Part shown: positions 1-64,000 of the stretch, piece by piece
Layout: each line of letters begins with the position of its first letter
Numbering within the stretch: position 1 is the first letter of the stretch
NCBI GenBank assembly: GCA_038400315.1
Contig: CP151667.1
Location: 4,475,174-4,539,173 of the forward strand
Direction: 5' to 3'
Length of the DNA stretch: 64,000 nucleotides
Origin: Isosphaeraceae bacterium EP7
Lineage (GTDB): Bacteria > Planctomycetota > Planctomycetia > Isosphaerales > Isosphaeraceae
The notes under the pieces: model-generated
Databases searched by the model: none
What the model saw: the letters and a program-made list of their open reading frames with translations, nothing else
Told to the model about the DNA's origin: nothing
Program-made: the position numbers and the translations under genes

Positions 1-148
1 GGTCGACACGGCCCTGGATACGTTGGTCGAGACGAAGGTGGACCATCCGGCGCAGTCGCGACCGATGGCGGATGAAAAGTTCCACCAAGCTCTGCTCATC
101 CACGTCGCCCGGGATGACGTGTTCGTCAGATCGAGTGATATCATTCAT
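1..148 (-). CDS. ECF RNA polymerase sigma factor, N-terminal part (cut by window start)
   Basis: Reading leftward from an ATG at 148 gives 49 codons without a stop, running off the window. The protein contains the segment DEQSLVELFIRHRSRLRRMV followed by a LRLDQRIQGRVD-like stretch. That is the usual start of region 2 in planctomycete extracytoplasmic-function sigma factors, which direct RNA polymerase to stress or signalling promoters. Only region 2.1 and part of 2.2 are visible; the promoter-binding regions lie outside. It is divergent from the aldo/keto reductase, with a 535-base gap between them. Assignment rests on sequence pattern alone, so the subgroup is open. Confidence 0.72.
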   Translation of the reverse strand, partial: MNDITRSDEHVIPGDVDEQSLVELFIRHRSRLRRMVHLRLDQRIQGRVD

Positions 149-683
149 TGAAAAGATTTTGCCCCGTGTATCTTACACTGCGCGGCAGCATGGATTGTTC
201 ACGGAGAATCCCGATTATTTCGGCGCCGCCTCTCCGTTGGCTCCAGCGGTCCCTGGGTCGAGAGTTCGCGTGGGCCGATCTCAGCCCTCGCTCCGCGTGG
301 TGCGACTGTCACTATGGCCGTCTTCGGCGGCCTCTTCGGCGAGATGATCATCCTTCCGGTCCACGCCCCGGGAGGTTCAGGGGCCTTCATCCGCCACGGC
401 GGCCGCATCCCGGCGCCGCTGTCCAGCCAACGCAATTGAGCCGTCGGTCAATCACAAATATATTCACAAATTCACATCATTATTCATCATGTCGGCCTGG
501 CCGCACGTCTCACGGAGGCCAACCGACCCGCGAAATTCCGGCGAAGGGGACGAAACGAGGTCCCGGTTTTATTTGGGCGCGGCGTGCGGATCGATCGGCT
601 ACATTCGTGTAGAACCCCCGTGGCTGTGTGGGGCCATTGGCCTCGTTTCCACTTCCGATTCCGAGATCGAGGAGAGCCCAGAC
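149..683. other. Intergenic region between divergent sigma factor and aldo/keto reductase
   Basis: Short overlapping open frames here have no recognisable protein character. An AT-rich patch at about 445-490 carries near-repeated ATTCACA units and stands out from the GC-rich surroundings; it may hold promoter elements. No terminator-like hairpin or RNA gene was recognised. Confidence 0.4.
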
Positions 684-1892
684 ATGAGCGAACCGCACAC
701 GAATCCCGTGGATCGCCGGGTGTTCCTCCAGGCGGGCATGGCGGTCACGGCCGCCACGACGGGCCTGGGAAGCGGCTCCGCGGCCGCGCAGGAGCCCAAA
801 GGGGTCCAGAAAAAGAAGGTCCTTCCGACGCGGGTGCTGGGCAAGACCGGCGTCGAGGTCACCCTGCTCAACCACGGGACCGTCGGCGAGCCCGCCGGGC
901 TCAATCGCCTGCTCCGCGCCGCCTACAACGAGGGCGTCCGCTACTTCGACACCGCCGAGGGCTACAAGAACTCGGAGAGGGTCATCGGCGACTGGCTGAC
1001 GGCCATGCCGGAGGTGCGTAAGTCGATCTTCCTGGCCACCAAGAGCCACGTGAAGACCCAAAGCGACATGCTCAAGAAGCTCGATGAGCGGCTGGCCGCC
1101 CTCAAGACCGACTACATCGACCTCCTCTTCTTCCACGGCCTCGAGACGAACCAGACCGACTGGCCCAAGAGCAAGGAACTCAAGGAGGCCGCCGAGGCCC
1201 TGAAGAAGACGGGCAAGGTCAAGTTCGTCGGCTTCTCGACCCACGACAGGATGATCGCCGAGCAGATTCAGAACGCCGCCGACGGCGGATTCATCGACGT
1301 CATCATGCTCAAATACACCCCCTGGCTCGACAAGAACGCCCCGCTCAACAAGGCCCTCGACGCCTGCCACGCAAGGAACATCGGCCTGGTCTCGATGAAG
1401 CAACTCGCCGGCCAGACCGAGTTCACCGCCGAGCGCGTCCCCTCGATCAAGGCCAAGGGGCTGACCCCCGCCCAGGGCCTGCTTCAGGCGATCTGGTCCG
1501 ATGAGCGGTTCTCGGCCTCGTGCGTGACCCTCCGGAACGTCGAGCAAGTCGCGGAGAATGCCGACGCGGCCAGGCGCTTCGAGCCCCTGAAGCAGGCGGA
1601 GATCGACGAGCTTCGCGACGCCGTCCTGGCCTCCAACCCGACGATGTGCCCCGGCTGCGACGGCCGCTGCTCGGTCGCGGGAGGCACCAAGGCCCGGCTC
1701 GGCGACCTCGCCCGGTTCTATACCTATCACGAGTCGCACGGGATGAGGGGCGTGGCCCGCGAGTCGTACGCCGAGCTGCCCGCCGAGGAGCGCGACTGGA
1801 AGGGCGCCGACCTCGTCGCCGCACGCGAGGCCTGCCACCACAAGATCGACTTCTCGTCGATGCTCCCCGAGGTCGATCGCCTGCTGAGCTGA
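684..1892 (+). CDS. Tat-exported aldo/keto reductase with C-terminal cysteine cluster
   Basis: 402 residues from the ATG at 684, chosen because GAGGAG lies 10 bases upstream and a twin-arginine leader (DRRVFLQAG, residues 10-18) follows at once; longer upstream starts would bury it. The body is an aldo/keto reductase TIM barrel that reduces carbonyl substrates with NAD(P)H. The catalytic tetrad is visible as Asp89, Tyr94, Lys120 and His151. The C-terminus carries CPGCDGRC (Cys322, 325, 329), resembling the truncated ferredoxin-like tail of a subfamily of these enzymes, so an Fe-S or metal site is possible. Export of a folded cofactor enzyme through Tat fits the family in planctomycetes. The substrate is unknown. 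The gene stands alone and is convergent with the ABC transporter genes. Confidence 0.9.
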   Translation: MSEPHTNPVDRRVFLQAGMAVTAATTGLGSGSAAAQEPKGVQKKKVLPTRVLGKTGVEVTLLNHGTVGEPAGLNRLLRAAYNEGVRYFDTAEGYKNSERVIGDWLTAMPEVRKSIFLATKSHVKTQSDMLKKLDERLAALKTDYIDLLFFHGLETNQTDWPKSKELKEAAEALKKTGKVKFVGFSTHDRMIAEQIQNAADGGFIDVIMLKYTPWLDKNAPLNKALDACHARNIGLVSMKQLAGQTEFTAERVPSIKAKGLTPAQGLLQAIWSDERFSASCVTLRNVEQVAENADAARRFEPLKQAEIDELRDAVLASNPTMCPGCDGRCSVAGGTKARLGDLARFYTYHESHGMRGVARESYAELPAEERDWKGADLVAAREACHHKIDFSSMLPEVDRLLS

Positions 1893-2017
1893 TCCTGGCA
1901 CTTCTCCATCCTGCCGGTCCTATTCCGCACCTGATGCCGGCGGTCGCGAGTGGCTCGCCGGTGTCAGGGCGCTCGACGATCGCGTTCTCGGGCGAGTCGG
2001 GCTCCTTCCGAACGCCC

Positions 2018-3547
2018 TCACTCGTGCCGCAGGGCCGTGACCGGGTCGACCTTCGCCGCGTGCCTGGCCGGGTAGTACGCGGCGACGGTCGTTACCAGCA
2101 CGGTGAAGAGCACGACCGTCGCGCCGATCCAGGCCGGGAAGACGAAGATCGATGATTCCAGGTCGACTTTGAGATCACGCAGGATCATCGTCCGGACCCA
2201 GGCATCGGCCGGAAACGAGGCCCCCCAGGCTAGCAGCAGGCCGAGCGCCGCCCCGGCCAGGCCGATCAATGCCCCCTCGACAAGAAACACGGACAGCAAG
2301 TGCCGGTCGTCGGCGCCGACGGCCTTCATGATGCCGATCTCGCGCTTGCGCTCCAGCACGCTCATCAGCATCGTATTGGCGATTCCCAGCGATGATACGA
2401 GCAGCGCCACGCCCGCCACGCACGTCATCCCGCCGAAGATCAGCAGGTAGATCAGCCGCTCACGCTCGATGAACTCGATCGCCGCCCTCGCCTGGACACC
2501 AAGGCCGAGCAGCGACTCGACGACCTCCTTGACCTCCTTCTCATCATCCACGAGCACGTACGCGTTATTGACTCCGTCGACTTCGCTCCCCGGAAATCGG
2601 AGGTAGAGATCGGCCGCCGTCTGATAGGGAAGGAGCACGTCGGATTCGACCTGGGTATAGTCCCACGTGGCAATTCGCTCTTCGTCCGAGGGCGGTCGTG
2701 TCACCCCGATGACCGTGTATTCCTCGCTGAAGACCTCGGGTGCAGGCTGACCGCCCAGGCCCTTCCGCAAGACCTCGACTTCCGGGCCGCTCAGCCCTAG
2801 CTTCTCGAGCGAGCCGGGTAAGTTCGCGACCACCTTGTCGAGCGCCGCCCTCTCCTCGCGTCCCGACTCTGATTTCATGATGACCAGACGGAAGCCCGAC
2901 TCGAGATTCTGAGGCCGGAACTCCAGGCGGAGCTTCTTGCCGACCAGGCCATCGATGTCGGAGTCGGTCGTCAGCCCCAGGCGATAGGCGAGGAACTCGC
3001 TGACCACAACCGCCCGTTCGTCGGGTGCCTTGAAGAACCGACCGGCGACCAGACGCCGCCGGATCGGCTCGGAGTCGGGCCTGGCGGAAATGACCTGCGT
3101 CCATACCGACTTCTCGCCCAGGATTGCGAATCCGCCGCTGTAGGTCATCGGGATCACGCGGTCAACGTGCGGGATCGCGGCAATCTTCCCCAGCATCGAC
3201 CCTGAAAGGACCGTCCTGGCCTGAATCGAATTGGCCTGCTGCGCCTTCTCGGCGTTCGCCTTGCGAAGCCGTTCCCGGCGGGCCTTTCCAAGCGTCCCTT
3301 CAACGGTGATCTCGTCGGCCCCCGTCTTCACTTCGGCGGGATTCGCTTTCGAATAGACGTCGATCCGTCTCGCCACCTCGTTCCTCCGAGATTCACGCGC
3401 CATCGTCTCCTGCACCCCCTCGCCGATCGACAGGCTCGCGGCAAGGACGAACGCGCCGAAGACCACGCCCAGGGTGGTCAGCACGGTCCTCATCTTCTGC
3501 TGCCAGAGCGCCGCGATGGGCAGGGTGAGCAGGTCGACCGTCCGCAT
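2018..3547 (-). CDS. MacB/FtsX-type ABC transporter permease
   Basis: 509 residues starting MRTVDLLTLPIAALWQQKMR, with an AAGGGGG ribosome site before the ATG. The architecture matches the MacB/LolC permease family: one membrane segment near residues 20-45, a large periplasmic MacB-PCD-like domain, and three membrane segments in the last 150 residues forming the FtsX domain (VLERKREIGIMKAVGA is the typical cytoplasmic coupling loop). It should pair with the ATPase encoded 18 bases upstream on the same strand to drive periplasmic or envelope export rather than classical import. The cargo cannot be told from sequence. The periplasmic domain carries a Lys/Arg/Ala-rich insertion near residues 70-110. 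Confidence 0.88.
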   Translation of the reverse strand: MRTVDLLTLPIAALWQQKMRTVLTTLGVVFGAFVLAASLSIGEGVQETMARESRRNEVARRIDVYSKANPAEVKTGADEITVEGTLGKARRERLRKANAEKAQQANSIQARTVLSGSMLGKIAAIPHVDRVIPMTYSGGFAILGEKSVWTQVISARPDSEPIRRRLVAGRFFKAPDERAVVVSEFLAYRLGLTTDSDIDGLVGKKLRLEFRPQNLESGFRLVIMKSESGREERAALDKVVANLPGSLEKLGLSGPEVEVLRKGLGGQPAPEVFSEEYTVIGVTRPPSDEERIATWDYTQVESDVLLPYQTAADLYLRFPGSEVDGVNNAYVLVDDEKEVKEVVESLLGLGVQARAAIEFIERERLIYLLIFGGMTCVAGVALLVSSLGIANTMLMSVLERKREIGIMKAVGADDRHLLSVFLVEGALIGLAGAALGLLLAWGASFPADAWVRTMILRDLKVDLESSIFVFPAWIGATVVLFTVLVTTVAAYYPARHAAKVDPVTALRHE

Positions 3548-3565
3548 GCAGGCCCCCTTCGGTCG

Positions 3566-4276
3566 TCAATCTCGGGAGATCAATCGCCCGTCTTTAAGCC
3601 TGACGACCCGATCGGTGCAGGTCGCGGCAAGCTCCTCATCGTGCGTGACGAGCACGAGCGTCGCGCCGTTCTCGCGGACGTGGTCGAGGATCAGATCCAT
3701 GACTTGCCGGGCCGTCTGGCTGTCGAGATTGCCGGTCGGCTCGTCGGCGAGAACGACCGACGGTCGATTGACCAGGGCGCGGGCCACCGCGACCCGCTGG
3801 TTCTCGCCGCCGCTCATCTGCGCGGGGCGGTGGTGCAGGCGATCGCTCAGGCCGACCTTCTCGAGTGCGACTCGCGCCAAATCGCGTCGATCTCGGGTCG
3901 AGACGCCGGCGAAGATCATCGGCAGCTCGACGTTCTCGACGGCGGTCCTCGACGGGATCAGGTTGAACGACTGGAAGATCATCCCGACCGTGGTCGACCG
4001 GAACCGAGCCAGGCCACGCCCGTCGAGCCGCTCCAGGTCATGACCGCCGACCCTCAGCTCGCCCGAGCTGGCGTGGTCCAGCCCGCCGAGGAGATTCAGA
4101 AGTGTGGACTTTCCCGAGCCCGACTTCCCCAGGAGCGCCACCCGCTCGCCCCGCGTCACTTCCATGCACAGGCCCCGCAACGCCTCCACGGGCGAAGACT
4201 TCGAGCGGTAGGTCTTGGACAAATCCATCGCTCGGATGGAAATGCACTCATCCGTGGGAAGAAATGGCGTCGCCAC
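3566..4276 (-). CDS. LolD/MacB-family ABC transporter ATP-binding protein
   Basis: 236 residues from a GTG start that has GGAGG eight bases upstream. All ATPase motifs are present: Walker A GKSGSGKST, a Q-loop in IFQSFNLIP, signature MSGGENQRVA, Walker B VVLADEPTGNLD, and the switch histidine in LVTHDEE. The length and the NLIPSRTAVENVELP segment are typical of the LolD/MacB/SalX subfamily. It is translated just before the FtsX-type permease (18 bases apart) and energises it at the cytoplasmic face. The signature has Glu-Asn where LolD proteins usually have Gln-Gln; this variation is seen in the family and need not affect activity. Confidence 0.93.
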   Translation of the reverse strand: MATPFLPTDECISIRAMDLSKTYRSKSSPVEALRGLCMEVTRGERVALLGKSGSGKSTLLNLLGGLDHASSGELRVGGHDLERLDGRGLARFRSTTVGMIFQSFNLIPSRTAVENVELPMIFAGVSTRDRRDLARVALEKVGLSDRLHHRPAQMSGGENQRVAVARALVNRPSVVLADEPTGNLDSQTARQVMDLILDHVRENGATLVLVTHDEELAATCTDRVVRLKDGRLISRD

Positions 4277-4421
4277 AAATTCCGCCTCCGATCACATCGT
4301 CCGACATCTGTCAGGCGTGAGGTGATCATAGCATTCGAAGCGGCGTTGCAACATCGCCAGGCGCAATTGGCGGTCTCATCGATCCGAGTTGGTCGTCCCC
4401 CTTCCCATCACGATCGATCGG

Positions 4422-5222
4422 TCAAACTTCCGGTGTCGGGGCGACCGGATCTTCGTTGCGTCGGCGACTCTCGGAGAAGGCCGTCGAAGCTCCCAGGGCG
4501 ATGGAGAGGCCGACGATCAGGCGCGCCAGGAGGCGGGAGGCGGAAGACTTCGAGATCGCCTCGCCCGTCTCGTCCAGGGGGAACGCCATCGCGCCGACGA
4601 CCTCGTAAACGGCCGTCCCGACGAGAGCCCCGATGACTCCGCCCGCGATGCAGGCGACCACGCGCCGCCGGGAGCCTCCCTCCGCTCCGAGCCCCAGCGC
4701 GACGGAGACCGCCGCGCCGATCGTGCCCCAGATGAGCCCATGCATCATGATCGATGCCAGCGTTTCATCGGGGATGCTGGTCCGGAGGCTGTCGTGCAGG
4801 GGAACGGCCAGGAACGGCAAAGCGCCCCCCGCGATCGCGCCCAGGATTGCTCCGATGAGCGCCGGCTTCAGGCCCGAGCGGATGCCGCCGCGTGCCAGTG
4901 CACCCGCCAGCCCGAGGGTCAGGCCGAGCAGGAGGCCGAACGCCCCGTAGACGCGGGCCGAGCTCGCCGTCAGCGCCTTCAACTCGGTGTCGTGCGTCGT
5001 CGAAAGGTTGAGATTGCCCAGCGTATTGATCCAGACCCTCGACGGCCTCACGGTGCCGAATGGCGTCTCGCCCACGAGCCAGGCGAGCAGACCCGCGACG
5101 AGCGCCGCGAGGAGTGCCAGGCCCATGACCGGGGTCATCGATGGGCCGGCGGCCAGGCGTCCACGGGGGGAGGTGTAGGTCGGGGATGGCTCCGAGGGGC
5201 TGGCCGCATCGGTCGGGTTCAT
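4422..5222 (-). CDS. Unknown multi-pass membrane protein
   Basis: 266 residues from the ATG at 5222. A TTG six codons earlier overlaps the stop of the upstream gene by four bases and lacks a ribosome site. After a Ser/Pro-rich start the protein has about six Ala/Gly/Leu-rich hydrophobic segments, several with glycine-zipper spacing (GAILGAIAGGALPF, GGVIGALVGTAVYE). No catalytic motif or named family is recognised. It lies directly downstream of the TPR/FG-GAP/UnbV gene and is probably co-transcribed with it. The polar tail ends in a Pro/Glu-rich stretch. Confidence 0.75.
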   Translation of the reverse strand: MNPTDAASPSEPSPTYTSPRGRLAAGPSMTPVMGLALLAALVAGLLAWLVGETPFGTVRPSRVWINTLGNLNLSTTHDTELKALTASSARVYGAFGLLLGLTLGLAGALARGGIRSGLKPALIGAILGAIAGGALPFLAVPLHDSLRTSIPDETLASIMMHGLIWGTIGAAVSVALGLGAEGGSRRRVVACIAGGVIGALVGTAVYEVVGAMAFPLDETGEAISKSSASRLLARLIVGLSIALGASTAFSESRRRNEDPVAPTPEV

Positions 5223-5236
5223 CGCGGATTCTCGCT

Positions 5237-8224
5237 TCAATTCCGGGGGAGGGACGCGGGCTCAGATGCCGATGATTTGAACGAGGGGAGGGGGACGGGC
5301 GTGCCGGACCCTTCGACGAGACGATAGGCGCGGTCGGCGGGCAGCGGCCCGACCTTGTCGACCTGACCCGACGGCCAGCGGATCTCGATCGACTCGACCG
5401 TTTCGGAGCGTCCCAGCCCGACGTGAAGCCTCGGGTCAGAGGCCGAGAGGAAACTCCCGCCACCGAGCCGCCAGACCCGACGATCGCGGCCGCCTGCCCG
5501 GACGACGACGGATGCGCCGATGCCGTCCCGGTTGGATCGGACCCCTTGCAGGGCCATGGTCACGAAATGTCCGGCATCGTCGGGTGTTCGATTGTGCATG
5601 TAAGCGATCGGGCTGTTCTGGGCCAGAAGGATCGCGTCCTGGCGGCCGTCATTGTCGAGGTCGCCCGAGACCATACCTCGCGAGACTCGAGGCACGGCCC
5701 AGGGGGGGCCCGCGTCGCGTGTCACGTCGGTGAGCCGCCCCCCCTCGCCGCCGGTCATCAGCAGGGCGGGCATGTCATAGGGATAGTCGGGCCGATCGTC
5801 ATTGACGTGACCATTGGCCGTGGCCAGGTCGAGATGGCCGTCATTGTTGGCGTCGAGCAGGATGATGCCGAAGCCGAGCAGGTAGCGGCTGGGGGCGGCC
5901 AGCCCGATGGCGGCGGTGTTGTCGGCGAACATCGAGCCTCCCAGGTTCTTGAAGAACGTGGTCGACTCGCCGTAGAAATTCGTCACCAGAAGGTCGGGCT
6001 TGCCGTCGCCGTCCATGTCGCCGCAGGCCGTGCCCATGCCAGCCTGGAACGCGCCTGCCGCGTTGCAGCCGACGCCGTTCAGCATCCCGACTTCCTCGAA
6101 CTTCATCCCGCCGAGGTTGTGCCAGAGGTAGTTTGCCGTGGTGTCATTCGCCACAAAGAGGTCGACGAGGCCGTCATCGTCGACGTCGGCCGCGACGACT
6201 CCCAGGCCTCGGCCGTCGGCGTCGACGATCCCCGCCTCGGACGTCACATCCACGAACTTGCCGCCGTCATTGCGGAACAAGTGGTCGGGCAGGGCGGCGT
6301 AGGGACGGGGGGTACAGTAGTTGTTGTTCTGGCCGGGATCGCTCCGATCGGCGGCCGATGCGTTCGTCACGCGGGGACAGAGGGGCGGGTTGTCGGCATC
6401 CCATTGGAGATAATGGGCGACGTAAAGGTCGAGGTCGCCGTCGTTGTCCAGGTCGGCGAACGCAGATGAGGTCGGCCAGTCCCGGTCCCCGCCCAGCCCC
6501 CAGGCCTCCGTCGCGTCCTCGAACGTGCCGTCGCCCCGGTTGCGATAGAGGGCATAGGAACGCCATCGGGTGATGAACAGGTCGGGGTGCCCGTCATTGT
6601 CCACGTCGCCGACGGTGACGCCGTGGCCGTACCCCCGGGGCATCGCGGCGATCCCCGATCGCTCCGTCGCGTCCTCGAACGTGCCGTCGCCCCGGTTGCG
6701 AAAGAGCCTGTCGCCGGTGTTCGGCCTCGACGGGTCGGGCGGGAAGACCCCCCCTTGGATCGCGAAGACGTCGAGGAATCCGTCGCCGTCGTAATCGATC
6801 AGTCCGAGGCCGCCGGACGACGTCTCGGGGATCTGTCGGAGCGGCGATTTCCCGTTGTCGAACGTGAATCGGAGACCGGCCGACTCCGCGTCGTCGACGA
6901 ACTGGGGGACGACGTTGGCGGCCACAGCCCGCGAGACGACCGACGATCGAGGAGCCGTCCTCGGAGTCGCGGCCGGTTCGAGGAGCGACGCAAGGGTCTG
7001 GCCCGGCGCGGGAGGGGAGGCTTTCGCAGGCTCTCGGAGCCGGGCCAGCGCCGCGCGGGGGTCCGGGTCCTGGGGAGAGTATGCGGCCCGTAGGGTCCAC
7101 CATCCGCGGGCCTCGAACCGACGATCGAGCGACTCGGCGAGCATGGCCAGTGGTAAGAACTGGGAGGGCTCCAGCGACCTGTCCATCAAATCTCGATACT
7201 GATCGCGGGCCGCGTCGAGGTCCGACTTCCGCCGCCTCAGCTCTTTCGCCCGCTCGAGATCGCCCGCCTCAACCGCGAGGGTGGCGAGCCGGTCGATTGC
7301 CGGGGCGTCGCCGGGCGCGATCGCGATCAGTGCATCGAGGGCCTGGCGTTCGGCCGCGAGATCCTTGTGGCGTGCCAACAACCAGGCGTCCAGCGAGAGC
7401 CGTTCGATCTCATCGAGCGCCGAGGCCGGCAGGTGGCCCATCGCGAGCCGTACACCTTCAAGGTCGTCGGCACCCTTCGCCAGATCCAGGCGGGCCCGCC
7501 AGACGGCCCTGTCCTCGGGCTGTTTCTTGATGCAGCGATCGAGCCAGGCGACGGCTTCGGCCTGATGGCCCGACAGAAGGGCCAGGCTTGCCTTGGACAG
7601 CCAGACCCGGTCGTCCTCGGGGGCAAGCGTCCCGGCCTGGTCGACTTCCGAGGCGACCTTATCGAACATGGTCGTCGCGGTCTCGGCCCTCCAGTGGTCG
7701 CGGAGGTCGCCGGTCGGGTCGGTCGTGTTCGGCCAGCCCTGTTCCAGGAGCCGGCAGACGTCCTTGCGTCGTCCCTGCCAGAAATAGAGCTCGGCCAGCG
7801 TGCGGCGTATCTCGTGGTCGGAACCCAGGGTCGCGCCCGACTCGATCGTCGATTCGAGCAGGGTTTCCGCATCGCGGAATTTCCCCAGGTTGCCGACGAG
7901 CGTCCCCGCGCGGGCGAGTACCGCCTTGGTCGACCACTCCGAGCCCGGACCGACTCGCTCCCAGGCCGCCAACGCCGCCGGGATGTCCTTGCCCGCGTGG
8001 GCGCAGACGCCGAGCCGGTAGGCGACCTCGGGGGAGCTTGACCCGGAGGCCATCTGCGCCGCGAGCCAGGGCCTGGCTTCAGTAAAGTCCTGGGCATCCA
8101 TCTGCCCTCGGGCCAGCTCCAGGCCCGACTCGAACATCCAGGACGAGACCACCATCCAGACGAGGCCGCCCACCAGCACGGCGAAGACGGCCGAGATGAT
8201 CCACCGGAGTCGACCTCGAATCAT
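5237..8224 (-). CDS. TPR plus FG-GAP/ASPIC-UnbV (CRTAC1-like) secreted protein
   Basis: 995 residues from the ATG at 8224, where a basic residue pair and an N-terminal membrane anchor (about residues 9-30) follow. Residues 35-400 are Ala/Leu-rich helical repeats of TPR type. From about 450 there are at least seven calcium-binding FG-GAP/VCBS units with the DxDxDGxxD pattern (for example DYDGDGFLDVF, DVDNDGHPDLF, DLDNDGDLDLY). The last 100 residues match the ASPIC/UnbV domain (RSNRDGIGASV, IEIRWPSGQVD). Such proteins are common extracellular or periplasmic propellers in planctomycetes, probably used for binding or adhesion; no enzymatic role is shown. The membrane protein gene follows after 14 bases. 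Confidence 0.88.
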   Translation of the reverse strand: MIRGRLRWIISAVFAVLVGGLVWMVVSSWMFESGLELARGQMDAQDFTEARPWLAAQMASGSSSPEVAYRLGVCAHAGKDIPAALAAWERVGPGSEWSTKAVLARAGTLVGNLGKFRDAETLLESTIESGATLGSDHEIRRTLAELYFWQGRRKDVCRLLEQGWPNTTDPTGDLRDHWRAETATTMFDKVASEVDQAGTLAPEDDRVWLSKASLALLSGHQAEAVAWLDRCIKKQPEDRAVWRARLDLAKGADDLEGVRLAMGHLPASALDEIERLSLDAWLLARHKDLAAERQALDALIAIAPGDAPAIDRLATLAVEAGDLERAKELRRRKSDLDAARDQYRDLMDRSLEPSQFLPLAMLAESLDRRFEARGWWTLRAAYSPQDPDPRAALARLREPAKASPPAPGQTLASLLEPAATPRTAPRSSVVSRAVAANVVPQFVDDAESAGLRFTFDNGKSPLRQIPETSSGGLGLIDYDGDGFLDVFAIQGGVFPPDPSRPNTGDRLFRNRGDGTFEDATERSGIAAMPRGYGHGVTVGDVDNDGHPDLFITRWRSYALYRNRGDGTFEDATEAWGLGGDRDWPTSSAFADLDNDGDLDLYVAHYLQWDADNPPLCPRVTNASAADRSDPGQNNNYCTPRPYAALPDHLFRNDGGKFVDVTSEAGIVDADGRGLGVVAADVDDDGLVDLFVANDTTANYLWHNLGGMKFEEVGMLNGVGCNAAGAFQAGMGTACGDMDGDGKPDLLVTNFYGESTTFFKNLGGSMFADNTAAIGLAAPSRYLLGFGIILLDANNDGHLDLATANGHVNDDRPDYPYDMPALLMTGGEGGRLTDVTRDAGPPWAVPRVSRGMVSGDLDNDGRQDAILLAQNSPIAYMHNRTPDDAGHFVTMALQGVRSNRDGIGASVVVRAGGRDRRVWRLGGGSFLSASDPRLHVGLGRSETVESIEIRWPSGQVDKVGPLPADRAYRLVEGSGTPVPLPSFKSSASEPASLPRN

Positions 8225-8352
8225 GGAGCACCCCGGCAAACGCAAGGGGCGGGGCCCGAAAGGCACCCGCCCATGTGGCGTCGATCGTCAAGTTGTGGGG
8301 TCGAGTTCGCCCGGACGAGCTCGCGTCTGTTTCGGGAGAGATGACTTCGAGT

Positions 8353-8535
8353 TCAGCGGCTCGACGACTTCTTCTTGGGGACCATGCCGGAATTCGCGTT
8401 CTTCATCGCGTCGGTCGAGCTCTTCAAGAACGTGTCGGTGACCTCGGCCGGGGGATTCGGCTGGTCGGTGCCACCGCAGCCGGAAAGGTAGCAGGCAAGG
8501 ATCGCGGCGATCACAGCGTGGCGGGGCCGAAGCAT
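8353..8535 (-). CDS. Small lipoprotein downstream of a DUF1559 pseudopilin
   Basis: 60 residues starting MLRPRHAVIAAILACYLSGC. The leader has two Arg residues, a hydrophobic core and a lipobox (LSGC), so the mature part is a lipid-anchored peptide of about 41 residues rich in Asp, Lys and Ser. GGAG lies at a proper distance before the ATG. It follows the DUF1559 gene on the same strand, an arrangement often seen in planctomycetes, where such lipoproteins end in Lys/Ser-rich tails. Function unknown. The overlapping frame at 8288-8539 lacks any leader and is not preferred. Confidence 0.7.
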   Translation of the reverse strand: MLRPRHAVIAAILACYLSGCGGTDQPNPPAEVTDTFLKSSTDAMKNANSGMVPKKKSSSR

Positions 8536-8593
8536 GCACTCATCTCCACAAAGCCAGCGGGAAGTTCCCAACGTCGAGATCTGGCGACGGATT

Positions 8594-8628
8594 GGCCCGC
8601 CCGGGCGCCATTGACTCCCGGGCGGGCC
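8594..8628 (-). terminator. Inverted repeat between DUF1559 gene and small lipoprotein gene
   Basis: A perfect 12-base stem (GGCCCGCCCGGG with its complement) and an 11-base loop lie 24 bases after the DUF1559 stop. No U-tract follows on the minus strand, so it may be a partial terminator or an mRNA-stabilising hairpin that lowers lipoprotein expression relative to the pseudopilin. Confidence 0.5.
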
Positions 8629-8651
8629 GAGTTTTCGTCGAGGACCGACCG

Positions 8652-9773
8652 TCAATACGCGTCGGAGCTGAGGACCTCGCGGCCGTTGCGGGTGCCGACG
8701 GCCCACCAGGTCTGCAGCGAGACCGTGTCCTTGATGAACTTGACGGAACCATCCGCCATGGTGACGTTCACGCCACCGGAGTGGTTGCTGGTCGCGGTGA
8801 TGGCGTCATTGAAGCCGCCCGGATAGCCGCCGTAGGAATTCGATGCGACGCACGAATTCGAGTTCGGGGGCATGAAATGGTCATAGGCGTTGAAGTGCAG
8901 GGTGCCGGCGTGGCTGCCGGTCCAGCACGATCCGGACCACGCGGTGTTGTCGCCCGCGGGCTTCGTGGTCGCGGGGATGCTCTTGCACGCAGCCACGAAC
9001 GCCTGGGCTTCGTCGCCACCGTTGACGCTGTCTCGGTTCGAAGCAACGCTGAGCTGGAACTGCACCCGCTTGCCGTCGGCGGTGCCGGGGATGGCTTTGG
9101 CGGCATAGCCGTTCAGGCCGACCAGCTTCTCCGAGAAGAGCGCGGTGTTGCTCAGCCCGTCCGTGACGGATTCGAATCCGAGGATGCCCTGATTGCGCGT
9201 GGCACCGCCGTCCGCATTATTGAAGCCGGGCTTGTTGTTCGGGTCGCTGCGGGTCGGGACGATCGGGCCGCTCCACGAGGCCAGCGGGGCGGGGCCGCCG
9301 AAGTTCGCGTGGTAGTTGGTCCAGGACGAGGCAATCCACGGGCCCGACTTCATGTCTTCCGACGGGCAGACCAGCGAGGCGACCCGCACGTTGGCGATCG
9401 TCGCATTCTCGCCATTGCTCGCCCCGAAGGCGTAATTGGCCGAATTCGCCAGGGCCGTCTGCTCGACATAGCCCATGAGGCCAACGGCCCAGCCGAGTGG
9501 CCACCAACCCGCGCCAGCATCGGGGAAGCCGCCCGACGTGCTCCCGCTCGCCGAGAGGGCGAAGTTGCCGAACAGGATCGGCAGCGCGTTGTTGGTCGAG
9601 TTGTAGTTGTGGACGGCCAGGCCGAGCTGCTTGAGGTTATTCACGCACTGGGCGCGGCGGGCGGCCTCGCGTGCGCTTTGCACGGCCGGAAGGAGCAAGG
9701 CGATCAAGACGGCGATGATGGAGATGACCACCAACAGCTCGATCAGGGTGAAGCCACGGCGTTTCGGCGACAT
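8652..9773 (-). CDS. DUF1559 type II-secretion-like pseudopilin
   Basis: 373 residues from the ATG at 9773, with GGGAG eight bases upstream. It begins with a prepilin cleavage and methylation motif, [20 protein letters not shown], then the planctomycete hallmark [17 protein letters not shown]. The remainder is the DUF1559 (SBP_bac_10-type) beta-rich domain, ending with the conserved [12 protein letters not shown] pattern and a C-terminal Trp-containing block. These proteins are inserted in the inner membrane, processed by a prepilin peptidase and presumably assembled or displayed; planctomycetes carry dozens of copies with unknown individual roles. No peptidase or secretion gene is nearby. 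Confidence 0.93.
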
Positions 9774-10429
9774 GCAAGTACTCCCGGGGAAAAGAGCGGA
9801 TGAGCACGGATCTCGAACCATGCACCGGAGCGTCCGGACACCCGGAATAGGTGCCCGGGACAGCCCGAATAAGGGGCCGACCTAAGAATTTCGTTCTAAG
9901 GACGATGAGAGCATGGGGCGAAAGAGAACGGCGGAACCGTCGGATGGAAACGAACGAAATTGCACCAAGGTGACAATTTCGCCGACGGACTCGAGAAGCA
10001 AAACCTGCGCACGACTGCAGGAAGGCTCGATTAACTGAACCGATGGAATAGACGACGTCCCGGCCCACGTTGGACCAGGGAATAATCGACTGTTTCAAGG
10101 GTTTTGGATCAATCTAGAACCGAGCAAAGCCTCATGAGAGTATCTTTTTTTGAAATCTTGACAAGAGTGCGTCTAGAAAAATCTTCGCCCTTGATTAAAC
10201 AGAGCGAATTGAATACGGGTACCTTGGGGCGGAAATCCACGCATCCAACCCGGATCTCGGGAGTCTCGGCGCCTGGCTTCCAGTTTTGTGTCGGGCCTTG
10301 ATATTTCGTTGCAACCGATCTCAAGATCGCAAAGAAGCTTGCAGATTTGCATCCCTCGAACGTCGCTCATCGCGTGGCGTAAGTCGAATGAGGGAAAGAT
10401 GATCGAGTTCGATTCTTGGGTGGGTTCGT
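9774..10429. other. Intergenic region with AT-rich island
   Basis: The first 110 bases should hold the DUF1559 promoter. From about 10087 to 10430 the base composition falls to near-even AT/GC, unlike anything around it, with runs such as TATCTTTTTTTG. Short frames on both strands lack leaders, ribosome sites or family resemblance. A TTGACA at 10158 has no convincing partner box. I see no gene here. Confidence 0.45.
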
Positions 10430-11035
10430 TCAGCTTTGTTCAAGATCTTTCCAGATCGGCCCCGCGTCTTCGGGCACATGGGTCAGGAGCTGGTCGACGG
10501 CATCGTGCGGATCGGACAGGACGAGGATCTGGCGGCGGTGCTCGGGCCTGAGGAATCGCTGGTCGACGGCGGCGTCGAGCAGCGCCAGCAGCGGGTCGAA
10601 GTAGCCGGCGATGTTCAGGACGGCGATCGGCCGGCGATGCAGGCCCAGGGCCGCCCAGGTCAGGATCTCGAAGAACTCCTCGTAGGTGCCGATCCCGCCT
10701 GGAAGGGTCAGGAAGGCCGAGGGCCTGGCGGCCATCAACGCCTTGCGCTCGTGCATGCCACGCACGACGTGCAGCTCAGTGAGCCCTTCGTGGCTGATCT
10801 CCTTCAGGGAGAGGGCCTCGGGGATGACCCCCACCACGCGACCGCCCGCAGTGAGCGTGGCATCGGCGACCTCGCCCATCAGTCCGACGCGGCCGCCGCC
10901 GTAGACCAGGCCGATCCCGCGCGTTGCCAGCGAGGTGCCCACCGCTCGCGCGGCCTCGACGAATGCGGGGTTTGCCCCGCGCGAGGAGCCGCAGAAGACG
11001 CAGATATGCGGGCGGTCTGGCATGGCGGGGTCCAT
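10430..11035 (-). CDS. LOG/YvdD family TIGR00730 Rossmann-fold protein
   Basis: 201 residues. It shows the family pattern: N-terminal ICVFCGSSRG for nucleotide binding, GLVYGGGRVGLMG, the MHERK segment, and the diagnostic PGGIGTYEE (residues 112-120). Members hydrolyse nucleotide 5'-monophosphates or cytokinin ribotides to base plus ribose phosphate; older annotation as lysine decarboxylase is wrong for this group. The Arg of RGMHERK and the Glu pair in the PGGxGTxxE loop, used in catalysis, are present. Cytoplasmic. It is followed upstream on the same strand by an unrelated membrane protein gene (17 bases apart), so the two may share a transcript. Confidence 0.9.
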   Translation of the reverse strand: MDPAMPDRPHICVFCGSSRGANPAFVEAARAVGTSLATRGIGLVYGGGRVGLMGEVADATLTAGGRVVGVIPEALSLKEISHEGLTELHVVRGMHERKALMAARPSAFLTLPGGIGTYEEFFEILTWAALGLHRRPIAVLNIAGYFDPLLALLDAAVDQRFLRPEHRRQILVLSDPHDAVDQLLTHVPEDAGPIWKDLEQS

Positions 11036-11052
11036 CTACGGGGTGTCGCGCG

Positions 11053-11847
11053 TCAGGCGCGTGCGGCGTCGAGCTTGGTGTCGGTGGTCGCCTTCAGGAT
11101 CGTCACGTAATAGCTGGCCATGAACAATCCGAGATAGGCCAGGCCGACGAGGCACCCGACCGCCAGCTCGGACCCGCTCACTCCGGGGTTGCCGGGCGCG
11201 ATCGGGAGCGAGGGCCCATGCGGGATTGGCTGGAAGCTTGCGGCGGGCCGCCTCAGCATCCAGAGCATCATGGCCGTCAGCCCGGCCGAGGCCCCTCCCA
11301 GCACGACGACCAGCGCGTGCATCAGGAAGAAGATCGAGAGCGGATTGACCCGCTTGACCCGCACGTTGGGGAGGCCAAGCAGCGCGTTCATCTTGGCCGC
11401 CTCATAGATCAGCCCGATCCTGGTCCGGATCAGGATCAGGGCCATGAAGGCGCCGATCACCGCCAGGGTGCCGAGAGTCAGAGGAAGGCACCAGAACTGG
11501 ATCGTCTTCAAGGGGACGATCGGCACCACGTCGGCCTTCACGTTCAGCAGGGCCGTCGAGGCCCCGAACGAGATCGAGGCGACGAGCAGGAAGATGCCGA
11601 CCGTGCGATTGCGGTCGGTGATCAGCTGATGGATGGTCCTGGAGACGTGCAGGTAGCGCACCTCGGGGGAGAGCGTCGGATGCGACGCCGGCTTCCATCC
11701 CGCGGCGGCCTCCTCGCCGGCCATCTCCAGACTGGCCAGGGCCGCGTCGACCGAGTCTTCTCCGGTCGCGTCGATCTGGATCCCCTCCGCATGCTCGGAC
11801 GCCTTGATCTCGGGCTTCGATTCCGGCTGGGACGGCGTCTGGGTCAT
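11053..11847 (-). CDS. Unknown four-segment membrane protein
   Basis: 264 residues. The first 80 residues are polar and acidic (Glu/Ala/Ser-rich), followed by a VRYLHVSRTIHQLITDRNR linker. Four hydrophobic segments then lie at about 82-105, 115-140, 170-195 and 230-252. The loop between segments three and four is Pro-rich. No catalytic residues or known domain are recognised. It lies 17 bases before the LOG-family gene and is divergent from the Rieske ferredoxin, so the 149-base gap to that gene probably carries promoters for both directions. Confidence 0.75.
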   Translation of the reverse strand: MTQTPSQPESKPEIKASEHAEGIQIDATGEDSVDAALASLEMAGEEAAAGWKPASHPTLSPEVRYLHVSRTIHQLITDRNRTVGIFLLVASISFGASTALLNVKADVVPIVPLKTIQFWCLPLTLGTLAVIGAFMALILIRTRIGLIYEAAKMNALLGLPNVRVKRVNPLSIFFLMHALVVVLGGASAGLTAMMLWMLRRPAASFQPIPHGPSLPIAPGNPGVSGSELAVGCLVGLAYLGLFMASYYVTILKATTDTKLDAARA

Positions 11848-11996
11848 GGGTGTCCTGCGACTGGAGGAGGGCCATGGGAACGGCCGACTGGACTCTCCCC
11901 GCGGATCCGATCGCGGAGAGCGGCCGGGGCCGCTATCATGGGACGAGGGGTACCGGTTGGCAAGCCGGCGCGAGGTGGGACGGGAGAGTCGTCGAC

Positions 11997-12314
11997 GTGG
12001 CCGAAGCCAGCAATTACGTGACGGTGGCCCGGGTGGGCGAGGTCGCCGAGGGCCGGGCGATCCCCGTGAAGGTCGACGGCCGCGCGATCGCCGTCGTTCT
12101 CGACGAGGGGATTTATTACGCCATCGACGACCAGTGCCCCCACAAGGGGGTGCCGCTCTGCGACGGGTTCGTCTTCGGCGGCACGATCACGTGCCTCTGG
12201 CATGGCTGGCGGTTCAAGCTGGCCGACGGCCGGTGGATGGACAGCCCCAGGGTGCGCATCGGCACCTACCCGGTCCGGATCGTCGGCGACGAGATCCAGG
12301 TCTCCATCGACTGA
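11997..12314 (+). CDS. Small Rieske-type [2Fe-2S] ferredoxin
   Basis: 105 residues from a GTG start preceded by GGGAG ten bases upstream; a longer frame from 11850 adds residues with no Rieske character. The cluster ligands are seen in CPHKGVPLCDG (Cys-x-His) and CLWHGWRF (Cys-x-x-His), matching NirD and dioxygenase-ferredoxin proteins rather than the membrane-bound bc1 type, since the disulfide-forming cysteines are absent. It would shuttle single electrons to a soluble oxygenase or reductase partner, none of which is adjacent. No membrane anchor. It is convergent with the efflux gene. Confidence 0.88.
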   Translation: MAEASNYVTVARVGEVAEGRAIPVKVDGRAIAVVLDEGIYYAIDDQCPHKGVPLCDGFVFGGTITCLWHGWRFKLADGRWMDSPRVRIGTYPVRIVGDEIQVSID

Positions 12315-12338
12315 GATTCGGCCCGCCGGAATGGGCAA

Positions 12339-12372
12339 GGGCCCGCTCCGTCGTGGCTGACGGGGAGGGCCC
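12339..12372. terminator. Likely bidirectional terminator between convergent genes
   Basis: The arms 12339-12352 and 12359-12372 pair over 14 positions with two mismatches around a six-base loop (GGGCCCGCTCCGTC against GACGGGGAGGGCCC). It sits midway between the stops of the Rieske ferredoxin and the TolC-like gene. There is no U-tract. Confidence 0.5.
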
Positions 12373-12402
12373 GAGGAGAGGAGAGGCTCGCCGCGATCGG
12401 GT

Positions 12403-14004
12403 TCAGGGCAGGATGCGCTGGCCGATGGCGTTGTTCACGCCGAGCATGCTGCGGCGGTGGCGGACGGCGGTGTCGCGGAACGCCTTGACCGCGTCGTTGT
12501 ACTCGCGCTGGCCATTGAGCAGGACGACCAGGTTCTCCTCGCCCCCCTTGAAGAGCTGCTCCAGGGAGTCGCGCAAGTCACGCGCGGTCGGCAGCAACTG
12601 GGACTCGACCCGCTCGACGGCCTGCCGGCTGACCCGGTACTCCGACTCCGCGGCGCGGACCTCGTTGATGATCTGGCGTTCCAGGTTCACCGTCTCGATC
12701 TGGGTCTGGGTGATGTTCAAGCGGGCCCGCTGGATGTTCCCCTGGTTCCGGTTGTAGACCGGGATCGGCAAGGTGATGCCCAGGGCATAGGACGTGGCGC
12801 TCTTCAGGCCCTGGGGCGCGTTGTCCTGGTAGGTGAAGGGCTGTGCCAGCAGGTAGGCGTCCTGATAGGCATTACGCCTGGCCAGGGTGACGTCCGACTT
12901 GGCCCGCTCGATGCCGAGGCGGTATGAGTTGAGGTCGGGCCTCGACTGGAGGGCGGCCCTGATCAACTCATCGACGGGCGGGGGCGGCGGGGCTTCGTCG
13001 CGGATGGTGCCGCGAATCTCGAAGTTGTCCGTCTGTTCGGGCGGGAAGTTCAGGAGCGTGGCCAGGGTGCGCTTGGCCCGGCTGTACTGCTCCCTCGCGT
13101 CGAGCACGCCGATCTCGGCGGCCTGGACCTGAATCAGGACCCGGTCAACGTCGGCCCGCGTCTTGTTCTCGCCCTTCTGCTGCAAGGTCTGGGTGATTTC
13201 CTGGATCCGCGAGAGACCATTGACGCTCGTCTCGGCGTAGCGGACGGTCTCGCGGGCGGCCAGCACGTCGACGAACGCGGTGTGCAGGTTGGCGATCTGC
13301 AACCGGACGGCGTCCTGATACTGCGCCTCCAGCACCTTGCGGGCGCGGATCGCGACATTGATCCGGGCGGCACGCTTGCGTGAGAGATCGAGCGGGTGCG
13401 AGATGTTGATATCGTATTGCGTCTGGCCGCCCGGACGTTGCTGGGTGTATTGCCCATACGGGATAAGCTGGGCGTCGGCGTAAAAGATGGGATTGGCCCG
13501 CAGGCTGGCGGTGAGCACGTCGGCGTCGGCCTGGGGGATCTCGTACGCCTTGGAGCGTAGGTCGAGATTCTCGCGGACCAGCCTCTCGATGGCCATCTGG
13601 AGCGTCAGGCCGTCGGCCGGTCCCAGGTCCTCGGGGGCGCCCGGTGTTTCCAGGGTGCCGAAGAGGGGCGTATTGCCGACCGGAAGGGCGGCCGGCGCGG
13701 AGATTCCCTGCGAGGGGGGCGCGGTCACCTGCGGCCCGGTCTGCATGATCGAGCTGGGCACCTTCGGCCCCAGGATGGCCGCACCGCCGCCGAGCAGGCT
13801 GTCGCCCCCGCCCAGCGAAGAGTCGTTGCCGCCGATCGTCATGAAGGACGAGGCCCCTGCGCCGGGGGCCGGTCCCATCCTCGATCCCGCGCTGCCCGGG
13901 GGCCGCGTCTCATCGCCGCCGATCGTCGGAGCCTGGCCCTCGGCGCGAGAAGTCGCGAGGGCGGCCACGCACAGAATTCCCCAAAGCCAACCTCGGCGTG
14001 TCAT
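12403..14004 (-). CDS. TolC-family outer membrane efflux protein
   Basis: 533 residues from the ATG at 14004, with GGAGG 11 bases upstream and a signal peptide (MTRRGWLWGILCVAALATSR). Residues 25-150 are a Gly/Pro-rich, poorly conserved lead. From about 150 the protein has the two-repeat helical TolC/OEP pattern, with LTLQMAIERLVRENLDLRS opening repeat one and the conserved LALGITLPIPVYNRNQGN-like segment opening repeat two, plus long alpha-helical barrel stretches. It forms the outer-membrane channel of a tripartite efflux or metal/drug export system. No RND pump or membrane-fusion gene is adjacent; the MacB-type ABC pair 8 kb to the left is a speculative partner. An AT-rich stretch with TTTTCGAAAA lies about 230 bases upstream. 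Confidence 0.9.
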   Translation of the reverse strand: MTRRGWLWGILCVAALATSRAEGQAPTIGGDETRPPGSAGSRMGPAPGAGASSFMTIGGNDSSLGGGDSLLGGGAAILGPKVPSSIMQTGPQVTAPPSQGISAPAALPVGNTPLFGTLETPGAPEDLGPADGLTLQMAIERLVRENLDLRSKAYEIPQADADVLTASLRANPIFYADAQLIPYGQYTQQRPGGQTQYDINISHPLDLSRKRAARINVAIRARKVLEAQYQDAVRLQIANLHTAFVDVLAARETVRYAETSVNGLSRIQEITQTLQQKGENKTRADVDRVLIQVQAAEIGVLDAREQYSRAKRTLATLLNFPPEQTDNFEIRGTIRDEAPPPPPVDELIRAALQSRPDLNSYRLGIERAKSDVTLARRNAYQDAYLLAQPFTYQDNAPQGLKSATSYALGITLPIPVYNRNQGNIQRARLNITQTQIETVNLERQIINEVRAAESEYRVSRQAVERVESQLLPTARDLRDSLEQLFKGGEENLVVLLNGQREYNDAVKAFRDTAVRHRRSMLGVNNAIGQRILP

Positions 14005-14840
14005 GGTGGATTCGCCCTCCCTGGCTTCCACGACGGGCGACCTGGGCCGATCCACGGCCCGCAACCTCGGCTCTCCGGCCGACCCGCCCCTCGACATCCT
14101 CAAGCTATCGGACGGCCCTCGGCGAGACTCTGAACCGGTTTGAGAGGCCGACGACTCCCGTAACGCTCCCATCCCTATAACCCGACGGACAAGACCCCAT
14201 TGGCCATGTCGCCGGACACCTTCGAACTTTCGATTTTCGAAAATTCTATCCGTCATGAGTGTCATCCGAAGCGGGCGGAACTTGGCAACTGCTTCGTTCT
14301 CACAAGCCTAAGCGGCACCGGCGGATGACGTCTCGGCACTCCACGGCCCGCGACGATCTGGCCCGCCCGGATCGATCGAACGCGGCCAGGATTGCGTCCG
14401 GTGGAGCTTGCAAGGCTCGGATGTTGATGATAAGACAGGCCTCAACAGTGTCGCACGCTGTACGGCAAGGATTGCTCCAGGGCGTCCCGCCGCCGTGTAT
14501 GGTGGGATCCCGACAGATGTGCGGCATGGACGGTCTCGCGGCGATGATAGGCCGTGAGCCGTCCCCATCTCTCCGGCGAGCACGGACGACGAGCAACGTC
14601 GCCCACCGGCGAGCAAGCCCGGCCGAATCGAGCCCAATCGGCAGACGGGCAAGCCTATGAACGGCGACCGGCAACTCCTCCTGTTCCGGAGGTGGCTCGA
14701 GCCCCTGCGTACCGTTGCGTCCCCCGCCGGGGTGGACTAAGGTAAAGCCCTCGGGCCGGACGAGGCTGTGCAGGCGCCGCATGGGGCCGAACGCCGACGG
14801 CCGCGGGTTCTCTTTCTCTTTCGTTTGCGGGGGACGGGCC
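14005..14840. other. Intergenic region between divergent efflux and DUF1501 genes
   Basis: The stretch should carry the two divergent promoters. An AT-richer pocket with the palindrome TTTTCGAAAA lies at about 14230-14245. Open frames on both strands (for example 14259-14660 and 14300-15238) are compositionally odd, lack leaders and ribosome sites, and match no family I know. No RNA gene seen. Confidence 0.4.
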
Positions 14841-16076
14841 ATGCATTCGCATGATGAAGGATCCAGGCTCGGGGCATCGGACTGGTCGCGTCGCGGCTTC
14901 TTGAAGGCCGGAGGGCTGGGGACGCTCGGCCTGGCCTCGGCCGAGCTGATGGCGGCCGGCGCCAGGGCGTCGGGCGGCACCGCGACCCGTCGCGCAGGCT
15001 CGGTCATCTTCATCTCGCTGGTGGGCGGCCCGAGCCAGCTCGAGACCTTCGACCCCAAGCCCGACGCCCCATCCGAGATTCGAGGGCCGTTCGGGTCCAT
15101 CGCCACGTCGGTCCCCGGCGTCCGGATTTCCGAATACTTGCCCGGCCTCGCCCGCAGGATGGATCGCCTGACCCTCGTGCGGTCGATGACCCACGCCGAG
15201 GCCCCGATCCACGAGACCGGCCACCAGCTCCTGAACACCGGCGGCCTCTCCCGCGCTGACGCCGACCGCCCTCACTTCGGCGCCGTCGCGTCGCACCGGC
15301 TGGAGACCGACGGCCGCTCCCCCCGCTTCGTCATGATCCCGGGGCCGATCGGCCACACCGGCGTCTCGATCTCGCACGGCCAGGCCGGCGGGATGCTCGA
15401 CCCCAAGCTCGGGCCGTACACCACGGACGCCACGCCCGGCACGGTCGGTTACGACGCCCGCGCGATCGCCCTCAGGGCCGGCTCACTCGGTCGGGGTGAC
15501 AATCCGTTCAACCTCGACGACGAGCGGAGCTCGACGCGCGACGCTTACGGGCGGACCACACTGGGCCAGGGCTGCTTGCTGGCCCGTCGCCTGGTCGAGT
15601 CGGGCACGCGAGTCGTGGCCCTGAACATGTTCGACACGGTTTTCGACAAGGTCACCTGGGACGCCCACGGGCGCAAGCCCTTCAGCAGCCTTGAGGATTA
15701 CCGCCGGACGCTGCTCCCCACGCTCGACCTGGCCGTCTCGGCCCTGGTTGACGACCTGCAAGGGCGTGGGCTGCTCGACTCGACGCTCATCGTGGCGACC
15801 GGCGAGTTCGGGCGCACCCCGAGGCTCAACCAGTGGGGCGGCCGCGACCACTGGCCGGCCGTCTGGACCGCACTCCTCGCCGGCGGCGGCCTCCCCGGCG
15901 GCCAGGTCATCGGGGCCAGCGATGCCCACGCGGCCGAGCCTTACGAACGCCCCGTCGCCCCGGTCGACCTGACGGCGACCATCTACCGGGTTCTCGGGAT
16001 CGACCCGGCCCTGGTCCTCGACACGCCCGGCGGCACCGGCCTGGCCATCGCCCCGGACGCCCGCCCCTTGATCTGA
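14841..16076 (+). CDS. DUF1501 Tat-exported protein (alkaline-phosphatase-like fold)
   Basis: 411 residues from the ATG at 14841. A twin-arginine leader (SRRGFLKAGGLGTLGLASAE) begins at residue 17. The domain shows the DUF1501 landmarks: ISLVGGPSQLETFDPKP, HAEAPIHETGHQLLNTGG, VATGEFGRTPRLNQWGGRDHW and the C-terminal TIYRVLGIDP. Members share the alkaline phosphatase/sulfatase fold and metal-binding His/Asp residues, but their substrate is not known. In planctomycetes the gene usually sits beside a DUF1549/DUF1553 cytochrome-type gene; here it does not. A strong hairpin follows 24 bases after the stop. Confidence 0.92.
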   Translation: MHSHDEGSRLGASDWSRRGFLKAGGLGTLGLASAELMAAGARASGGTATRRAGSVIFISLVGGPSQLETFDPKPDAPSEIRGPFGSIATSVPGVRISEYLPGLARRMDRLTLVRSMTHAEAPIHETGHQLLNTGGLSRADADRPHFGAVASHRLETDGRSPRFVMIPGPIGHTGVSISHGQAGGMLDPKLGPYTTDATPGTVGYDARAIALRAGSLGRGDNPFNLDDERSSTRDAYGRTTLGQGCLLARRLVESGTRVVALNMFDTVFDKVTWDAHGRKPFSSLEDYRRTLLPTLDLAVSALVDDLQGRGLLDSTLIVATGEFGRTPRLNQWGGRDHWPAVWTALLAGGGLPGGQVIGASDAHAAEPYERPVAPVDLTATIYRVLGIDPALVLDTPGGTGLAIAPDARPLI

Positions 16077-16100
16077 TCGAGTCGACTCCTTATTCAACCT

Positions 16101-16146
16101 GAGAACCGGCCCGCGCGACTCGGACGAGTCGCGCGGGCCGGTTCTC
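16101..16146 (+). terminator. Very stable hairpin, probable terminator
   Basis: Perfect 21-base inverted repeat with a four-base loop (GGAC); the arms begin GAGAACCGGCCCGCGCGACT. It lies between the DUF1501 stop and the next gene. Only a weak U-containing tail (TTCTCATTC) follows. Confidence 0.75.
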
Positions 16147-16275
16147 ATTCCCGCCGGGATGGATTCCGGCCGCCGTTCAAGTCGGCGGTGCCCGCGGCCG
16201 ATCTTCCTCCGATGATGAGGATGAGTCGCTCGCCGCAAGGACGTGGCACCCCTTTGATTTTGAAGCGAGGCGGCG

Positions 16276-16806
16276 ATGCGGGGTTCGATCTCCAGGCGTT
16301 CATTCCTGGGCGCGGGCCTGGCGGGCCTGGCATTCTCGACGGCCATGGGAACACGCAGCATGGGCTCGACCGGCTGGACGCTCGACCAACTCGTCCGGCT
16401 TTCGCCCGCCGAGATCGAGGGGCTTTACGCCGCCTCGGGCGTCGGCCAGCTTCCCAGCGGCAAGGCGACCGGCCGTGCGATCCTCTTCGGCGGCTCGAAG
16501 CTGGCGGCGCCGGCGTCGCGCATCGGTCGGGCTTTCTGGCAGGGGAAGGTCTTCTCGCCCGACCAGGGGAAGGCCGTGAACCGCTTCTTCGGCATCAGGA
16601 GCGTCCCCGCCGCCCTCGGCTTCGGCCCTAGCTGGCGCGACGGCAATCCGGCGATCATCCTCGACTATGCCGAGACCTCTCGGATCTACGCCCCCTATCG
16701 GGACGAGATCCGCGAAGTCTCCCCGGGCTTGTTCCTGGGCCTGATGTTCGACCGCCGCACCGCTCCGCCCAAGCTGGCCCTCTACTTCGCCCTGGAGATG
16801 AGCTAG
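16276..16806 (+). CDS. Unknown Tat-exported protein
   Basis: 176 residues with a GAGG ribosome site nine bases before the ATG. The N-terminus is a twin-arginine leader (SRRSFLGAGLAGLAFSTAMG), so the mature protein of about 140 residues is exported folded. Features seen are a GKATGRAILFGG segment, FWQGKVFS, NRFFGIRSV, and a C-terminal block DYAETSRIYAPYRDEIREV then PGLFLGLMF. The overall pattern (small beta-rich protein with a Trp-Gly-Lys turn and a conserved RDEIR) recalls lipid-binding lipocalin-like or DUF4334-type proteins, but this is a guess. It sits between a terminator hairpin and the convergent MFS gene. Confidence 0.7.
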   Translation: MRGSISRRSFLGAGLAGLAFSTAMGTRSMGSTGWTLDQLVRLSPAEIEGLYAASGVGQLPSGKATGRAILFGGSKLAAPASRIGRAFWQGKVFSPDQGKAVNRFFGIRSVPAALGFGPSWRDGNPAIILDYAETSRIYAPYRDEIREVSPGLFLGLMFDRRTAPPKLALYFALEMS

Positions 16807-16813
16807 CCAGTCG

Positions 16814-18157
16814 TCAGGCGATCCCTTCGAACCCGTCTCCCGGGCGTGAGATCGCCCGCGACGGGTCGACGAACAGCCAGCAAAGGCCGCCCGCGAGGAA
16901 CACGATCCCCGTGATGGTCAGCGGGATGCCCCATCCCCATCCGAGCTGGATCAATTCGCCGAAGAGGATCGGCGAGAGGAACGCGCCGATCCCGCTGGCG
17001 GTGTTGACGACCCCGGCCACCCGGCCGGCGTCGCGCTCGCCCAGGTCCATGATCGCCGCCCAGAGCGAGCTTGCGGGCAGGTCATTGAAGAACCCGGCCA
17101 GGGCCATCAGCAGGACCGTGGGGATGGGCGACTTGACCTGCAAGCTGAGCAGGAAGCAGACCCCCGCCATCGTCGCGCCGATGAAGCCGACCGCACGCCT
17201 GGCATAGCGTGTCCCCCCCATCATCGCCACGAGCGAGTCGCTCATCCAGCCGCCGAGGGCGCACCCCAACACGCCCGCCAGGAAGGGGAGCGCGGAAAGA
17301 TTCGCCACGCTGTTGGGCGTCATCCCTCGCGCTTCCTTGAGGTAAGTGGGCATCCAGGTCGCGAAGAAATACCAGGCGAAGGCCGAGCAAGCGGTCGCCC
17401 CGCAGAGTCCCAGGACCGATGGATTCGTCAGAATCGCCCGCCACGACGCCCCTCCGGCGGGATCGGCTTCCGCCGTCCCTTGCTCCTTCTGCCATGACGC
17501 GATCCAGTTGCGCTCCTCGTCCGAAATGTCCGGATGGTCTGCGGGCTCGTCGCGATACCAGACCCGGAACACGCCGGCCCAGACGAGCCCGACCAGCCCG
17601 TAAATGACGAACGTCATCTTCCAGCCGACCAGGGAGAGCATCCACTGGGTCAGGGGGAGCGAGACCGCCGCGCCGATCCGCGCGGTCGTCCAGATCGTCC
17701 CCTGGGCGCGGCCCCGCTGCTCGGTCGGGAACCAACGCGTGAGCGCCCGGGCGATATTCGGGAATGCCCCGGCCTCGCCGCCGCCGAAGCAGAAGCGGAC
17801 GAGGAGCAGCGATTTCAGGCCCATGACCAGGCCGGTCACCGCGGTGAAGGCGCTCCACCAGAGAACGACGCGGGTGAGCACACGCCGCGGGCCGATCCGG
17901 TCGCCCAGCCAGCCCGTCGGCACCTCGAAGATCAGGTAGCCCAGCGTGAAGGCGCTGAAGACCCAGCCCATCTGCCGCTTATCGAGGCCGAGCTCGGCGC
18001 TGATCGGGCCCGCGGCCTGAGACATGCATATGCGATCGAGGTAAGTGATCGCCGCCAGGATCGAGAACATCCCCAGCACCTGATAACGGACGAACCCCGC
18101 CGGCCGGATTCGCGCAGGACCCTCGTCCAGGTCGGGCAGATTTGTGGCTAAGTTCAT
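16814..18157 (-). CDS. MFS transporter, sugar-acid/anion:cation symporter type
   Basis: 447 residues from the second start (ATG, MNLATNLPDL), preferred over a TTG nine codons earlier. It has twelve predicted membrane segments. The loop 2-3 motif GWLGDRIGPRRVL is the MFS signature, and TYLDRICMSQAAGPISAELGLDK near the start is characteristic of the ACS subfamily (hexuronate, glucarate and tartrate transporters; ExuT/GudP relatives). It would import an organic acid with protons. No catabolic gene for such an acid is adjacent. Start is divergent from the small lipoprotein gene. Only seven bases separate its stop from the convergent Tat protein gene. Confidence 0.88.
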   Translation of the reverse strand: MNLATNLPDLDEGPARIRPAGFVRYQVLGMFSILAAITYLDRICMSQAAGPISAELGLDKRQMGWVFSAFTLGYLIFEVPTGWLGDRIGPRRVLTRVVLWWSAFTAVTGLVMGLKSLLLVRFCFGGGEAGAFPNIARALTRWFPTEQRGRAQGTIWTTARIGAAVSLPLTQWMLSLVGWKMTFVIYGLVGLVWAGVFRVWYRDEPADHPDISDEERNWIASWQKEQGTAEADPAGGASWRAILTNPSVLGLCGATACSAFAWYFFATWMPTYLKEARGMTPNSVANLSALPFLAGVLGCALGGWMSDSLVAMMGGTRYARRAVGFIGATMAGVCFLLSLQVKSPIPTVLLMALAGFFNDLPASSLWAAIMDLGERDAGRVAGVVNTASGIGAFLSPILFGELIQLGWGWGIPLTITGIVFLAGGLCWLFVDPSRAISRPGDGFEGIA

Positions 18158-18352
18158 CAGGCATCTCAAGATGAAGGGGGGCAATCGCTGGCGGCCGGCC
18201 CCAACTTAGCCGTCGTGTCGAGCCCAAGCAAAGGAAATGGTTGAACAACCACAACCATGAACCGGGGATTTCCCTGCACGAGATCGGCGTCTCCGACTAT
18301 GATCAAAGGAGCATGGGGGTCGTGCCCCGCGCCATCATCCGGAGGATCGATC

Positions 18353-18532
18353 GTGGCCCATCGCCGGCTCATCTTGGTACTTACCTTGCTCGCCTCCTTG
18401 GCCGGTTGTTCGCCCGCGATGGAGAGCGCCTCCAGGGTCGTGCCGGTTGGCCCCGATCGGGGGGCGGAGTCCTCGACCGACGGAGTTCGCCCGAAGTCGA
18501 CCGGCGCCCAGGTCAAGATTCCCATGCATTGA
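18353..18532 (+). CDS. Very small lipoprotein
   Basis: 59 residues from a GTG start with an excellent GGAGGA site seven bases upstream. The leader reads HRRLILVLTLLASLAGC, with basic residues, a hydrophobic core and lipobox LAGC, leaving a mature lipid-anchored peptide of roughly 42 residues rich in Ser, Val and Pro. No domain is recognised. It precedes the PdxA-family gene by about 60 bases and may be co-transcribed with it. Confidence 0.65.
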   Translation: MAHRRLILVLTLLASLAGCSPAMESASRVVPVGPDRGAESSTDGVRPKSTGAQVKIPMH

Positions 18533-18593
18533 GCGACCTTCAATGATCGCGGACCAGGCGGCGTCCGCCCCGAACTCGCCAAGGATGAAGACG

Positions 18594-19676
18594 ATGGTCC
18601 GGCCTGAATCCAGAGATCACGCCCCGGGCTCGATGCGCGACGACCGGCCGCTTGTGGCCCTGACGATGGGCGATGTCGCCGGGGTCGGCCCCGAGATCAT
18701 CGCCAAGGCCTGGTTCAAGGGCCCTTTGCGCACGATCGCGCGGCCCATCGTTATTGGCAGTGCCTCGGTGCTGCGCCGGGCCCTGAAGACGGTCGGCGGC
18801 GATGCCCGGGTTCAGGTGATTCGCGACCCCGAAGAGGCAACCCCGACCGCCGCTCTCATCCCCTGCATCGAGGCCACGCGCGAGGACCTGGAACTGGTCC
18901 GGCCCGGCAAGGTTGATGCCCGAGCCGGGGCCGCGGCTCGCGACTTCCTCATCGCTGCGGCCGACCTGGCCCTCGCCGGCAAGCTCGATGCGCTGACGAC
19001 CCTGCCGCTGAACAAGGAGTCGCTGCACGCCGCGGGCGTGAAGCACCCCGGCCACACCGAGATCCTGGCCGAACGCTGCAACGTGCCCAATCACGCGATG
19101 ATGCTCTACATCGGCCCGCCCGCGGGCGGCGAGGCCGGGCTCGGCGTGGTCCACGCCACCTTGCACGTCCCCTTACGCCGGGTCTTCGAGCTGCTGACGA
19201 TCGATGCGGTGGAGGAGAAGATTCTCCTCGCGAACAAGGTCTTCGCCCCGCTCATCCAGGGCCGGGCCCCGCGCGTGGCCGTGGCCGGCCTGAACCCTCA
19301 TGCCGGCGAGAACGGCCTGTTCGGCGACGAGGAGGCCCGGATCATCGGGCCCGCCATCGAGCGTGCTCGTCGCATGGGACTGGACGTCACAGGACCCGTC
19401 GCCGCCGATACCCTCTTCGCCCGCGCCCTGGCCGGCGAGTTCGATGCCGTGGTCGCCATGTATCACGACCAAGGGCACGTCGCCTTGAAGACGGTCGGCT
19501 TCCAGCATGCGGTCAACGTGACGCTCGGGCTGCCGATCATCCGGACCAGCGTGGCCCATGGCACCGCCTTCGACATTGCCTGGACCGGCCAGGCCGATAT
19601 TTCCAGCCTGATCGAGGCGGTGCGCGTCGCCGCACGCCTCTCCGAAGGCCGACACGAGGCAGCGACCCACCGATGA
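18594..19676 (+). CDS. pdxA: PdxA-family NAD-dependent 4-phosphoerythronate/hydroxythreonine-phosphate dehydrogenase
   Basis: 360 residues from the ATG at 18594, which has AAGGA eight bases upstream; starts at 18543, 18585 and 18633 are also possible. The family pattern is clear: LTMGDVAGVGPEI, GHTEILAERC, VHATLHVPL, AGLNPHAGENG, MYHDQGHVALK and SVAHGTAFDIAW. The three metal-binding His residues in those last segments are present. Canonical PdxA oxidises 4-phosphohydroxy-L-threonine in pyridoxal phosphate synthesis; PdxA2-type paralogues act on four-carbon acid phosphates instead. Overlap with a phosphatase gene and absence of pdxJ nearby leave either role possible. Confidence 0.88.
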   Translation: MVRPESRDHAPGSMRDDRPLVALTMGDVAGVGPEIIAKAWFKGPLRTIARPIVIGSASVLRRALKTVGGDARVQVIRDPEEATPTAALIPCIEATREDLELVRPGKVDARAGAAARDFLIAAADLALAGKLDALTTLPLNKESLHAAGVKHPGHTEILAERCNVPNHAMMLYIGPPAGGEAGLGVVHATLHVPLRRVFELLTIDAVEEKILLANKVFAPLIQGRAPRVAVAGLNPHAGENGLFGDEEARIIGPAIERARRMGLDVTGPVAADTLFARALAGEFDAVVAMYHDQGHVALKTVGFQHAVNVTLGLPIIRTSVAHGTAFDIAWTGQADISSLIEAVRVAARLSEGRHEAATHR

Positions 19677-20311
19677 CCACTGTCGTCTACCTCATCCGTC
19701 ACGGTGCCACCGCAGTCAACCGAGAGATTCCCAACCGACTCCAGGGCAAGGGGATCGACCTGCCGCTCGACCCCATCGGCCGCGAGCAGGCCGCCCGAGC
19801 CGCCGAGGCCCTGGCCAGCCATCCCCTTCGGGCGGTCTACGCCAGTCCGATGCTCCGCGCACTGGAAACGGCGTCGATTGTGGCCGTGCCGCACGGCCTG
19901 GCTCCCATCCCGGTGGAAGACATCATCGAGGCCGATGTCGGCCGCTGGGAGGGCCTGACCTGGGCCGAGGCCAGTGCCCAGGACCCCGAGCAGCACGACC
20001 AGTTTCACGCCAATCCCGGCACCGTCCCCTATCCCGGTGGCGAATCCTTCCAGGACGTCCAACGTCGATCGGTCCCCGCCCTCGCCGCCCTGGCCGCCAG
20101 CCATGCCGGAGAGCGAATCGCCGTGATCGCGCACAACGTGGTCAACAGGGCGGTCCTGGCGTCGCTGCTCGGCCTGCCCATCGACCTGGCCCGGGCCCTG
20201 CGCCAGTCCAATTGCGGTATCAACGTCCTGCACTACCACCGGGCCGGGCGCGTCGAGCTCTTCGCGATGAACGCCTGCCTGCACCTGGAAGGCCTCGAAC
20301 CGGGCCCCTGA
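19673..20311 (+). CDS. Histidine phosphatase (phosphoglycerate-mutase-like)
   Basis: 212 residues; the ATGA at 19673-19676 overlaps the PdxA stop, so the two genes are translationally coupled. The catalytic LIRHGAT motif (His10) opens the protein, SPMLRALETA carries the second conserved Arg, and the second catalytic His lies in VIAHNVVNRA. The family removes phosphate from small metabolites (alpha-ribazole phosphate, phosphoglycerate or sugar phosphates). Coupling to PdxA suggests a substrate from the same pathway, but that is inference. Its stop is two bases from the stop of the convergent gene. Confidence 0.9.
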   Translation: MTTVVYLIRHGATAVNREIPNRLQGKGIDLPLDPIGREQAARAAEALASHPLRAVYASPMLRALETASIVAVPHGLAPIPVEDIIEADVGRWEGLTWAEASAQDPEQHDQFHANPGTVPYPGGESFQDVQRRSVPALAALAASHAGERIAVIAHNVVNRAVLASLLGLPIDLARALRQSNCGINVLHYHRAGRVELFAMNACLHLEGLEPGP

Positions 20312-20313
20312 GC

Positions 20314-21585
20314 CTAGCGGCGGATCACCCGAACCTCGACCCAGTCAGTGACGATCGTCCCGGGCCAGATCGACCTGAGCGTCGGGTCGGACCATCCCAG
20401 CTGCGGGTCGGGCCGCAAGACGACGCGTAGCCGGCGCAGGCCCGGGGCATCGATTCCAGTTACCCCAGTCCCCGCGATCGGACCGATCGGCCGGAGGATC
20501 TCTCCCTTCGGCTCGTCCGGGGTCCCCGCGAAGACGACCTGCCCGGCCTCATAAGTCTCGTCGATCCCCTCGAATTCCAGGTAGGCCCGATGGGCCAGCT
20601 CGGAAGGGAGCGGGGTTGTCAGCCTGAGCAGGGGCGGGTCTCGCAGGACGAACTCGCGGTTGAGGGTCAGGAAGGCCGAGGAGCCGTCGGGTTCCGTCGT
20701 CTCGCCCTTCGAGGGCACCAGCGTCAGGGCCTTCTGCATCGCCTCGCCCCGGGTGTCGTCGGGCATCGTCAGCAGGGCATCGACGGCCAGGTTGCGGTCG
20801 AACTCGAAGCTCGTGTTCACCTGCGGCAGGTCGAGCTGCCATTGCTCGGTCAGATCCTTGGTCCTGGCTCGGGCATGGAGCACCAGCCGGTGCGTCCCTT
20901 CGCCCTGAAAGTCACCCGGGTTCAGCTCGAACCGGGCGGAAATCGGTCCGGGCGCCCATTCACTGTAAGATTCGAGCGCGGCCCGCTCGGTCCCCATGAC
21001 CCGATAGGACCATTCCAGGTTCGATGGCTTCAGCCCGTCGCCCCCTTCGGCCAGGAACGGCACGCCGAAGCTCACGGAGACGGGGAAGGCGACTTCCAGG
21101 CCACGCGGATAGCGACGACGAAGGGACCAGTCGACGCGATAGCCGCGGCGCACGAGGCCTTTCTCCTCCTCGGCGATGAGCATGTCGGCCTTCCAGAGAG
21201 CCGACAACGCCTCGCCGGCCGCATTGCGAATCTCGGAGGTCTTCCCCTCGTCGAGCAGTCGGTACAGGTCGATCAGTCCCGCCCGCCCGTATCTGGACGC
21301 CTCGAGGATCGACGCCAGATCGGGCCGATCGCCGGCCAGGCGGTCGACCGCGCCTCGGGCCTTGAACCCTTGCAGCACCTGCCGTCCACCGCCCAGGCCG
21401 ATGACCAGGGCCAGCGTGACTAGCACGGCCGTACGCGGGTCGGCCAGGTACGCGGTCCAGCCTCGCTGCGGCACGGTCGGAGCCTTGGCGTCGGCATCTT
21501 GCGCCGCCGCGTGCCCCGCCGAGCACAGGACCATGGCCAGGGGGAGGATGCAGCGTGTTCGCCGCGGGATTCGGGCGTGGGTCAT
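20314..21585 (-). CDS. Unknown secreted/membrane protein with signal peptide and one membrane segment
   Basis: 423 residues from the ATG at 21585. A signal peptide (about residues 1-29, ending HAAAQ) precedes a short linker and a hydrophobic segment AVLVTLALVIGLGGG. Next comes a helical region (residues 70-130: DRPDLASILEASRYGRAGLID and ALSALWKADMLIAEEE). The rest is beta-rich, with several 'RFELNPGDFQGEG' and 'RLRVVLRPDPQLGW' blocks. I do not recognise the family. It starts four bases after the stop of the STN-like gene, so they form one transcript. Confidence 0.75.
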   Translation of the reverse strand: MTHARIPRRTRCILPLAMVLCSAGHAAAQDADAKAPTVPQRGWTAYLADPRTAVLVTLALVIGLGGGRQVLQGFKARGAVDRLAGDRPDLASILEASRYGRAGLIDLYRLLDEGKTSEIRNAAGEALSALWKADMLIAEEEKGLVRRGYRVDWSLRRRYPRGLEVAFPVSVSFGVPFLAEGGDGLKPSNLEWSYRVMGTERAALESYSEWAPGPISARFELNPGDFQGEGTHRLVLHARARTKDLTEQWQLDLPQVNTSFEFDRNLAVDALLTMPDDTRGEAMQKALTLVPSKGETTEPDGSSAFLTLNREFVLRDPPLLRLTTPLPSELAHRAYLEFEGIDETYEAGQVVFAGTPDEPKGEILRPIGPIAGTGVTGIDAPGLRRLRVVLRPDPQLGWSDPTLRSIWPGTIVTDWVEVRVIRR

Positions 21586-21589
21586 GGAT

Positions 21590-22198
21590 TCAGGCACCGG
21601 GTCGCGGCCTCGACTTCTTTTCCGGCTGCGCCGGATCCTCACCCTCGGGCTTCTCTTCGATGATCGTCGGCTTACGCAGGAGAACCCCTTCGCCGTCGAG
21701 CCCCAGGGCCGCGGCGATGTCGTCGATCCGGTCCTGAAGGTCGTGCAGGTCTCGGTGCAGCGCCTTGATGTCGCCGATCACGCGGTCCATCGGCTCCTCG
21801 GCCCCTTCGGCATCGGTGATCAAGAGCAGGTTGTCCTCGGGAATCACCTTGAAAGTTAGGCCGACCTGGTCGAGCAGCAGCTTCAGGCCGGTCTGGAGCC
21901 GGACTCCCTCGGGCAAGTCGATCTGCACCGACTCGTCTTCGGCCAGCGACAGTCGGTCGAGCGCCGAGGCATCGAGGACGACTCGCCCCTTGAGTTGGGT
22001 CTTCAGGTGAAGGGCCAGCATCTTCAGCGTGGTCGGCTCGCCGAACGCCCAGGGATAGGGCTTGCGCAAGGCGTCTCGCACCGAGTCGACCGGCGGTGCA
22101 GCGAGGGCTGGATCCTCGGCAAGGGATGGCAAGAGTGTCGTGCCCAGCAGCAGCGTCGCGGCGACGGCGGAGGGGTAGGCCCAACGTACGATCGTCAT
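21590..22198 (-). CDS. Secreted protein with secretin/TonB short N-terminal (STN)-like domain
   Basis: 202 residues with a signal peptide (MTIVRWAYPSAVAATLLLGT to about residue 27). Residues 60-130 follow the pattern of the STN/DUF4974 domain found at the start of secretins and FecA-type receptors: a GRVVLDASAL beta strand, LQTGLKLLLDQVGLTFKV and a final NLLLITDAE. A helical coil follows (VIGDIKALHRDLHDLQDRID) and a Pro/Glu/Lys-rich tail. It probably binds a partner in the periplasm. The unknown membrane protein gene follows after four bases. Confident about export and the domain pattern, not about role. Confidence 0.72.
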   Translation of the reverse strand: MTIVRWAYPSAVAATLLLGTTLLPSLAEDPALAAPPVDSVRDALRKPYPWAFGEPTTLKMLALHLKTQLKGRVVLDASALDRLSLAEDESVQIDLPEGVRLQTGLKLLLDQVGLTFKVIPEDNLLLITDAEGAEEPMDRVIGDIKALHRDLHDLQDRIDDIAAALGLDGEGVLLRKPTIIEEKPEGEDPAQPEKKSRPRPGA

Positions 22199-22311
22199 GA
22201 TCTGCGGTCTCTCGGGTGAGGCGTCCGGGCCTGGACGCCCTGCGGTTAGGCCACCGCCCGATTGTAGCGGCAACCCCCTCGAGTTGCAGGCCCCAGGCCG
22301 CACTCGCCCGG

Positions 22312-23409
22312 TCAGTCAACCCTGCCGAGCGCGACCGCACGCTCGACCTCGAAAGTGTCCGGGAAGCCGAATCGTTCGCGATCCAGGACCAAAGCCGCCG
22401 CGGCCGAGGCCCTGAGCATGGCGCCGCGGAGCAAATTGAGCGGGACTGGCCCCGGAGTCCAGCCCTCGGCGAGCAACTTCCGAACAAACGACGACGCGAA
22501 TGCCTCGCCAGCCCGGTTGGTGTCCCTCGGCGGATGAGTCCTGGGGAACGCCGGCAAGCGGATCGACTCGACCTCGCCCGATTCCGCCCGGACGATTGCC
22601 TGGGCTCCCTCCGGGCCGTCGGTGACGATCACAACAGGGATCAGGCCCGGCAGCGAACCCGATTCCGCCAGGGATTCCCACTCCAGCCGGTTGCACGCGA
22701 GGATATCGATCGATCCCGCGAAGTCGGCCAGTGGGCAAGCCCGGTCGACCATGTTCCTCATCGCGGGCGCGAAGACGCGAATCGTGGGCGCGTTTGCGTC
22801 TCGCAACACGAACGAAGAGAGCGGGTTGGGCAAACCCGCGACCACCGTGAGTCGGGGCGGCCTGTCGTCGTCGATCCACAAATCGCCCGGTTTTAAGGCC
22901 GCGTGACAGCCGCGAAAACCCGCCGCCAGCTTGTCGCCGTGCGGCCCGCTGGAGATGAGCAGGGTCCAGTCGGCTTCTTTGCCCGAGATCTGGATTGGTC
23001 GCGCGTCGATCCCGGAGATTTTCAGCATCCGCAGGACGTCGCCGCTGAGCGAGTCGGTCTCAGGCCCCAGGGCGCAGACCAAGGTGCCGCAGAGCGCGCT
23101 GGCGTATCCGGCACCCATCCCGCCCAGGTCGTCATGCCAGCCGATCGACGGGATCGGGCCATTCCCGGCCGTTTGGCGATCCAGGGTGATGCCCCGGACC
23201 CGGACGACGCCGAAGGGGCCCGGCCAGTCCTGGGGCAGATCGATGCGGAGGAGCGTCCCGGCGTCGTCGAGCAGGGCCAGGCCGGGGCCGGGTTCCAGGC
23301 TGCCGTCGGCACTCCGGTCGACGGGTTGTTGCCCTGCGGTATGCAACGGCCGGTCGATGCGCAGGACGCGATCGAGGTAGGCGGGGCCGTAGACGTGGAC
23401 TTCGGACAT
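22312..23409 (-). CDS. PfkB/ribokinase-family protein with altered active-site motif
   Basis: 365 residues from the ATG at 23409. The fold is recognised from the N-terminal VYGPAYLDRVLRIDRPL, the GGMGAGYASALC segment (the usual GGxxxN-A region), an IDILACNRLEW block and a C-terminal helix AGEAFASSFVRKLL. In PfkB kinases the last motif reads DTxGAGD, with the Asp as catalytic base; here positions 296-302 read DTNRAGE, giving Arg for the first Gly and Glu for the Asp. Activity may be changed or lost. It is divergent from mutL (123-base gap) and 113 bases upstream of the STN-like gene on the same strand. Confidence 0.8.
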   Translation of the reverse strand: MSEVHVYGPAYLDRVLRIDRPLHTAGQQPVDRSADGSLEPGPGLALLDDAGTLLRIDLPQDWPGPFGVVRVRGITLDRQTAGNGPIPSIGWHDDLGGMGAGYASALCGTLVCALGPETDSLSGDVLRMLKISGIDARPIQISGKEADWTLLISSGPHGDKLAAGFRGCHAALKPGDLWIDDDRPPRLTVVAGLPNPLSSFVLRDANAPTIRVFAPAMRNMVDRACPLADFAGSIDILACNRLEWESLAESGSLPGLIPVVIVTDGPEGAQAIVRAESGEVESIRLPAFPRTHPPRDTNRAGEAFASSFVRKLLAEGWTPGPVPLNLLRGAMLRASAAAALVLDRERFGFPDTFEVERAVALGRVD

Positions 23410-23532
23410 GGTGGGTGGTCCCGGCTGTGCGGACTCGGTAGGGCGGGCCATCTGGCCGGTTCGCTTCCGGGAGATCGGCAGAGGATACAATGGAAGGACG
23501 AGGACGCCAGCCCCGGGATGGGATCCGAACGC

Positions 23533-25491
23533 ATGGGTATCATTCGAGCACTCTCGCCGTCCGTCATCAACCAGATCGCCGCCGGCGAGGTCATCGAGCG
23601 ACCGGCGAGCGTGCTGAAGGAATTGCTCGAGAACGCGATCGACTCGGGCGCCTCGCGCGTCGACGTCTCGGTGGAGCGCGGCGGGAAGGACCTCATCCGC
23701 GTGGCCGACGACGGCAAGGGGATGGACGCCGACGACCTGCTGCTCGCGTTCCAGCCGCACGCCACGAGCAAGCTAAAAGAGCCCGACGACCTCTTCAAGA
23801 TCGCCACCCTGGGCTTTCGTGGCGAGGCCCTGGCCGCCATCGCCGAGGTCTCCAAGGTCCGCTGCCAGACCCGCGAGGCCGATGCGCCCCATGGGCTGGA
23901 ACTCTCGATCGAGGGGGGAGTTGCCGGCGAAATCCGCGAGTGCTCGGGCACCCCGGGAACCGTCTTCGAGGTCCGCCAGCTCTTCTTCAACACCCCGGTG
24001 CGGCGGACGTTCCTCAAGGCCGACTCGACCGAGGCCGGCCACGTCACCGACATGTTCACCCGAATTGCCCTGGCGCATCCGGCAGTCCACCTGACCTTCA
24101 GGTCGGGCGGCAAGGTGCTCTACGACCTGCCCGCGTCCACCGGCATCAAGGACCGGATCGCCACGTTCTTCGGCCGCGAGATGGCCGACACCCTGATCTG
24201 GGTCGAGAGCCGGGTCGAGCAGACGCACCTCTGGGGCTATGTGGCCAACCCCGAGCAGAGCCGGTCGAACACCAAGGGGCAGTTCCTCTTCGTCGGCGGC
24301 CGGTTCGTCCGCGACCGCTCGCTGGGCCACGCACTTTCGGAGGCCTACCGTGGCCTGGTCATGGTCGGCCGATCGCCGATCGCATTCCTGAACCTGGAAG
24401 TTCCGCCGGACGAGGTCGACGTCAACGTCCACCCCACCAAGATCGAGGTCCGATTCCGCGACAGCCAGAGGATTTACAGCCAGCTGCTCGCCACGATCCG
24501 CGAGGCGTTCCTGGGCAGCGATCTCCACGCCAGGCTCCACGCTCCTCCGCCCACGCCCCCGGCGCCTTCGCCCTGGTCGTCCAACGCGATCCTCAGCATG
24601 CCGGAGCCACCACCGCTACGGCTGAACTCGTGGAGCGATCGTAAGCAGGAGGTCTCCTCCTGGTTCGCTCCCCCCACCCAGCAGGCGTTCCAGTCCTTCC
24701 CGCAGCCCGGATATGCCGGCGGTCCCCCGGTGCCCGAATGGTCGCACCACCTGCCCAATCCCGCGACCACGGCCAGGGCGTTCGATGAGTTCTCGGGCGA
24801 GGAGGCTACGTCAAATCCGGACCCCGCTACAGATGCGACAACGACCGGAAACCAGCCCGCCGAAGCGTACTCACCCGAGCGAGTCGCGGACGAGTCAGCC
24901 CAGCTTCTGGCCCGGTCGATGTCTCCGCGTGCCATCCAGATTCACGACAGCTATCTGGTCGCCGAGACCGACGAGGGCCTGGTCGTCATCGACCAGCATG
25001 CGCTCCACGAGCGGATTCTCTACGAGGAGTTCAAGGCCCGCGTGGAACGGGGCGGCGTCGAGTCCCAGCGGTTCCTCGTGCCCGAGCCCGTCGAGCTGAC
25101 CCAGGTCGGCGCCGACGAGCTATTACTGCACAAGGAGCTGCTCGCCAGGCTGGGCCTGGAGATCGAGCCGTTCGGCGGCGGGACAGTACTTGTTCTGAGC
25201 GCCCCGGCGATGCTCGGTGGTGTCGAGCCCGAGCGGCTCGTGGCTGAGCTTGCCGAGCACTTCCGGTCCAGCCCCCTGCCGCCGACCGCCGATGGGCTGC
25301 TCGAAGGGGTCCTGAACATGCTCGCCTGCAAGGCCGCGGTGAAGGCCGGCCAGAAGCTCGACCCCGAGGAGGTCGCCGCGCTCCTCTCTCGCCGCCACCT
25401 GGCCGCCAACACCCACCACTGCCCGCACGGCAGGCCCACCGCCCTGACCTTCACCAAGGCCGAGCTGGAACGCCAGTTCGGCCGGATCTAG
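23533..25491 (+). CDS. mutL: DNA mismatch repair protein MutL
   Basis: 652 residues from the ATG at 23533; an in-frame ATG five codons earlier is possible. The N-terminal GHKL ATPase is complete: INQIAAGEVIERPASVLKEL, the DDGKGM box, TLGFRGEALAAIAEV and the NVHPTK motif. A Pro/Ser-rich linker (about residues 335-460) joins the C-terminal dimer domain, which carries the endonuclease motif DQHALHERILYEE (487-499, the DQHAx2Ex4E consensus), an ACKAAVKAG block and CPHGRPT (630-636). It therefore belongs to the nicking-type MutL found in bacteria without MutH. MutS is not in the window. Confidence 0.95.
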   Translation: MGIIRALSPSVINQIAAGEVIERPASVLKELLENAIDSGASRVDVSVERGGKDLIRVADDGKGMDADDLLLAFQPHATSKLKEPDDLFKIATLGFRGEALAAIAEVSKVRCQTREADAPHGLELSIEGGVAGEIRECSGTPGTVFEVRQLFFNTPVRRTFLKADSTEAGHVTDMFTRIALAHPAVHLTFRSGGKVLYDLPASTGIKDRIATFFGREMADTLIWVESRVEQTHLWGYVANPEQSRSNTKGQFLFVGGRFVRDRSLGHALSEAYRGLVMVGRSPIAFLNLEVPPDEVDVNVHPTKIEVRFRDSQRIYSQLLATIREAFLGSDLHARLHAPPPTPPAPSPWSSNAILSMPEPPPLRLNSWSDRKQEVSSWFAPPTQQAFQSFPQPGYAGGPPVPEWSHHLPNPATTARAFDEFSGEEATSNPDPATDATTTGNQPAEAYSPERVADESAQLLARSMSPRAIQIHDSYLVAETDEGLVVIDQHALHERILYEEFKARVERGGVESQRFLVPEPVELTQVGADELLLHKELLARLGLEIEPFGGGTVLVLSAPAMLGGVEPERLVAELAEHFRSSPLPPTADGLLEGVLNMLACKAAVKAGQKLDPEEVAALLSRRHLAANTHHCPHGRPTALTFTKAELERQFGRI

Positions 25492-25499
25492 ATCGGAGA

Positions 25500-25985
25500 T
25501 CGCTTGAACGTCGCGGCTCTCCTCGGAAAAGAGGGCCAGGCCACTGCGCTTCGCTGCGGAGCCAGTCCACTTTTTCAGGCACATCGGCTTCTCGCCGAAA
25601 AAGTCCTTGCCGTCGGCGATCGCATCGAGATCGCAGTGCGCGTGCAGGTCGCACGGGATGGCGCTGATGAGTGCGTCGATCCCTTCTGTTGCCAGGACTT
25701 CCTTCCAGGTGACGTCGGTCGATCCAACCGGGCGCTTCTGGCCGGCGGTCTCGACGGCCTTGAGACCGCGTACCAGGTGGCCCGCGTCAAGGTCGAAAAT
25801 GGCGCGGACGGCTACGCCGGGGATCTGCAGGAGGTTCGCGAGTAGGGCCGATCCTCGGCTCCCCGCTCCGATCAGAGCGACGCCGAGCGTGTCGTTCGCT
25901 CTTGCCTGTTGGGCGTGAAGGAGAGGAGCTGTGGCCAGGGCCCGGCGCTCATACCCAGGAAGGCTCGATTCGGGATGCTCGTCAT
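25500..25985 (-). pseudogene. Frameshifted, truncated Gfo/Idh/MocA oxidoreductase remnant
   Basis: From an ATG at 25985 (GGAG nine bases upstream) the sequence reads MTSIPNRAFLGMSAG, the start of a Tat leader. Near 25941 the frame breaks; one base added there (GCCGGGGCCC instead of GCCGGGCCC) would join it to RALATAPLLHAQQARANDTL and then GVALIGAGSRGSALLANLL, a Rossmann GxGxxG nucleotide site. The frame continues through IFDLDAGHLVRGL, IDALISAIPCDLHAHCDLD and DGKDFFGEKPMC, all standard for the Gfo/Idh/MocA family of sugar dehydrogenases. After EKPMC the resemblance fades, and the frame enters antisense mutL; about 300 C-terminal residues are missing. A sequencing error could explain the frameshift but not the missing half. 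Confidence 0.75.
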
Positions 25986-26335
25986 CTCAAAATCTCCGGG
26001 TGGGTCTGCGCCAACGTGATCGCCCCGACCCCCGGGACGATCTTGCCGGAGCCCATCCAACCGCCGAATGTGAGTCGATCCGATACCGCGTCGCAAGACA
26101 ATGCTTCCCGACCTGCTCACTCCTTCGAAGGTGGTCGGGATTTTCCGCAGCACCGGCCTGACTTCCCCGAGGGGGCCGTGGACCTCGGGGATGCTGTCCC
26201 TGTCGTCGTCGTCATGACCGACGTTCCCGGCCTGGATTGGTCTAGGCGACCCGAAGGATCGACGCATAATGTCGCGCCTCGCTTCCCTGGGCCGGGGCGC
26301 GAACTTTCTCTCACACCGGACGAGGATTTTGAACC
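25986..26335. other. Gap between oxidoreductase remnant and BON-protein gene
   Basis: No gene recognised. The open frames here on both strands lack leaders and family features. The last 60 bases hold the ribosome site (GAGGA) of the BON-domain gene, and the stretch should contain its promoter. Confidence 0.35.
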
Positions 26336-26920
26336 ATGGGCAATGTTCCGATGCAGGTCGCATCCCCCCGAGGCTGGCCGCTGGCCCGGACCCGATGGGC
26401 CTTGATCGGGGTCGCAGTGGGTGTCGTCGGTTCCTCCTGGTTCGGCGTCGGACGACACCCATCCATGGCGGCCATCAATCCGCCCGCGGCGTCCGCTGAT
26501 GAGTCGAATGAGCAGGTGGCCGAGTCGGACGAATCCCAGCCGGCAGACGGAATGATCGACGGCGCCGTGCGGAAGGTCGCCCAGGGGATCGAAGACGCAT
26601 CGACGACCGTACGGGACCGTTATGACATGGTGGTGGGTGCGACCCGCAATGGGGCACTCGCCTCCGAGGTCAATTCCCGACTTCGCCAAGACCGGGCGCT
26701 CGAGTCCGGACGAATCGATGTGCAGGTCGAGGAGGAAGGTACGGTCATCCTCAAAGGCCAGGTGCCTGATGCCGAGTCGAAAAACCATGCGGTGGAATCG
26801 ACTCGCGAAATTCGCGGGGTGGTCCGGGTGGAAGACCATCTGGCCGTCCCGCCGACGCCGCGAGTCTACAATGCTCCCACAGGCGTCGCCGCCACCTCTC
26901 GGACTCGCCGCATTCGCTGA
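26336..26920 (+). CDS. BON-domain membrane-anchored protein
   Basis: 194 residues with GAGGA ten bases before the ATG. A single hydrophobic segment (about residues 20-38) anchors or exports the protein. After a Glu/Ser-rich spacer, residues 115-175 match the BON domain (OsmY/transport-associated type), seen in ASEVNSRLRQDRALESGRI, TVILKGQVPDAESKNHAVE and GVVRVEDHL. BON proteins bind phospholipid surfaces or partner proteins in the periplasm and are often stress-induced. No partner gene is next to it. Confidence 0.85.
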   Translation: MGNVPMQVASPRGWPLARTRWALIGVAVGVVGSSWFGVGRHPSMAAINPPAASADESNEQVAESDESQPADGMIDGAVRKVAQGIEDASTTVRDRYDMVVGATRNGALASEVNSRLRQDRALESGRIDVQVEEEGTVILKGQVPDAESKNHAVESTREIRGVVRVEDHLAVPPTPRVYNAPTGVAATSRTRRIR

Positions 26921-27040
26921 ACGCGAGTCCTGGGGATGCGGGCCGGTTCGAGTCGCCTGTCCGCTCGTTCTCGGCAGGATCACGAACCGCCTCGTCATCC
27001 TTGATCGGCGTTCGCCCTGCCCTCAGTCGGTCAAAAAGAG

Positions 27041-27074
27041 GAAGCCAGGTCGCACAGCGAGGCGACCTGGCTTC
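27041..27074 (-). terminator. Intrinsic terminator of the cytochrome/WD40 unit
   Basis: Perfect 13-base stem (GAAGCCAGGTCGC and complement) around an eight-base loop. Read on the minus strand it is followed directly by CTCTTTTTGAC, a proper U-tract, so it should end transcripts coming from 31120-27208. It can also act on the BON transcript from the other side. Confidence 0.85.
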
Positions 27075-27207
27075 GTCCGCGTTTGCTGAGAGTGTCGATG
27101 GACGCAGTCGTCAGGGGCACCCCTCAAATCGAGCGTAATAGGCGAGTGCGAGTGACATTGTGCTCCATATTTTCTGCTCGCGCCTCGCGGATGCATGGCC
27201 CCGGAGG

Positions 27208-28734
27208 TTACTTGGCGGCGAGCTTCTTGAATCCCGGTGCCGCCACGATCGTCCGGATCGGCTTGCCGTCCTCGTAATTCCAGAGTCGGACCTCGCCGTC
27301 CCAGCTTCCCGAGGCGATGGTCTTGCCGTCGCCGGAGATGGCGAACGAGTAGACCCAGTCGGTGTGGCCTTCCAGGGCTTTCAGACGGGCACCGTCGGCG
27401 GGGTTCACCACGGCGACGACCTTATCTGATGAGCAGGCGACGATCGACTTGCCGTCGGGCATGTACTGGATCCGGAAGACGGCGCCGTTGAAGCCGCCGA
27501 TCTGACGAGTCTGCTTGCCGTCGTCGTCGGGGGCCCAGAGGCGGATCGAGTTATCGGCACCCGCCGAGGCGATGGTCTTGCCGTCGGGCCCGTAGGCGAC
27601 GCTGTAAACCGGCTCGGCATGCGCGGGGAAGGTGACGAGCGACTCCTTCTTGACGACGTCGAAGACCTTGCTCGTCTTGTCGCGGCTGGCGCTGGCGAGC
27701 CGCTTGCCGTCGGGGCTGAACGCGAGGTCGTAGATCCAGTCGGCGTGGTCCTCGATCGTCGCCGTCTCCTTGCCGCTCTCGACCTCGTAGATCCGGATCG
27801 CGCGATCGGCGCCCGCGGCGGCGACGAGCTTGTTATCCGGGCTGAAGGCGACGGCGAAGACGCTGTCGGTCGACTCGACCAGGGTCCTGACGAGCTTGGC
27901 GTTGCCGTTGGGCTCGGCCGCCCAGAGCTGCGCCAGGCCAGCCTGTCCGGGGTCGCCGCTGGCGATGGCCAGCCACTTGCCGTCGGCGCTGTAGGCGATG
28001 TCATAGACACGCTCGCCCATCGGCCGCAGGCGTCCGGCGAGCGAGCCGTCGGCGGGCTTCCAGAGGTTGACCTCGTGATAACCGGCCGAGGCGAGGCTGG
28101 TGCCGTCGGGGCTGAAGGCGAGCGCCGTGATGGGGACCGCGACGGGGTAGTCTTCGGGGATGACGACCGGCACGCTCCGGCGATACACGACCGTCCAGTC
28201 CTCCGTCGGGCTGGCGCCGTCGTACTTTGCCCCCTGCTTCACCCAGGTCTCGATGAGGGCCACCTGCTCGGCGGGCAACGCGTCCATCTTGTAGGGCATG
28301 CGGGGCTCGCCGTCGGGGCGGATCAGCTCGACGAAATAGCTCGCGTCCGCGTCTCCAGGCTCCAGCGTGACCCCTTCTCCCTGGGCCCCGCCCTTCGCCA
28401 GCGCGGCGAAGTTGGTCATCGAGTATTTGCCCTCGGACTTCCGAGGGTTGTGGCAGGCGATGCAGTTCTGCACCAGGATCGGGGCCACGTCCTTGATGAA
28501 GCTGATCGGCTTGGCCTCTTCCGGCTTAGCGGCGGGCTCTTCCGGCTTGGGCTTGGCCTCGTCCGGCTTGGCGGGAGCGTCGGCGGGCTTGGCTTCGGCT
28601 TCAACCTTTGCGGCGGCCGCGGGCTTGTCCTCCGCCGGCTTGGCGGGCGGATCTTCCACGGCGGAGGCCATCAGGCGCGGGGCCAGGCACAAGGCAAGGG
28701 CCAGGGCGAGCGAGCATGGGCCGAGGCGGGGCAT
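27208..28734 (-). CDS. Secreted cytochrome c domain (PSCyt1-type) fused to WD40 propeller
   Basis: 508 residues. A signal peptide (about 1-24) is followed by a Lys/Pro/Ala/Glu-rich linker (27-76). Then a planctomycete-type single-heme domain carries CIACH at residues 91-95 and the distal MPYKMDALP segment. Residues 195-505 hold about seven WD40 repeats with the AFSPDGKxLASASxDKxxKVF pattern. The heme domain is of the DUF1588/PSC1 kind common in planctomycete secreted proteins, and the propeller probably mediates protein contact outside the cytoplasm. It is the second gene of a two-gene unit (52 bases after the large secreted protein), ending at a canonical terminator. Confidence 0.9.
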   Translation of the reverse strand: MPRLGPCSLALALALCLAPRLMASAVEDPPAKPAEDKPAAAAKVEAEAKPADAPAKPDEAKPKPEEPAAKPEEAKPISFIKDVAPILVQNCIACHNPRKSEGKYSMTNFAALAKGGAQGEGVTLEPGDADASYFVELIRPDGEPRMPYKMDALPAEQVALIETWVKQGAKYDGASPTEDWTVVYRRSVPVVIPEDYPVAVPITALAFSPDGTSLASAGYHEVNLWKPADGSLAGRLRPMGERVYDIAYSADGKWLAIASGDPGQAGLAQLWAAEPNGNAKLVRTLVESTDSVFAVAFSPDNKLVAAAGADRAIRIYEVESGKETATIEDHADWIYDLAFSPDGKRLASASRDKTSKVFDVVKKESLVTFPAHAEPVYSVAYGPDGKTIASAGADNSIRLWAPDDDGKQTRQIGGFNGAVFRIQYMPDGKSIVACSSDKVVAVVNPADGARLKALEGHTDWVYSFAISGDGKTIASGSWDGEVRLWNYEDGKPIRTIVAAPGFKKLAAK

Positions 28735-28786
28735 GGGCGGGTCTCCGTGGGCGATCAGGTCCGGCGATCCAGGTGCGGCGGTTGAC

Positions 28787-31120
28787 TTACTTCGGCAAGA
28801 CCTTGATGGCCAGGGCGCCGGGGGGCGTTGGGTAATCCTTCTTCTCGATCTGGAACGCCACGAGCACCTTGGCCGCGGCCATCGCGGCGGCGGCGGTCGG
28901 CTCGGCGACGACCTTGATCGTGAAGTCGGAGGCGTCGGGCGCGACGGTCACCGGGTCGGCCTTCAGGCCGGCGGGCAGGCCGTCGAGCTTGACGGTGACC
29001 GGCTCCTTGAACGCCCCCTTGCGGACGACTTTCCCCTTCACCTCGACGGTCTCGCCCGCCTTTACCTCGGCGGTCGCGGCGACCTGCAACTCGGCCGGCC
29101 GGACGACGTTGACGATCACGGCGGGCACGGCCAGCGTCCGCTCGCCTCCCGGCAGTGCGCCCTTGGCCAGCAGGGCGACGGTCATCGCCCCCAGCGGCAC
29201 ATCCGCCGTGGCATGCACATTCGCAACCCCTTCGGCGAGCTTCTCAGCGACATTCACGGCCGGGACGGTCAGGCCCGGCGGGAGCGGGGCGGCTGTGATG
29301 GCCAGGGCGGCGTCTGCGCCGGCGGCACGGGTCACCTTCAGCGGGATCGGGCTGGCATAGCCGTGCACCACCTCGATCGGGCCGACGGGGGCGTCCAGCG
29401 AGGCCGGGGCGGGCAGGGCGGGGGCGACCGTCGAGGCGTGGAAGGTCATCGTGTTCGTGGGAACCGGCCCCTGCGAGACGAACGTGACCGACTTGGTGGC
29501 GCGGGCCACGATCGGACCGGCCGGGCCGGTCGCCTTGCCCACGACGTTCAGGCCCGTCACACCGAACGCCGCATCGGCCGCGGCGCTCAGCGTCAGCACC
29601 CCGACGAGCTGGCCGTCGGCGATCGTCCCCGGCCGCGCGGTCAGGCCGGCGGGTAGGTTCTGAACTTCGAGCTGGATCGGGCCGGCGTAGTCGCGGCGCA
29701 CGACCGTCACCGGCAGGGCTGCCGTCCCTCCCTTGGGGATGCTCAACTCGCCGTCATTCAAGGTGACCGAGAACCCCGGCCCGCCCGGCTCGACCACGAT
29801 TCTATAGGGGTAGCCAATCCCGCCGCGCTTCTGGATGTCGGTGATCGCCAGCGTGATCTCCGTCAAGCCGGCCGGGACGGTGAAGCCCTGAATCGGATCG
29901 AGCGAGTTGATCGCGTTGGCGGCCACGGCCACCTTGTTCCTCCGGCCCGTGGGCGCGTCGTCCGCCGTGGTCAGGACCGCGCCGTCCTTGCCCAGGATCT
30001 GGAGCTGGGCATCGAGCGACGATCCGAGGTCGGCCGCCTCGACTTCGACCCTCAGGACCTGCCCGGGCGCGACGGCCAGCGTGAAACGGTCCTCGTCGCC
30101 GGCCGGGTCGATCCGGCCGTTGATCACCGATGGGCTCGCAACCCGGATCGGTGCCGCCGCCGGATCGACAGGCTCACGCGCCTCGGTGGTCTCGCCCACG
30201 GCGACCGGAGAGAGCGAGTCGAGATCCATGGGCAGGCCGATCGATGTGCCCGCCGCACGCGGAGAGGCTTCGAATAGGCCCGGCAGCGAGGCGATCGTGG
30301 CCGCGAAGATCTTCGTGCCTTCCAACGTCCCGCCGCGAGCCTCGAATCCGACCGTCTCGCCCTGGCGACCGCCCAGCGGATAGACCTCCTCGGCGACCGG
30401 AATCTCCCCCACCATCAGGCGATAGACCGGCCTGGCCCCGCCCTGGTAGCGGGAGTCGGACAGCTCGATCACGTAATCGCCGTCCTCGGGCAAGGCGATG
30501 ATGAGCCGCGCGTCGGTGATCAGGCCCGCGGAGTCGTCGGCCGACCCGACGTAAGCGCGGCCGGCGGTCGTCAGGCGGATCGAGGGGTCGACCCCCGAGC
30601 CGAGCCGGTTGCACTGGGCGTCGATGACGAGTTTCTGCCCCTTCTTGCCGGCGAACTTGTAGTAATCGACGTCATTGCCGGCCGCCTGCCCCTCGACGAC
30701 GATCGGGGGCGTGATCACCTGAGCGGTCTCGAAGGTGCTGTTCTCCTCGACTTCGGCAACTTGCCCGACCTGGCCGACGGCGACGAGGAACGGATTGGAA
30801 ACGCCATCCTCGGTCTTCACCCGCACGGCGTAGACGCCCGTGGGGGTGGCCGGGTCGACGGTCGCCTTGAACTTCCAGTTGGCGGCGTCCTTGTTCTCGG
30901 GCGCGGCCGGCTCGACCGTGACCTTGAACGGCGCCACCAGTTCGGGTTTGCCCGCCAGGGCCCCGCCGTTGATCGTGACCTCGATGGCCGCCCCACGCGC
31001 GACGCCCGCCGGAGTGATCCCGGCGATGGTCGGGGCCGCAGCCCGGGCATTCGAGGCGAATAGAACGTGCCCGATCAGCACACTCAGGGCCGTCAACCGG
31101 CCGGCACGTGCGCGAGTCAT
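28787..31120 (-). CDS. Large secreted protein with IPT-like and pre-peptidase (PPC)-type domains
   Basis: 777 residues with a signal peptide (1-28, ending ASNARA). The mature start (PTIAGITPAGVARGAAIEVTI) resembles an IPT/TIG immunoglobulin-like unit. Two stretches (about 150-250 and 335-450) follow the bacterial pre-peptidase C-terminal pattern of YYKFAGKKGQKLVIDA and EDRFTLAVAPGQVLRVEVEA with ELSDSRYQGG. The rest is Pro/Val/Ala-rich beta domains. Such proteins are paired with a cytochrome/WD40 protein in many planctomycetes; the second gene of the transcript is that protein, 52 bases on. Role unknown; likely cell-surface. Confidence 0.85.
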   Translation of the reverse strand: MTRARAGRLTALSVLIGHVLFASNARAAAPTIAGITPAGVARGAAIEVTINGGALAGKPELVAPFKVTVEPAAPENKDAANWKFKATVDPATPTGVYAVRVKTEDGVSNPFLVAVGQVGQVAEVEENSTFETAQVITPPIVVEGQAAGNDVDYYKFAGKKGQKLVIDAQCNRLGSGVDPSIRLTTAGRAYVGSADDSAGLITDARLIIALPEDGDYVIELSDSRYQGGARPVYRLMVGEIPVAEEVYPLGGRQGETVGFEARGGTLEGTKIFAATIASLPGLFEASPRAAGTSIGLPMDLDSLSPVAVGETTEAREPVDPAAAPIRVASPSVINGRIDPAGDEDRFTLAVAPGQVLRVEVEAADLGSSLDAQLQILGKDGAVLTTADDAPTGRRNKVAVAANAINSLDPIQGFTVPAGLTEITLAITDIQKRGGIGYPYRIVVEPGGPGFSVTLNDGELSIPKGGTAALPVTVVRRDYAGPIQLEVQNLPAGLTARPGTIADGQLVGVLTLSAAADAAFGVTGLNVVGKATGPAGPIVARATKSVTFVSQGPVPTNTMTFHASTVAPALPAPASLDAPVGPIEVVHGYASPIPLKVTRAAGADAALAITAAPLPPGLTVPAVNVAEKLAEGVANVHATADVPLGAMTVALLAKGALPGGERTLAVPAVIVNVVRPAELQVAATAEVKAGETVEVKGKVVRKGAFKEPVTVKLDGLPAGLKADPVTVAPDASDFTIKVVAEPTAAAAMAAAKVLVAFQIEKKDYPTPPGALAIKVLPK

Positions 31121-31482
31121 GGGTCAATCTCCGGAGTCCAGGCCAGTCGGGCGGGCGGGATGCGCACGCACCAATCGAGGCGCGTCGAGCAACAAAGCGG
31201 GAGGGATCGCAGCATTCGGGCAGGAGCCGGGATCGCGTCCGAGAACGCCGGGGAGGCGTCTCGATTCGTCGCGACCACCGACCGCACGGCAAGCGGGGGT
31301 CAGGGGCAGACCTATTGTACCGTCTCACGCGGATGCATCGGTGTCAAGTTGCCAGGATGTTGTCGGACGACCACACCCTTGAGGTCGCACCCCGCCGCCC
31401 ATAGGATGTCGGCCTCTTGCATTTGGCCGCGGGGCTTGCGGCTTCTCGCTTTCGATGATCGAGACTTTCCGGAGTTTGACCC
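31121..31482. other. Divergent promoter region, secreted-protein unit and sialidase-like gene
   Basis: Nothing coding recognised. It must supply promoters for both directions. The overlapping frames are of low information. AT content rises slightly toward the sialidase start. Confidence 0.35.
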
Positions 31483-32673
31483 ATGCGCTGGATTGTGCCG
31501 GGGCTTGTTGCTGCGCTGCTACTGGCGAGTCCGGTCGCGAAGGGGGAGGAGCCGGCGTTCTCGACGTCGATCTTGTTCCCGTTCGAAAAGAAGCACAATC
31601 ACGCCTCGTGCGTGGTCGAGCTTGCCGACGGCAGCCTTCTGGCCACCTGGTACACCGGCTCGGGCGAGCGGAAGTCGGATGACGTCAGGATCGTCGGGGC
31701 CAGGCTGAAGAAGGGGGCGACGGCCTGGGGGCCTGTGTTTGAGATGGCCGACACGCCGGGGTATCCCGACTGCAATCCGTCGGTCTTCGTCGGGCAGGAC
31801 AAGGCGCTCTGGCTGTTCTGGCCGACGATCCTCGACCATCGCTGGGAAGGGGCCCTGCTCAAGTTCGCCAGGGCCGAGGATGGCACGGGCGAAGGGACCC
31901 CTCGCTGGACCCGCGAAGGGGTGATCCACATCACCCCCGTCAAGTTCGAGGACGACATCCAGAGTTCGCTCAAGACCGTGACGGCCGAGGAACGCGCCAA
32001 GCACAAGGCAGAGGTGGATGAGCTCGAATCGCGGGCCAAGGACTTGATCTATCAGCGGCTCGGCTGGATGCCCAGGGTCAGGCCCATCGTCCTGCCGTCG
32101 GGGCGCTGGCTCCTCCCCCTGTATACGGACACGTACTCGATGTCGCTGGTGGCGATCAGCGACGACCAGGGGGCGACCTGGCAGACGAGCCGGCCGATGA
32201 TCGGGTTCGGCAACATCCAGCCCAGCCTGGTGCGCAAGAAAGACGGGACGATCGTCGCATTCATGCGCGAGAATGGCCCTCGTCAGAAGATCAGGCTCAG
32301 CACGTCGAAGGACGAGGGGCAGACCTGGAGCGTCGTCACCGAGTCGTCCCTGCCCAATCCAGGCGCGGGGGTCGACGCGATCCTGCTGGCGAGCGGCGCC
32401 TGGGCCATCATCTACAATGACCTGACCGACGGGCGGCACTCGCTGGCCATCAGCCTCTCCGACGACGAGGGGGCGACCTGGCCGATCACGCGGCATGTGG
32501 AGTCGCACGCCAAGAAGGATGGTTCGTACCATTATCCTTCGATCTTGCAGGATTCCGACGGGGCGATCCACGTGACGTACACGAACGGGGGGAAGCCCGA
32601 GGGGAGCACGATCCAGCATGCCAGGCTCAACGAGGCCTGGATTCGCCAGGGCGACCCGACCCCGAAGCGCTGA
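31483..32673 (+). CDS. Sialidase-like BNR-repeat protein (exo-alpha-sialidase fold)
   Basis: 396 residues with a signal peptide (1-21). Three Asp-box repeats are seen (SDDQGATW at 226, SKDEGQTW at 275, SDDEGATW at 326), spaced as in six-bladed sialidase propellers. The N-terminal FPFEKKHNHASCVVELADGS and ATWYTGSGER carry the first-blade pattern of the exo-alpha-sialidase-like family in planctomycetes. A Glu/Lys-rich helix insertion at about 155-190 interrupts the propeller. True sialidases use an Arg triad, Tyr and Asp; these could not be assigned with certainty, so glycan hydrolysis or binding are both possible. The MFS transporter gene follows after 65 bases. Confidence 0.85.
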   Translation: MRWIVPGLVAALLLASPVAKGEEPAFSTSILFPFEKKHNHASCVVELADGSLLATWYTGSGERKSDDVRIVGARLKKGATAWGPVFEMADTPGYPDCNPSVFVGQDKALWLFWPTILDHRWEGALLKFARAEDGTGEGTPRWTREGVIHITPVKFEDDIQSSLKTVTAEERAKHKAEVDELESRAKDLIYQRLGWMPRVRPIVLPSGRWLLPLYTDTYSMSLVAISDDQGATWQTSRPMIGFGNIQPSLVRKKDGTIVAFMRENGPRQKIRLSTSKDEGQTWSVVTESSLPNPGAGVDAILLASGAWAIIYNDLTDGRHSLAISLSDDEGATWPITRHVESHAKKDGSYHYPSILQDSDGAIHVTYTNGGKPEGSTIQHARLNEAWIRQGDPTPKR

Positions 32674-32738
32674 GCCGTTTCGGTCGCTGATCCAGGTTCG
32701 ATTGACTCCCCTTCTTATCGCGCGGACGGAATCGTTTC

Positions 32739-34067
32739 ATGTCGAGCATGCCGGAAGATCGGGCCGCGGCCAGGCGCAGGCGAGAACCCTGGGTGGTTGT
32801 CGCCTTGCTCTGGTTCTGCGGGTTCTTCAATTACGCCGATCGCCAGGCGGTCTTCTCGGTCTTGCCGCTGATCCGCAGCGAGTTCGCCCTCAACGACACT
32901 CAGGTCGGCTACCTGGGCTCGGCGTTCATGATCGTCTACGCGCTGGCGGCCCCGATCGCGGGGTCGGTGGTCGACCGGCGCCCGAGGCGGACGCTGATCG
33001 TCCTGGGGCTAGGGGTCTGGAGCGCCGTCTGCGCCCTGACGGGCACGGCCCGATCGTTCGCCCAGCTCATCTTCTACCGTGCGGCCGAAGGGCTGGGCGA
33101 ATCGTTCTACTTCCCGGCCTCGATGTCGCTGCTGGCCGACCACCACGGCAAGCGGACGCGGTCGAAGGCGATGGCGATCCACCAGTCGAGCGTCTACCTC
33201 GGCACCATCGGCGGCGGTGCGCTGGCGGGCCTGATGGCCCAGTGGACGGGCGACTGGCGGACCCCATTCCTGGTGCTCGGGCTTGTGGGGATGGCGTATG
33301 CCGTCTCGCTCCGGTTCCTGCTCAACGAGCCGAAGCGAGGGGCGACCGAGGAGCCCGGGAGCCTCGCCCTCGACCCCGAATTCTCGGCCCATGTCGCGCC
33401 TCCGCACGACCCGGAGATCCGCGAGACCTTCGGCGATCGGCTGTCGGAGTTCGGCCGTCGTCTGGGCCTGATCGTGCGGCAGCCGGCGGCGGTGTTTCTG
33501 CTCCTTGGCTTCGGCGTCGCGAACTTCGTCGCGGCCAGCCTGCTGGCCTGGCTGCCGCTGTTCGTCTTCAACAAGTTCAAATTGAACCTGGCCAACGCCT
33601 CGCTGACGGCGACGACCTCGATGCAGCTGGGCAGCGTCCTGGGCGTGCTGCTGGGCGGCTGGCTGGCCGACCGCGCGGCGCGCAGGGCCGGGGGCCGGAT
33701 GCGGGTCCAGGCCCTCGGCCTGATCTTCGCCGCTCCGTTCCTCTATGTGCTCGGCACCACCGAGAGCGTCGCGATCCTGATCGCCACCCTCGGGGCGGTC
33801 GGCCTGGGGAAGGGGATCTACGACTCGAACATCTTCGCCGCGATGTACGACGTGGTCCCCGTCGAAGTGCGCGGGACGGCCGCGGGGCTGCTGAACACCG
33901 TCGGCTGGACCTTCGGCAGCCTGGCCCCGACGGCCATCGGCATCGTGGCCGACAGCAGATATGGCCTGAGCATCGCCCTGGCCTCGACCACCGCCTTCTA
34001 CTTCGTCGCCGCCGGCCTGGTGCTCATCGCCGGCTTCCTGGCCCGGAGGCGCGCCGCGGGCCTCTGA
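32739..34067 (+). CDS. MFS transporter (Spinster-like)
   Basis: 442 residues with twelve predicted membrane segments. The first segment carries FFNYADRQAVFSVLP, and the loop 2-3 MFS motif is present as SVVDRRPRRTL. That start pattern (NYxDRxxxxxxLP-IxxEF) and YRAAEGLGESFYFPASMSLLADHH are typical of the Spinster/GlpT-like branch, whose substrates include lipids and sugar derivatives. It lies 65 bases after the sialidase-like gene and could import a product of that protein, but this is only positional evidence. A start three codons later is also possible. Confidence 0.85.
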   Translation: MSSMPEDRAAARRRREPWVVVALLWFCGFFNYADRQAVFSVLPLIRSEFALNDTQVGYLGSAFMIVYALAAPIAGSVVDRRPRRTLIVLGLGVWSAVCALTGTARSFAQLIFYRAAEGLGESFYFPASMSLLADHHGKRTRSKAMAIHQSSVYLGTIGGGALAGLMAQWTGDWRTPFLVLGLVGMAYAVSLRFLLNEPKRGATEEPGSLALDPEFSAHVAPPHDPEIRETFGDRLSEFGRRLGLIVRQPAAVFLLLGFGVANFVAASLLAWLPLFVFNKFKLNLANASLTATTSMQLGSVLGVLLGGWLADRAARRAGGRMRVQALGLIFAAPFLYVLGTTESVAILIATLGAVGLGKGIYDSNIFAAMYDVVPVEVRGTAAGLLNTVGWTFGSLAPTAIGIVADSRYGLSIALASTTAFYFVAAGLVLIAGFLARRRAAGL

Positions 34068-34225
34068 CGCGAAATGGGGGGGCAGGACGATTGATGGACC
34101 GGCCCGGGTGGGGTACCTTTTCATTCCTCTCCCGGCCCTCGTCTCGGGTTCAATCCCCGCAGGCTCGTCCGCACATCTCCCAGCCCGTCAACGCTCATCT
34201 CGGCCCGCCCAGGAGCTGACACCCG

Positions 34226-35896
34226 GTGTCCACCCTTGTTTCGCCTGCTCCGTCGACGACCCGCTACCCTTGGGGCGTCCGAGGGGATATCAACGCGTTC
34301 TTCGGGCTGATGCTCGATAACATCGGCGACATGATCCTGATGGCCGCCCTTCTGGTGAAGGTCTTCGGGTTGCCGGTCGACTTCGTCCTGACTCGGATGA
34401 TTCCCGGCACGGCCATCGGCGTGATGGTCGGCGACCTGATCTACTCGGCGATGGCCTTCCGGCTCGCACGCAAGATGGGCCGGTCCGACGTCACGGCGAT
34501 GCCCTTGGGGCTGGATACGCCGAGCACCTTCGGCATGGTCTTCCTCATCCTGGGCCCTGCCTACAAGGCTGCGCAGGGCAGGGGGCTGGGCGACTCCGAC
34601 GCGGCAACGCATGCATGGTTCGTCGGAATCTCGATGATCATGGCCTCGGGGATCTTCAAGCTGATCTGCTCGGTGCTGGGCCCGCAGTTGCGCCGAGTCG
34701 TGCCCAGGGCTGGGCTGCTGGGGTCGCTCACGGCGATCTCGCTGGTCATCATCAGCTTCCTGCCGCTGCTGGACATCGCCTCGCAGCCGATCGCCGGGTT
34801 CGCCGCGCTGGGTGTGGTCCTCGTCACGCTCACGGCCCGCTGGGAGCTGCCCGGCCAGATTCCGGGGGCTCTGGCGGCGGTGCTCGTGGGCTGCCTGATC
34901 TATTACGGGCTCTGGGCATTCGGGTTCGGGCCCGGCCTGGGGGCCGAGGGGGGGACGCCTTCGGCGACGCTCAGGGCGTCTCTGCCGTTTCCCGCGGGCG
35001 ACTGGTGGGCCTGGTTCCGCCTGAACTGGGGCGAGGCCTCGGGCTATCTGCCTGTGGCCTTGCCCCTGGCCCTGGCGACGGTCATCGGCGGGATCGACTG
35101 CACCGAGAGCGCCTCGGCGGCGGGCGACGATTACTCGACCGGGCCGATCCTGGCGGCCGACGCGATCGCGACCCTCGCCGGCGGCCTCTTCGGCGGGGTC
35201 ATCCAGTCCACCGCCTATATCGGCCACCCGGCCTACAAGGCGATGGGAGCCCGCGCGGGTTATACCCTCGCGGTGGCCCTGTTCGTGGGGGCGGCGGGCA
35301 TCTTCGGGTTCTTCGACTGGATCTTCTACGTCCTGCCCAGGCCGGTCGTCTTCCCGATCCTGATCTTCGTCGGCCTGGAGATCACGTCGCAGTCGTTCCA
35401 CGCCACGCCGTCGAGGTATTATCCCGCGGTGACCCTGGCCTGCGTCCCGGCCCTGGCCTATCTCGCGTCGCTGGCCCTGGGACAGGTGCTCCCCGAGACC
35501 GGCAAACCGTTTGAACAGCTAGGCGCGCAAACACAGCAGTGGGTACAAACGGTGACGATGTTGGCCGGCGGATTCATCGTCACGAGCCTGATCTGGTCGA
35601 CGACGCTCTCGCACCTGATTGACGGCAAGATCAGGCCCGCGGTCTGCACGCTGCTGGTCGCCGCGGCGTGCTCCCTGTTCGGCGTGATCCACTCGGGATT
35701 GCCTTCGGGGCCGCTGATCACGCCCGGCGAGGCCATCCGCAGGCTGAAGGTCGAGGGGCGATACGAGGCGTCGATTCGCCAGACTCCGTACCACTGGGCG
35801 GCGGCCTACGCGACGGTGGCCGCGATTTTGCTTGTAATCGGGAGCGTCGGGCGTGCCCCGTCCGTCGAGGCGGCCGACGAGCCTCGGCCGATTTGA
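34226..35896 (+). CDS. NCS2-like permease
   Basis: 556 residues from a GTG start with AGGAG ten bases upstream. About twelve to fourteen membrane segments. The order is that of nucleobase/ascorbate-type NCS2 carriers: GDINAFFGLMLDNIGDMI in segment 1, an Asp-containing ATVIGGIDCTESASAAGDDY in the mid-protein segment, and an AGGLFGGVIQSTAYIGHPAYK segment resembling the conserved QNxGxI and NT loop. The family imports xanthine, uracil or adenine with protons; the substrate here is open, and the sequence lacks the strict QNxG motif of characterised uracil carriers. No purine gene is adjacent. Confidence 0.65.
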   Translation: MSTLVSPAPSTTRYPWGVRGDINAFFGLMLDNIGDMILMAALLVKVFGLPVDFVLTRMIPGTAIGVMVGDLIYSAMAFRLARKMGRSDVTAMPLGLDTPSTFGMVFLILGPAYKAAQGRGLGDSDAATHAWFVGISMIMASGIFKLICSVLGPQLRRVVPRAGLLGSLTAISLVIISFLPLLDIASQPIAGFAALGVVLVTLTARWELPGQIPGALAAVLVGCLIYYGLWAFGFGPGLGAEGGTPSATLRASLPFPAGDWWAWFRLNWGEASGYLPVALPLALATVIGGIDCTESASAAGDDYSTGPILAADAIATLAGGLFGGVIQSTAYIGHPAYKAMGARAGYTLAVALFVGAAGIFGFFDWIFYVLPRPVVFPILIFVGLEITSQSFHATPSRYYPAVTLACVPALAYLASLALGQVLPETGKPFEQLGAQTQQWVQTVTMLAGGFIVTSLIWSTTLSHLIDGKIRPAVCTLLVAAACSLFGVIHSGLPSGPLITPGEAIRRLKVEGRYEASIRQTPYHWAAAYATVAAILLVIGSVGRAPSVEAADEPRPI

Positions 35897-35986
35897 ACAG
35901 CTTGAGCGGATGTCGACGGACCCCGGTGCCGGGCGCTCCCGGTCGGGTTTGTCTGGGCGACCTGGGCGTGTTAAAGTGGCGATCCT

Positions 35987-37753
35987 ATGTATAAAGGCGT
36001 CGCTGTCAGCCCTGGCGTTGTGGTGGGGGTCGCGTATCGCGTCGACTCCGTCTTCGGGCCGGGCGAGCCGCGCTCGCTGGCCGATGCCGGCCTGGTCCCC
36101 GAAGAGGTTGAGCGGTTCACGCTGGCCGTCGCCAAATCCGCCGAGGAACTCGAGCAGATTGTCGTCAAGGTCGCCGAGCAACTTGGCGCGGCCGAGGCCG
36201 ATATCTTCAAGAGCCATCTCCAGATCGTCAACGACCGGACCTTGATCTCGAAGGTCAATGACCTCATCGAGACGCGCCACCTGACGGCCCTCTCGGCGCT
36301 CCAGGAAGTTCTGCAAGGTTACGCCGCCACCTTCGCCCGGATCGAGCACGACTATTACCGGGAACGAATCGCCGACATCCGCGACGTCATCTCCCGGATC
36401 GGCTCGCACCTGACCGCGCAGTCGCCGTTCGACTCCCACGGCGACTCGGCCTTGAACGGCGACGAGCCGGTCATCCTGGTCGCCCACGAGCTGCTGCCCA
36501 GCCAGGCCATGAGCCTGGGCAACCTGCCGATCGCGGGGATCGTCACCGAGACCGGCGGCGGGACCAGCCATGCGGCCATCCTCGCCCGCAGCCGTGGGAT
36601 CCCGGCCGTCTCGGGCGTCATCGACATCACCCTCGTGGTCCAGTCCGGCGACCCCATCATCGTCGACGGCCGCGATGGCCTGGTGCTCATCCGGCCCGAC
36701 CCCGAGGTCACCTCCGCCTACCGCAAGCTCCAGCGCGAGTTCTTCGACCTGAAGGATCGCCTGATCCTCAACAGGGATCAGCCGGCCGTCTCCGCCGATG
36801 GCGCCCAGATCGAGCTGCTTGCCAACATCAACAACATCGCCGACGCCCAGGCCGCCTCGCAGGTCGGCGCCACCGGCGTCGGCCTCTTTCGCACCGAGTA
36901 CCTCTTCCTCACCCACCAGGACGTGCCCGACGAGGAAGAGCAGTACCAGTACTACCGCCAGATCATCGAAGACTCGCCCAACAAGACGATCACAATCCGG
37001 ACCCTCGACCTCGGTGGCGACAAGACCCTCCCCTACCTGGGCAGCCGCAACGAGGCCAACCCCTTCATGGGCTGGCGGTCGATCCGGCTTTCGTTCGAGC
37101 ACCCCAGGCTCTTCGAGCGCCAGATCAGGGCCATCCTGCGGGCCGCCAGGCACGGCAAGGTGAGCATCCTCTTCCCGATGATCACCACCCTGGAGGAGCT
37201 GAGGTACGTCAACCGGATGGTCGACGAGACGCGCCGGAACCTGCGGCGCGAGGGCGTCCCATTCGGCGAGGACGTGAAGACGGGCCTGATGGTCGAGGTC
37301 CCCGCGGCGGCCATCTGCATCGACGCCCTCCTGCGCGAGACCGATTTCATCTCGATCGGCTCCAACGACCTGATCCAGTATTTGGTGGCCGCCGACCGCG
37401 ACAACCCCAAGGTGGCCCACCTCTGCGAGCCCCTGAGCCCTGCAATCTTCAAGATCCTCCAGATGGTCATCGACGCCTGCCAGCGCATGGGCACGCCGGT
37501 GACGCTCTGCGGCGAGATGGCGGGCCAGCCCAAGAGCGTGCTGACCCTGTTCGGCCTCGGCCTGCGCCGGTTCAGCATGAGCCCCGCATTCGTGCCGACG
37601 ATCAAGGCGCTGCTCGCGTCGGTGACCACCGCCCAGGCCGAGCGGTTCGCCCACCAGGTGCTCCAGCTCAAGACGGCCGAGGAGATCCGCGGCTACCTCT
37701 CGGCTCGGCTGCACGAGGTCTCCAGTACGCTAGAAGTCCTCGATTCCAACTGA
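35987..37753 (+). CDS. ptsI: PTS enzyme I (phosphoenolpyruvate-protein phosphotransferase)
   Basis: 588 residues. The phosphohistidine site GGGTSHAAILARSRGIPAV (His195) lies in the swivel domain, and the PEP-binding barrel shows GVGLFRTEYLFL, TIRTLDLGGDK, and the catalytic Cys508 in LCGEMAGQP, equivalent to E. coli EI Cys502. It transfers phosphate from PEP to HPr. No HPr, enzyme II or HPr kinase gene is in the window, so the partner lies elsewhere; planctomycete EI may serve a regulatory rather than a sugar-transport PTS, which is inference. The gene is followed by a 445-base gap. Confidence 0.95.
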   Translation: MYKGVAVSPGVVVGVAYRVDSVFGPGEPRSLADAGLVPEEVERFTLAVAKSAEELEQIVVKVAEQLGAAEADIFKSHLQIVNDRTLISKVNDLIETRHLTALSALQEVLQGYAATFARIEHDYYRERIADIRDVISRIGSHLTAQSPFDSHGDSALNGDEPVILVAHELLPSQAMSLGNLPIAGIVTETGGGTSHAAILARSRGIPAVSGVIDITLVVQSGDPIIVDGRDGLVLIRPDPEVTSAYRKLQREFFDLKDRLILNRDQPAVSADGAQIELLANINNIADAQAASQVGATGVGLFRTEYLFLTHQDVPDEEEQYQYYRQIIEDSPNKTITIRTLDLGGDKTLPYLGSRNEANPFMGWRSIRLSFEHPRLFERQIRAILRAARHGKVSILFPMITTLEELRYVNRMVDETRRNLRREGVPFGEDVKTGLMVEVPAAAICIDALLRETDFISIGSNDLIQYLVAADRDNPKVAHLCEPLSPAIFKILQMVIDACQRMGTPVTLCGEMAGQPKSVLTLFGLGLRRFSMSPAFVPTIKALLASVTTAQAERFAHQVLQLKTAEEIRGYLSARLHEVSSTLEVLDSN

Positions 37754-38198
37754 TCCTCCCGCAGGGCCGCAGCCGGCCGCGGATCGGGCCGATCGAAGGG
37801 TGCAGGAGTGTTGCGGGGCCGCGCCCGCTCGGCTACTCTCTCTAACGACTGCCTTCCCTCCCCCCTAAGAGCGAGAGTCGCCTAAAGCGACCGCTGCACC
37901 CTGAGGGTCGGGATGCACGTCGTCACCAGCCTTCCCTGAGTTCTCGGCTTTGATACGAAACCGGCGGTTCATTCTCGAAATCGGGAATGCTCGCCCCTCG
38001 TTCATCCGAGGACTCATCCAGAAGTCTTGTGCGGCTTGATGTTTAGGGGAAGTGGTTCGGATAAGTTCAGTTCGGCACCGGCGTTGCTCGGCGCACCTCT
38101 TCTCTTCTTCCTGTCGTGCGGATGTTGTCGAAGGGGCTCGACGCGGGGCGTCCGGAACCGGATGTCGGTCGTCGCTTCGATCAGGGTGGGGATTATCG
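37754..38198. other. Leader region upstream of the Rieske/cytochrome b cluster
   Basis: No gene seen. Small inverted repeats occur (GTCGCCTAAAGCGAC near 37890 and CCCTGAGGG near 37900). The region between 37930 and 38150 is AT-richer than its flanks. It should hold the promoter of the respiratory cluster. No tRNA or riboswitch pattern recognised. Confidence 0.4.
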
Positions 38199-39410
38199 AT
38201 GGCTCAACGTCCGAGCGTGAAAGAGATACTGGAACTCGCCAGGCGTGGCGGGGCCGCCACGCCCGAGGGCGCGGCCCCCGCCCCGGCGCCGACCCCCGAA
38301 GCCGAGCCCGAGCTTGAAGCCGCCCCCCCGCCGGCCGCCGCCGAGCCCGCCCCGACCGCCGCGAGCCTTGGCCGCCCCTTGACGCTCAAGGAGAAGCTGG
38401 CCGCCGCCCGCGCCGGCGGTGCCCCCGGCGCGACGCCGGCACCGGCCGCATCCGCGCCGAAGCCCGCGGCCGCGGCCCCGGTCGCCTCGGGCGAGAAGAC
38501 GGTCCCGGCCCCCGCCGAGTCGCTCGGCCGTCCGTTGACGCTCAAGGAGAAGCTGGCCGCCGCCCGCTCGGGCGGCACGGCCCCCGCGCCCGCCGCCGGC
38601 GCCTCGGCCTCCTCGGCCAAGCCCGCCGCCGCCAAGGCCGCGCCGGTCGCGAAGGTAGCCCGCGAGCTGCCGCCGCTCGACGAGATCACCGATCCGAAGG
38701 ACCTGGCCGAGGCCCTCCGCCGGGCCGGGGCGAAGAAGGACCAGGAGGTCGTCTCCGAGGCCGCCGTCGCCAAGGCCGCCGCCGCTGGCGCGACCCCGGG
38801 TGCCGCCGCCGCCGCGGGCCGGGCCGCCGCGACCAAGGCCGCCCCCAAGGTGATGCCCGTCCCGCCCAGGCCGAGCCGGCTTGCCTCGCTGGTCGAGCGG
38901 GTGACCCCCCGCCGCGACTTCAATACCTATACGGTCCCCTGGCTGGCCATCGGCTGGATCTCGTTCTCCGCGGGCATGGGCGCCCTGTCGCTCATGCTCG
39001 GCCGGTTCATGTTCCCCAACGTCCTGGCCGAGCCGCCCAGCACGATCAAGGTGGGCGTCCCCACCCAGTTCGAGCCGAGCGAAGTCAACGAACGCTGGAA
39101 GGCCGAGTGGGGCTTCTGGATCGTCCGGTCCAGCTACGAAGGGCAGGACCAGATCTACGCCCTCCAGTCGATCTGCACCCACCTGGGCTGCCCCCCCAAC
39201 TGGCTGGCCAGCGAGCAGAAGTTCAAGTGCCCCTGCCACGGGAGCGGGTTCTACATCTCGGGCGTCAACTTCGAGGGGCCCGCGCCCAGGCCGCTCGAGC
39301 GATTCAAGCTGAGCCTCGCCGACGACGGCCAGCTCGTCGTTGACAAGAGCCAGCGGTTCCAGCAGGAGCTCGGCCAGTGGGCCGACCCCGATAGCTTCAT
39401 CGCCGTCTGA
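38199..39410 (+). CDS. Membrane-anchored Rieske Fe-S protein with long repeat-bearing N-terminal tail
   Basis: 403 residues. The last 160 are a classical quinol-oxidoreductase Rieske domain with CTHLGC (326-331) and CPCHGSGFY (344-352), giving two Cys/His ligands each and the disulfide cysteines. One membrane segment precedes it (about 246-270). The first 230 residues are an Ala/Pro-rich cytoplasmic tail holding three copies of one motif: RPSVKEILELARRGG (4-18), RPLTLKEKLAAARAGG (59-74) and RPLTLKEKLAAARSGG (111-126). It delivers electrons from quinol to the c-type cytochrome of a bc1/b6f-like complex. The cytochrome b gene follows after 92 bases. Confidence 0.93.
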   Translation: MAQRPSVKEILELARRGGAATPEGAAPAPAPTPEAEPELEAAPPPAAAEPAPTAASLGRPLTLKEKLAAARAGGAPGATPAPAASAPKPAAAAPVASGEKTVPAPAESLGRPLTLKEKLAAARSGGTAPAPAAGASASSAKPAAAKAAPVAKVARELPPLDEITDPKDLAEALRRAGAKKDQEVVSEAAVAKAAAAGATPGAAAAAGRAAATKAAPKVMPVPPRPSRLASLVERVTPRRDFNTYTVPWLAIGWISFSAGMGALSLMLGRFMFPNVLAEPPSTIKVGVPTQFEPSEVNERWKAEWGFWIVRSSYEGQDQIYALQSICTHLGCPPNWLASEQKFKCPCHGSGFYISGVNFEGPAPRPLERFKLSLADDGQLVVDKSQRFQQELGQWADPDSFIAV

Positions 39411-39502
39411 TCTGATCTCAGGTCGATCGAACCCAACACGACACCCCCTGGCCTCCGCCCGGACTTACGCCCACACCCACGCGGGGAGCGGACCGACACA
39501 CG

Positions 39503-40276
39503 ATGTCCATCGCCGACAAGATCTACGAGAGCCAGATCTGGAAGAGTGTCTTCCGGCACCCCATGCCCACCGACCGGCGCAACCGGGTCGTGGTCATGCT
39601 GTCGAACTTCTTCCTCCACCTGCACCCGGTCAGCGTCCGCAAGCAAGGCATCGCGCTGAGCTACACCTGGTGCATGGGGGGAACGACCTTCTTCCTGTTC
39701 ATGGTCGAGGTCGTTACCGGCGTCCTCCTGATGTTCTACTACCGGCCGACGCTGGAGCACGCCTACAACGACATCCTGGCGCTCCGCGACGTGACCACGC
39801 TGGGCATCCTCCGCGAGCTGCATCGCTGGGGGGCGCATGCGATGGTCATCGCGGTCTGGCTGCACATGTACCGCGTGTTCCTCACAGGCAGCTACAAGCC
39901 CCCGCGCGAATTCAACTGGGTGGTGGGCGTCCTGCTGCTCGTGTTTACACTGCTCTTATCGTTCACGGGGTACTTGCTCCCCTGGGACCAGCTCGCCATC
40001 TGGGCCATCACCGTCGGCTCGAACATGGCACGGGCGACGCCCGGCGTGGGGGTCGAAGGCCCGGGTGCGGCCCTGTTGAAGCTCAACGGGGTGAGCCTGA
40101 TTACCAACGGGTCAGACGCCAAGTTCGCGCTGCTCGCTGGCCGGACCGTGGGCGAGATGACCTTGAACCGGTTCTATGTGCTGCACTGCGTGGCGATCCC
40201 GCTAGCGGTGTCTCTGCTGATCATGATCCACTTCTGGCGCGTCCGTAAGGACGGCGGCATCAGCGGGCCGATGTAA
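39503..40276 (+). CDS. Cytochrome b6-like subunit of a quinol oxidoreductase
   Basis: 257 residues, the length of PetB-type split cytochrome b. Four heme-b histidines are in place: His107 and His121 (x13) in [21 protein letters not shown], and His228 and His243 (x14), as in b6. [19 protein letters not shown] aligns with FYCLGG of b6, so Cys57 matches the residue that binds the extra heme c-i covalently. The C-terminus [12 protein letters not shown] matches the b6 ending. Four to five membrane helices; it oxidises quinol in the inner membrane with the Rieske protein. The petD-like gene follows after 182 bases. Confidence 0.93.
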
Positions 40277-40458
40277 TCGACCCCGGGAAAGCCCGCCGGG
40301 TCACGCCAGTTCGCTTCGATTCGCCTTGAATACGAAACGAACCCGGCGCATCCCCGGCCGGGCCGCGGCCGTCGGCCGGAGGGCCCCGCGGGAACGGGCC
40401 CCCCAACGCGTACCAACCAGACCCGACACCGATCAACAGCGAGCCTCGCTCGAAGACC

Positions 40459-42048
40459 ATGCACCACCCCGACCTCACCCCCGCCGTGATGACCGGCCTC
40501 GGCTGGTATTACCTGCTGGCCGCGACGCTCAACGCGTCCGCGGCGGCGTATGTCGCGTACATGGAGATGGTCTCCGAGGGGGCCTCGAGGGCCGGCCTCA
40601 GGCCGAAGACTCGCAGCCTCCCCGGCTGGATGGTCACCTCGGTCCTGGTCCTCTACGGAGCGGCCACCCTGGCCCTGCTGCTCAGGGAGTTCATCCCCCA
40701 GGCCCTGACCATCACCTTCGGGCTCTGCGGCCTGGCCAACCTCATCGTCGCCATCGGCGCCGGTGCCGACGCCGCGCACCATGCCGAGGTCCACTCGGCC
40801 GGGCACGGGGTCGGCTCGGACTTCCACAAGCCGACCCTCGACGACCACATCCCGGCCGTCGGCCTGGGTAAGCCGATCAACCGGACGCTCTGGGCCCTGA
40901 TCTGGGCGATCACCGCCGTGGTCTTCCAGGCCATCGGCGCGGCCTACATCCTGGGCGGGCAGGTCGTCCTCCCGCAGTTCATGCGGGACGCGGCCGACAC
41001 GGTGTCGGGCCCGACCACCTTCTTCGTCGGCGCGACCTTGCTCTTCTACGGGCTCTATCGCTACCGCCGATTCCTGGCCAACGGCCTGGTCGCCTGGACC
41101 CTGACGAACCTCGCGCTGCTCGCCTTCGGCATGAGCATGACCGACTGGGACTTCCGCGACATCGTCACCAAGCCCGACAACGTGCCGATCATCGGCCTGA
41201 TCGTGCTGGTCGGCTTCTTCACCTGGATCGGCCTGCGTCGCGCCGTCATCAATGACTCGCGGATGGCCCAGGGGCTGCCCAACCTGGAGGAGCTCCAGCC
41301 CGAGAAGACCTTGACCTGGCCCGACCTGGTCTACACCGAGCTGATCGCCATGATCGGCCAGACGATCTTCCTGACCATCTGGGCCATCGTCTTGCAGGCC
41401 CCGCTGGAACAGCCCGCCTCGTCCACCGTCGCCCCCAACCCGTCGAAGGCCCCCTGGTACTTCCTCGGCCTCCAGGAGATGCTCGTCTACTTCGACCCCT
41501 GGATGGCGGGCGTCGTGCTTCCGAGCATGATCGTCGTTGGCCTGATGGCCATGCCCTACATCGACAACAACAAGCAGGGCAACGGCTACTACACGATCGA
41601 GCAGCGGAAGTTCGCCTGGCTGACGTTCCAGTACGGCTACCTCGTCTTGTGGGTCATCCTGATCCTCCTGGGGACGTTCTTGCGAGGGCCGAACTGGAAC
41701 TTCTTCGGGCCCTATGAGTACTGGGACCTGCACAAGGTCATCCCGCTGAACAACATCAACCTGTCGGACATCGTCTGGGTGCAGTTCCTCGGCACCAGTC
41801 GCCCGACGAACGTCCTCATCCGCGAGGCGCCGGGCATCGTCGCCGTGCTGGCCTACTTCACCGTTGTGCCGGCCATCCTCTACCGGCTCTTCTTCCGCAA
41901 GTACACCGAGCAGGCCGGGATCGTCCGCTTCCTGACCCTCGCCGTCCTCTTGCTGTTCATGGCAAGCCTGCCGATCAAGATGGTCTTGCGCTGGACGATC
42001 AACCTGAAGTACCTGGTGGCGATCCCCGAGTACTTCTTCAACATCTAA
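40459..42048 (+). CDS. petD-like subunit with N-terminal membrane extension
   Basis: 529 residues, far longer than PetD (about 160). Residues 285-415 correspond to the cytochrome b C-terminal half: TWPDLVYTELIAMIGQTIF, then PNPSKAPWYFLGLQEMLVYF. The APWY at 331-334 sits where PEWY usually lines the quinol-oxidation site. The region after it, to about 520, adds further helices (PNWNFFGPYEYWDLHKVIP and so on). The first 270 residues hold about six hydrophobic segments and a His-rich loop (GADAAHHAEVHSAGHGVG, about 102-119) unlike PetD. It should complete the quinone-binding core with the b6-like protein. Confidence 0.9.
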   Translation: MHHPDLTPAVMTGLGWYYLLAATLNASAAAYVAYMEMVSEGASRAGLRPKTRSLPGWMVTSVLVLYGAATLALLLREFIPQALTITFGLCGLANLIVAIGAGADAAHHAEVHSAGHGVGSDFHKPTLDDHIPAVGLGKPINRTLWALIWAITAVVFQAIGAAYILGGQVVLPQFMRDAADTVSGPTTFFVGATLLFYGLYRYRRFLANGLVAWTLTNLALLAFGMSMTDWDFRDIVTKPDNVPIIGLIVLVGFFTWIGLRRAVINDSRMAQGLPNLEELQPEKTLTWPDLVYTELIAMIGQTIFLTIWAIVLQAPLEQPASSTVAPNPSKAPWYFLGLQEMLVYFDPWMAGVVLPSMIVVGLMAMPYIDNNKQGNGYYTIEQRKFAWLTFQYGYLVLWVILILLGTFLRGPNWNFFGPYEYWDLHKVIPLNNINLSDIVWVQFLGTSRPTNVLIREAPGIVAVLAYFTVVPAILYRLFFRKYTEQAGIVRFLTLAVLLLFMASLPIKMVLRWTINLKYLVAIPEYFFNI

Positions 42049-42126
42049 TAACCGGGGAGGAGTGGGTCGACCCGCGCCGCGCCGTCCGCCCTGGGCGGGT
42101 CGGGGCCCGACTCACGCACGACGCAC

Positions 42127-45100
42127 ATGCCCGCCACCGAGGAAACGTTCCGGAAGCAGACGACGCTCCACGTCGTGTTCGCGATCACCTCGGTCGCCAT
42201 GACGCTGTCGATCGTCTGGATGATCATGGCCGACCACCTCCGGCCCTGGAAACAAACCCAACGCGCCTTCCACGTCGTCGAAGACGAGAAGCTCCGCGTC
42301 GCCGAGCAGCAGAAGGTCCAGGCGCTCAAGACGACCAAGCAGGCCGAGCTCGACAAGATCGAGGCCGAGATCAAGGCCGCCGAGCAGACCCAGGCCGACA
42401 ACAGCCGGAATATCAAGCTCCAGGACCGCGAGCTACGCCGGCTGGAGGGGACCTTCCAGGACCTCGACACCGCAGCCCGGTTCCAGAAGGCCGAGCTTGA
42501 CAGCCTGCGCAGCCTCTATGACGGCATGATCGACCGCGGCGAGGAGCGCGAGGCCCGCGCCTACATCGCCTCGACGATCGTCCCCGCCGAGGCCAAGCTC
42601 GCCGAGGTCAAAGGCAAGCTCGAAGGGGCCACCAAGGTCCTCGCCGCCGGCAAGGCGAAGCTGTCCGACCTGAAGGGCAACATCACCGCCCTGGAGAAGA
42701 AGCGGGACGACATCCGCCGAGAGGTCGACCGCGCCGGCCGGGTGCTGGCGCAGAAAGAGGCCCAGTTCTTCGGGCCGATGGCGTTCGTCCGCGGCCTGCC
42801 CGGACTCGACCTGGCCGCCTCGCCCACCAGGATCCAGCAGATCAGCCTGCCCGACCTGACGATCAACTACAACTTCAAGGATGTGCCCCGGTACGACCGC
42901 TGCACCACCTGCCACCAGGGCATCGACCGACTTGGCTATGACGTCGCCCCCGACGGCAAGACGCCGATGAAGGAGATCAACCCCGCCTTCGCCGCGCACC
43001 CGCACCTGACCGACGGCGCGACGACCATCGACCCCACCGGCAAGGTGGTTCCCGCGGGCCTCTACCTGGACAGCAACGGGCCGCACGGCATCAACAAGAT
43101 GGGCTGCACCATCTGCCACGGCGGGCAGGGGTCGGGCACCGACTTCACCTACTCGTCGCACGAGCCGAACGACCCCGAGCAGAAGCACAAGTGGGAGCAG
43201 GACCACGCCTGGCGCGAGATGCACCACTGGGACGAGCCGATGCTCCCCAGCCGGTTCATCGAGTCCAGCTGCATCAAGTGCCACCACCAGGTCACCGACG
43301 TCCCCGACGCCAAGAAGCTCCAGGCCGGCTTCGAGCGGATCACCAAGTACGGCTGCACCGGCTGCCATACCATCGGCGGGGAGGGCTCCTTCGGCCCCGA
43401 CCTGACCGACGCCCGGCAGGTCGGCCCGAACCTAAAGCACCTCGCCTCGAAGGTCTCCAAGGACTGGACCGCCCGCTGGATCAAGAACCCGCACGCCTTC
43501 CGCCCCGACACGCGGATGCCCCGGTTCTATGACGTGAGCAACAACGCCTCGGCCAAGGACCAGCCCAAGGTCGCCGCCGAGGTGCACGCCATGACCCACT
43601 ACCTCTTCTCGGTGAGCAAGCCCCCCGAGGGGTTCGTCGACGTCCCCGCCAAGGGAGACGCCGCGAAGGGCAAGGAGACGTTCCTCCAGAAGGGATGCCT
43701 CGCCTGCCACGCCCACAAGGAGACCGGCCCGGCCACCCTGCCCGAAGGGGCCAAGGAGTATGCCTCGGCCGACTTCGGACCGAACCTGTCGAACATCTCG
43801 GCCAAGTTCGGCTCCAAGGACGACGGCTTCCGTTGGCTGGCCAACTGGGTCAAGGCGCCCGAGGCCTACCACGCCAAGAGCCTGATGCCCAACCTGCAAC
43901 TTTCATGGCAGGACTCGGCCGACATCGCCGCCTGGATCCTCTCAATCCCCGGCGAGTGGCCCGGACAGGTCGCCCTCGAGGCGCTCGACTCGCCCGAAGT
44001 CTCGAAGGGGCTCGACGAGCTGGTCAAGCTGTACAAGAGCAAGACCGAGGCGATCTCGGAGCTTGACGGCAAGGTCGCGGCCATGACCCGCGATGACAAG
44101 CTGATGTTCCTGGGCAAGACGACCATCGGTCGGCTCGGCTGCTTCGGCTGCCACAACATCGCGGGCTTCGAGGCCTACAAGCCGATCGGCACCCCGCTCA
44201 ACGGCTGGGGGGCCAAGAGCCCGACGAAGCTCGACTACGGCCACATCGCCGAGTACTTCATCGACCAGGTTCCCGACGACCACGGCAACCGCGACGGCAC
44301 CGACCACTACTACCAGGAGAAGATCGAGGAGCACACGCGCTCCGGCTTCCTCTACCAGAAGCTCCACCGCCCGCGCAGCTACGACTTCAAGAAGACCAAT
44401 GAGGACGTGAAGGCCTGGGACGAGCGGCTCCGCATGCCGCAGTTCAGCTGGGCCAACGACCCCAAGGCCATCGAAGAGGTCATGACCTTCGTCCTCGGCC
44501 TGACCGGGGAGAAGATCGCCTCGAAGTACCTGCCGGCGACCACCGCCACCCCGGCCTCGAACGCCGTGGCCGAGGGCCGCAAGCTCCTGAGCCGGTATAA
44601 CTGCACCGGCTGCCACGTCCTTGAGATGCCCAAGTACACGATCGCCGGGGCGACCAAGTTTGAAGAGGCCTTCCCCACGTTCGAGACCAATGTCCGCGTC
44701 GCCTACAACGCGAGGCAGACGGACTACCTGGCCGAGCTCTATCCCAAGCTGACGTACGACCCCAAGACACAGCCCACGATCGGGCCGGTCGACGGCAAGC
44801 CGATCACGTTCGAGGCGATGCCCACCGGCACGTTCGAGAACGAGTTGACCGTCACCCTCTGGCGCCCCACGACGATCCGCGGGTTCACGTTCAACGTGGG
44901 CGACACGCTCACCCTGGACTCGACGAAGGTGGCCAAGACCCCGGCCGTCGGCGGCGACTTCGCCTGGCTCTCCGCGGCCTACCAGGCCGAGAAGACCGGC
45001 ACCGACTACGCCACGTTCTGGAACAGGCTTCCCCCGCCGCTCTTGCGGGAAGGGCTCAAGGTGCAGACCCCCTGGCTGACCTCGTTCCTGAAGGATCCGT

Positions 45101-45696
45101 ACCAAATCCGGCCGGCGGCCAACCTGCGGATGCCCAAATTCCACTTCGGCAGGGTTGACGAGCTCGGCCCGGCCGAGACCGCGGGCCTTGCCAACTACTT
45201 CGCCGCCAATGACGGGGCCGAGTTCCCCTACCAGGCCATCCCCGAGCGCGAGCAGGGCTACCTGACCGAGGCCGAGGCCAAGCACGCCAACTACCTGGGC
45301 GGCGGCTGGCAATTGATGACCAAGGGGGCTTGCGTGGGGTGCCACTCGATCGGTGCCTTCAAGCCGAACGGCGGGCCGCAGGTCGTCAATGGCCCCGACC
45401 TCCGCCAGGTCAACAATCGGTTCCGGCCGGGGTATCTGGCCGAATGGCTGGCCAACCCCAAGCGTCTCGTTCCGTACACGGCCATGCCTCAGAACGTCCC
45501 GCCGAACGGCCCGCCCGCGGTGGGCGTGCCCAAGTCGATGGAGGGGCAGACCTGGGTGCAGGTCAAGGCGATGCGTGACACGCTCTTGAACTACGTCAAC
45601 GCGGTCGAGTCGCAGCTTGCAGGTGCGGCCCCCGCTCCCGCGGCCGCACCCGCCGAGGCCCCGGCCGCCCCCAAGGCCCCGGGTGCCTCGGAGTAA
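42127..45696 (+). CDS. Eight-heme c-type cytochrome with membrane anchor and coiled coil
   Basis: 1189 residues. One membrane segment near the start (about 13-34) is followed by a charged coiled coil of about 170 residues (roughly 45-215). Then eight CxxCH heme sites begin at Cys259, 327, 382, 410, 524, 672, 826 and 1069. The spacing suggests several mono- and diheme cytochrome modules of the class I kind. The Ala/Pro-rich C-terminus ends the protein. Gene order (Rieske, b6-like, petD-like, cytochrome) suggests it replaces cytochrome c1/f as electron acceptor of the complex and passes electrons on in the periplasm. A terminator hairpin follows. Confidence 0.92.
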   Translation: MPATEETFRKQTTLHVVFAITSVAMTLSIVWMIMADHLRPWKQTQRAFHVVEDEKLRVAEQQKVQALKTTKQAELDKIEAEIKAAEQTQADNSRNIKLQDRELRRLEGTFQDLDTAARFQKAELDSLRSLYDGMIDRGEEREARAYIASTIVPAEAKLAEVKGKLEGATKVLAAGKAKLSDLKGNITALEKKRDDIRREVDRAGRVLAQKEAQFFGPMAFVRGLPGLDLAASPTRIQQISLPDLTINYNFKDVPRYDRCTTCHQGIDRLGYDVAPDGKTPMKEINPAFAAHPHLTDGATTIDPTGKVVPAGLYLDSNGPHGINKMGCTICHGGQGSGTDFTYSSHEPNDPEQKHKWEQDHAWREMHHWDEPMLPSRFIESSCIKCHHQVTDVPDAKKLQAGFERITKYGCTGCHTIGGEGSFGPDLTDARQVGPNLKHLASKVSKDWTARWIKNPHAFRPDTRMPRFYDVSNNASAKDQPKVAAEVHAMTHYLFSVSKPPEGFVDVPAKGDAAKGKETFLQKGCLACHAHKETGPATLPEGAKEYASADFGPNLSNISAKFGSKDDGFRWLANWVKAPEAYHAKSLMPNLQLSWQDSADIAAWILSIPGEWPGQVALEALDSPEVSKGLDELVKLYKSKTEAISELDGKVAAMTRDDKLMFLGKTTIGRLGCFGCHNIAGFEAYKPIGTPLNGWGAKSPTKLDYGHIAEYFIDQVPDDHGNRDGTDHYYQEKIEEHTRSGFLYQKLHRPRSYDFKKTNEDVKAWDERLRMPQFSWANDPKAIEEVMTFVLGLTGEKIASKYLPATTATPASNAVAEGRKLLSRYNCTGCHVLEMPKYTIAGATKFEEAFPTFETNVRVAYNARQTDYLAELYPKLTYDPKTQPTIGPVDGKPITFEAMPTGTFENELTVTLWRPTTIRGFTFNVGDTLTLDSTKVAKTPAVGGDFAWLSAAYQAEKTGTDYATFWNRLPPPLLREGLKVQTPWLTSFLKDPYQIRPAANLRMPKFHFGRVDELGPAETAGLANYFAANDGAEFPYQAIPEREQGYLTEAEAKHANYLGGGWQLMTKGACVGCHSIGAFKPNGGPQVVNGPDLRQVNNRFRPGYLAEWLANPKRLVPYTAMPQNVPPNGPPAVGVPKSMEGQTWVQVKAMRDTLLNYVNAVESQLAGAAPAPAAAPAEAPAAPKAPGASE

Positions 45697-45759
45697 TCGA
45701 TCCATCAGCGGCCGGCCCGGGGTGGCAACGCCCCAAGGGTCTGCCGCGACGTGCCGCCA

Positions 45760-45802
45760 ACCGGGCGTGGCCGGGCCCTCACCGGGGCCTGCCACGCCCG
45801 GT
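45760..45802 (+). terminator. Hairpin after the octaheme cytochrome gene
   Basis: A 12-base perfect outer stem (ACCGGGCGTGGC and complement) encloses a second GGCCC/GGGCC-type pairing. It begins 63 bases after the cytochrome stop and ends before the first copper-protein gene. The following CGCTTTGCT is only weakly U-rich. Confidence 0.6.
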
Positions 45803-45897
45803 CGCTTTGCTAGCCTGGCTGAAATCGCGCCGTTTGCCGGCTTGGCGTCTAGAATGTCCGAATCAGGTCTCGAGTGAACTCTCCAGGAGAAGCCCCG

Positions 45898-46848
45898 ATG
45901 AGCCCGTCCGCGATGCGCAAATCCCTCGGCGCCGGCCTGAGCCTGGCCACCCTGCTGCTGCCGGTCATCGGTTGCGGCGGCGGCGCCCAGTCGGTCGACG
46001 ACGCCGTCCTCGTCTCGGCCCCCGAGGCCAAGACCGACGCCCCGGCTGCCCCCGCCGTCGGTGCTCCCGCCGCGCCCACCTCACCCGCCGCCGCCCCCAC
46101 CGCGACGCCTTCGGCCGCCGTCCCGTCGACCGCGCCTGCCCCCTCGGCGACCGCCGCCGCCGGCTTCGGCACACTCAAGGGCAAGGTCGTCCTGGGCGGC
46201 GCCGCGCCGACCCCCAAGATCCTGGTCACCAAGGGCGATGCCACGGTCAAGGACCCGAGCGTCTGCGCCAAGGAAGACATCAAGTCGGAGCGGCTGGTCC
46301 TCGGCAAGGACAACGGCGTCCGCTACGCCATCGTCTACATCCCCAAGCCCACCGCCGTCAGCCCCGAGGCCAAGTCGGCCGCCGAGACCGCCACGGTCGA
46401 CTTCGACCAGAAGGGTTGCACCTTCGTTCCCCACGTCGTGGGCGTGATGACCGGCTCCAAGATCAACATCAAGTCGAGCGACCCGGTCGGCCACAACGTC
46501 AACTCGAAGGTCCAGAACAACCCCTTGAATAGCGCCATCGCCGGCGGCTCCGAGGTCCCGTTCACCACCCAGGCCGCCGCCCGGGCCCCCGGCCAGGTCG
46601 TCTGCGACATCCACCCCTGGATGACCGCCTACTGGATGGTGACCGACAGCCCCTACATCACCGTCACCGACGCCGACGGCAACTTCGAGCTGAAGAACGT
46701 CCCGGCCGGCTCGCAGAAGGTGGTCGTCTGGCAGGAGGCCAAGGGCTTCGTCACCCCCAGCTCGGGCCAGGACATCGTCGTCGCCGCCAACGGCGAGACC
46801 AGCCAGGAATTCAAGATCGATCCGGGTGCCCTGAAGCCCGAGAATTGA
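45898..46848 (+). CDS. Secreted lipoprotein with predicted cupredoxin-type copper site (first copy)
   Basis: 316 residues from the ATG at 45898, with AGGAG eight bases upstream; a GTG eight codons earlier has no such site. Lipobox VIGC puts the lipidated Cys at 26. Residues 30-95 are an Ala/Pro linker. The rest matches the methylamine-utilization-like, carboxypeptidase-regulatory-type beta domain: GTLKGKVVLGG, CTFVPHVVGVMTGSKINI, GHNVNSK and CDIHPWMTAYWMV. Type 1 copper ligands are predicted as His199, Cys236, His239 and Met242. It probably accepts electrons from the octaheme protein; the second paralogue follows. Confidence 0.85.
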   Translation: MSPSAMRKSLGAGLSLATLLLPVIGCGGGAQSVDDAVLVSAPEAKTDAPAAPAVGAPAAPTSPAAAPTATPSAAVPSTAPAPSATAAAGFGTLKGKVVLGGAAPTPKILVTKGDATVKDPSVCAKEDIKSERLVLGKDNGVRYAIVYIPKPTAVSPEAKSAAETATVDFDQKGCTFVPHVVGVMTGSKINIKSSDPVGHNVNSKVQNNPLNSAIAGGSEVPFTTQAAARAPGQVVCDIHPWMTAYWMVTDSPYITVTDADGNFELKNVPAGSQKVVVWQEAKGFVTPSSGQDIVVAANGETSQEFKIDPGALKPEN

Positions 46849-46868
46849 TCGACGTATGACGCATGACT

Positions 46869-46917
46869 GATGAAAACGGCGTCGGCGACCCACTCGGTCG
46901 CCGACGCCGTTTTCATC
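46869..46917 (+). terminator. Strong intrinsic terminator between the two copper-protein genes
   Basis: Perfect 22-base stem (arms GATGAAAACGGCGTCGGCGA..., complement) with a five-base loop CACTC. It contains the TTTT of a U-tract in the descending arm (CCGTTTTCATC), typical of an overlapping A/U-flanked terminator that works in both directions. Confidence 0.85.
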
Positions 46918-47059
46918 TCGGCCCAAGCACGCTTCACCCGGCTTGCCGCCCCGTGTTATGCTCGAACCGGAGGGTTGCCACGCAGTCGTGCGTCTGACGA
47001 CCCCCACGCCAGGCCCCGCCCCCAACTTCCCACCGCGTCTGTTCGAGGTCGAGCCCGCC

Positions 47060-47908
47060 ATGAATCACGCCCGCTCGTCGGTTTCCAGCCTCCTTCGGAT
47101 CGGCGCCTGCCTGTCGGCGGCCCTGCTCCTGACGGCCTTCGCCGCGTTCGACTCGACCCGCGCCGTCGCCGCCCCGCCCGCCGCCGGCGCCCTGCTGCCG
47201 CTGGCCGGGGCCTCGGTCGGCCAGGCCGGCTTCGGCACCATCAAGGGCCGGCTCATCTGGAATGGCGCCGTGCCGGTTCCCAAGCCGCTCGCGACCGAGA
47301 AGGACCCCGAGGTCTGCGGCAAGCCCCCCATCTACGATCGTGGCTTCGCCGTCGACGCCAAGACCAAGGGGATCAAGCACGGGATCGCCTACCTGGTCGC
47401 CCCCAAGGGGAAGAACCCCGAGGCCGAAAAGGCGCTCTTGGCCAACGCCGCCACGGTCGTGGTCGACCAGAAGAACTGCGAGTTCATCCCGTACACGCTG
47501 GCGATGCACAAGGACCAGGCCCTGGACTTCAAGTCCAGCGACCCGGTCAATCACAACATCCGCTACACCGGATTCGCCAACGGCGGATTCAACCAGATGC
47601 TGGCCCCTAACGGCACGATCCAGCGTAAGCTCGTCGCCGAGAAGCGTGTCCTGCCGCTGGCCTGCGATATCCACCCCTGGATGAAGGGATTCGTGATGGT
47701 CCTCGACCACCCGTTCTTCGCCATCACGGGCGAGGACGGCTCGTTCGAGATCAAGGGTGTGCCCGCCGGCGCCCAGAACATCGTCGTCTGGCAGGACAAG
47801 GTCGGCTACGTCACGGCCGGCCTCGGCCGGGGCCAGGTCGTGAACGTCACGGCCGGAGCCACGGTCGACATCGGCGACGTCAAGCTCGACCCGGCCAAGG
47901 TCAAGTAA
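47060..47908 (+). CDS. Secreted protein with predicted cupredoxin-type copper site (second copy)
   Basis: 282 residues from the ATG at 47060. A signal peptide (about 1-36, ending AVAAPPA) has no lipobox, so this copy is predicted soluble in the periplasm, unlike the first. The beta domain is the same: GTIKGRLIWNGAVPVPK, CEFIPYTLAMHKDQALDF, NHNIRYTG and CDIHPWMKGFVMV. Predicted ligands are His165, Cys202, His205 and Met208. The C-terminal GEDGSFEIKGVPAGAQNIVVW mirrors the first copy. It is separated from the first gene by a strong terminator, so it likely has its own promoter in the 142-base gap. Confidence 0.85.
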   Translation: MNHARSSVSSLLRIGACLSAALLLTAFAAFDSTRAVAAPPAAGALLPLAGASVGQAGFGTIKGRLIWNGAVPVPKPLATEKDPEVCGKPPIYDRGFAVDAKTKGIKHGIAYLVAPKGKNPEAEKALLANAATVVVDQKNCEFIPYTLAMHKDQALDFKSSDPVNHNIRYTGFANGGFNQMLAPNGTIQRKLVAEKRVLPLACDIHPWMKGFVMVLDHPFFAITGEDGSFEIKGVPAGAQNIVVWQDKVGYVTAGLGRGQVVNVTAGATVDIGDVKLDPAKVK

Positions 47909-47985
47909 TCCGGCCTTTTTGAACGACCCCAATTCCCGGACCCGGCGGGCCGGCTCGCGCCACCTGCCGGGTGCTCGGAGGCACC

Positions 47986-48165
47986 TTGTCGCAAAATCGC
48001 TACGCCTTCGGCCGGTCGGTCCAGCTCGTCGGCCTGATGATCCTGCCGTTCGCGATCGTCTCCGAGCTGACCAACAATGTGGGGCTCGGTGTGTCGATGC
48101 TCATCGCCGGCGCCGGGGCGTTGATCTTTTATTTCGGCTATCTGATCCAGGGTCAGCCGAACTAG
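47986..48165 (+). CDS. Very small two-segment membrane protein
   Basis: 59 residues from a TTG start preceded by GGAG five bases upstream; a GTG five codons earlier is also possible. After MSQNRYAFGRSVQ two hydrophobic segments follow (LVGLMILPFAIVSEL and LGVSMLIAGAGALIFYFGYLI), joined by a short turn with Thr-Asn-Asn. No domain recognised. Its position 77 bases after the copper protein suggests an accessory subunit or stabiliser of the respiratory cluster, which is inference from context. Confidence 0.65.
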   Translation: MSQNRYAFGRSVQLVGLMILPFAIVSELTNNVGLGVSMLIAGAGALIFYFGYLIQGQPN

Positions 48166-48493
48166 AGCTTGCCTGTATCCGGGGCGTCTACGCCCGTCGG
48201 GAAGGCAGTTTGCGGCGGATTCGAGTCGGCTCCCATCGATTTTCTCCTCATGATTTGCTCGAAATCTTGCCGCGGTCCCCAATTTGCCTTGCCATTCGAT
48301 TTGCCCTGGCCTGCACAATGGCAGAAGTGGGACGATGCGAGCCCCGAAGGATGAGGATGAAGGCGAGCCCGCGTGGAGGCGACTGACGCTCTTCCGGGTG
48401 GGCGACCTCGATCTTGACGCTCGCCCTCGACTCCTTCGTCCAGCCACCGCCGATCAGACCTCTGTCGAGCCTCTCACTCGCGAGGAGGGCCGA
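48166..48493. other. Gap upstream of the propeller-protein gene
   Basis: A frame open from 48284 joins the large downstream gene but lacks a leader; it is best read as untranslated. The real start is set by GAGGAGGGC at 48482. Promoter region presumed; no hairpin seen. Confidence 0.35.
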
Positions 48494-51400
48494 ATGACGA
48501 TCGAGACCCGTACGGTAGGACGATCGATCCGCGCTGGCGGGCGGGCCTTCTCGGCGTGTCTGGCCGTCGTCTCGGCGATGATCGGAATGCATGCCGCGGC
48601 CCAGGAACCACACCGCGCGGGGCCCCCGTTCCGGGCCGACACCAGTCACTCGGCGACGACCCTGCTGCGTAGCGCCGCCTCGCACGCCAAGGACGCCCAC
48701 TGGGCCGAGGCGATCGACATCTACTTGAAGGTGATCCAGCAGTTCGGCGACAAGATGGCCGAGCTGCCCAAGGATGACCCGCTCTCCGACCCGACCGGCA
48801 CCGTCTCCCTGTCCGTCGATCTGCGGCACTTCTGCCAGCGGCGGATCGCCGAGCTGCCCCCCGAGGCCCGCGCGTTGTACCGTGCCAGGGTCGACGACCA
48901 GGCCGAGCGGTGGTACCGACAGGGTGCCGAGCAACGCGATTGGGCCCTGCTGCGTCGGGTGGTCGACCAGGGATTCTCAAGCTCATGGGGGGACGATGCG
49001 CTCGACCTCCTGGGCGACCTTGCCTACCAGGATGGCCGGTTCGCGGAGTCGCTTTCGTACTATCGCCAGCTTGTGCCCGACCGCGCCGAAGGCCCTCGCG
49101 GGCTGGTCCACCCCGACCCGAGCATCGACCTGGCGAAGGTCGCGGCGAAGAAGATTCTCTGCCGGGCGGCGATCGGCGAGGACGTCCCCGGACCGGCCGA
49201 CATCGAGGCGATGGCAAAGGCCTATCCCGATGCCAAGGGCCCACTGGCCGGCATCGACGGGCTGTTCGCAACGACCCTGACCGAGGCCCTTGCGCACGGG
49301 AACCTGGCCCCGCCGGCGCAGGCCGACGGCCGCTGGCCCACCTTCGCGGGGGCTCCCACCCGGACCAAGATCGCCGCGGGGCCGATCGACGTCGGCTCGT
49401 TCCAGTGGAAGATCGAGCTCGAGCCCCCGACCAGGCCGGGCGGGTCGCGCGGCGGGTTCAACCCGATGGTCAACCCGTCGATTTCCTCGGTCTCGCCGGA
49501 GCGGCTGCTGGCCTATCACCCGATCATCGTGGGCGATCAGGTCATCGTCCGCGATGACAAGCAGGTGGTGGCCTACAACCTGGGCGAGCGGCCCGCGGGC
49601 GAAGGGGGGAGCCGGGACGGCATTGTCCCCGTGGCCTGGAAGCATGAGAACCAGGCGGGTCAGTTCGTCCCGTCGGCCGCCCGCAGCTCGATCGGCGTGC
49701 CCAGGTTCACGCTCACGGCCGTCGGCGACCGGATCTTCGCGCGGCTCGGGCCCCCGGCCATGACCTCGATGAGCCGCATGCCGTCCACGCCCCCGTCCTC
49801 GATCGTGGCGCTGGACCGGGCCAGCGACGGCAAGCTGCTCTGGCGCCGACATGCGGCCGACCTCGACATGGCCAGGCGCGGCGGAGAAGGGGGCCGCAGC
49901 CCGACCTTCGAAGGCACGCCCGTCGCAGATACCCGGGGGGTCTACGTCGGCGTGACGGTCAACGATGTCGGCGGCCAGACCGCGGTGCACGTCGCCTGCC
50001 TCGACGCCGACACCGGGCAGACCCGATGGATTCGCTACGTGGGCGACTCGTCGGCCGACAACCCGTTCAACGGCATAGGGGGCATGGGCGGCATGGGGAT
50101 GAGCGGCCCCGGCGCCGAGCTGGGCCATCGCCTGCTGAGCCTCGACGGCTCGACGGTCTTTTACCAGACGAACTTGGGCGCGGTCACGGCGCTCGACGCC
50201 GAGACGGGCTCGATCCGCTGGGTCGCCGCCTACCACCGCCAGGAACGCCAGGCGGGCTCGGCCCCGGTGCGCGACCTGAACCCGGCGATCGTCCACGACG
50301 GCCTCGTGCTGGTCGCGCCCGAAGACTCCCCTTCAATCCTGGCCCTCGACGCGGCCACGGGCCGGCTCGTCTGGAAGACCGACCCGCTGCCGGAGGAGGT
50401 CCGCCTGACCCACCTGCTCGGTGTGGCCAAGGGACGCCTGATCGCCACCGGCGACGTGGTGATGTGGTTCGACATCAAGACGGGTAAGCGCCTGCACACG
50501 TTCCCGGACACCGCGCGGACCTATCAGGGGTTCGGCCGCGGGATCCTCGCCGGCGACCGCGTCTACTGGCCCACCCGCGGCGAGATCCAGGTGCTCGACC
50601 AGTCCAACGGCCTGCGCACCGAGCCGCCGATCAAGCTGATGGAAGACTTCCAGATCAACGGCGGCAACCTCGTCGCCGGCGACGGCTACCTGATCGTCAC
50701 CCAGGCCGATTCGATGGTCGTCTTCTGCCAGAACCGCCGTCTGATGCAGCGCTATCGCGAGGAGATCGTCAAGGCGCCCGAGAAGGCGTCCAACTACTAC
50801 CGCCTGGGCCGCGCCGCCGAGGCCGTCGGCGACGACGACGAGGCCCTGGCCAACCTGGCGCTGGCCGCCGATAAGGCCGGGCCGTCCGAGCAGATCGACG
50901 GCCAGCTTCTGGCGGGGATCGCCGGAGACCACAGGCATCGGCTGTTGATGAAGCTGGGCCGCAAGGCGCGAGACGCCAAAGACTGGGCCGTCGCCGCCGA
51001 TCGGTTCAGGGGGGCCGCCGCCGTCTCGCGGGTCGACCGCGATGCCCTGGCCGCAAGGCTGGAGCTGGCCGACGTCCAGGTCCGCAGCGACGAGCCCGCC
51101 CTCGCCGTCGGGACGCTTCAGGATGTCCTCAAGGACGAGCGGCAGCGGTTGGTGAGCGTCGCCCTGGCCGACGGACGCAGGACCGTCAGGGCTGACCTTC
51201 TCGTCGCCGATCGGCTGGCCGAGTTGCTCGCCGCCAAGGGGCAGGGGCTCTACGCCGAGTTCGACGCCAGGGCCGCCGACCTCTACGGGCGGGCGAAAGC
51301 CACGCTTCAGGCCAGGCCGCTCGAGGAGATCGCCTCGGCCTACCCGGTGGCCACGGTCATCCCGGACGTCTGGCTGACCCTGGCCGAGCTTCACGACGGC

Positions 51401-52933
51401 GCCGGCCGGCACGGCGACGCGGCACGCGCCTACAAGCACCTGCTGGACGCGACCCACGAGAATGAACTGAAAGGCCGGGCCCTCTGGGGGCTGGCCCGGG
51501 CCTACGAGGCTCAGAAGCTCTGGATCCCGGCTCGCGACGCCCTGGCCAGGCTCTCGCGGATGCCGGACGCCGCCTTCGAGGGCAAGGACCTGGCGGCGCT
51601 CGCCTCCTTGAGGCTCCAGTCCGATCCCTTCGACCGGCTGGTCTCCGGCGGTGGCGACTCCGAGCCGACCGTCCCCCTGAAGCGGACCTGGAGCCGGCCC
51701 GAGCAGGTCGGGCAATCCAGGTTGCTCGCCGCGGAGGGTGTCCCTCCCTCGTCGGACGCCGCGCGGATCTTCCTCGTCGAAGGGTCGAGGCTCGCCCCCA
51801 TCGAGATGCTCAGCGAACAGGCCTCCTGGTCGGTCGAGCTGAAGTCTGAGCCGCTCTGGGCGGGTTACCTGGCCGACCGCTTGGTCGTGGCCACGTCGCG
51901 TGGGCTCGTGGCGCTGGCCGTCGACACCGGCGTCGAGGCCTGGCGGCAGGAAGTTGCCGCCGAACCTGGGGGCAAAGGCGGCGCGAATCCGTTCGCCAGG
52001 CGCGACCGCGGCGACGGCCGGGGCGTGCCCGATCCCGGGCTGCTTCACGGCTTCCGCGTCGTGGGCGACCGGATCTACTGTCTGCGGGGCGAGTCGAGCC
52101 TGATGGCCTTCGACGGCGAGAATGGGCTGGTCGCCTGGACCTATTCCCCGGAAGGGGCGCGGATCAACCCGCACATGGCCGTCACCGCGCGGCACATCAT
52201 CCTGCAAGCCCGCTCGCCCAACGCGATCGACGTGCTGGACACCGAGAGCGGCCGACGGCTTTCGAGCTCGGCTCGTCCCGAGGACGAGGACTGGCTCCGC
52301 GACCCGCTCCCGCTGGACGATGATCGGCTGGCCCTGGTCCTGAACAAGCGCACGATCGCCCTGTTCGAGGTCGCCCGCGGCGAGATCGGCTGGAACTTCC
52401 GCGAGAGCGAAGTCCTGCCCGGCCGAGGCAGCCCCCGGATCCTGGGCGACGCCGAGCACCTGCTCGTGCTGCACGACGGCCTCCGCCTGATCCGGCTCGA
52501 CCCCAAGACCGGCAAGAAGCTCTGGGAATGCCCGCTCGGGGTGGACAACCTCAGCGAGCGGCCCGAGGCCATGGCGCTCGACGGCCTGAGGCTCTATGCG
52601 GCAACGGATAACGACCTGGTGGCGGTCTCGCTCGCGGACGGCAAGCGGGCTTGGCGGCGGACCCTCTCGGGGCCGAGGGCTCGCTGGTCGGTGGAGCTGG
52701 GCCGCAACGGCCTGGTCGCCTGGCCCACCCCGTCCGACGGCGAGCCGGGCGACCTGCCGGTGGTCTTCCGGTCGAGGTCCGACGGCGGCCTGCTCCAGCG
52801 GTTTGTCTTCCCGGTGACGAGCGGCGGCCTCGACGTCAGGCTGGCCACTCGCGGGGCGGTTATCGCCTCGTCGGGGGCCCTCTGGGCTCTCGGGGATCGC
52901 CGGACGATAGACGCGGCGGCGGCGCCGCGTTAG
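48494..52933 (+). CDS. Giant secreted protein with two PQQ-type beta-propellers and TPR-like helices
   Basis: 1479 residues from the ATG at 48494 with GAGGAGGGC seven bases upstream and a signal-like N-terminus (hydrophobic stretch about 17-36). Residues 50-120 are TPR-like. From about 290 to 760 there is a PQQ/BamB-type propeller with repeats such as [33 protein letters not shown] and TGRLVWKTD. Residues 770-1060 are helical TPR-like repeats. A second propeller lies at about 1075-1470 ([46 protein letters not shown]). PQQ binding as cofactor is not shown; the fold may serve protein contacts. The MoxR gene follows 91 bases later. Confidence 0.88.
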
Positions 52934-53024
52934 CTTGGAATCAGAGGCAGGCCGCGTCCCAACAGGGTTGCGGCCACGCCGCGACGCCCCGCGCGACGGG
53001 GCCGAATCGAGGGAGTGCCAGCCC

Positions 53025-54104
53025 GTGAGCGATGAATCCGCACCCGCGACACTCCCGCCCGACGACCTCGCCGCCGTCGAGCGGCTCAAGGACGCGTTCG
53101 AGAATCTCAAGGCCGAGATGGGCAAGGTCATCATCGGCCAGCAGTCGGTCCTCGAGGAGCTGCTCATCGCGGTCTTCGCCCGCGGCCACTGCCTGCTCAT
53201 GGGCGTGCCCGGCCTGGCCAAAACCCTGATGATCCACACCCTGGCCGACGCCCTGAACCTCAGCTACAACCGGATCCAGTTCACGCCCGACCTGATGCCG
53301 TCGGACATCACCGGCACCGAGGTCATCCAGGAAGACAAGGCGACCGGCGTCCGCCAGTTCAAGTTCCTCCGCGGGCCGATCTTCGCCAACATCATCCTGG
53401 CGGACGAGATCAACCGGACCCCGCCCAAGACCCAGGCCGCGCTGCTGGAAGCCATGCAGGAGCGGCAGGTCACCGTCGGCGGCGAGCGGCACCGGCTACC
53501 CGACCCCTTCTTCGTGCTGGCCACCCAGAACCCGATCGAGCAGGAAGGGACCTACCCCCTGCCCGAGGCCCAGCTCGACCGGTTCATGCTCAACATTGTC
53601 GTGGACTATCCCGAAGAAGAGGAAGAATTCCAGATCGTCCGGATGACCACGGCAAACCACAAGCCGTCGGTCTCCAAGGTGCTCTCCGGCACCGACATCC
53701 TGGAACTCCAGGACATCGTCCGCAAGGTGCCGGTGGCCGACCACGTCATCCGCTACGCCCTGCGGCTGACCCGCTCGACCAGGCGCGACAAGGGCGACGT
53801 CCCCGACTTCATCCGAGACTACGTGAGCTGGGGCGCCGGCCCGCGTGCCAGCCAGTACCTGGTGCTCGCCGCCAAGGCCCGCGCCGTGCTGAATGGCCGG
53901 TACTACGTCTCGACGGAGGACATCCGGTCGGTGGCCGGGCCCGTCCTGCGGCACCGGATCGTCACGAACTTCAACGCCGAGGCCGAGGGCCTGAAGCCCG
54001 ACGACATCGTCAAGCGGCTGATCAAGGCCATCCCCGTCGACGACCGCGAGGCCGAGCAAAGTGGAAGACTCCCAAAGATATTTAAATCCGCTAACGCTCG
54101 CTAA
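53025..54104 (+). CDS. MoxR-family AAA+ ATPase
   Basis: 359 residues from a GTG start with GGGAG nine bases upstream. Walker A-like GVPGLAKT (MoxR form), Walker [10 protein letters not shown], sensor 1 [10 protein letters not shown] and the arginine-finger segment DRFMLNIVV are all present, followed by the C-terminal lid. MoxR ATPases act as chaperones for maturation or insertion of metal-bearing and VWA-domain proteins. The downstream genes (DUF58 and BatA-like) are its standard partners, so it fits that cluster. The following gene overlaps it by 44 bases, which implies coupled translation. Confidence 0.95.
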
Positions 54105-54960
54105 CCTCGAGGGCCTGGACCTCCAGGCCCGGATGGTCGTCGAGGGGTACGTCTCGGGCCTGCACGCCAGCCCGTACCACGGCTTCTCCGTCGAGTTCGC
54201 CGAGCATCGCGAATACGTCCCCGGCGACGACATCCGCCACGTCGACTGGAAGGTCTGGTCCAAGACCGACAAGCTCTACCTGAAGCAGTACGAGGAGGAG
54301 ACGAACCTCCTCACGTACTTGCTCCTGGATACGAGCGAGTCGATGGCTTATGCCTCGCCGGGCAACGTCAGCAAGCTGCGGTACGCCCAGTTCGTGGCCG
54401 CGTCGCTGGGCTACCTGGTGCTCCAGCAGCAGGACTCCGTCGGCCTGGCTACCTTCGACGAGACGATCCGCCGCTACCTCAAGCCATCGGGCACCCCGTC
54501 TCAGCTGAAGGAGCTGATCCACCTGATGGAGGTCGAGCCGGCCCGGCACAAGTCCGACGTGGGCTCGGTCTTCCATGACATCGCCGACCGGTTCAAGAAG
54601 CGCGGGGTGGTGGTCGTCCTGTCCGATCTGTTCGACGACCCCGCGCGGATCATCGCCGGCCTGCGCCACTTCCGCCACCGCCGCCACGAGGTCATCGTCT
54701 TCCACATCCTCGACCCCGCCGAGCTCGACTTCCCGTTCCGCGACACCACCCTGTTCAAGGGGCTCGAAGGCATGCCTGACGTGCTCACCGAGCCGCACTC
54801 GCTTCGCAAGGCGTACCAGGCCGAGCTGGGCGAGTTCCTCGACCAGCTGAAGCGAGGCTGCCGGATGGCCGACATCGACTACGTCCCTCTGAGGACCGAC
54901 CAGGACCTGGGCCTGAGCCTGTCGACCTACCTGGCCTCGCGCGGCCTCCGGACCCGTTGA
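54061..54960 (+). CDS. DUF58 protein with VWA-like fold
   Basis: 299 residues from a GTG start inside the MoxR gene (44-base overlap); family N-termini normally start just before the [19 protein letters not shown] segment, which supports this start. The DUF58 signature [20 protein letters not shown] and [20 protein letters not shown] is present, and the VWA metal site follows as LLLDTSESM (DxSxS). Such proteins are the usual partner of MoxR and are thought to help assemble membrane or cell-wall complexes. Next gene starts 59 bases later. Confidence 0.93.
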
Positions 54961-55019
54961 CGACGACCGCCGACCGACCTCAGTCGAGATGACCCGGTCC
55001 CCTTCAGGAGTGCTGCACG

Positions 55020-57212
55020 TTGCTCCCGCCGGTCGTTCTAGCCCTCGGCTTCGCCAACCTGCCGCTCCTGTACGGCCTGGGTGCCGCGTCGCTGCCCATT
55101 TTGCTGCACCTGCTCAACCGCCGGAAATTCCGCGAGGTCCCGTGGGCGGCCATGCGGTTCCTGGTCGCGGCCATGCGCAAGAACCAGCGGCGGGTCAGGG
55201 TGGAGCATTGGCTCCTTCTGGCCGTGCGCACGATGCTTGTCATCGCCGTGGTGCTGGCGATGGCCAAGCCGTTCCTGGAGAGCATGGGCGCGCTACCGGT
55301 GCTGGCGGGCCAGCGGACTCACCGGGTCCTGGTGCTCGACGGCTCCCTGAGCATGGGCTACGCGCCCGCCGAGGCGACCCGGTTCGACCAGGCCAAGCAG
55401 CTGGCCATCCAGGTGGTGCGCGAGGCCAGGCGCGGCGACGTCACCAGCGTCGTGCTGATGGCCGACCCGCCCAAGGTCATCATCGGCACCCCTTCGCCGA
55501 GCGCCGACGAGGTCCGCAAGGAGCTGGAGTCGATGGTCATGCCGCACGGCGGCACCGACCTGGTGGCCAGCTTCGCGGCGATCGACCGGGTGCTCGACGT
55601 CTCGACCATCCCCCAGAAAGAGGTCGTCTTCCTGACCGACCTGCAAGCCACCAGCTGGCGCAAGCCCGAGGCCGCCGCCGAGCTGAAGCGGGTCGTCGAC
55701 AAGGTGCAGGCCCGCAAGGCCCGGTCGGTGGTCATCGACCTGGGCAAGGAAGGGAGTGGCAACCACGCCGTCACCGAACTGGCCCTGGGCGCGCCGGTCG
55801 TCACGTCGGGCTCGACCGTCTCGATCCGCACCGTGGTCCGTAACTTCGGGCCTGCGCCCACGACAGGGGCCAGCGTCAGGCTGGTCGTCGACGGCCAGGT
55901 CGGCCCTGAGCAGACGGTCGACCTCCCCGTCGGCGAGGACGTCCCGCTCGTCTTCACCCAGACGTTCAACTCCGACGGCGACCACGTCGTCGAGGCCCGC
56001 GTCGACGAAGACTCCTTGAAGCTGGACGATCGCCGCGTGCTGGCCGTGCCGGTGCGCGAGTCGCTGAAGGTCCTGCTCGTCGACGGCGACTTCAAGTCGG
56101 AGGCGTTCCAGGCCGAGACCGACTACCTGGCCCAGGCGCTCAGCCCTTCGGGCGACCAGGGGGGCCCGGCCTCGCCGATCAAGGTTCAGGTCGTCCCCGA
56201 GAACCAGCTGGTGCGCCGGGAGCTCTCCGACTACGACGCGGTGATCCTCTGCAACGTCGCCCAGGTGACGGAGGCCGAGGTCGCCTCGCTCGAGGGCTAC
56301 CTCAAGCAGGGGGGGGGCGTGGTCATCTTCGGCGGCGATCAGGTGCTCGCCGACAACTACAACCGCCTGCTCTACGCCGACGGCAAGGGGCTTCTCCCCG
56401 CGCTCATCGGTCCGTCCGTGGGCGACGCGAAGCTGATGCAGACCCCGTTCACGTTCGACGCGAAGGGATTCAAGCACCCGATCGTCGCCCTCTTCGGCGA
56501 CGAGTCGGACCAGGTTCAGGCGGGCCTGACCTCGGTGAAGACCTGGAAATACCAGGCCCTCAAGCTGCCGGCCGACACCAGGGCCCGGGTGGCCCTGGCG
56601 TTCTCGGGCACGGGCGATCCGGCGGTCATCGAGGCCCCCAGGTATCGCGGTACGGTGGTCCAGGTCGCGACCACCGCCGACGCCGGCTGGACGACCTGGC
56701 CGGTACACCCGAGCTTCCCGCCTGTCATGGAGCAGGTCGTCTTCCAGGCCGCCGCGGGCCGGCTCGCCGAGCGCAATGTCCGCGTCGGCCAGCCGCTCGA
56801 CCAGGCCCTGCCCCCGGCCGGCGCGGAGGTGGTGGCCTCGGTGCGCACGCCCGACGGCCGCGACCTGCCGGCCCGGCTCAAGCCCGACGGCGACGTCAGC
56901 CTGCTGCATTTCGAGGAGACCGACCTGTCGGGCCTCTACAAGGTGAAGATCGGCCCGCCGCTTGCCAGGGAGTCGACCTTCGCCGCGGTGCCCGACCCGG
57001 CCGAGAGCGACCCGGCGAAGCTCGACCGCGCGGGGCTCGCCGCCGCCGTCCCCGGCTGGAACTTCGCCTACTTTGTCAACCTTCAGCAGGCGGGGGCCGA
57101 CACCGCCGCGATCAGCCGCCAGGGCGAGCTGCACCGGCCGTTGCTCTTCGCCGTGCTTGCCTTGCTGCTGATCGAGTCGACCCTGGCCTGGAAATTCGGC
57201 CACCACGCCTAG
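55020..57212 (+). CDS. BatA-like membrane protein with VWA and Ig-like domains
   Basis: 730 residues from a TTG start with AGGAG about nine bases upstream. The N-terminal two-helix region (LPILLHLLNRRKFREVPWAA and LLLAVRTMLVIAVVLAM) matches the aerotolerance-regulator BatA domain. A VWA domain follows with a DGSLSMGY site (DxSxS) near residue 103. The C-terminal half holds beta domains, one with an apparent glutamine-amidotransferase-like fold (KVLLVDGDFKSEAFQAE), and a last membrane helix (about 705-725). It is the membrane partner of the MoxR/DUF58 pair. Next gene starts 68 bases on. Confidence 0.85.
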   Translation: MLPPVVLALGFANLPLLYGLGAASLPILLHLLNRRKFREVPWAAMRFLVAAMRKNQRRVRVEHWLLLAVRTMLVIAVVLAMAKPFLESMGALPVLAGQRTHRVLVLDGSLSMGYAPAEATRFDQAKQLAIQVVREARRGDVTSVVLMADPPKVIIGTPSPSADEVRKELESMVMPHGGTDLVASFAAIDRVLDVSTIPQKEVVFLTDLQATSWRKPEAAAELKRVVDKVQARKARSVVIDLGKEGSGNHAVTELALGAPVVTSGSTVSIRTVVRNFGPAPTTGASVRLVVDGQVGPEQTVDLPVGEDVPLVFTQTFNSDGDHVVEARVDEDSLKLDDRRVLAVPVRESLKVLLVDGDFKSEAFQAETDYLAQALSPSGDQGGPASPIKVQVVPENQLVRRELSDYDAVILCNVAQVTEAEVASLEGYLKQGGGVVIFGGDQVLADNYNRLLYADGKGLLPALIGPSVGDAKLMQTPFTFDAKGFKHPIVALFGDESDQVQAGLTSVKTWKYQALKLPADTRARVALAFSGTGDPAVIEAPRYRGTVVQVATTADAGWTTWPVHPSFPPVMEQVVFQAAAGRLAERNVRVGQPLDQALPPAGAEVVASVRTPDGRDLPARLKPDGDVSLLHFEETDLSGLYKVKIGPPLARESTFAAVPDPAESDPAKLDRAGLAAAVPGWNFAYFVNLQQAGADTAAISRQGELHRPLLFAVLALLLIESTLAWKFGHHA

Positions 57213-57280
57213 ACTCCCCTACAATTCCCCGGACGGCTCCCAATTTCCCCTCCCGCGCCCGACGCCCCCTGGACCCCTCG

Positions 57281-59677
57281 ATGATGGACTGGCTGCTCCG
57301 ACGACTGGCGGACCGACTGGGCGTGGAGCGTGCACGCGCCGGCGAGGCGATCACGCCGCACGTCCGGTTCGAGCAGCCCTGGTCGCAGGGCGTCCTCCTG
57401 CTCGTGCTGGCCGCCAGCATTGCGCTCGTCATCTGGCTCTACCGCCGCGAAGGGCAGGCCTCGCGCCCCTGGAAGGTCCTGCTCGCCTCGCTTCGCATCT
57501 GCTTGATCCTGCTGGCCGTGTTCATGCTGTCCGAGGCCGTGCTCTCCGTCGACCGGACGGGCCTGCCTTACTTCGTCGTGATGCTGGACGACTCCGCCAG
57601 CGGCCAGATCGTCGACCAGCCGGCCGACCCCAAGGCCAAGGCCGCCGCGCAGGAACTTGCCAAGGCCGCCGGCAAGACCGAGCCCAGCCGCGCCGCGGTC
57701 GCCCAGGGCCTGCTTGCCCGCGACGATGCCGCCTGGCTGAAGGAACTCCAGAAGCAGCACAAGATCCGCCTCTACCTTCTCTCCGGGGCCGCAAGCTCGC
57801 TCGCAGAGGTCGACAAGCCCGAGGACGTCAAGCCCGCGCTCGAGAAGGTCAAGGCCGCGACCGCCCAGGGGGCGCAATCGCGCCTGGGGTCGGGCGTCCG
57901 GCAGGTCCTCACCGAGCTCAGGGGCGTCCCGCCCACGGCGATCCTGCTCGCCACCGACGGCCAGACTACCGACGGCGAAACCTTGCCGCAGGCCGCCGAG
58001 TTCGCCGCCCGCAAGGGGGTCCCGCTCTTCGTCATCGGCCTGGGCGATTCCGAGCCGGCACGCGACCTGGAAATCGGCGAGCTGCTGGTCGACGACGTCG
58101 TCTTCGCCGACGACCTCGTCCGGTTCCAGGCCAAGCTCAGCAGTAAAGGCTTTGCCGGCCAGCCGCTCACCGTCAAGCTCAAGCAGCGCGACGCCTCGGG
58201 CGCCGTGCGCGACCTGGAGACGATCAGCGTCGTCGCACCGCCCGACGGCCAGCCGGCCAGGATCGAGATCCCCCACCGGCCCAAGGACGTCGGCGACATC
58301 ACCTACGTCGTGCAGGTCGAGCCCAGGGAACGCGAGCTGCAAGTCGAGAACAACGCGATCGTCCGCACGGTCACCGTGCGCAAGGATCAGCTCAAGGTCC
58401 TGCTCGTCGACGGCGACCCTCGTTACGAGTACCGCTACCTGAAGACCTACCTGGAACGCGACTCGACCATCGACCTGAGCGTGGTCCTCCTCTCGTCCGA
58501 CCCCGAGTACAGCGAGCAGGACCGCTCGGCCTTGCCGACGATGCCGGCCTCGAAGGAAGACCTCTTCAAGTTTGACGCGGTCATCATGGGCGACGCCGAC
58601 CCCAGCTTCCTCAGCGCCGTGCAGATGCAGAACCTCGTCGAGTTCGTGGCCGAGAAGGGGGCCGGCCTGCTGTTCGTGGCGGGCGAGAACTTCAACCCCT
58701 TGCTCTATCGAGGGACGCCCCTGGAACCCCTCTTCCCGGTCGAGCTGGGCGACGCCCGCAACCCGATCGCGGTGGGCAACAACCTGGCCGCGTACCGCCC
58801 CGAGCTAACCGCCGAGGGCCGCACCAGCCCGATCTTCCGTTTCGGCGAGGACGAGGCGTCCAGCGAGCAGATCTGGCAGTCGCTCCCCCCGCTCTACTGG
58901 TTCATGGAAACCCCGCGCAAGAAGCCCGCCGCCCTGGTCCTGGCCGAGCACCCCACCGCCACCGGCTCAGACGGCAAGCTGCCGCTGATGCTCTACCAGT
59001 TCTACGGGTCGGGCAAGGTGATGTTCAACGCGGTCGATGACACCTGGCGCTGGCGGTTCCGGGTCGGCGACAAGTATTTCGGCCGCTACTGGGTGCAGAC
59101 GATCCGGTTCCTGGCCCGGACCAAATTGCTCGGCCAGAAGCAGGCCGAGGTCACGACCGACCGCCGCCGCTACCAGCGCAACCAGCCCGTCATCGTCCGC
59201 GTCCGATTCCCCAACCCGGCGCTTGCCCCCGGATCGGGCGAACTTGCCGTCCAGATCGAACGGAAGGGACAGGGACCGCGCCGTTTGACGCTGAAGAACT
59301 CAACGGGCGCGAAGAATGTCTTCGAAGGAGCGCTGCCGCAGGCCTCCGAGGGAGAATACACGGTTCGCTTACTGCCGCCGCCGATCCTGGAAGGTGCGGT
59401 CCCCACCGCCGGTTTCCGAGTCGACCCGCCCGCCGGCGAGCTGGAGCGGGTGCCGATGAACCGGGCCGAGCTGATCCGCACCGCCAGCACGTCCGGCGGC
59501 AAGTTTTACACTCCCGAGGCGGTCGACAGCCTGCTTTCCGACCTGCCCAAGCCCCAGAAAGTGCCGCTGGACACCGACCCTCCAATCCCGCTCTGGAATA
59601 GCTGGCCGGTCCTGGCCCTGTTCCTGACGGTGCTGACGGCCGAGTGGGCCCTGAGAAAACGCAACCAGATGGTTTAA
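57281..59677 (+). CDS. Second BatA/VWA-like membrane protein of the cluster
   Basis: 798 residues. Two membrane helices near the start (about 35-55 and 65-85) are followed by a partial VWA-like unit (VVMLDDSASGQI with a DxSxS-type site, and ILLATDGQTTDGE). The middle has the same LKVLLVDGDPRYEYRYLKTYL block seen in the preceding protein, pointing to a common origin by duplication. A last helix (about 775-792) precedes a basic tail. It probably forms a complex with its paralogue in the inner membrane. Function in planctomycetes is not established. Confidence 0.82.
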   Translation: MMDWLLRRLADRLGVERARAGEAITPHVRFEQPWSQGVLLLVLAASIALVIWLYRREGQASRPWKVLLASLRICLILLAVFMLSEAVLSVDRTGLPYFVVMLDDSASGQIVDQPADPKAKAAAQELAKAAGKTEPSRAAVAQGLLARDDAAWLKELQKQHKIRLYLLSGAASSLAEVDKPEDVKPALEKVKAATAQGAQSRLGSGVRQVLTELRGVPPTAILLATDGQTTDGETLPQAAEFAARKGVPLFVIGLGDSEPARDLEIGELLVDDVVFADDLVRFQAKLSSKGFAGQPLTVKLKQRDASGAVRDLETISVVAPPDGQPARIEIPHRPKDVGDITYVVQVEPRERELQVENNAIVRTVTVRKDQLKVLLVDGDPRYEYRYLKTYLERDSTIDLSVVLLSSDPEYSEQDRSALPTMPASKEDLFKFDAVIMGDADPSFLSAVQMQNLVEFVAEKGAGLLFVAGENFNPLLYRGTPLEPLFPVELGDARNPIAVGNNLAAYRPELTAEGRTSPIFRFGEDEASSEQIWQSLPPLYWFMETPRKKPAALVLAEHPTATGSDGKLPLMLYQFYGSGKVMFNAVDDTWRWRFRVGDKYFGRYWVQTIRFLARTKLLGQKQAEVTTDRRRYQRNQPVIVRVRFPNPALAPGSGELAVQIERKGQGPRRLTLKNSTGAKNVFEGALPQASEGEYTVRLLPPPILEGAVPTAGFRVDPPAGELERVPMNRAELIRTASTSGGKFYTPEAVDSLLSDLPKPQKVPLDTDPPIPLWNSWPVLALFLTVLTAEWALRKRNQMV

Positions 59678-59741
59678 GATGGAATAGAACGGACGGCCCT
59701 TGACGCGGATTGGCTCGAAGGCTGCCGGGAGGCATTCGGTG

Positions 59742-62700
59742 ATGCGTGGTCCCCTCGAAACTCGGATCGCGTCGCTGCGGGGGCAGGTCCGACGCCAGCT
59801 GGCATTGCACGGTGCGGGCCTGCTGACGGCGGGCATCGTGCTGGCCATCATCGGTGCCTGCCTGCTCGACTTCCTCTTCCACCTGGCACCCGAGGTCCGG
59901 CTCGTCCTGCTTCTGGCCACGATTGGCCTGGGCGCCTGGCTGCTGGCCCGGCACGTCGTCCGGCCCCTGATCGTCCGGTTCCGCGACCTCGACATCGCGA
60001 TGCGCATCGAGAAACGATGGCCGGGCCTCAACGATCGTCTCGCGAGCGCCGTCCAGTTCCGCGACGGAACCGAATCCGATGACCTGGGCTCGCTCGCCCT
60101 GCGTAACGCGACGGTACGACAGGCCATCGCCGAGACCGAGTCGATCGACTTCCGCGAGGTCGTCGACAAGGCCCCCACGAGGCGTGCTCTGGCGGCCGCC
60201 GCCCTGACGATCGCGGCAGGCCTGGGGATCTATGCCGCGTCGCCGGCCCTGTCGCGGATTGCCTTGAACCGGTTTGCCAGGCCCTACGGCGGCACCGCCT
60301 GGCCCAGGCAGACCCATCTCAGCCTGGCCGAGGCTCGCCGCAAGGTGGCCCGCGGCGAGTCCTTCGATCTCGCCGTCAAGGTCGCGCCCGGCGAGACCGT
60401 CCCGACTTCCGCGAAGGTCACCTATCGCTTCCCCGACACCGGCGAGTCGGTCGTCGAGTCGCTCCGCGCCGTCGAGGGGGGTCTCTTCCGCGGCCGGATC
60501 GAGTCGGTCTCCCGCCCGTTCACCTTCTCGGTGGCCGCCGGCGACGACTCGACCAGCGTCCGCGACGTCGCCATCCAGGTCGTGCCGCCCCCTTCGCTCG
60601 TCGAGATCGCCGTCACGGTCGTCTCGCCCGACTACACGGGCGTCGGCCCCAAGACGCTCGCCGCCGGCAACTCTCAGGTCCGTGCGGTGGCCGGCAGCAA
60701 GGTCGAGATCCGGGCGTCCGCGAACAAGTCACTCGCGTCGGCCGAACTCCGGATCGGCGAGGCCACGGTCCCGGTCACGCTCGACCCGAAGTCGCCCAAG
60801 AAGGTCGTGACCCGCTTCGACGTCAAGGCCTCGGCTCCGTTCTACTTCGACCTGAAGGACACCGAGGGCTTCAAGAACCAGGAAGCCCAGCGGTACGACG
60901 TCAGGATGGACAAGGATGAGGCCCCCAGGGTCGCCATCGAGGAGCCGAACAACGACCGCGACGTCCCGCCGGGCGCCACGGTCCCGCTCAGGTTCACCGT
61001 CGACGACGACTACGGGACCCACTCAGCCCGCCTCGCCTACAAGATCGCCAACGGCGGTTCCGAGCCCGGACCCGACGCCTTCATCCCTCTCTGGAACGCC
61101 CCCGAGACGCCCGAAGGTCGGACGACCAAGCACACGGAGATCGGCCACGCCTGGTCGCTCGCGTCCCTGAATCTGACCCCGGGCGCCGTGATCACGTTCC
61201 ACGCCGACGCTCGCGATTACGACACGATTAACGGCCCTAACCTTGGCAAGAGCCGTGAGTTACGCATTCGAATCATCAGCCCCGAGGAACTCGCCAGGAA
61301 CCTGGAGGCCCAGCGTCGCGAGATCCGCGAGGAGGCCGAGCGCATTCTCAAGATGCAGGAGCAGGCCCTCCGGCCGGTCGAAGAATCCAGGCGCACCCTG
61401 AACCAGGCCGGCAAGCTCGACCCCAAGGGGCGCGATGACCTCAAGGTCGCCGAGATGATCCAGCGACAGCTCGCCGGCCGGGTGACCAACCAGGCCGACG
61501 GACTCGACCAGAAGATCGGCCGGTTCCTCGACGACCTCAAGAACTTCAACGTCGAGAACCCCGACGCCGCCGCCCAGATGCAGGAGATGAAGGCAGGGGT
61601 CGACCGGATCCGCGACGACCACCTGACCGCCGCCGAGCAGGCCCTCAACCGCGCCTCCAAAGCCCTCGACGAGCAGCAGGACCAGCAGGCCGAACAAAAC
61701 CAGGCAGGCGCCCAGGCTCGAAACGAACCCAACGCCCCGTCCCAAACGAAGCCAACGGCCCCCCAATCCAAGGGAGCTGCCGCCGATCAGGCCAAGGCTG
61801 CCGTCGGACAATCCAAGCAAGCCCAGGCCGGCGAACAGTCCAAGGGCCAGCCTGCCGGGAAGACCGAAGCTGGCGACCAGGCGAAGGGTCAACCGGCCGG
61901 GAAGGCCGAGGCGGGCGAACAGGCCAAGGCCGATCAATCCAAGGGGCAGGCTGGCGGCGATCAGGCTAAGGGCCAGCCGGCCGGCAAGGCCGATGAGTCG
62001 AAGCCGCAAGAGCAGGGGGGGGCCGACGAGGGCAAGGCCCCGGATGCCAAGGAGTCGCTGGCCCAGGCCGAGACCAATCAGAAGGCGATCGCCGGCGAGC
62101 TGAAGAAGATGCTCGACGGCCTCAGCGAGTTCGAGACCTATCGAGGCGTGGTCAAGGACGCCCAGGAACTTCTGAAGGCCCAGGAGCAGGTGATGAAGCA
62201 GGCGGCCGAGGCCGCCGCCAAGCCCGAACTCACCGGCAAGACCCCCGAGAAACTCGACGACGCCCAGAAGGCCGAGCTAGGCAACCTGGCCGGTCGCCAG
62301 AACGAGGTCGCCCGCAACCTCCAGGGGCTCATGGAGAAGATGGCCGAGATGGCCAAGAAGCTCGACGCCGAAGACCCGCTCGCCGCCTCCGCCATGAGGG
62401 GCGCCGCCGAGGAGTCTCGCGCCAAGGGGACCGCGGGCAAGATGGGTGAGGCCGCCGAGCAGCTCGAGAAGAACCAGATGGGGTCCGCCCGCGCCGGCCA
62501 GGAGAAGGTGCGTGACGAGCTGAAGGAACTGGTCGACTCCATCCAGGACCGCAAGGGCCGCGAGCTCTCCAGGCTCGTCAAGGAGCTGAAGAACGCCGAG
62601 GAACGACTCGAGCAGATCAAGAAGCGCCAGACCGAGAACCTCAAGAAGACCCAGCAGGCCCGCGCCGAGAAGGACCCGAAGAAGAAGTCGGACTCCCTGA

Positions 62701-63599
62701 AGAAGCTCGCCAAGGAGCAAGCGGAGATCGAGAAAGAGCTGAAGAAGGAGTTACAGAAGCTCGCCAAGCTCAACGCGGGCCGGGCCGCCCAGAAGGGGGA
62801 GGAGGCCGCCGCCAAGATGAAGAAGTCGGAGCAGGGGCTCGACCAGGACCAGGGTGAAGAGGCCGAAGAGGACCAGGAAGACGCCCTGGCCGACCTTGAA
62901 GAGGCGCAAGAGGAAGTGGCCGAGGCCCGCAAAGAGGCCGAGGAGCAACTCGCCATGGAAGAGCTGGCCAAGATGACCGACGAGCTCAAGTCTCTGGCCG
63001 AGCGGCAGGAGAAGGTGGCCGTCGAGACGGTCGACTACGACAAGAAGCGGCTCGCCGCCGGCGGCAAGCTGACCCGGGGCGAGAGCATCTCGGTGCGTGA
63101 CCTGGGCAAGACCGAGCTCGGCCTGAAGTCGGAGACCGCCGAGCTGGTCAAGAAGCTCGAAGGGGCCCCCGTCTTCGCCCTCACGCTGAAACGAGCCACC
63201 GAGGGGATGGACTCCGCAGGCCAGCGGCTCCAGGGGCTCAAGACCGACGCCGAAACCCAGCGCCCCGCGCGGGCTGCCGCCGACCGGTTCAAGCAACTCG
63301 TCGAATCCCTCAAGCCCGACAAGCCCAAGCAGGGTGGCGGCGGGGGCGGCGGTGGTGGCGGTGGCGGCGGAGGGGGCAACAACGACGGAATTCCCGCCTC
63401 GGCCCAGCTCAAGATCCTCAAGTCGCTCCAGCAAGAGATCAACGACCAGACCGACTTCTTCGAGACCCTCAAAGAGCGCAAGAAAGAGCTGACCGACGCC
63501 CAGACGGCCGAGGTCGAGCGGCTGAAGATCGAGCAAGGCGCGCTGGCCGACCTGGTCCGCGACATGACCAAGCCCAAACGTGATGACGGGGAGGACTGA
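59742..63599 (+). CDS. DUF4175-like giant coiled-coil membrane protein
   Basis: 1285 residues from the ATG at 59742 with GGGAGG nine bases upstream; a TTG 14 codons earlier is less supported. Two or three membrane helices (about 25-75 and 145-165) are followed by Ig-like beta domains (about 200-510) typical of the DUF4175 family. The rest is a long acidic/basic coiled coil (about 535-1190), broken by a low-complexity Gln/Ala/Gly/Lys stretch with repeats of AKGQPAGKxEAG at about 690-770 and by a run of 15 glycines near residue 1200. In other planctomycetes DUF4175 accompanies MoxR/BatA genes. A structural, envelope-spanning role is likely. Confidence 0.85.
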   Translation: MRGPLETRIASLRGQVRRQLALHGAGLLTAGIVLAIIGACLLDFLFHLAPEVRLVLLLATIGLGAWLLARHVVRPLIVRFRDLDIAMRIEKRWPGLNDRLASAVQFRDGTESDDLGSLALRNATVRQAIAETESIDFREVVDKAPTRRALAAAALTIAAGLGIYAASPALSRIALNRFARPYGGTAWPRQTHLSLAEARRKVARGESFDLAVKVAPGETVPTSAKVTYRFPDTGESVVESLRAVEGGLFRGRIESVSRPFTFSVAAGDDSTSVRDVAIQVVPPPSLVEIAVTVVSPDYTGVGPKTLAAGNSQVRAVAGSKVEIRASANKSLASAELRIGEATVPVTLDPKSPKKVVTRFDVKASAPFYFDLKDTEGFKNQEAQRYDVRMDKDEAPRVAIEEPNNDRDVPPGATVPLRFTVDDDYGTHSARLAYKIANGGSEPGPDAFIPLWNAPETPEGRTTKHTEIGHAWSLASLNLTPGAVITFHADARDYDTINGPNLGKSRELRIRIISPEELARNLEAQRREIREEAERILKMQEQALRPVEESRRTLNQAGKLDPKGRDDLKVAEMIQRQLAGRVTNQADGLDQKIGRFLDDLKNFNVENPDAAAQMQEMKAGVDRIRDDHLTAAEQALNRASKALDEQQDQQAEQNQAGAQARNEPNAPSQTKPTAPQSKGAAADQAKAAVGQSKQAQAGEQSKGQPAGKTEAGDQAKGQPAGKAEAGEQAKADQSKGQAGGDQAKGQPAGKADESKPQEQGGADEGKAPDAKESLAQAETNQKAIAGELKKMLDGLSEFETYRGVVKDAQELLKAQEQVMKQAAEAAAKPELTGKTPEKLDDAQKAELGNLAGRQNEVARNLQGLMEKMAEMAKKLDAEDPLAASAMRGAAEESRAKGTAGKMGEAAEQLEKNQMGSARAGQEKVRDELKELVDSIQDRKGRELSRLVKELKNAEERLEQIKKRQTENLKKTQQARAEKDPKKKSDSLKKLAKEQAEIEKELKKELQKLAKLNAGRAAQKGEEAAAKMKKSEQGLDQDQGEEAEEDQEDALADLEEAQEEVAEARKEAEEQLAMEELAKMTDELKSLAERQEKVAVETVDYDKKRLAAGGKLTRGESISVRDLGKTELGLKSETAELVKKLEGAPVFALTLKRATEGMDSAGQRLQGLKTDAETQRPARAAADRFKQLVESLKPDKPKQGGGGGGGGGGGGGGGNNDGIPASAQLKILKSLQQEINDQTDFFETLKERKKELTDAQTAEVERLKIEQGALADLVRDMTKPKRDDGED

Positions 63600-63601
63600 T
63601 C

Positions 63602-64000
63602 ATGAACGCGGCCTACATCCGACACCGAGGCTCAGCACCGTCCAGGCTCACCGTCCTGCTGGGCGGCCTCCTCCTGACCGCCTGCCTCGCACCGTTCGCC
63701 CCGGCGCAGGACGCCCCCAAGAAGGACGACGCCCTGGACAAGCTGCTCCAGGAAATCGACGAGTCCAAGGCGGACAAGCCAGCCGCCGAATCGAAGCCCG
63801 AAGCCAAGGCTCCCGAGCCCGCCCAGGATAAGCCGAAGACCAAGGCCGACGAGACGCCCAAGCCCGACCCCGAGAAGGCGAAGGTCGCCCCCAAGGATGA
63901 GGCGCTCGACAGCCTGCTGGAGAAGCTCGGCCAGGCCGAGGACGCGCCGGACACGAAGGAGAAGCCGAAGTCCAAGTCCCCCGACGAGCCCATGCCTCCC
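63602..64000 (+). CDS. Secreted Lys/Pro/Asp-rich protein, cut by window end
   Basis: The ATG at 63602 lies two bases after the DUF4175-like stop, with GGAGGAC upstream. The first 133 codons are visible. A signal peptide (about 12-36, LTVLLGGLLLTACLAPFAPAQ) is followed by a highly charged region with two copies of an LDxLLxxL unit (ALDKLLQEIDES and ALDSLLEKLGQAE) among Lys/Pro/Glu stretches. No domain yet recognised; the rest lies beyond the window. It belongs to the same transcript as the MoxR/BatA cluster. Confidence 0.75.
   Translation, partial: MNAAYIRHRGSAPSRLTVLLGGLLLTACLAPFAPAQDAPKKDDALDKLLQEIDESKADKPAAESKPEAKAPEPAQDKPKTKADETPKPDPEKAKVAPKDEALDSLLEKLGQAEDAPDTKEKPKSKSPDEPMPP

Follow-up and report, generated by a model that had tools for sequence, protein, structure and literature searches.

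The question raised by this locus is why a Rieske iron-sulfur protein, one of the textbook electron carriers, should bear a long N-terminal tail with several copies of one short motif. The window, by which we mean the whole analysed stretch of 64,000 nucleotides, comes from the 7.2 Mb genome (5 contigs) of Isosphaeraceae bacterium EP7. It encodes this protein (P0001, 403 aa) at 38199..39410, from an ATG at 38199; this gene and the features of its operon and tail described below lie on the plus strand. P0001 is a Rieske protein, as represented by a Pfam PF00355 match at residues 306-369 (E 2.8e-9, 37.2 bits against a cut-off of 20.3), by both cluster ligand boxes, CTHLGC (326-331) and CPCHGS (344-349), seen in the sequence and in an alignment (39174..39245), and by the adjoining cytochrome b. 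Its scores are below the NCBIfam equivalog cut-offs of bc1/b6f Rieske subunits (60.2 against 97.4 bits for TIGR01416; 61.2 against 250 for NF045928), and the best solved relative, 9rk3_A (E 4.6e-42), covers residues 284-402. The nearest named relatives, among the matches listed, were those of Singulisphaera sp. GP187, S. acidiphila and Aquisphaera insulae.

Downstream of this gene lie the N-terminal part of cytochrome b (39503..40276, 257 aa; PF00033, E 2.7e-40), its C-terminal part (40459..42048, 529 aa; PF00032, E 3e-4) and a multi-domain cytochrome c (42127..45696, 1189 aa; PF00034, E 3.4e-23, with PF02433 and PF13442). Judged from the sequence, the gene at 38199, the two-part cytochrome b and the multi-domain cytochrome c constitute a bc-type operon. 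The upstream neighbour at 35987..37753 on the plus strand, a PEP-utilising phosphotransferase (PtsI-like; PF02896, PF05524 and PF00391), served as a synteny marker. A second Rieske gene of this genome (L010, G000:C1:817756-818103) has no tail and stands beside a distant cytochrome b paralogue. Elsewhere in the window, we noted a 1549-aa frame with PQQ/BamB-like and TPR matches (48284-52933), and a strong AT skew (0.46) at 62001-64000, mostly inside a 1299-aa frame (59700-63599).

The N-terminal tail of P0001 comprises 235 Ala/Pro-rich residues, in agreement with the initial annotation, which had put it at about 230, and contains three motif copies and a fourth conserved helix. The copies read R4-P-SVKEILELARRGG, R59-P-LTLKEKLAAARAGG and R111-P-LTLKEKLAAARSGG, and share the core [ST][VL]KE[IK]LxxARxGG, which begins at residues 6, 62 and 114. 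Copy 1 is SVKEILELAR (residues 6-15, 38214..38243), while copies 2 (residues 62-71, 38382..38411) and 3 (residues 114-123, 38538..38567) are both TLKEKLAAAR. The three copies had been placed at residues 4, 59 and 111 from the start, but the formula given for them lacks one residue in the case of copies 2 and 3, and the divergent fourth element, RELPPLDEITDPKDLAEALRR / RELPPLDEITDPKDLAEALR, at about residues 155-174 (38661..38720), recognised in the alignment, had not been listed.

Chance does not readily produce such a tail. When it was shuffled 20,000 times, one match appeared in a single shuffle and two matches in none, as compared with the three observed. In the window, an exact match to the back-translated core is found at two places, each inside the Rieske gene (0.01 expected). 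A 17-position motif profile searched against the bacterium's own genome gave three matches in the Rieske gene (E 9e-5 to 4e-4), followed by a next match at E 0.2; the matches outside this gene (E 0.2-5.5) were inspected and dismissed as chance. Recurrence of the motif, proposed earlier as a check, was found in the Rieske proteins of relatives, as described below, but in the own genome the profile found only the Rieske gene with confidence.

An AlphaFold model of P0001 (16 sequences; mean pLDDT 61, pTM 0.31) placed helices at residues 7-15, 63-72 and 115-124, coinciding with the three motifs, and the flanking stretches had pLDDT values below 50. Confidence on these short helices was moderate (block means 63-72), and that of the Rieske part of model m873b706ec59f was mixed. 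Helices were also modelled, among others, at residues 166-195, overlapping the fourth element, and at 241-271 (38919..39011), the latter being the single membrane helix that had been expected to follow the tail. The S/T-x-x-E at the start of the motif is presumably a typical helix capping box. No match to the tail was found in solved structures at E values up to 10.

We then compared 16 Isosphaeraceae proteins in an alignment, using column identity as the measure. Identity was 0.90 in the motifs, 0.84 in the fourth helix (columns 156-174) and 0.81 in the membrane and Rieske part, as compared with 0.55 in the Ala/Pro-rich linkers, which differ in length and sequence. Alanine columns alone gave 0.98 in the motifs and 0.55 in the linkers, so that composition does not explain the conservation of the motifs. 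Both later copies are present in all 16 proteins, and residues R155, P158, P159, L160, D165, P166, D168, L169, E171 and R174 of the fourth element are invariant. When the same later copy was compared between species, 1739 synonymous and 285 non-synonymous differences were counted in 3360 codon comparisons; the corresponding figures for the cluster block were 2537 and 765 in 6960. Between the two later copies of one protein, 2-10 synonymous and 0-2 non-synonymous differences were found in 14 codons. The picture of short conserved helices separated by disordered linkers is therefore borne out by the model and by the alignment, and a tail varying freely without conserved motifs, named beforehand as the refuting outcome, was not what these 16 proteins displayed.

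The motif is widespread among related tails. In the best 80 of 365 loci by similarity to the whole query, a selection that favours tails, 76 were not truncated, and 67 of these had a strict match (139 matches in total, about 0 expected by shuffling). By a loose pattern, up to 10 copies were counted in the chain of L113. The other nine comprise L019, L022, L024 and L027, which fit a looser pattern, L056 and L058, which have near-copies by eye, and L072, L074 and L082, whose tails of 63-70 residues have no copies. At E 0.02, the profile matched in 54 of 118 genomes of the class, 23 of them in the family of the window; the 64 class genomes without a match at this threshold indicate that the array is dispensable. 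In a phylum sample, at least 5 of 149 genomes matched at E 0.003, all within the class, but this threshold is too strict even for the genome of the window (best E 0.0085), and restriction to the class is not claimed.

In some relatives, the array is retained after loss of the redox domain. In one Isosphaeraceae genus (g9: G008, G025, G034 and G114), the gene is kept and the cluster ligand boxes are lost, a form we term pseudo-Rieske. The Pfam Rieske match was absent in both pseudo-Rieske loci scanned (L231 and L233), and searches of the four genomes found no cytochrome b of the window type, only a distant paralogue. In G025 and G114, the gene order is that of the window minus both parts of cytochrome b and the cytochrome c. 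Each of the four genomes keeps copy 1, anchored at the start codon, together with two or three exact EKLAAAR copies. A pattern-based count of motif codons is biased here, as the pattern fixes 7 of 10 residues, so that part of the low non-synonymous figure comes from the pattern itself. Copy 1, compared by its anchored position, showed 1-4 non-synonymous differences in 12 codons, with R4, P5, V7, E9, I10 and R15 invariant, as compared with 51-79 in 123-132 codons of the C-terminal domain. Copy 1 is thus less clean than the pattern-based count, yet its non-synonymous change is below that of the C-terminal domain.

Two further forms were found. In G080, the tail, which carries four copies plus two divergent ones, ends in the membrane helix and a stop codon, and the Rieske domain is gone; ligA follows within about 60 bases, at the place where the congener G064 has the genes for Rieske protein, cytochrome b N, b C and cytochrome c before ligA. 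Upstream, the 18 kb of G080 showed no ptsI. In G108 and G124, the array forms a stand-alone protein of about 300 residues, ending in GGWFARLFE and with no membrane helix by eye, and no window-type cytochrome b was found in G108. At L186 (1426-2364) and in L185, the stand-alone array protein has about seven motif-like copies and this ending, and L186 gave no Pfam match.

A second bearer of the motif was found in relatives, namely a small protein with an SH3/KOW-like domain of about 70 residues, followed by up to seven copies of the STADILAxAR type. Its first member matched no Pfam or NCBIfam family at E values up to 1, other members gave weak, scattered Pfam matches, and the N-domain was modelled at pLDDT 80-93 by blocks. 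Among the fold families in the structure tables compared, this domain resembled NdhS (6khi_S; Z 7.9, 60 residues, 2.0 A), the variable chain of ferredoxin-thioredoxin reductase (FTR; 7c3f_E; Z 7.7, 66 residues) and PetP (2n5u; Z 7.4, 66 residues), each at about 20% sequence identity, and the KOW domains of Spt5 and NusG scored about equally. The motif is on both bearers in eight genomes (G063, G067, G079, G086, G093, G117, G123 and, with weak copies, G073). Eight other genomes, of family f5 (G040, G049, G057, G060, G076, G096, G102 and G107), have the array on the SH3-like protein; a tailed Rieske protein was not found there, the best match being a frame of 174-196 aa (E 6e-14 to 6e-13; two frames read). 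Searches of 37 and then of 45 Isosphaeraceae genomes, that of the window among them, did not find the SH3-like protein, apart from one weak partial match in G270; it therefore cannot be the partner of the array in the window's genome. In six genomes of family f3, the SH3-like protein is short and has no array. In family f2 (L161 in G055, L162 in G050 and L164 in G037), it carries a different repeated short motif, KKLSPLEMARQQGAA-like, with a C-terminal copy ending in QQG(P/A)FKG. Within a genome, the motif variants of the two bearers looked by eye as if they might vary together, but the comparison is confounded by kinship, and co-variation is not claimed.

Matches on other proteins were few. 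In 15 genomes chosen as motif bearers, 63 of 73 matches at E 0.4 fell in a Rieske tail or an SH3-like protein, and two of the remaining ten were on an unassigned C-terminal fragment (G113, L225). We took as chance, with labels given by eye, the matches in an antisense frame (L173), in three ORFs (L176, L178 and L180), in a TetR-like protein (L181), in a sigma-factor-like protein (L179), in IF-2 (L272) and in CoaB-like proteins (L273/L274). Single copies in a cytochrome c assembly protein (L174 in G020; PF01578, E 0.0017), in a nitrite reductase-Rieske-flavin fusion (L175 in G037; E 6e-4) and in PepSY-TM proteins (L177 in G049, E 0.0018; L226 in G107, E 0.0084) were kept as leads, and by their sequence these four genomes possibly hold further bearers. 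The G020 match may possibly be chance, about 0.2 such matches being expected in 118 genomes.

The tail has features of an array of short linear docking motifs, with a conserved core in variable, disordered surroundings and the motif present on unrelated proteins, and it probably has a job of its own. We favour, as a reasonably probable reading, that it serves as a multivalent docking array for a cytoplasmic partner, useful even where there is no electron transfer. Rieske proteins have an N-in topology, from which we infer that the tail would face the cytoplasm. Four other explanations were weighed and considered less likely than the docking array. The best of them, though unlikely, is that the motifs bind each other in a helix bundle or condensate, clustering Rieske and SH3-like proteins in the plane of the membrane. 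The several similar copies on each chain, up to the ten of L113, and the presence of the motif on two proteins of one genome are consistent with such homotypic oligomerisation; the copies, however, are only about 10 residues long, and the hydrophobic moment, 0.50 for copy 1 of the window, is 0.12-0.20 in four other motif forms. Distinctly less probable is that the tail acts as a maturation signal, with a chaperone staying bound to the motifs up to insertion of the Fe-S cluster, after which Tat export could proceed. Many Rieske proteins of this kind are Tat substrates, and the tail directly precedes the twin arginine R238-R239 (38910..38915), which we take to be Tat-like, and which is invariant in all 16 proteins and adjoins the membrane helix. 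Against this stand the retention of the motifs in the four genomes that lack the cluster ligands and in the one that lacks the domain, and the occurrence of the array on an SH3-like protein in which no export signal was seen by eye. Marginally weaker still is the idea that the motifs are amphipathic helices lying on the inner leaflet of the membrane. The net charge of 0 to +2 and the moment of copy 1 would suit it, but the low moments of the other four forms, the conserved acidic residue and Arg, which look specific, and up to seven copies on a soluble protein argue otherwise. Low-complexity expansion without function is highly improbable: the variable linkers and copies 2 and 3 of the window, which differ at only 2 codons, would fit it, but it is contradicted by the conservation of motifs relative to linkers, by the mostly synonymous change and by the retention of motifs after domain loss.

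The docking array thus remains our preferred reading, and the suggestion of docking sites made in the initial annotation fits conserved helices in a disordered tail that recur in relatives and on an unrelated protein, the docking itself being the inferred part. Each copy would probably act as a helix-capped short motif, with an S/T-x-x-E/D start, hydrophobic residues and a closing A-R, that folds onto a groove of the partner, with the disordered Ala/Pro linkers presumably spacing the copies. The Rieske tail and the SH3/KOW-like protein of related families probably have this putative partner in common; the array may bring these two together or make them compete for it. The further proposal that the partner reads the quinone pool found no support. 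The array is kept where cytochrome b was not found and where the Rieske ligands or domain are lost, and it occurs on a soluble protein in genomes where a tailed Rieske protein was not found. The array is retained in genomes that have lost this type of quinol-oxidising complex, which leaves quinone-pool reading unsupported. The array would need neither the Rieske cluster nor the cytochrome bc complex, and the putative partner would lie outside that complex.

Decay of the carrier domain in a lineage where the tail has preserved its motifs suggests that the Rieske subunit has a second function, separable from the first. Planctomycetia are bacteria of unusual cell biology, for which few intracellular scaffolds are known. 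As a more speculative extension, which we regard as doubtful at present, [ST]xx[DE][IK]LxxAR might be a docking code of this class that recruits an unseen machine in the cytoplasm or at the membrane surface. The Rieske protein would then be one of several membrane anchors, whose scaffold role outlived the bc complex in some lineages as pseudo-Rieske and tail-only anchors, with the SH3-like bearer as a soluble component of the system, perhaps a PetP/NdhS-like regulator. Searches of listings of openly licensed papers found no description of such a tail or motif, or of a degenerate Rieske protein of this kind, and the motif offers a concrete bait for a machine which may be peculiar to Planctomycetia.

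In comparison with known systems, PetP, NdhS, PsaE and the FTR variable chain are SH3-type subunits located at the cytoplasmic face of electron-transport complexes. PetP is reported to bind cytochrome b6f on that side (PMC9342900). Unlike PetP, the companion protein shows no sign here of binding a bc complex. P0001 itself resembles the bc1/b6f Rieske subunits (PF00355) in its ligand boxes, its one membrane helix and its cytochrome b neighbour, and differs from them by the 235-residue motif-bearing tail. Helical short linear motifs in disordered tails, such as the LYR motifs of Fe-S clients and the encapsulation peptides of microcompartments, differ from the Rieske-tail motif in sequence, and are presumably alike in the short helix, the disordered flanks, the repeats and the movement between proteins.
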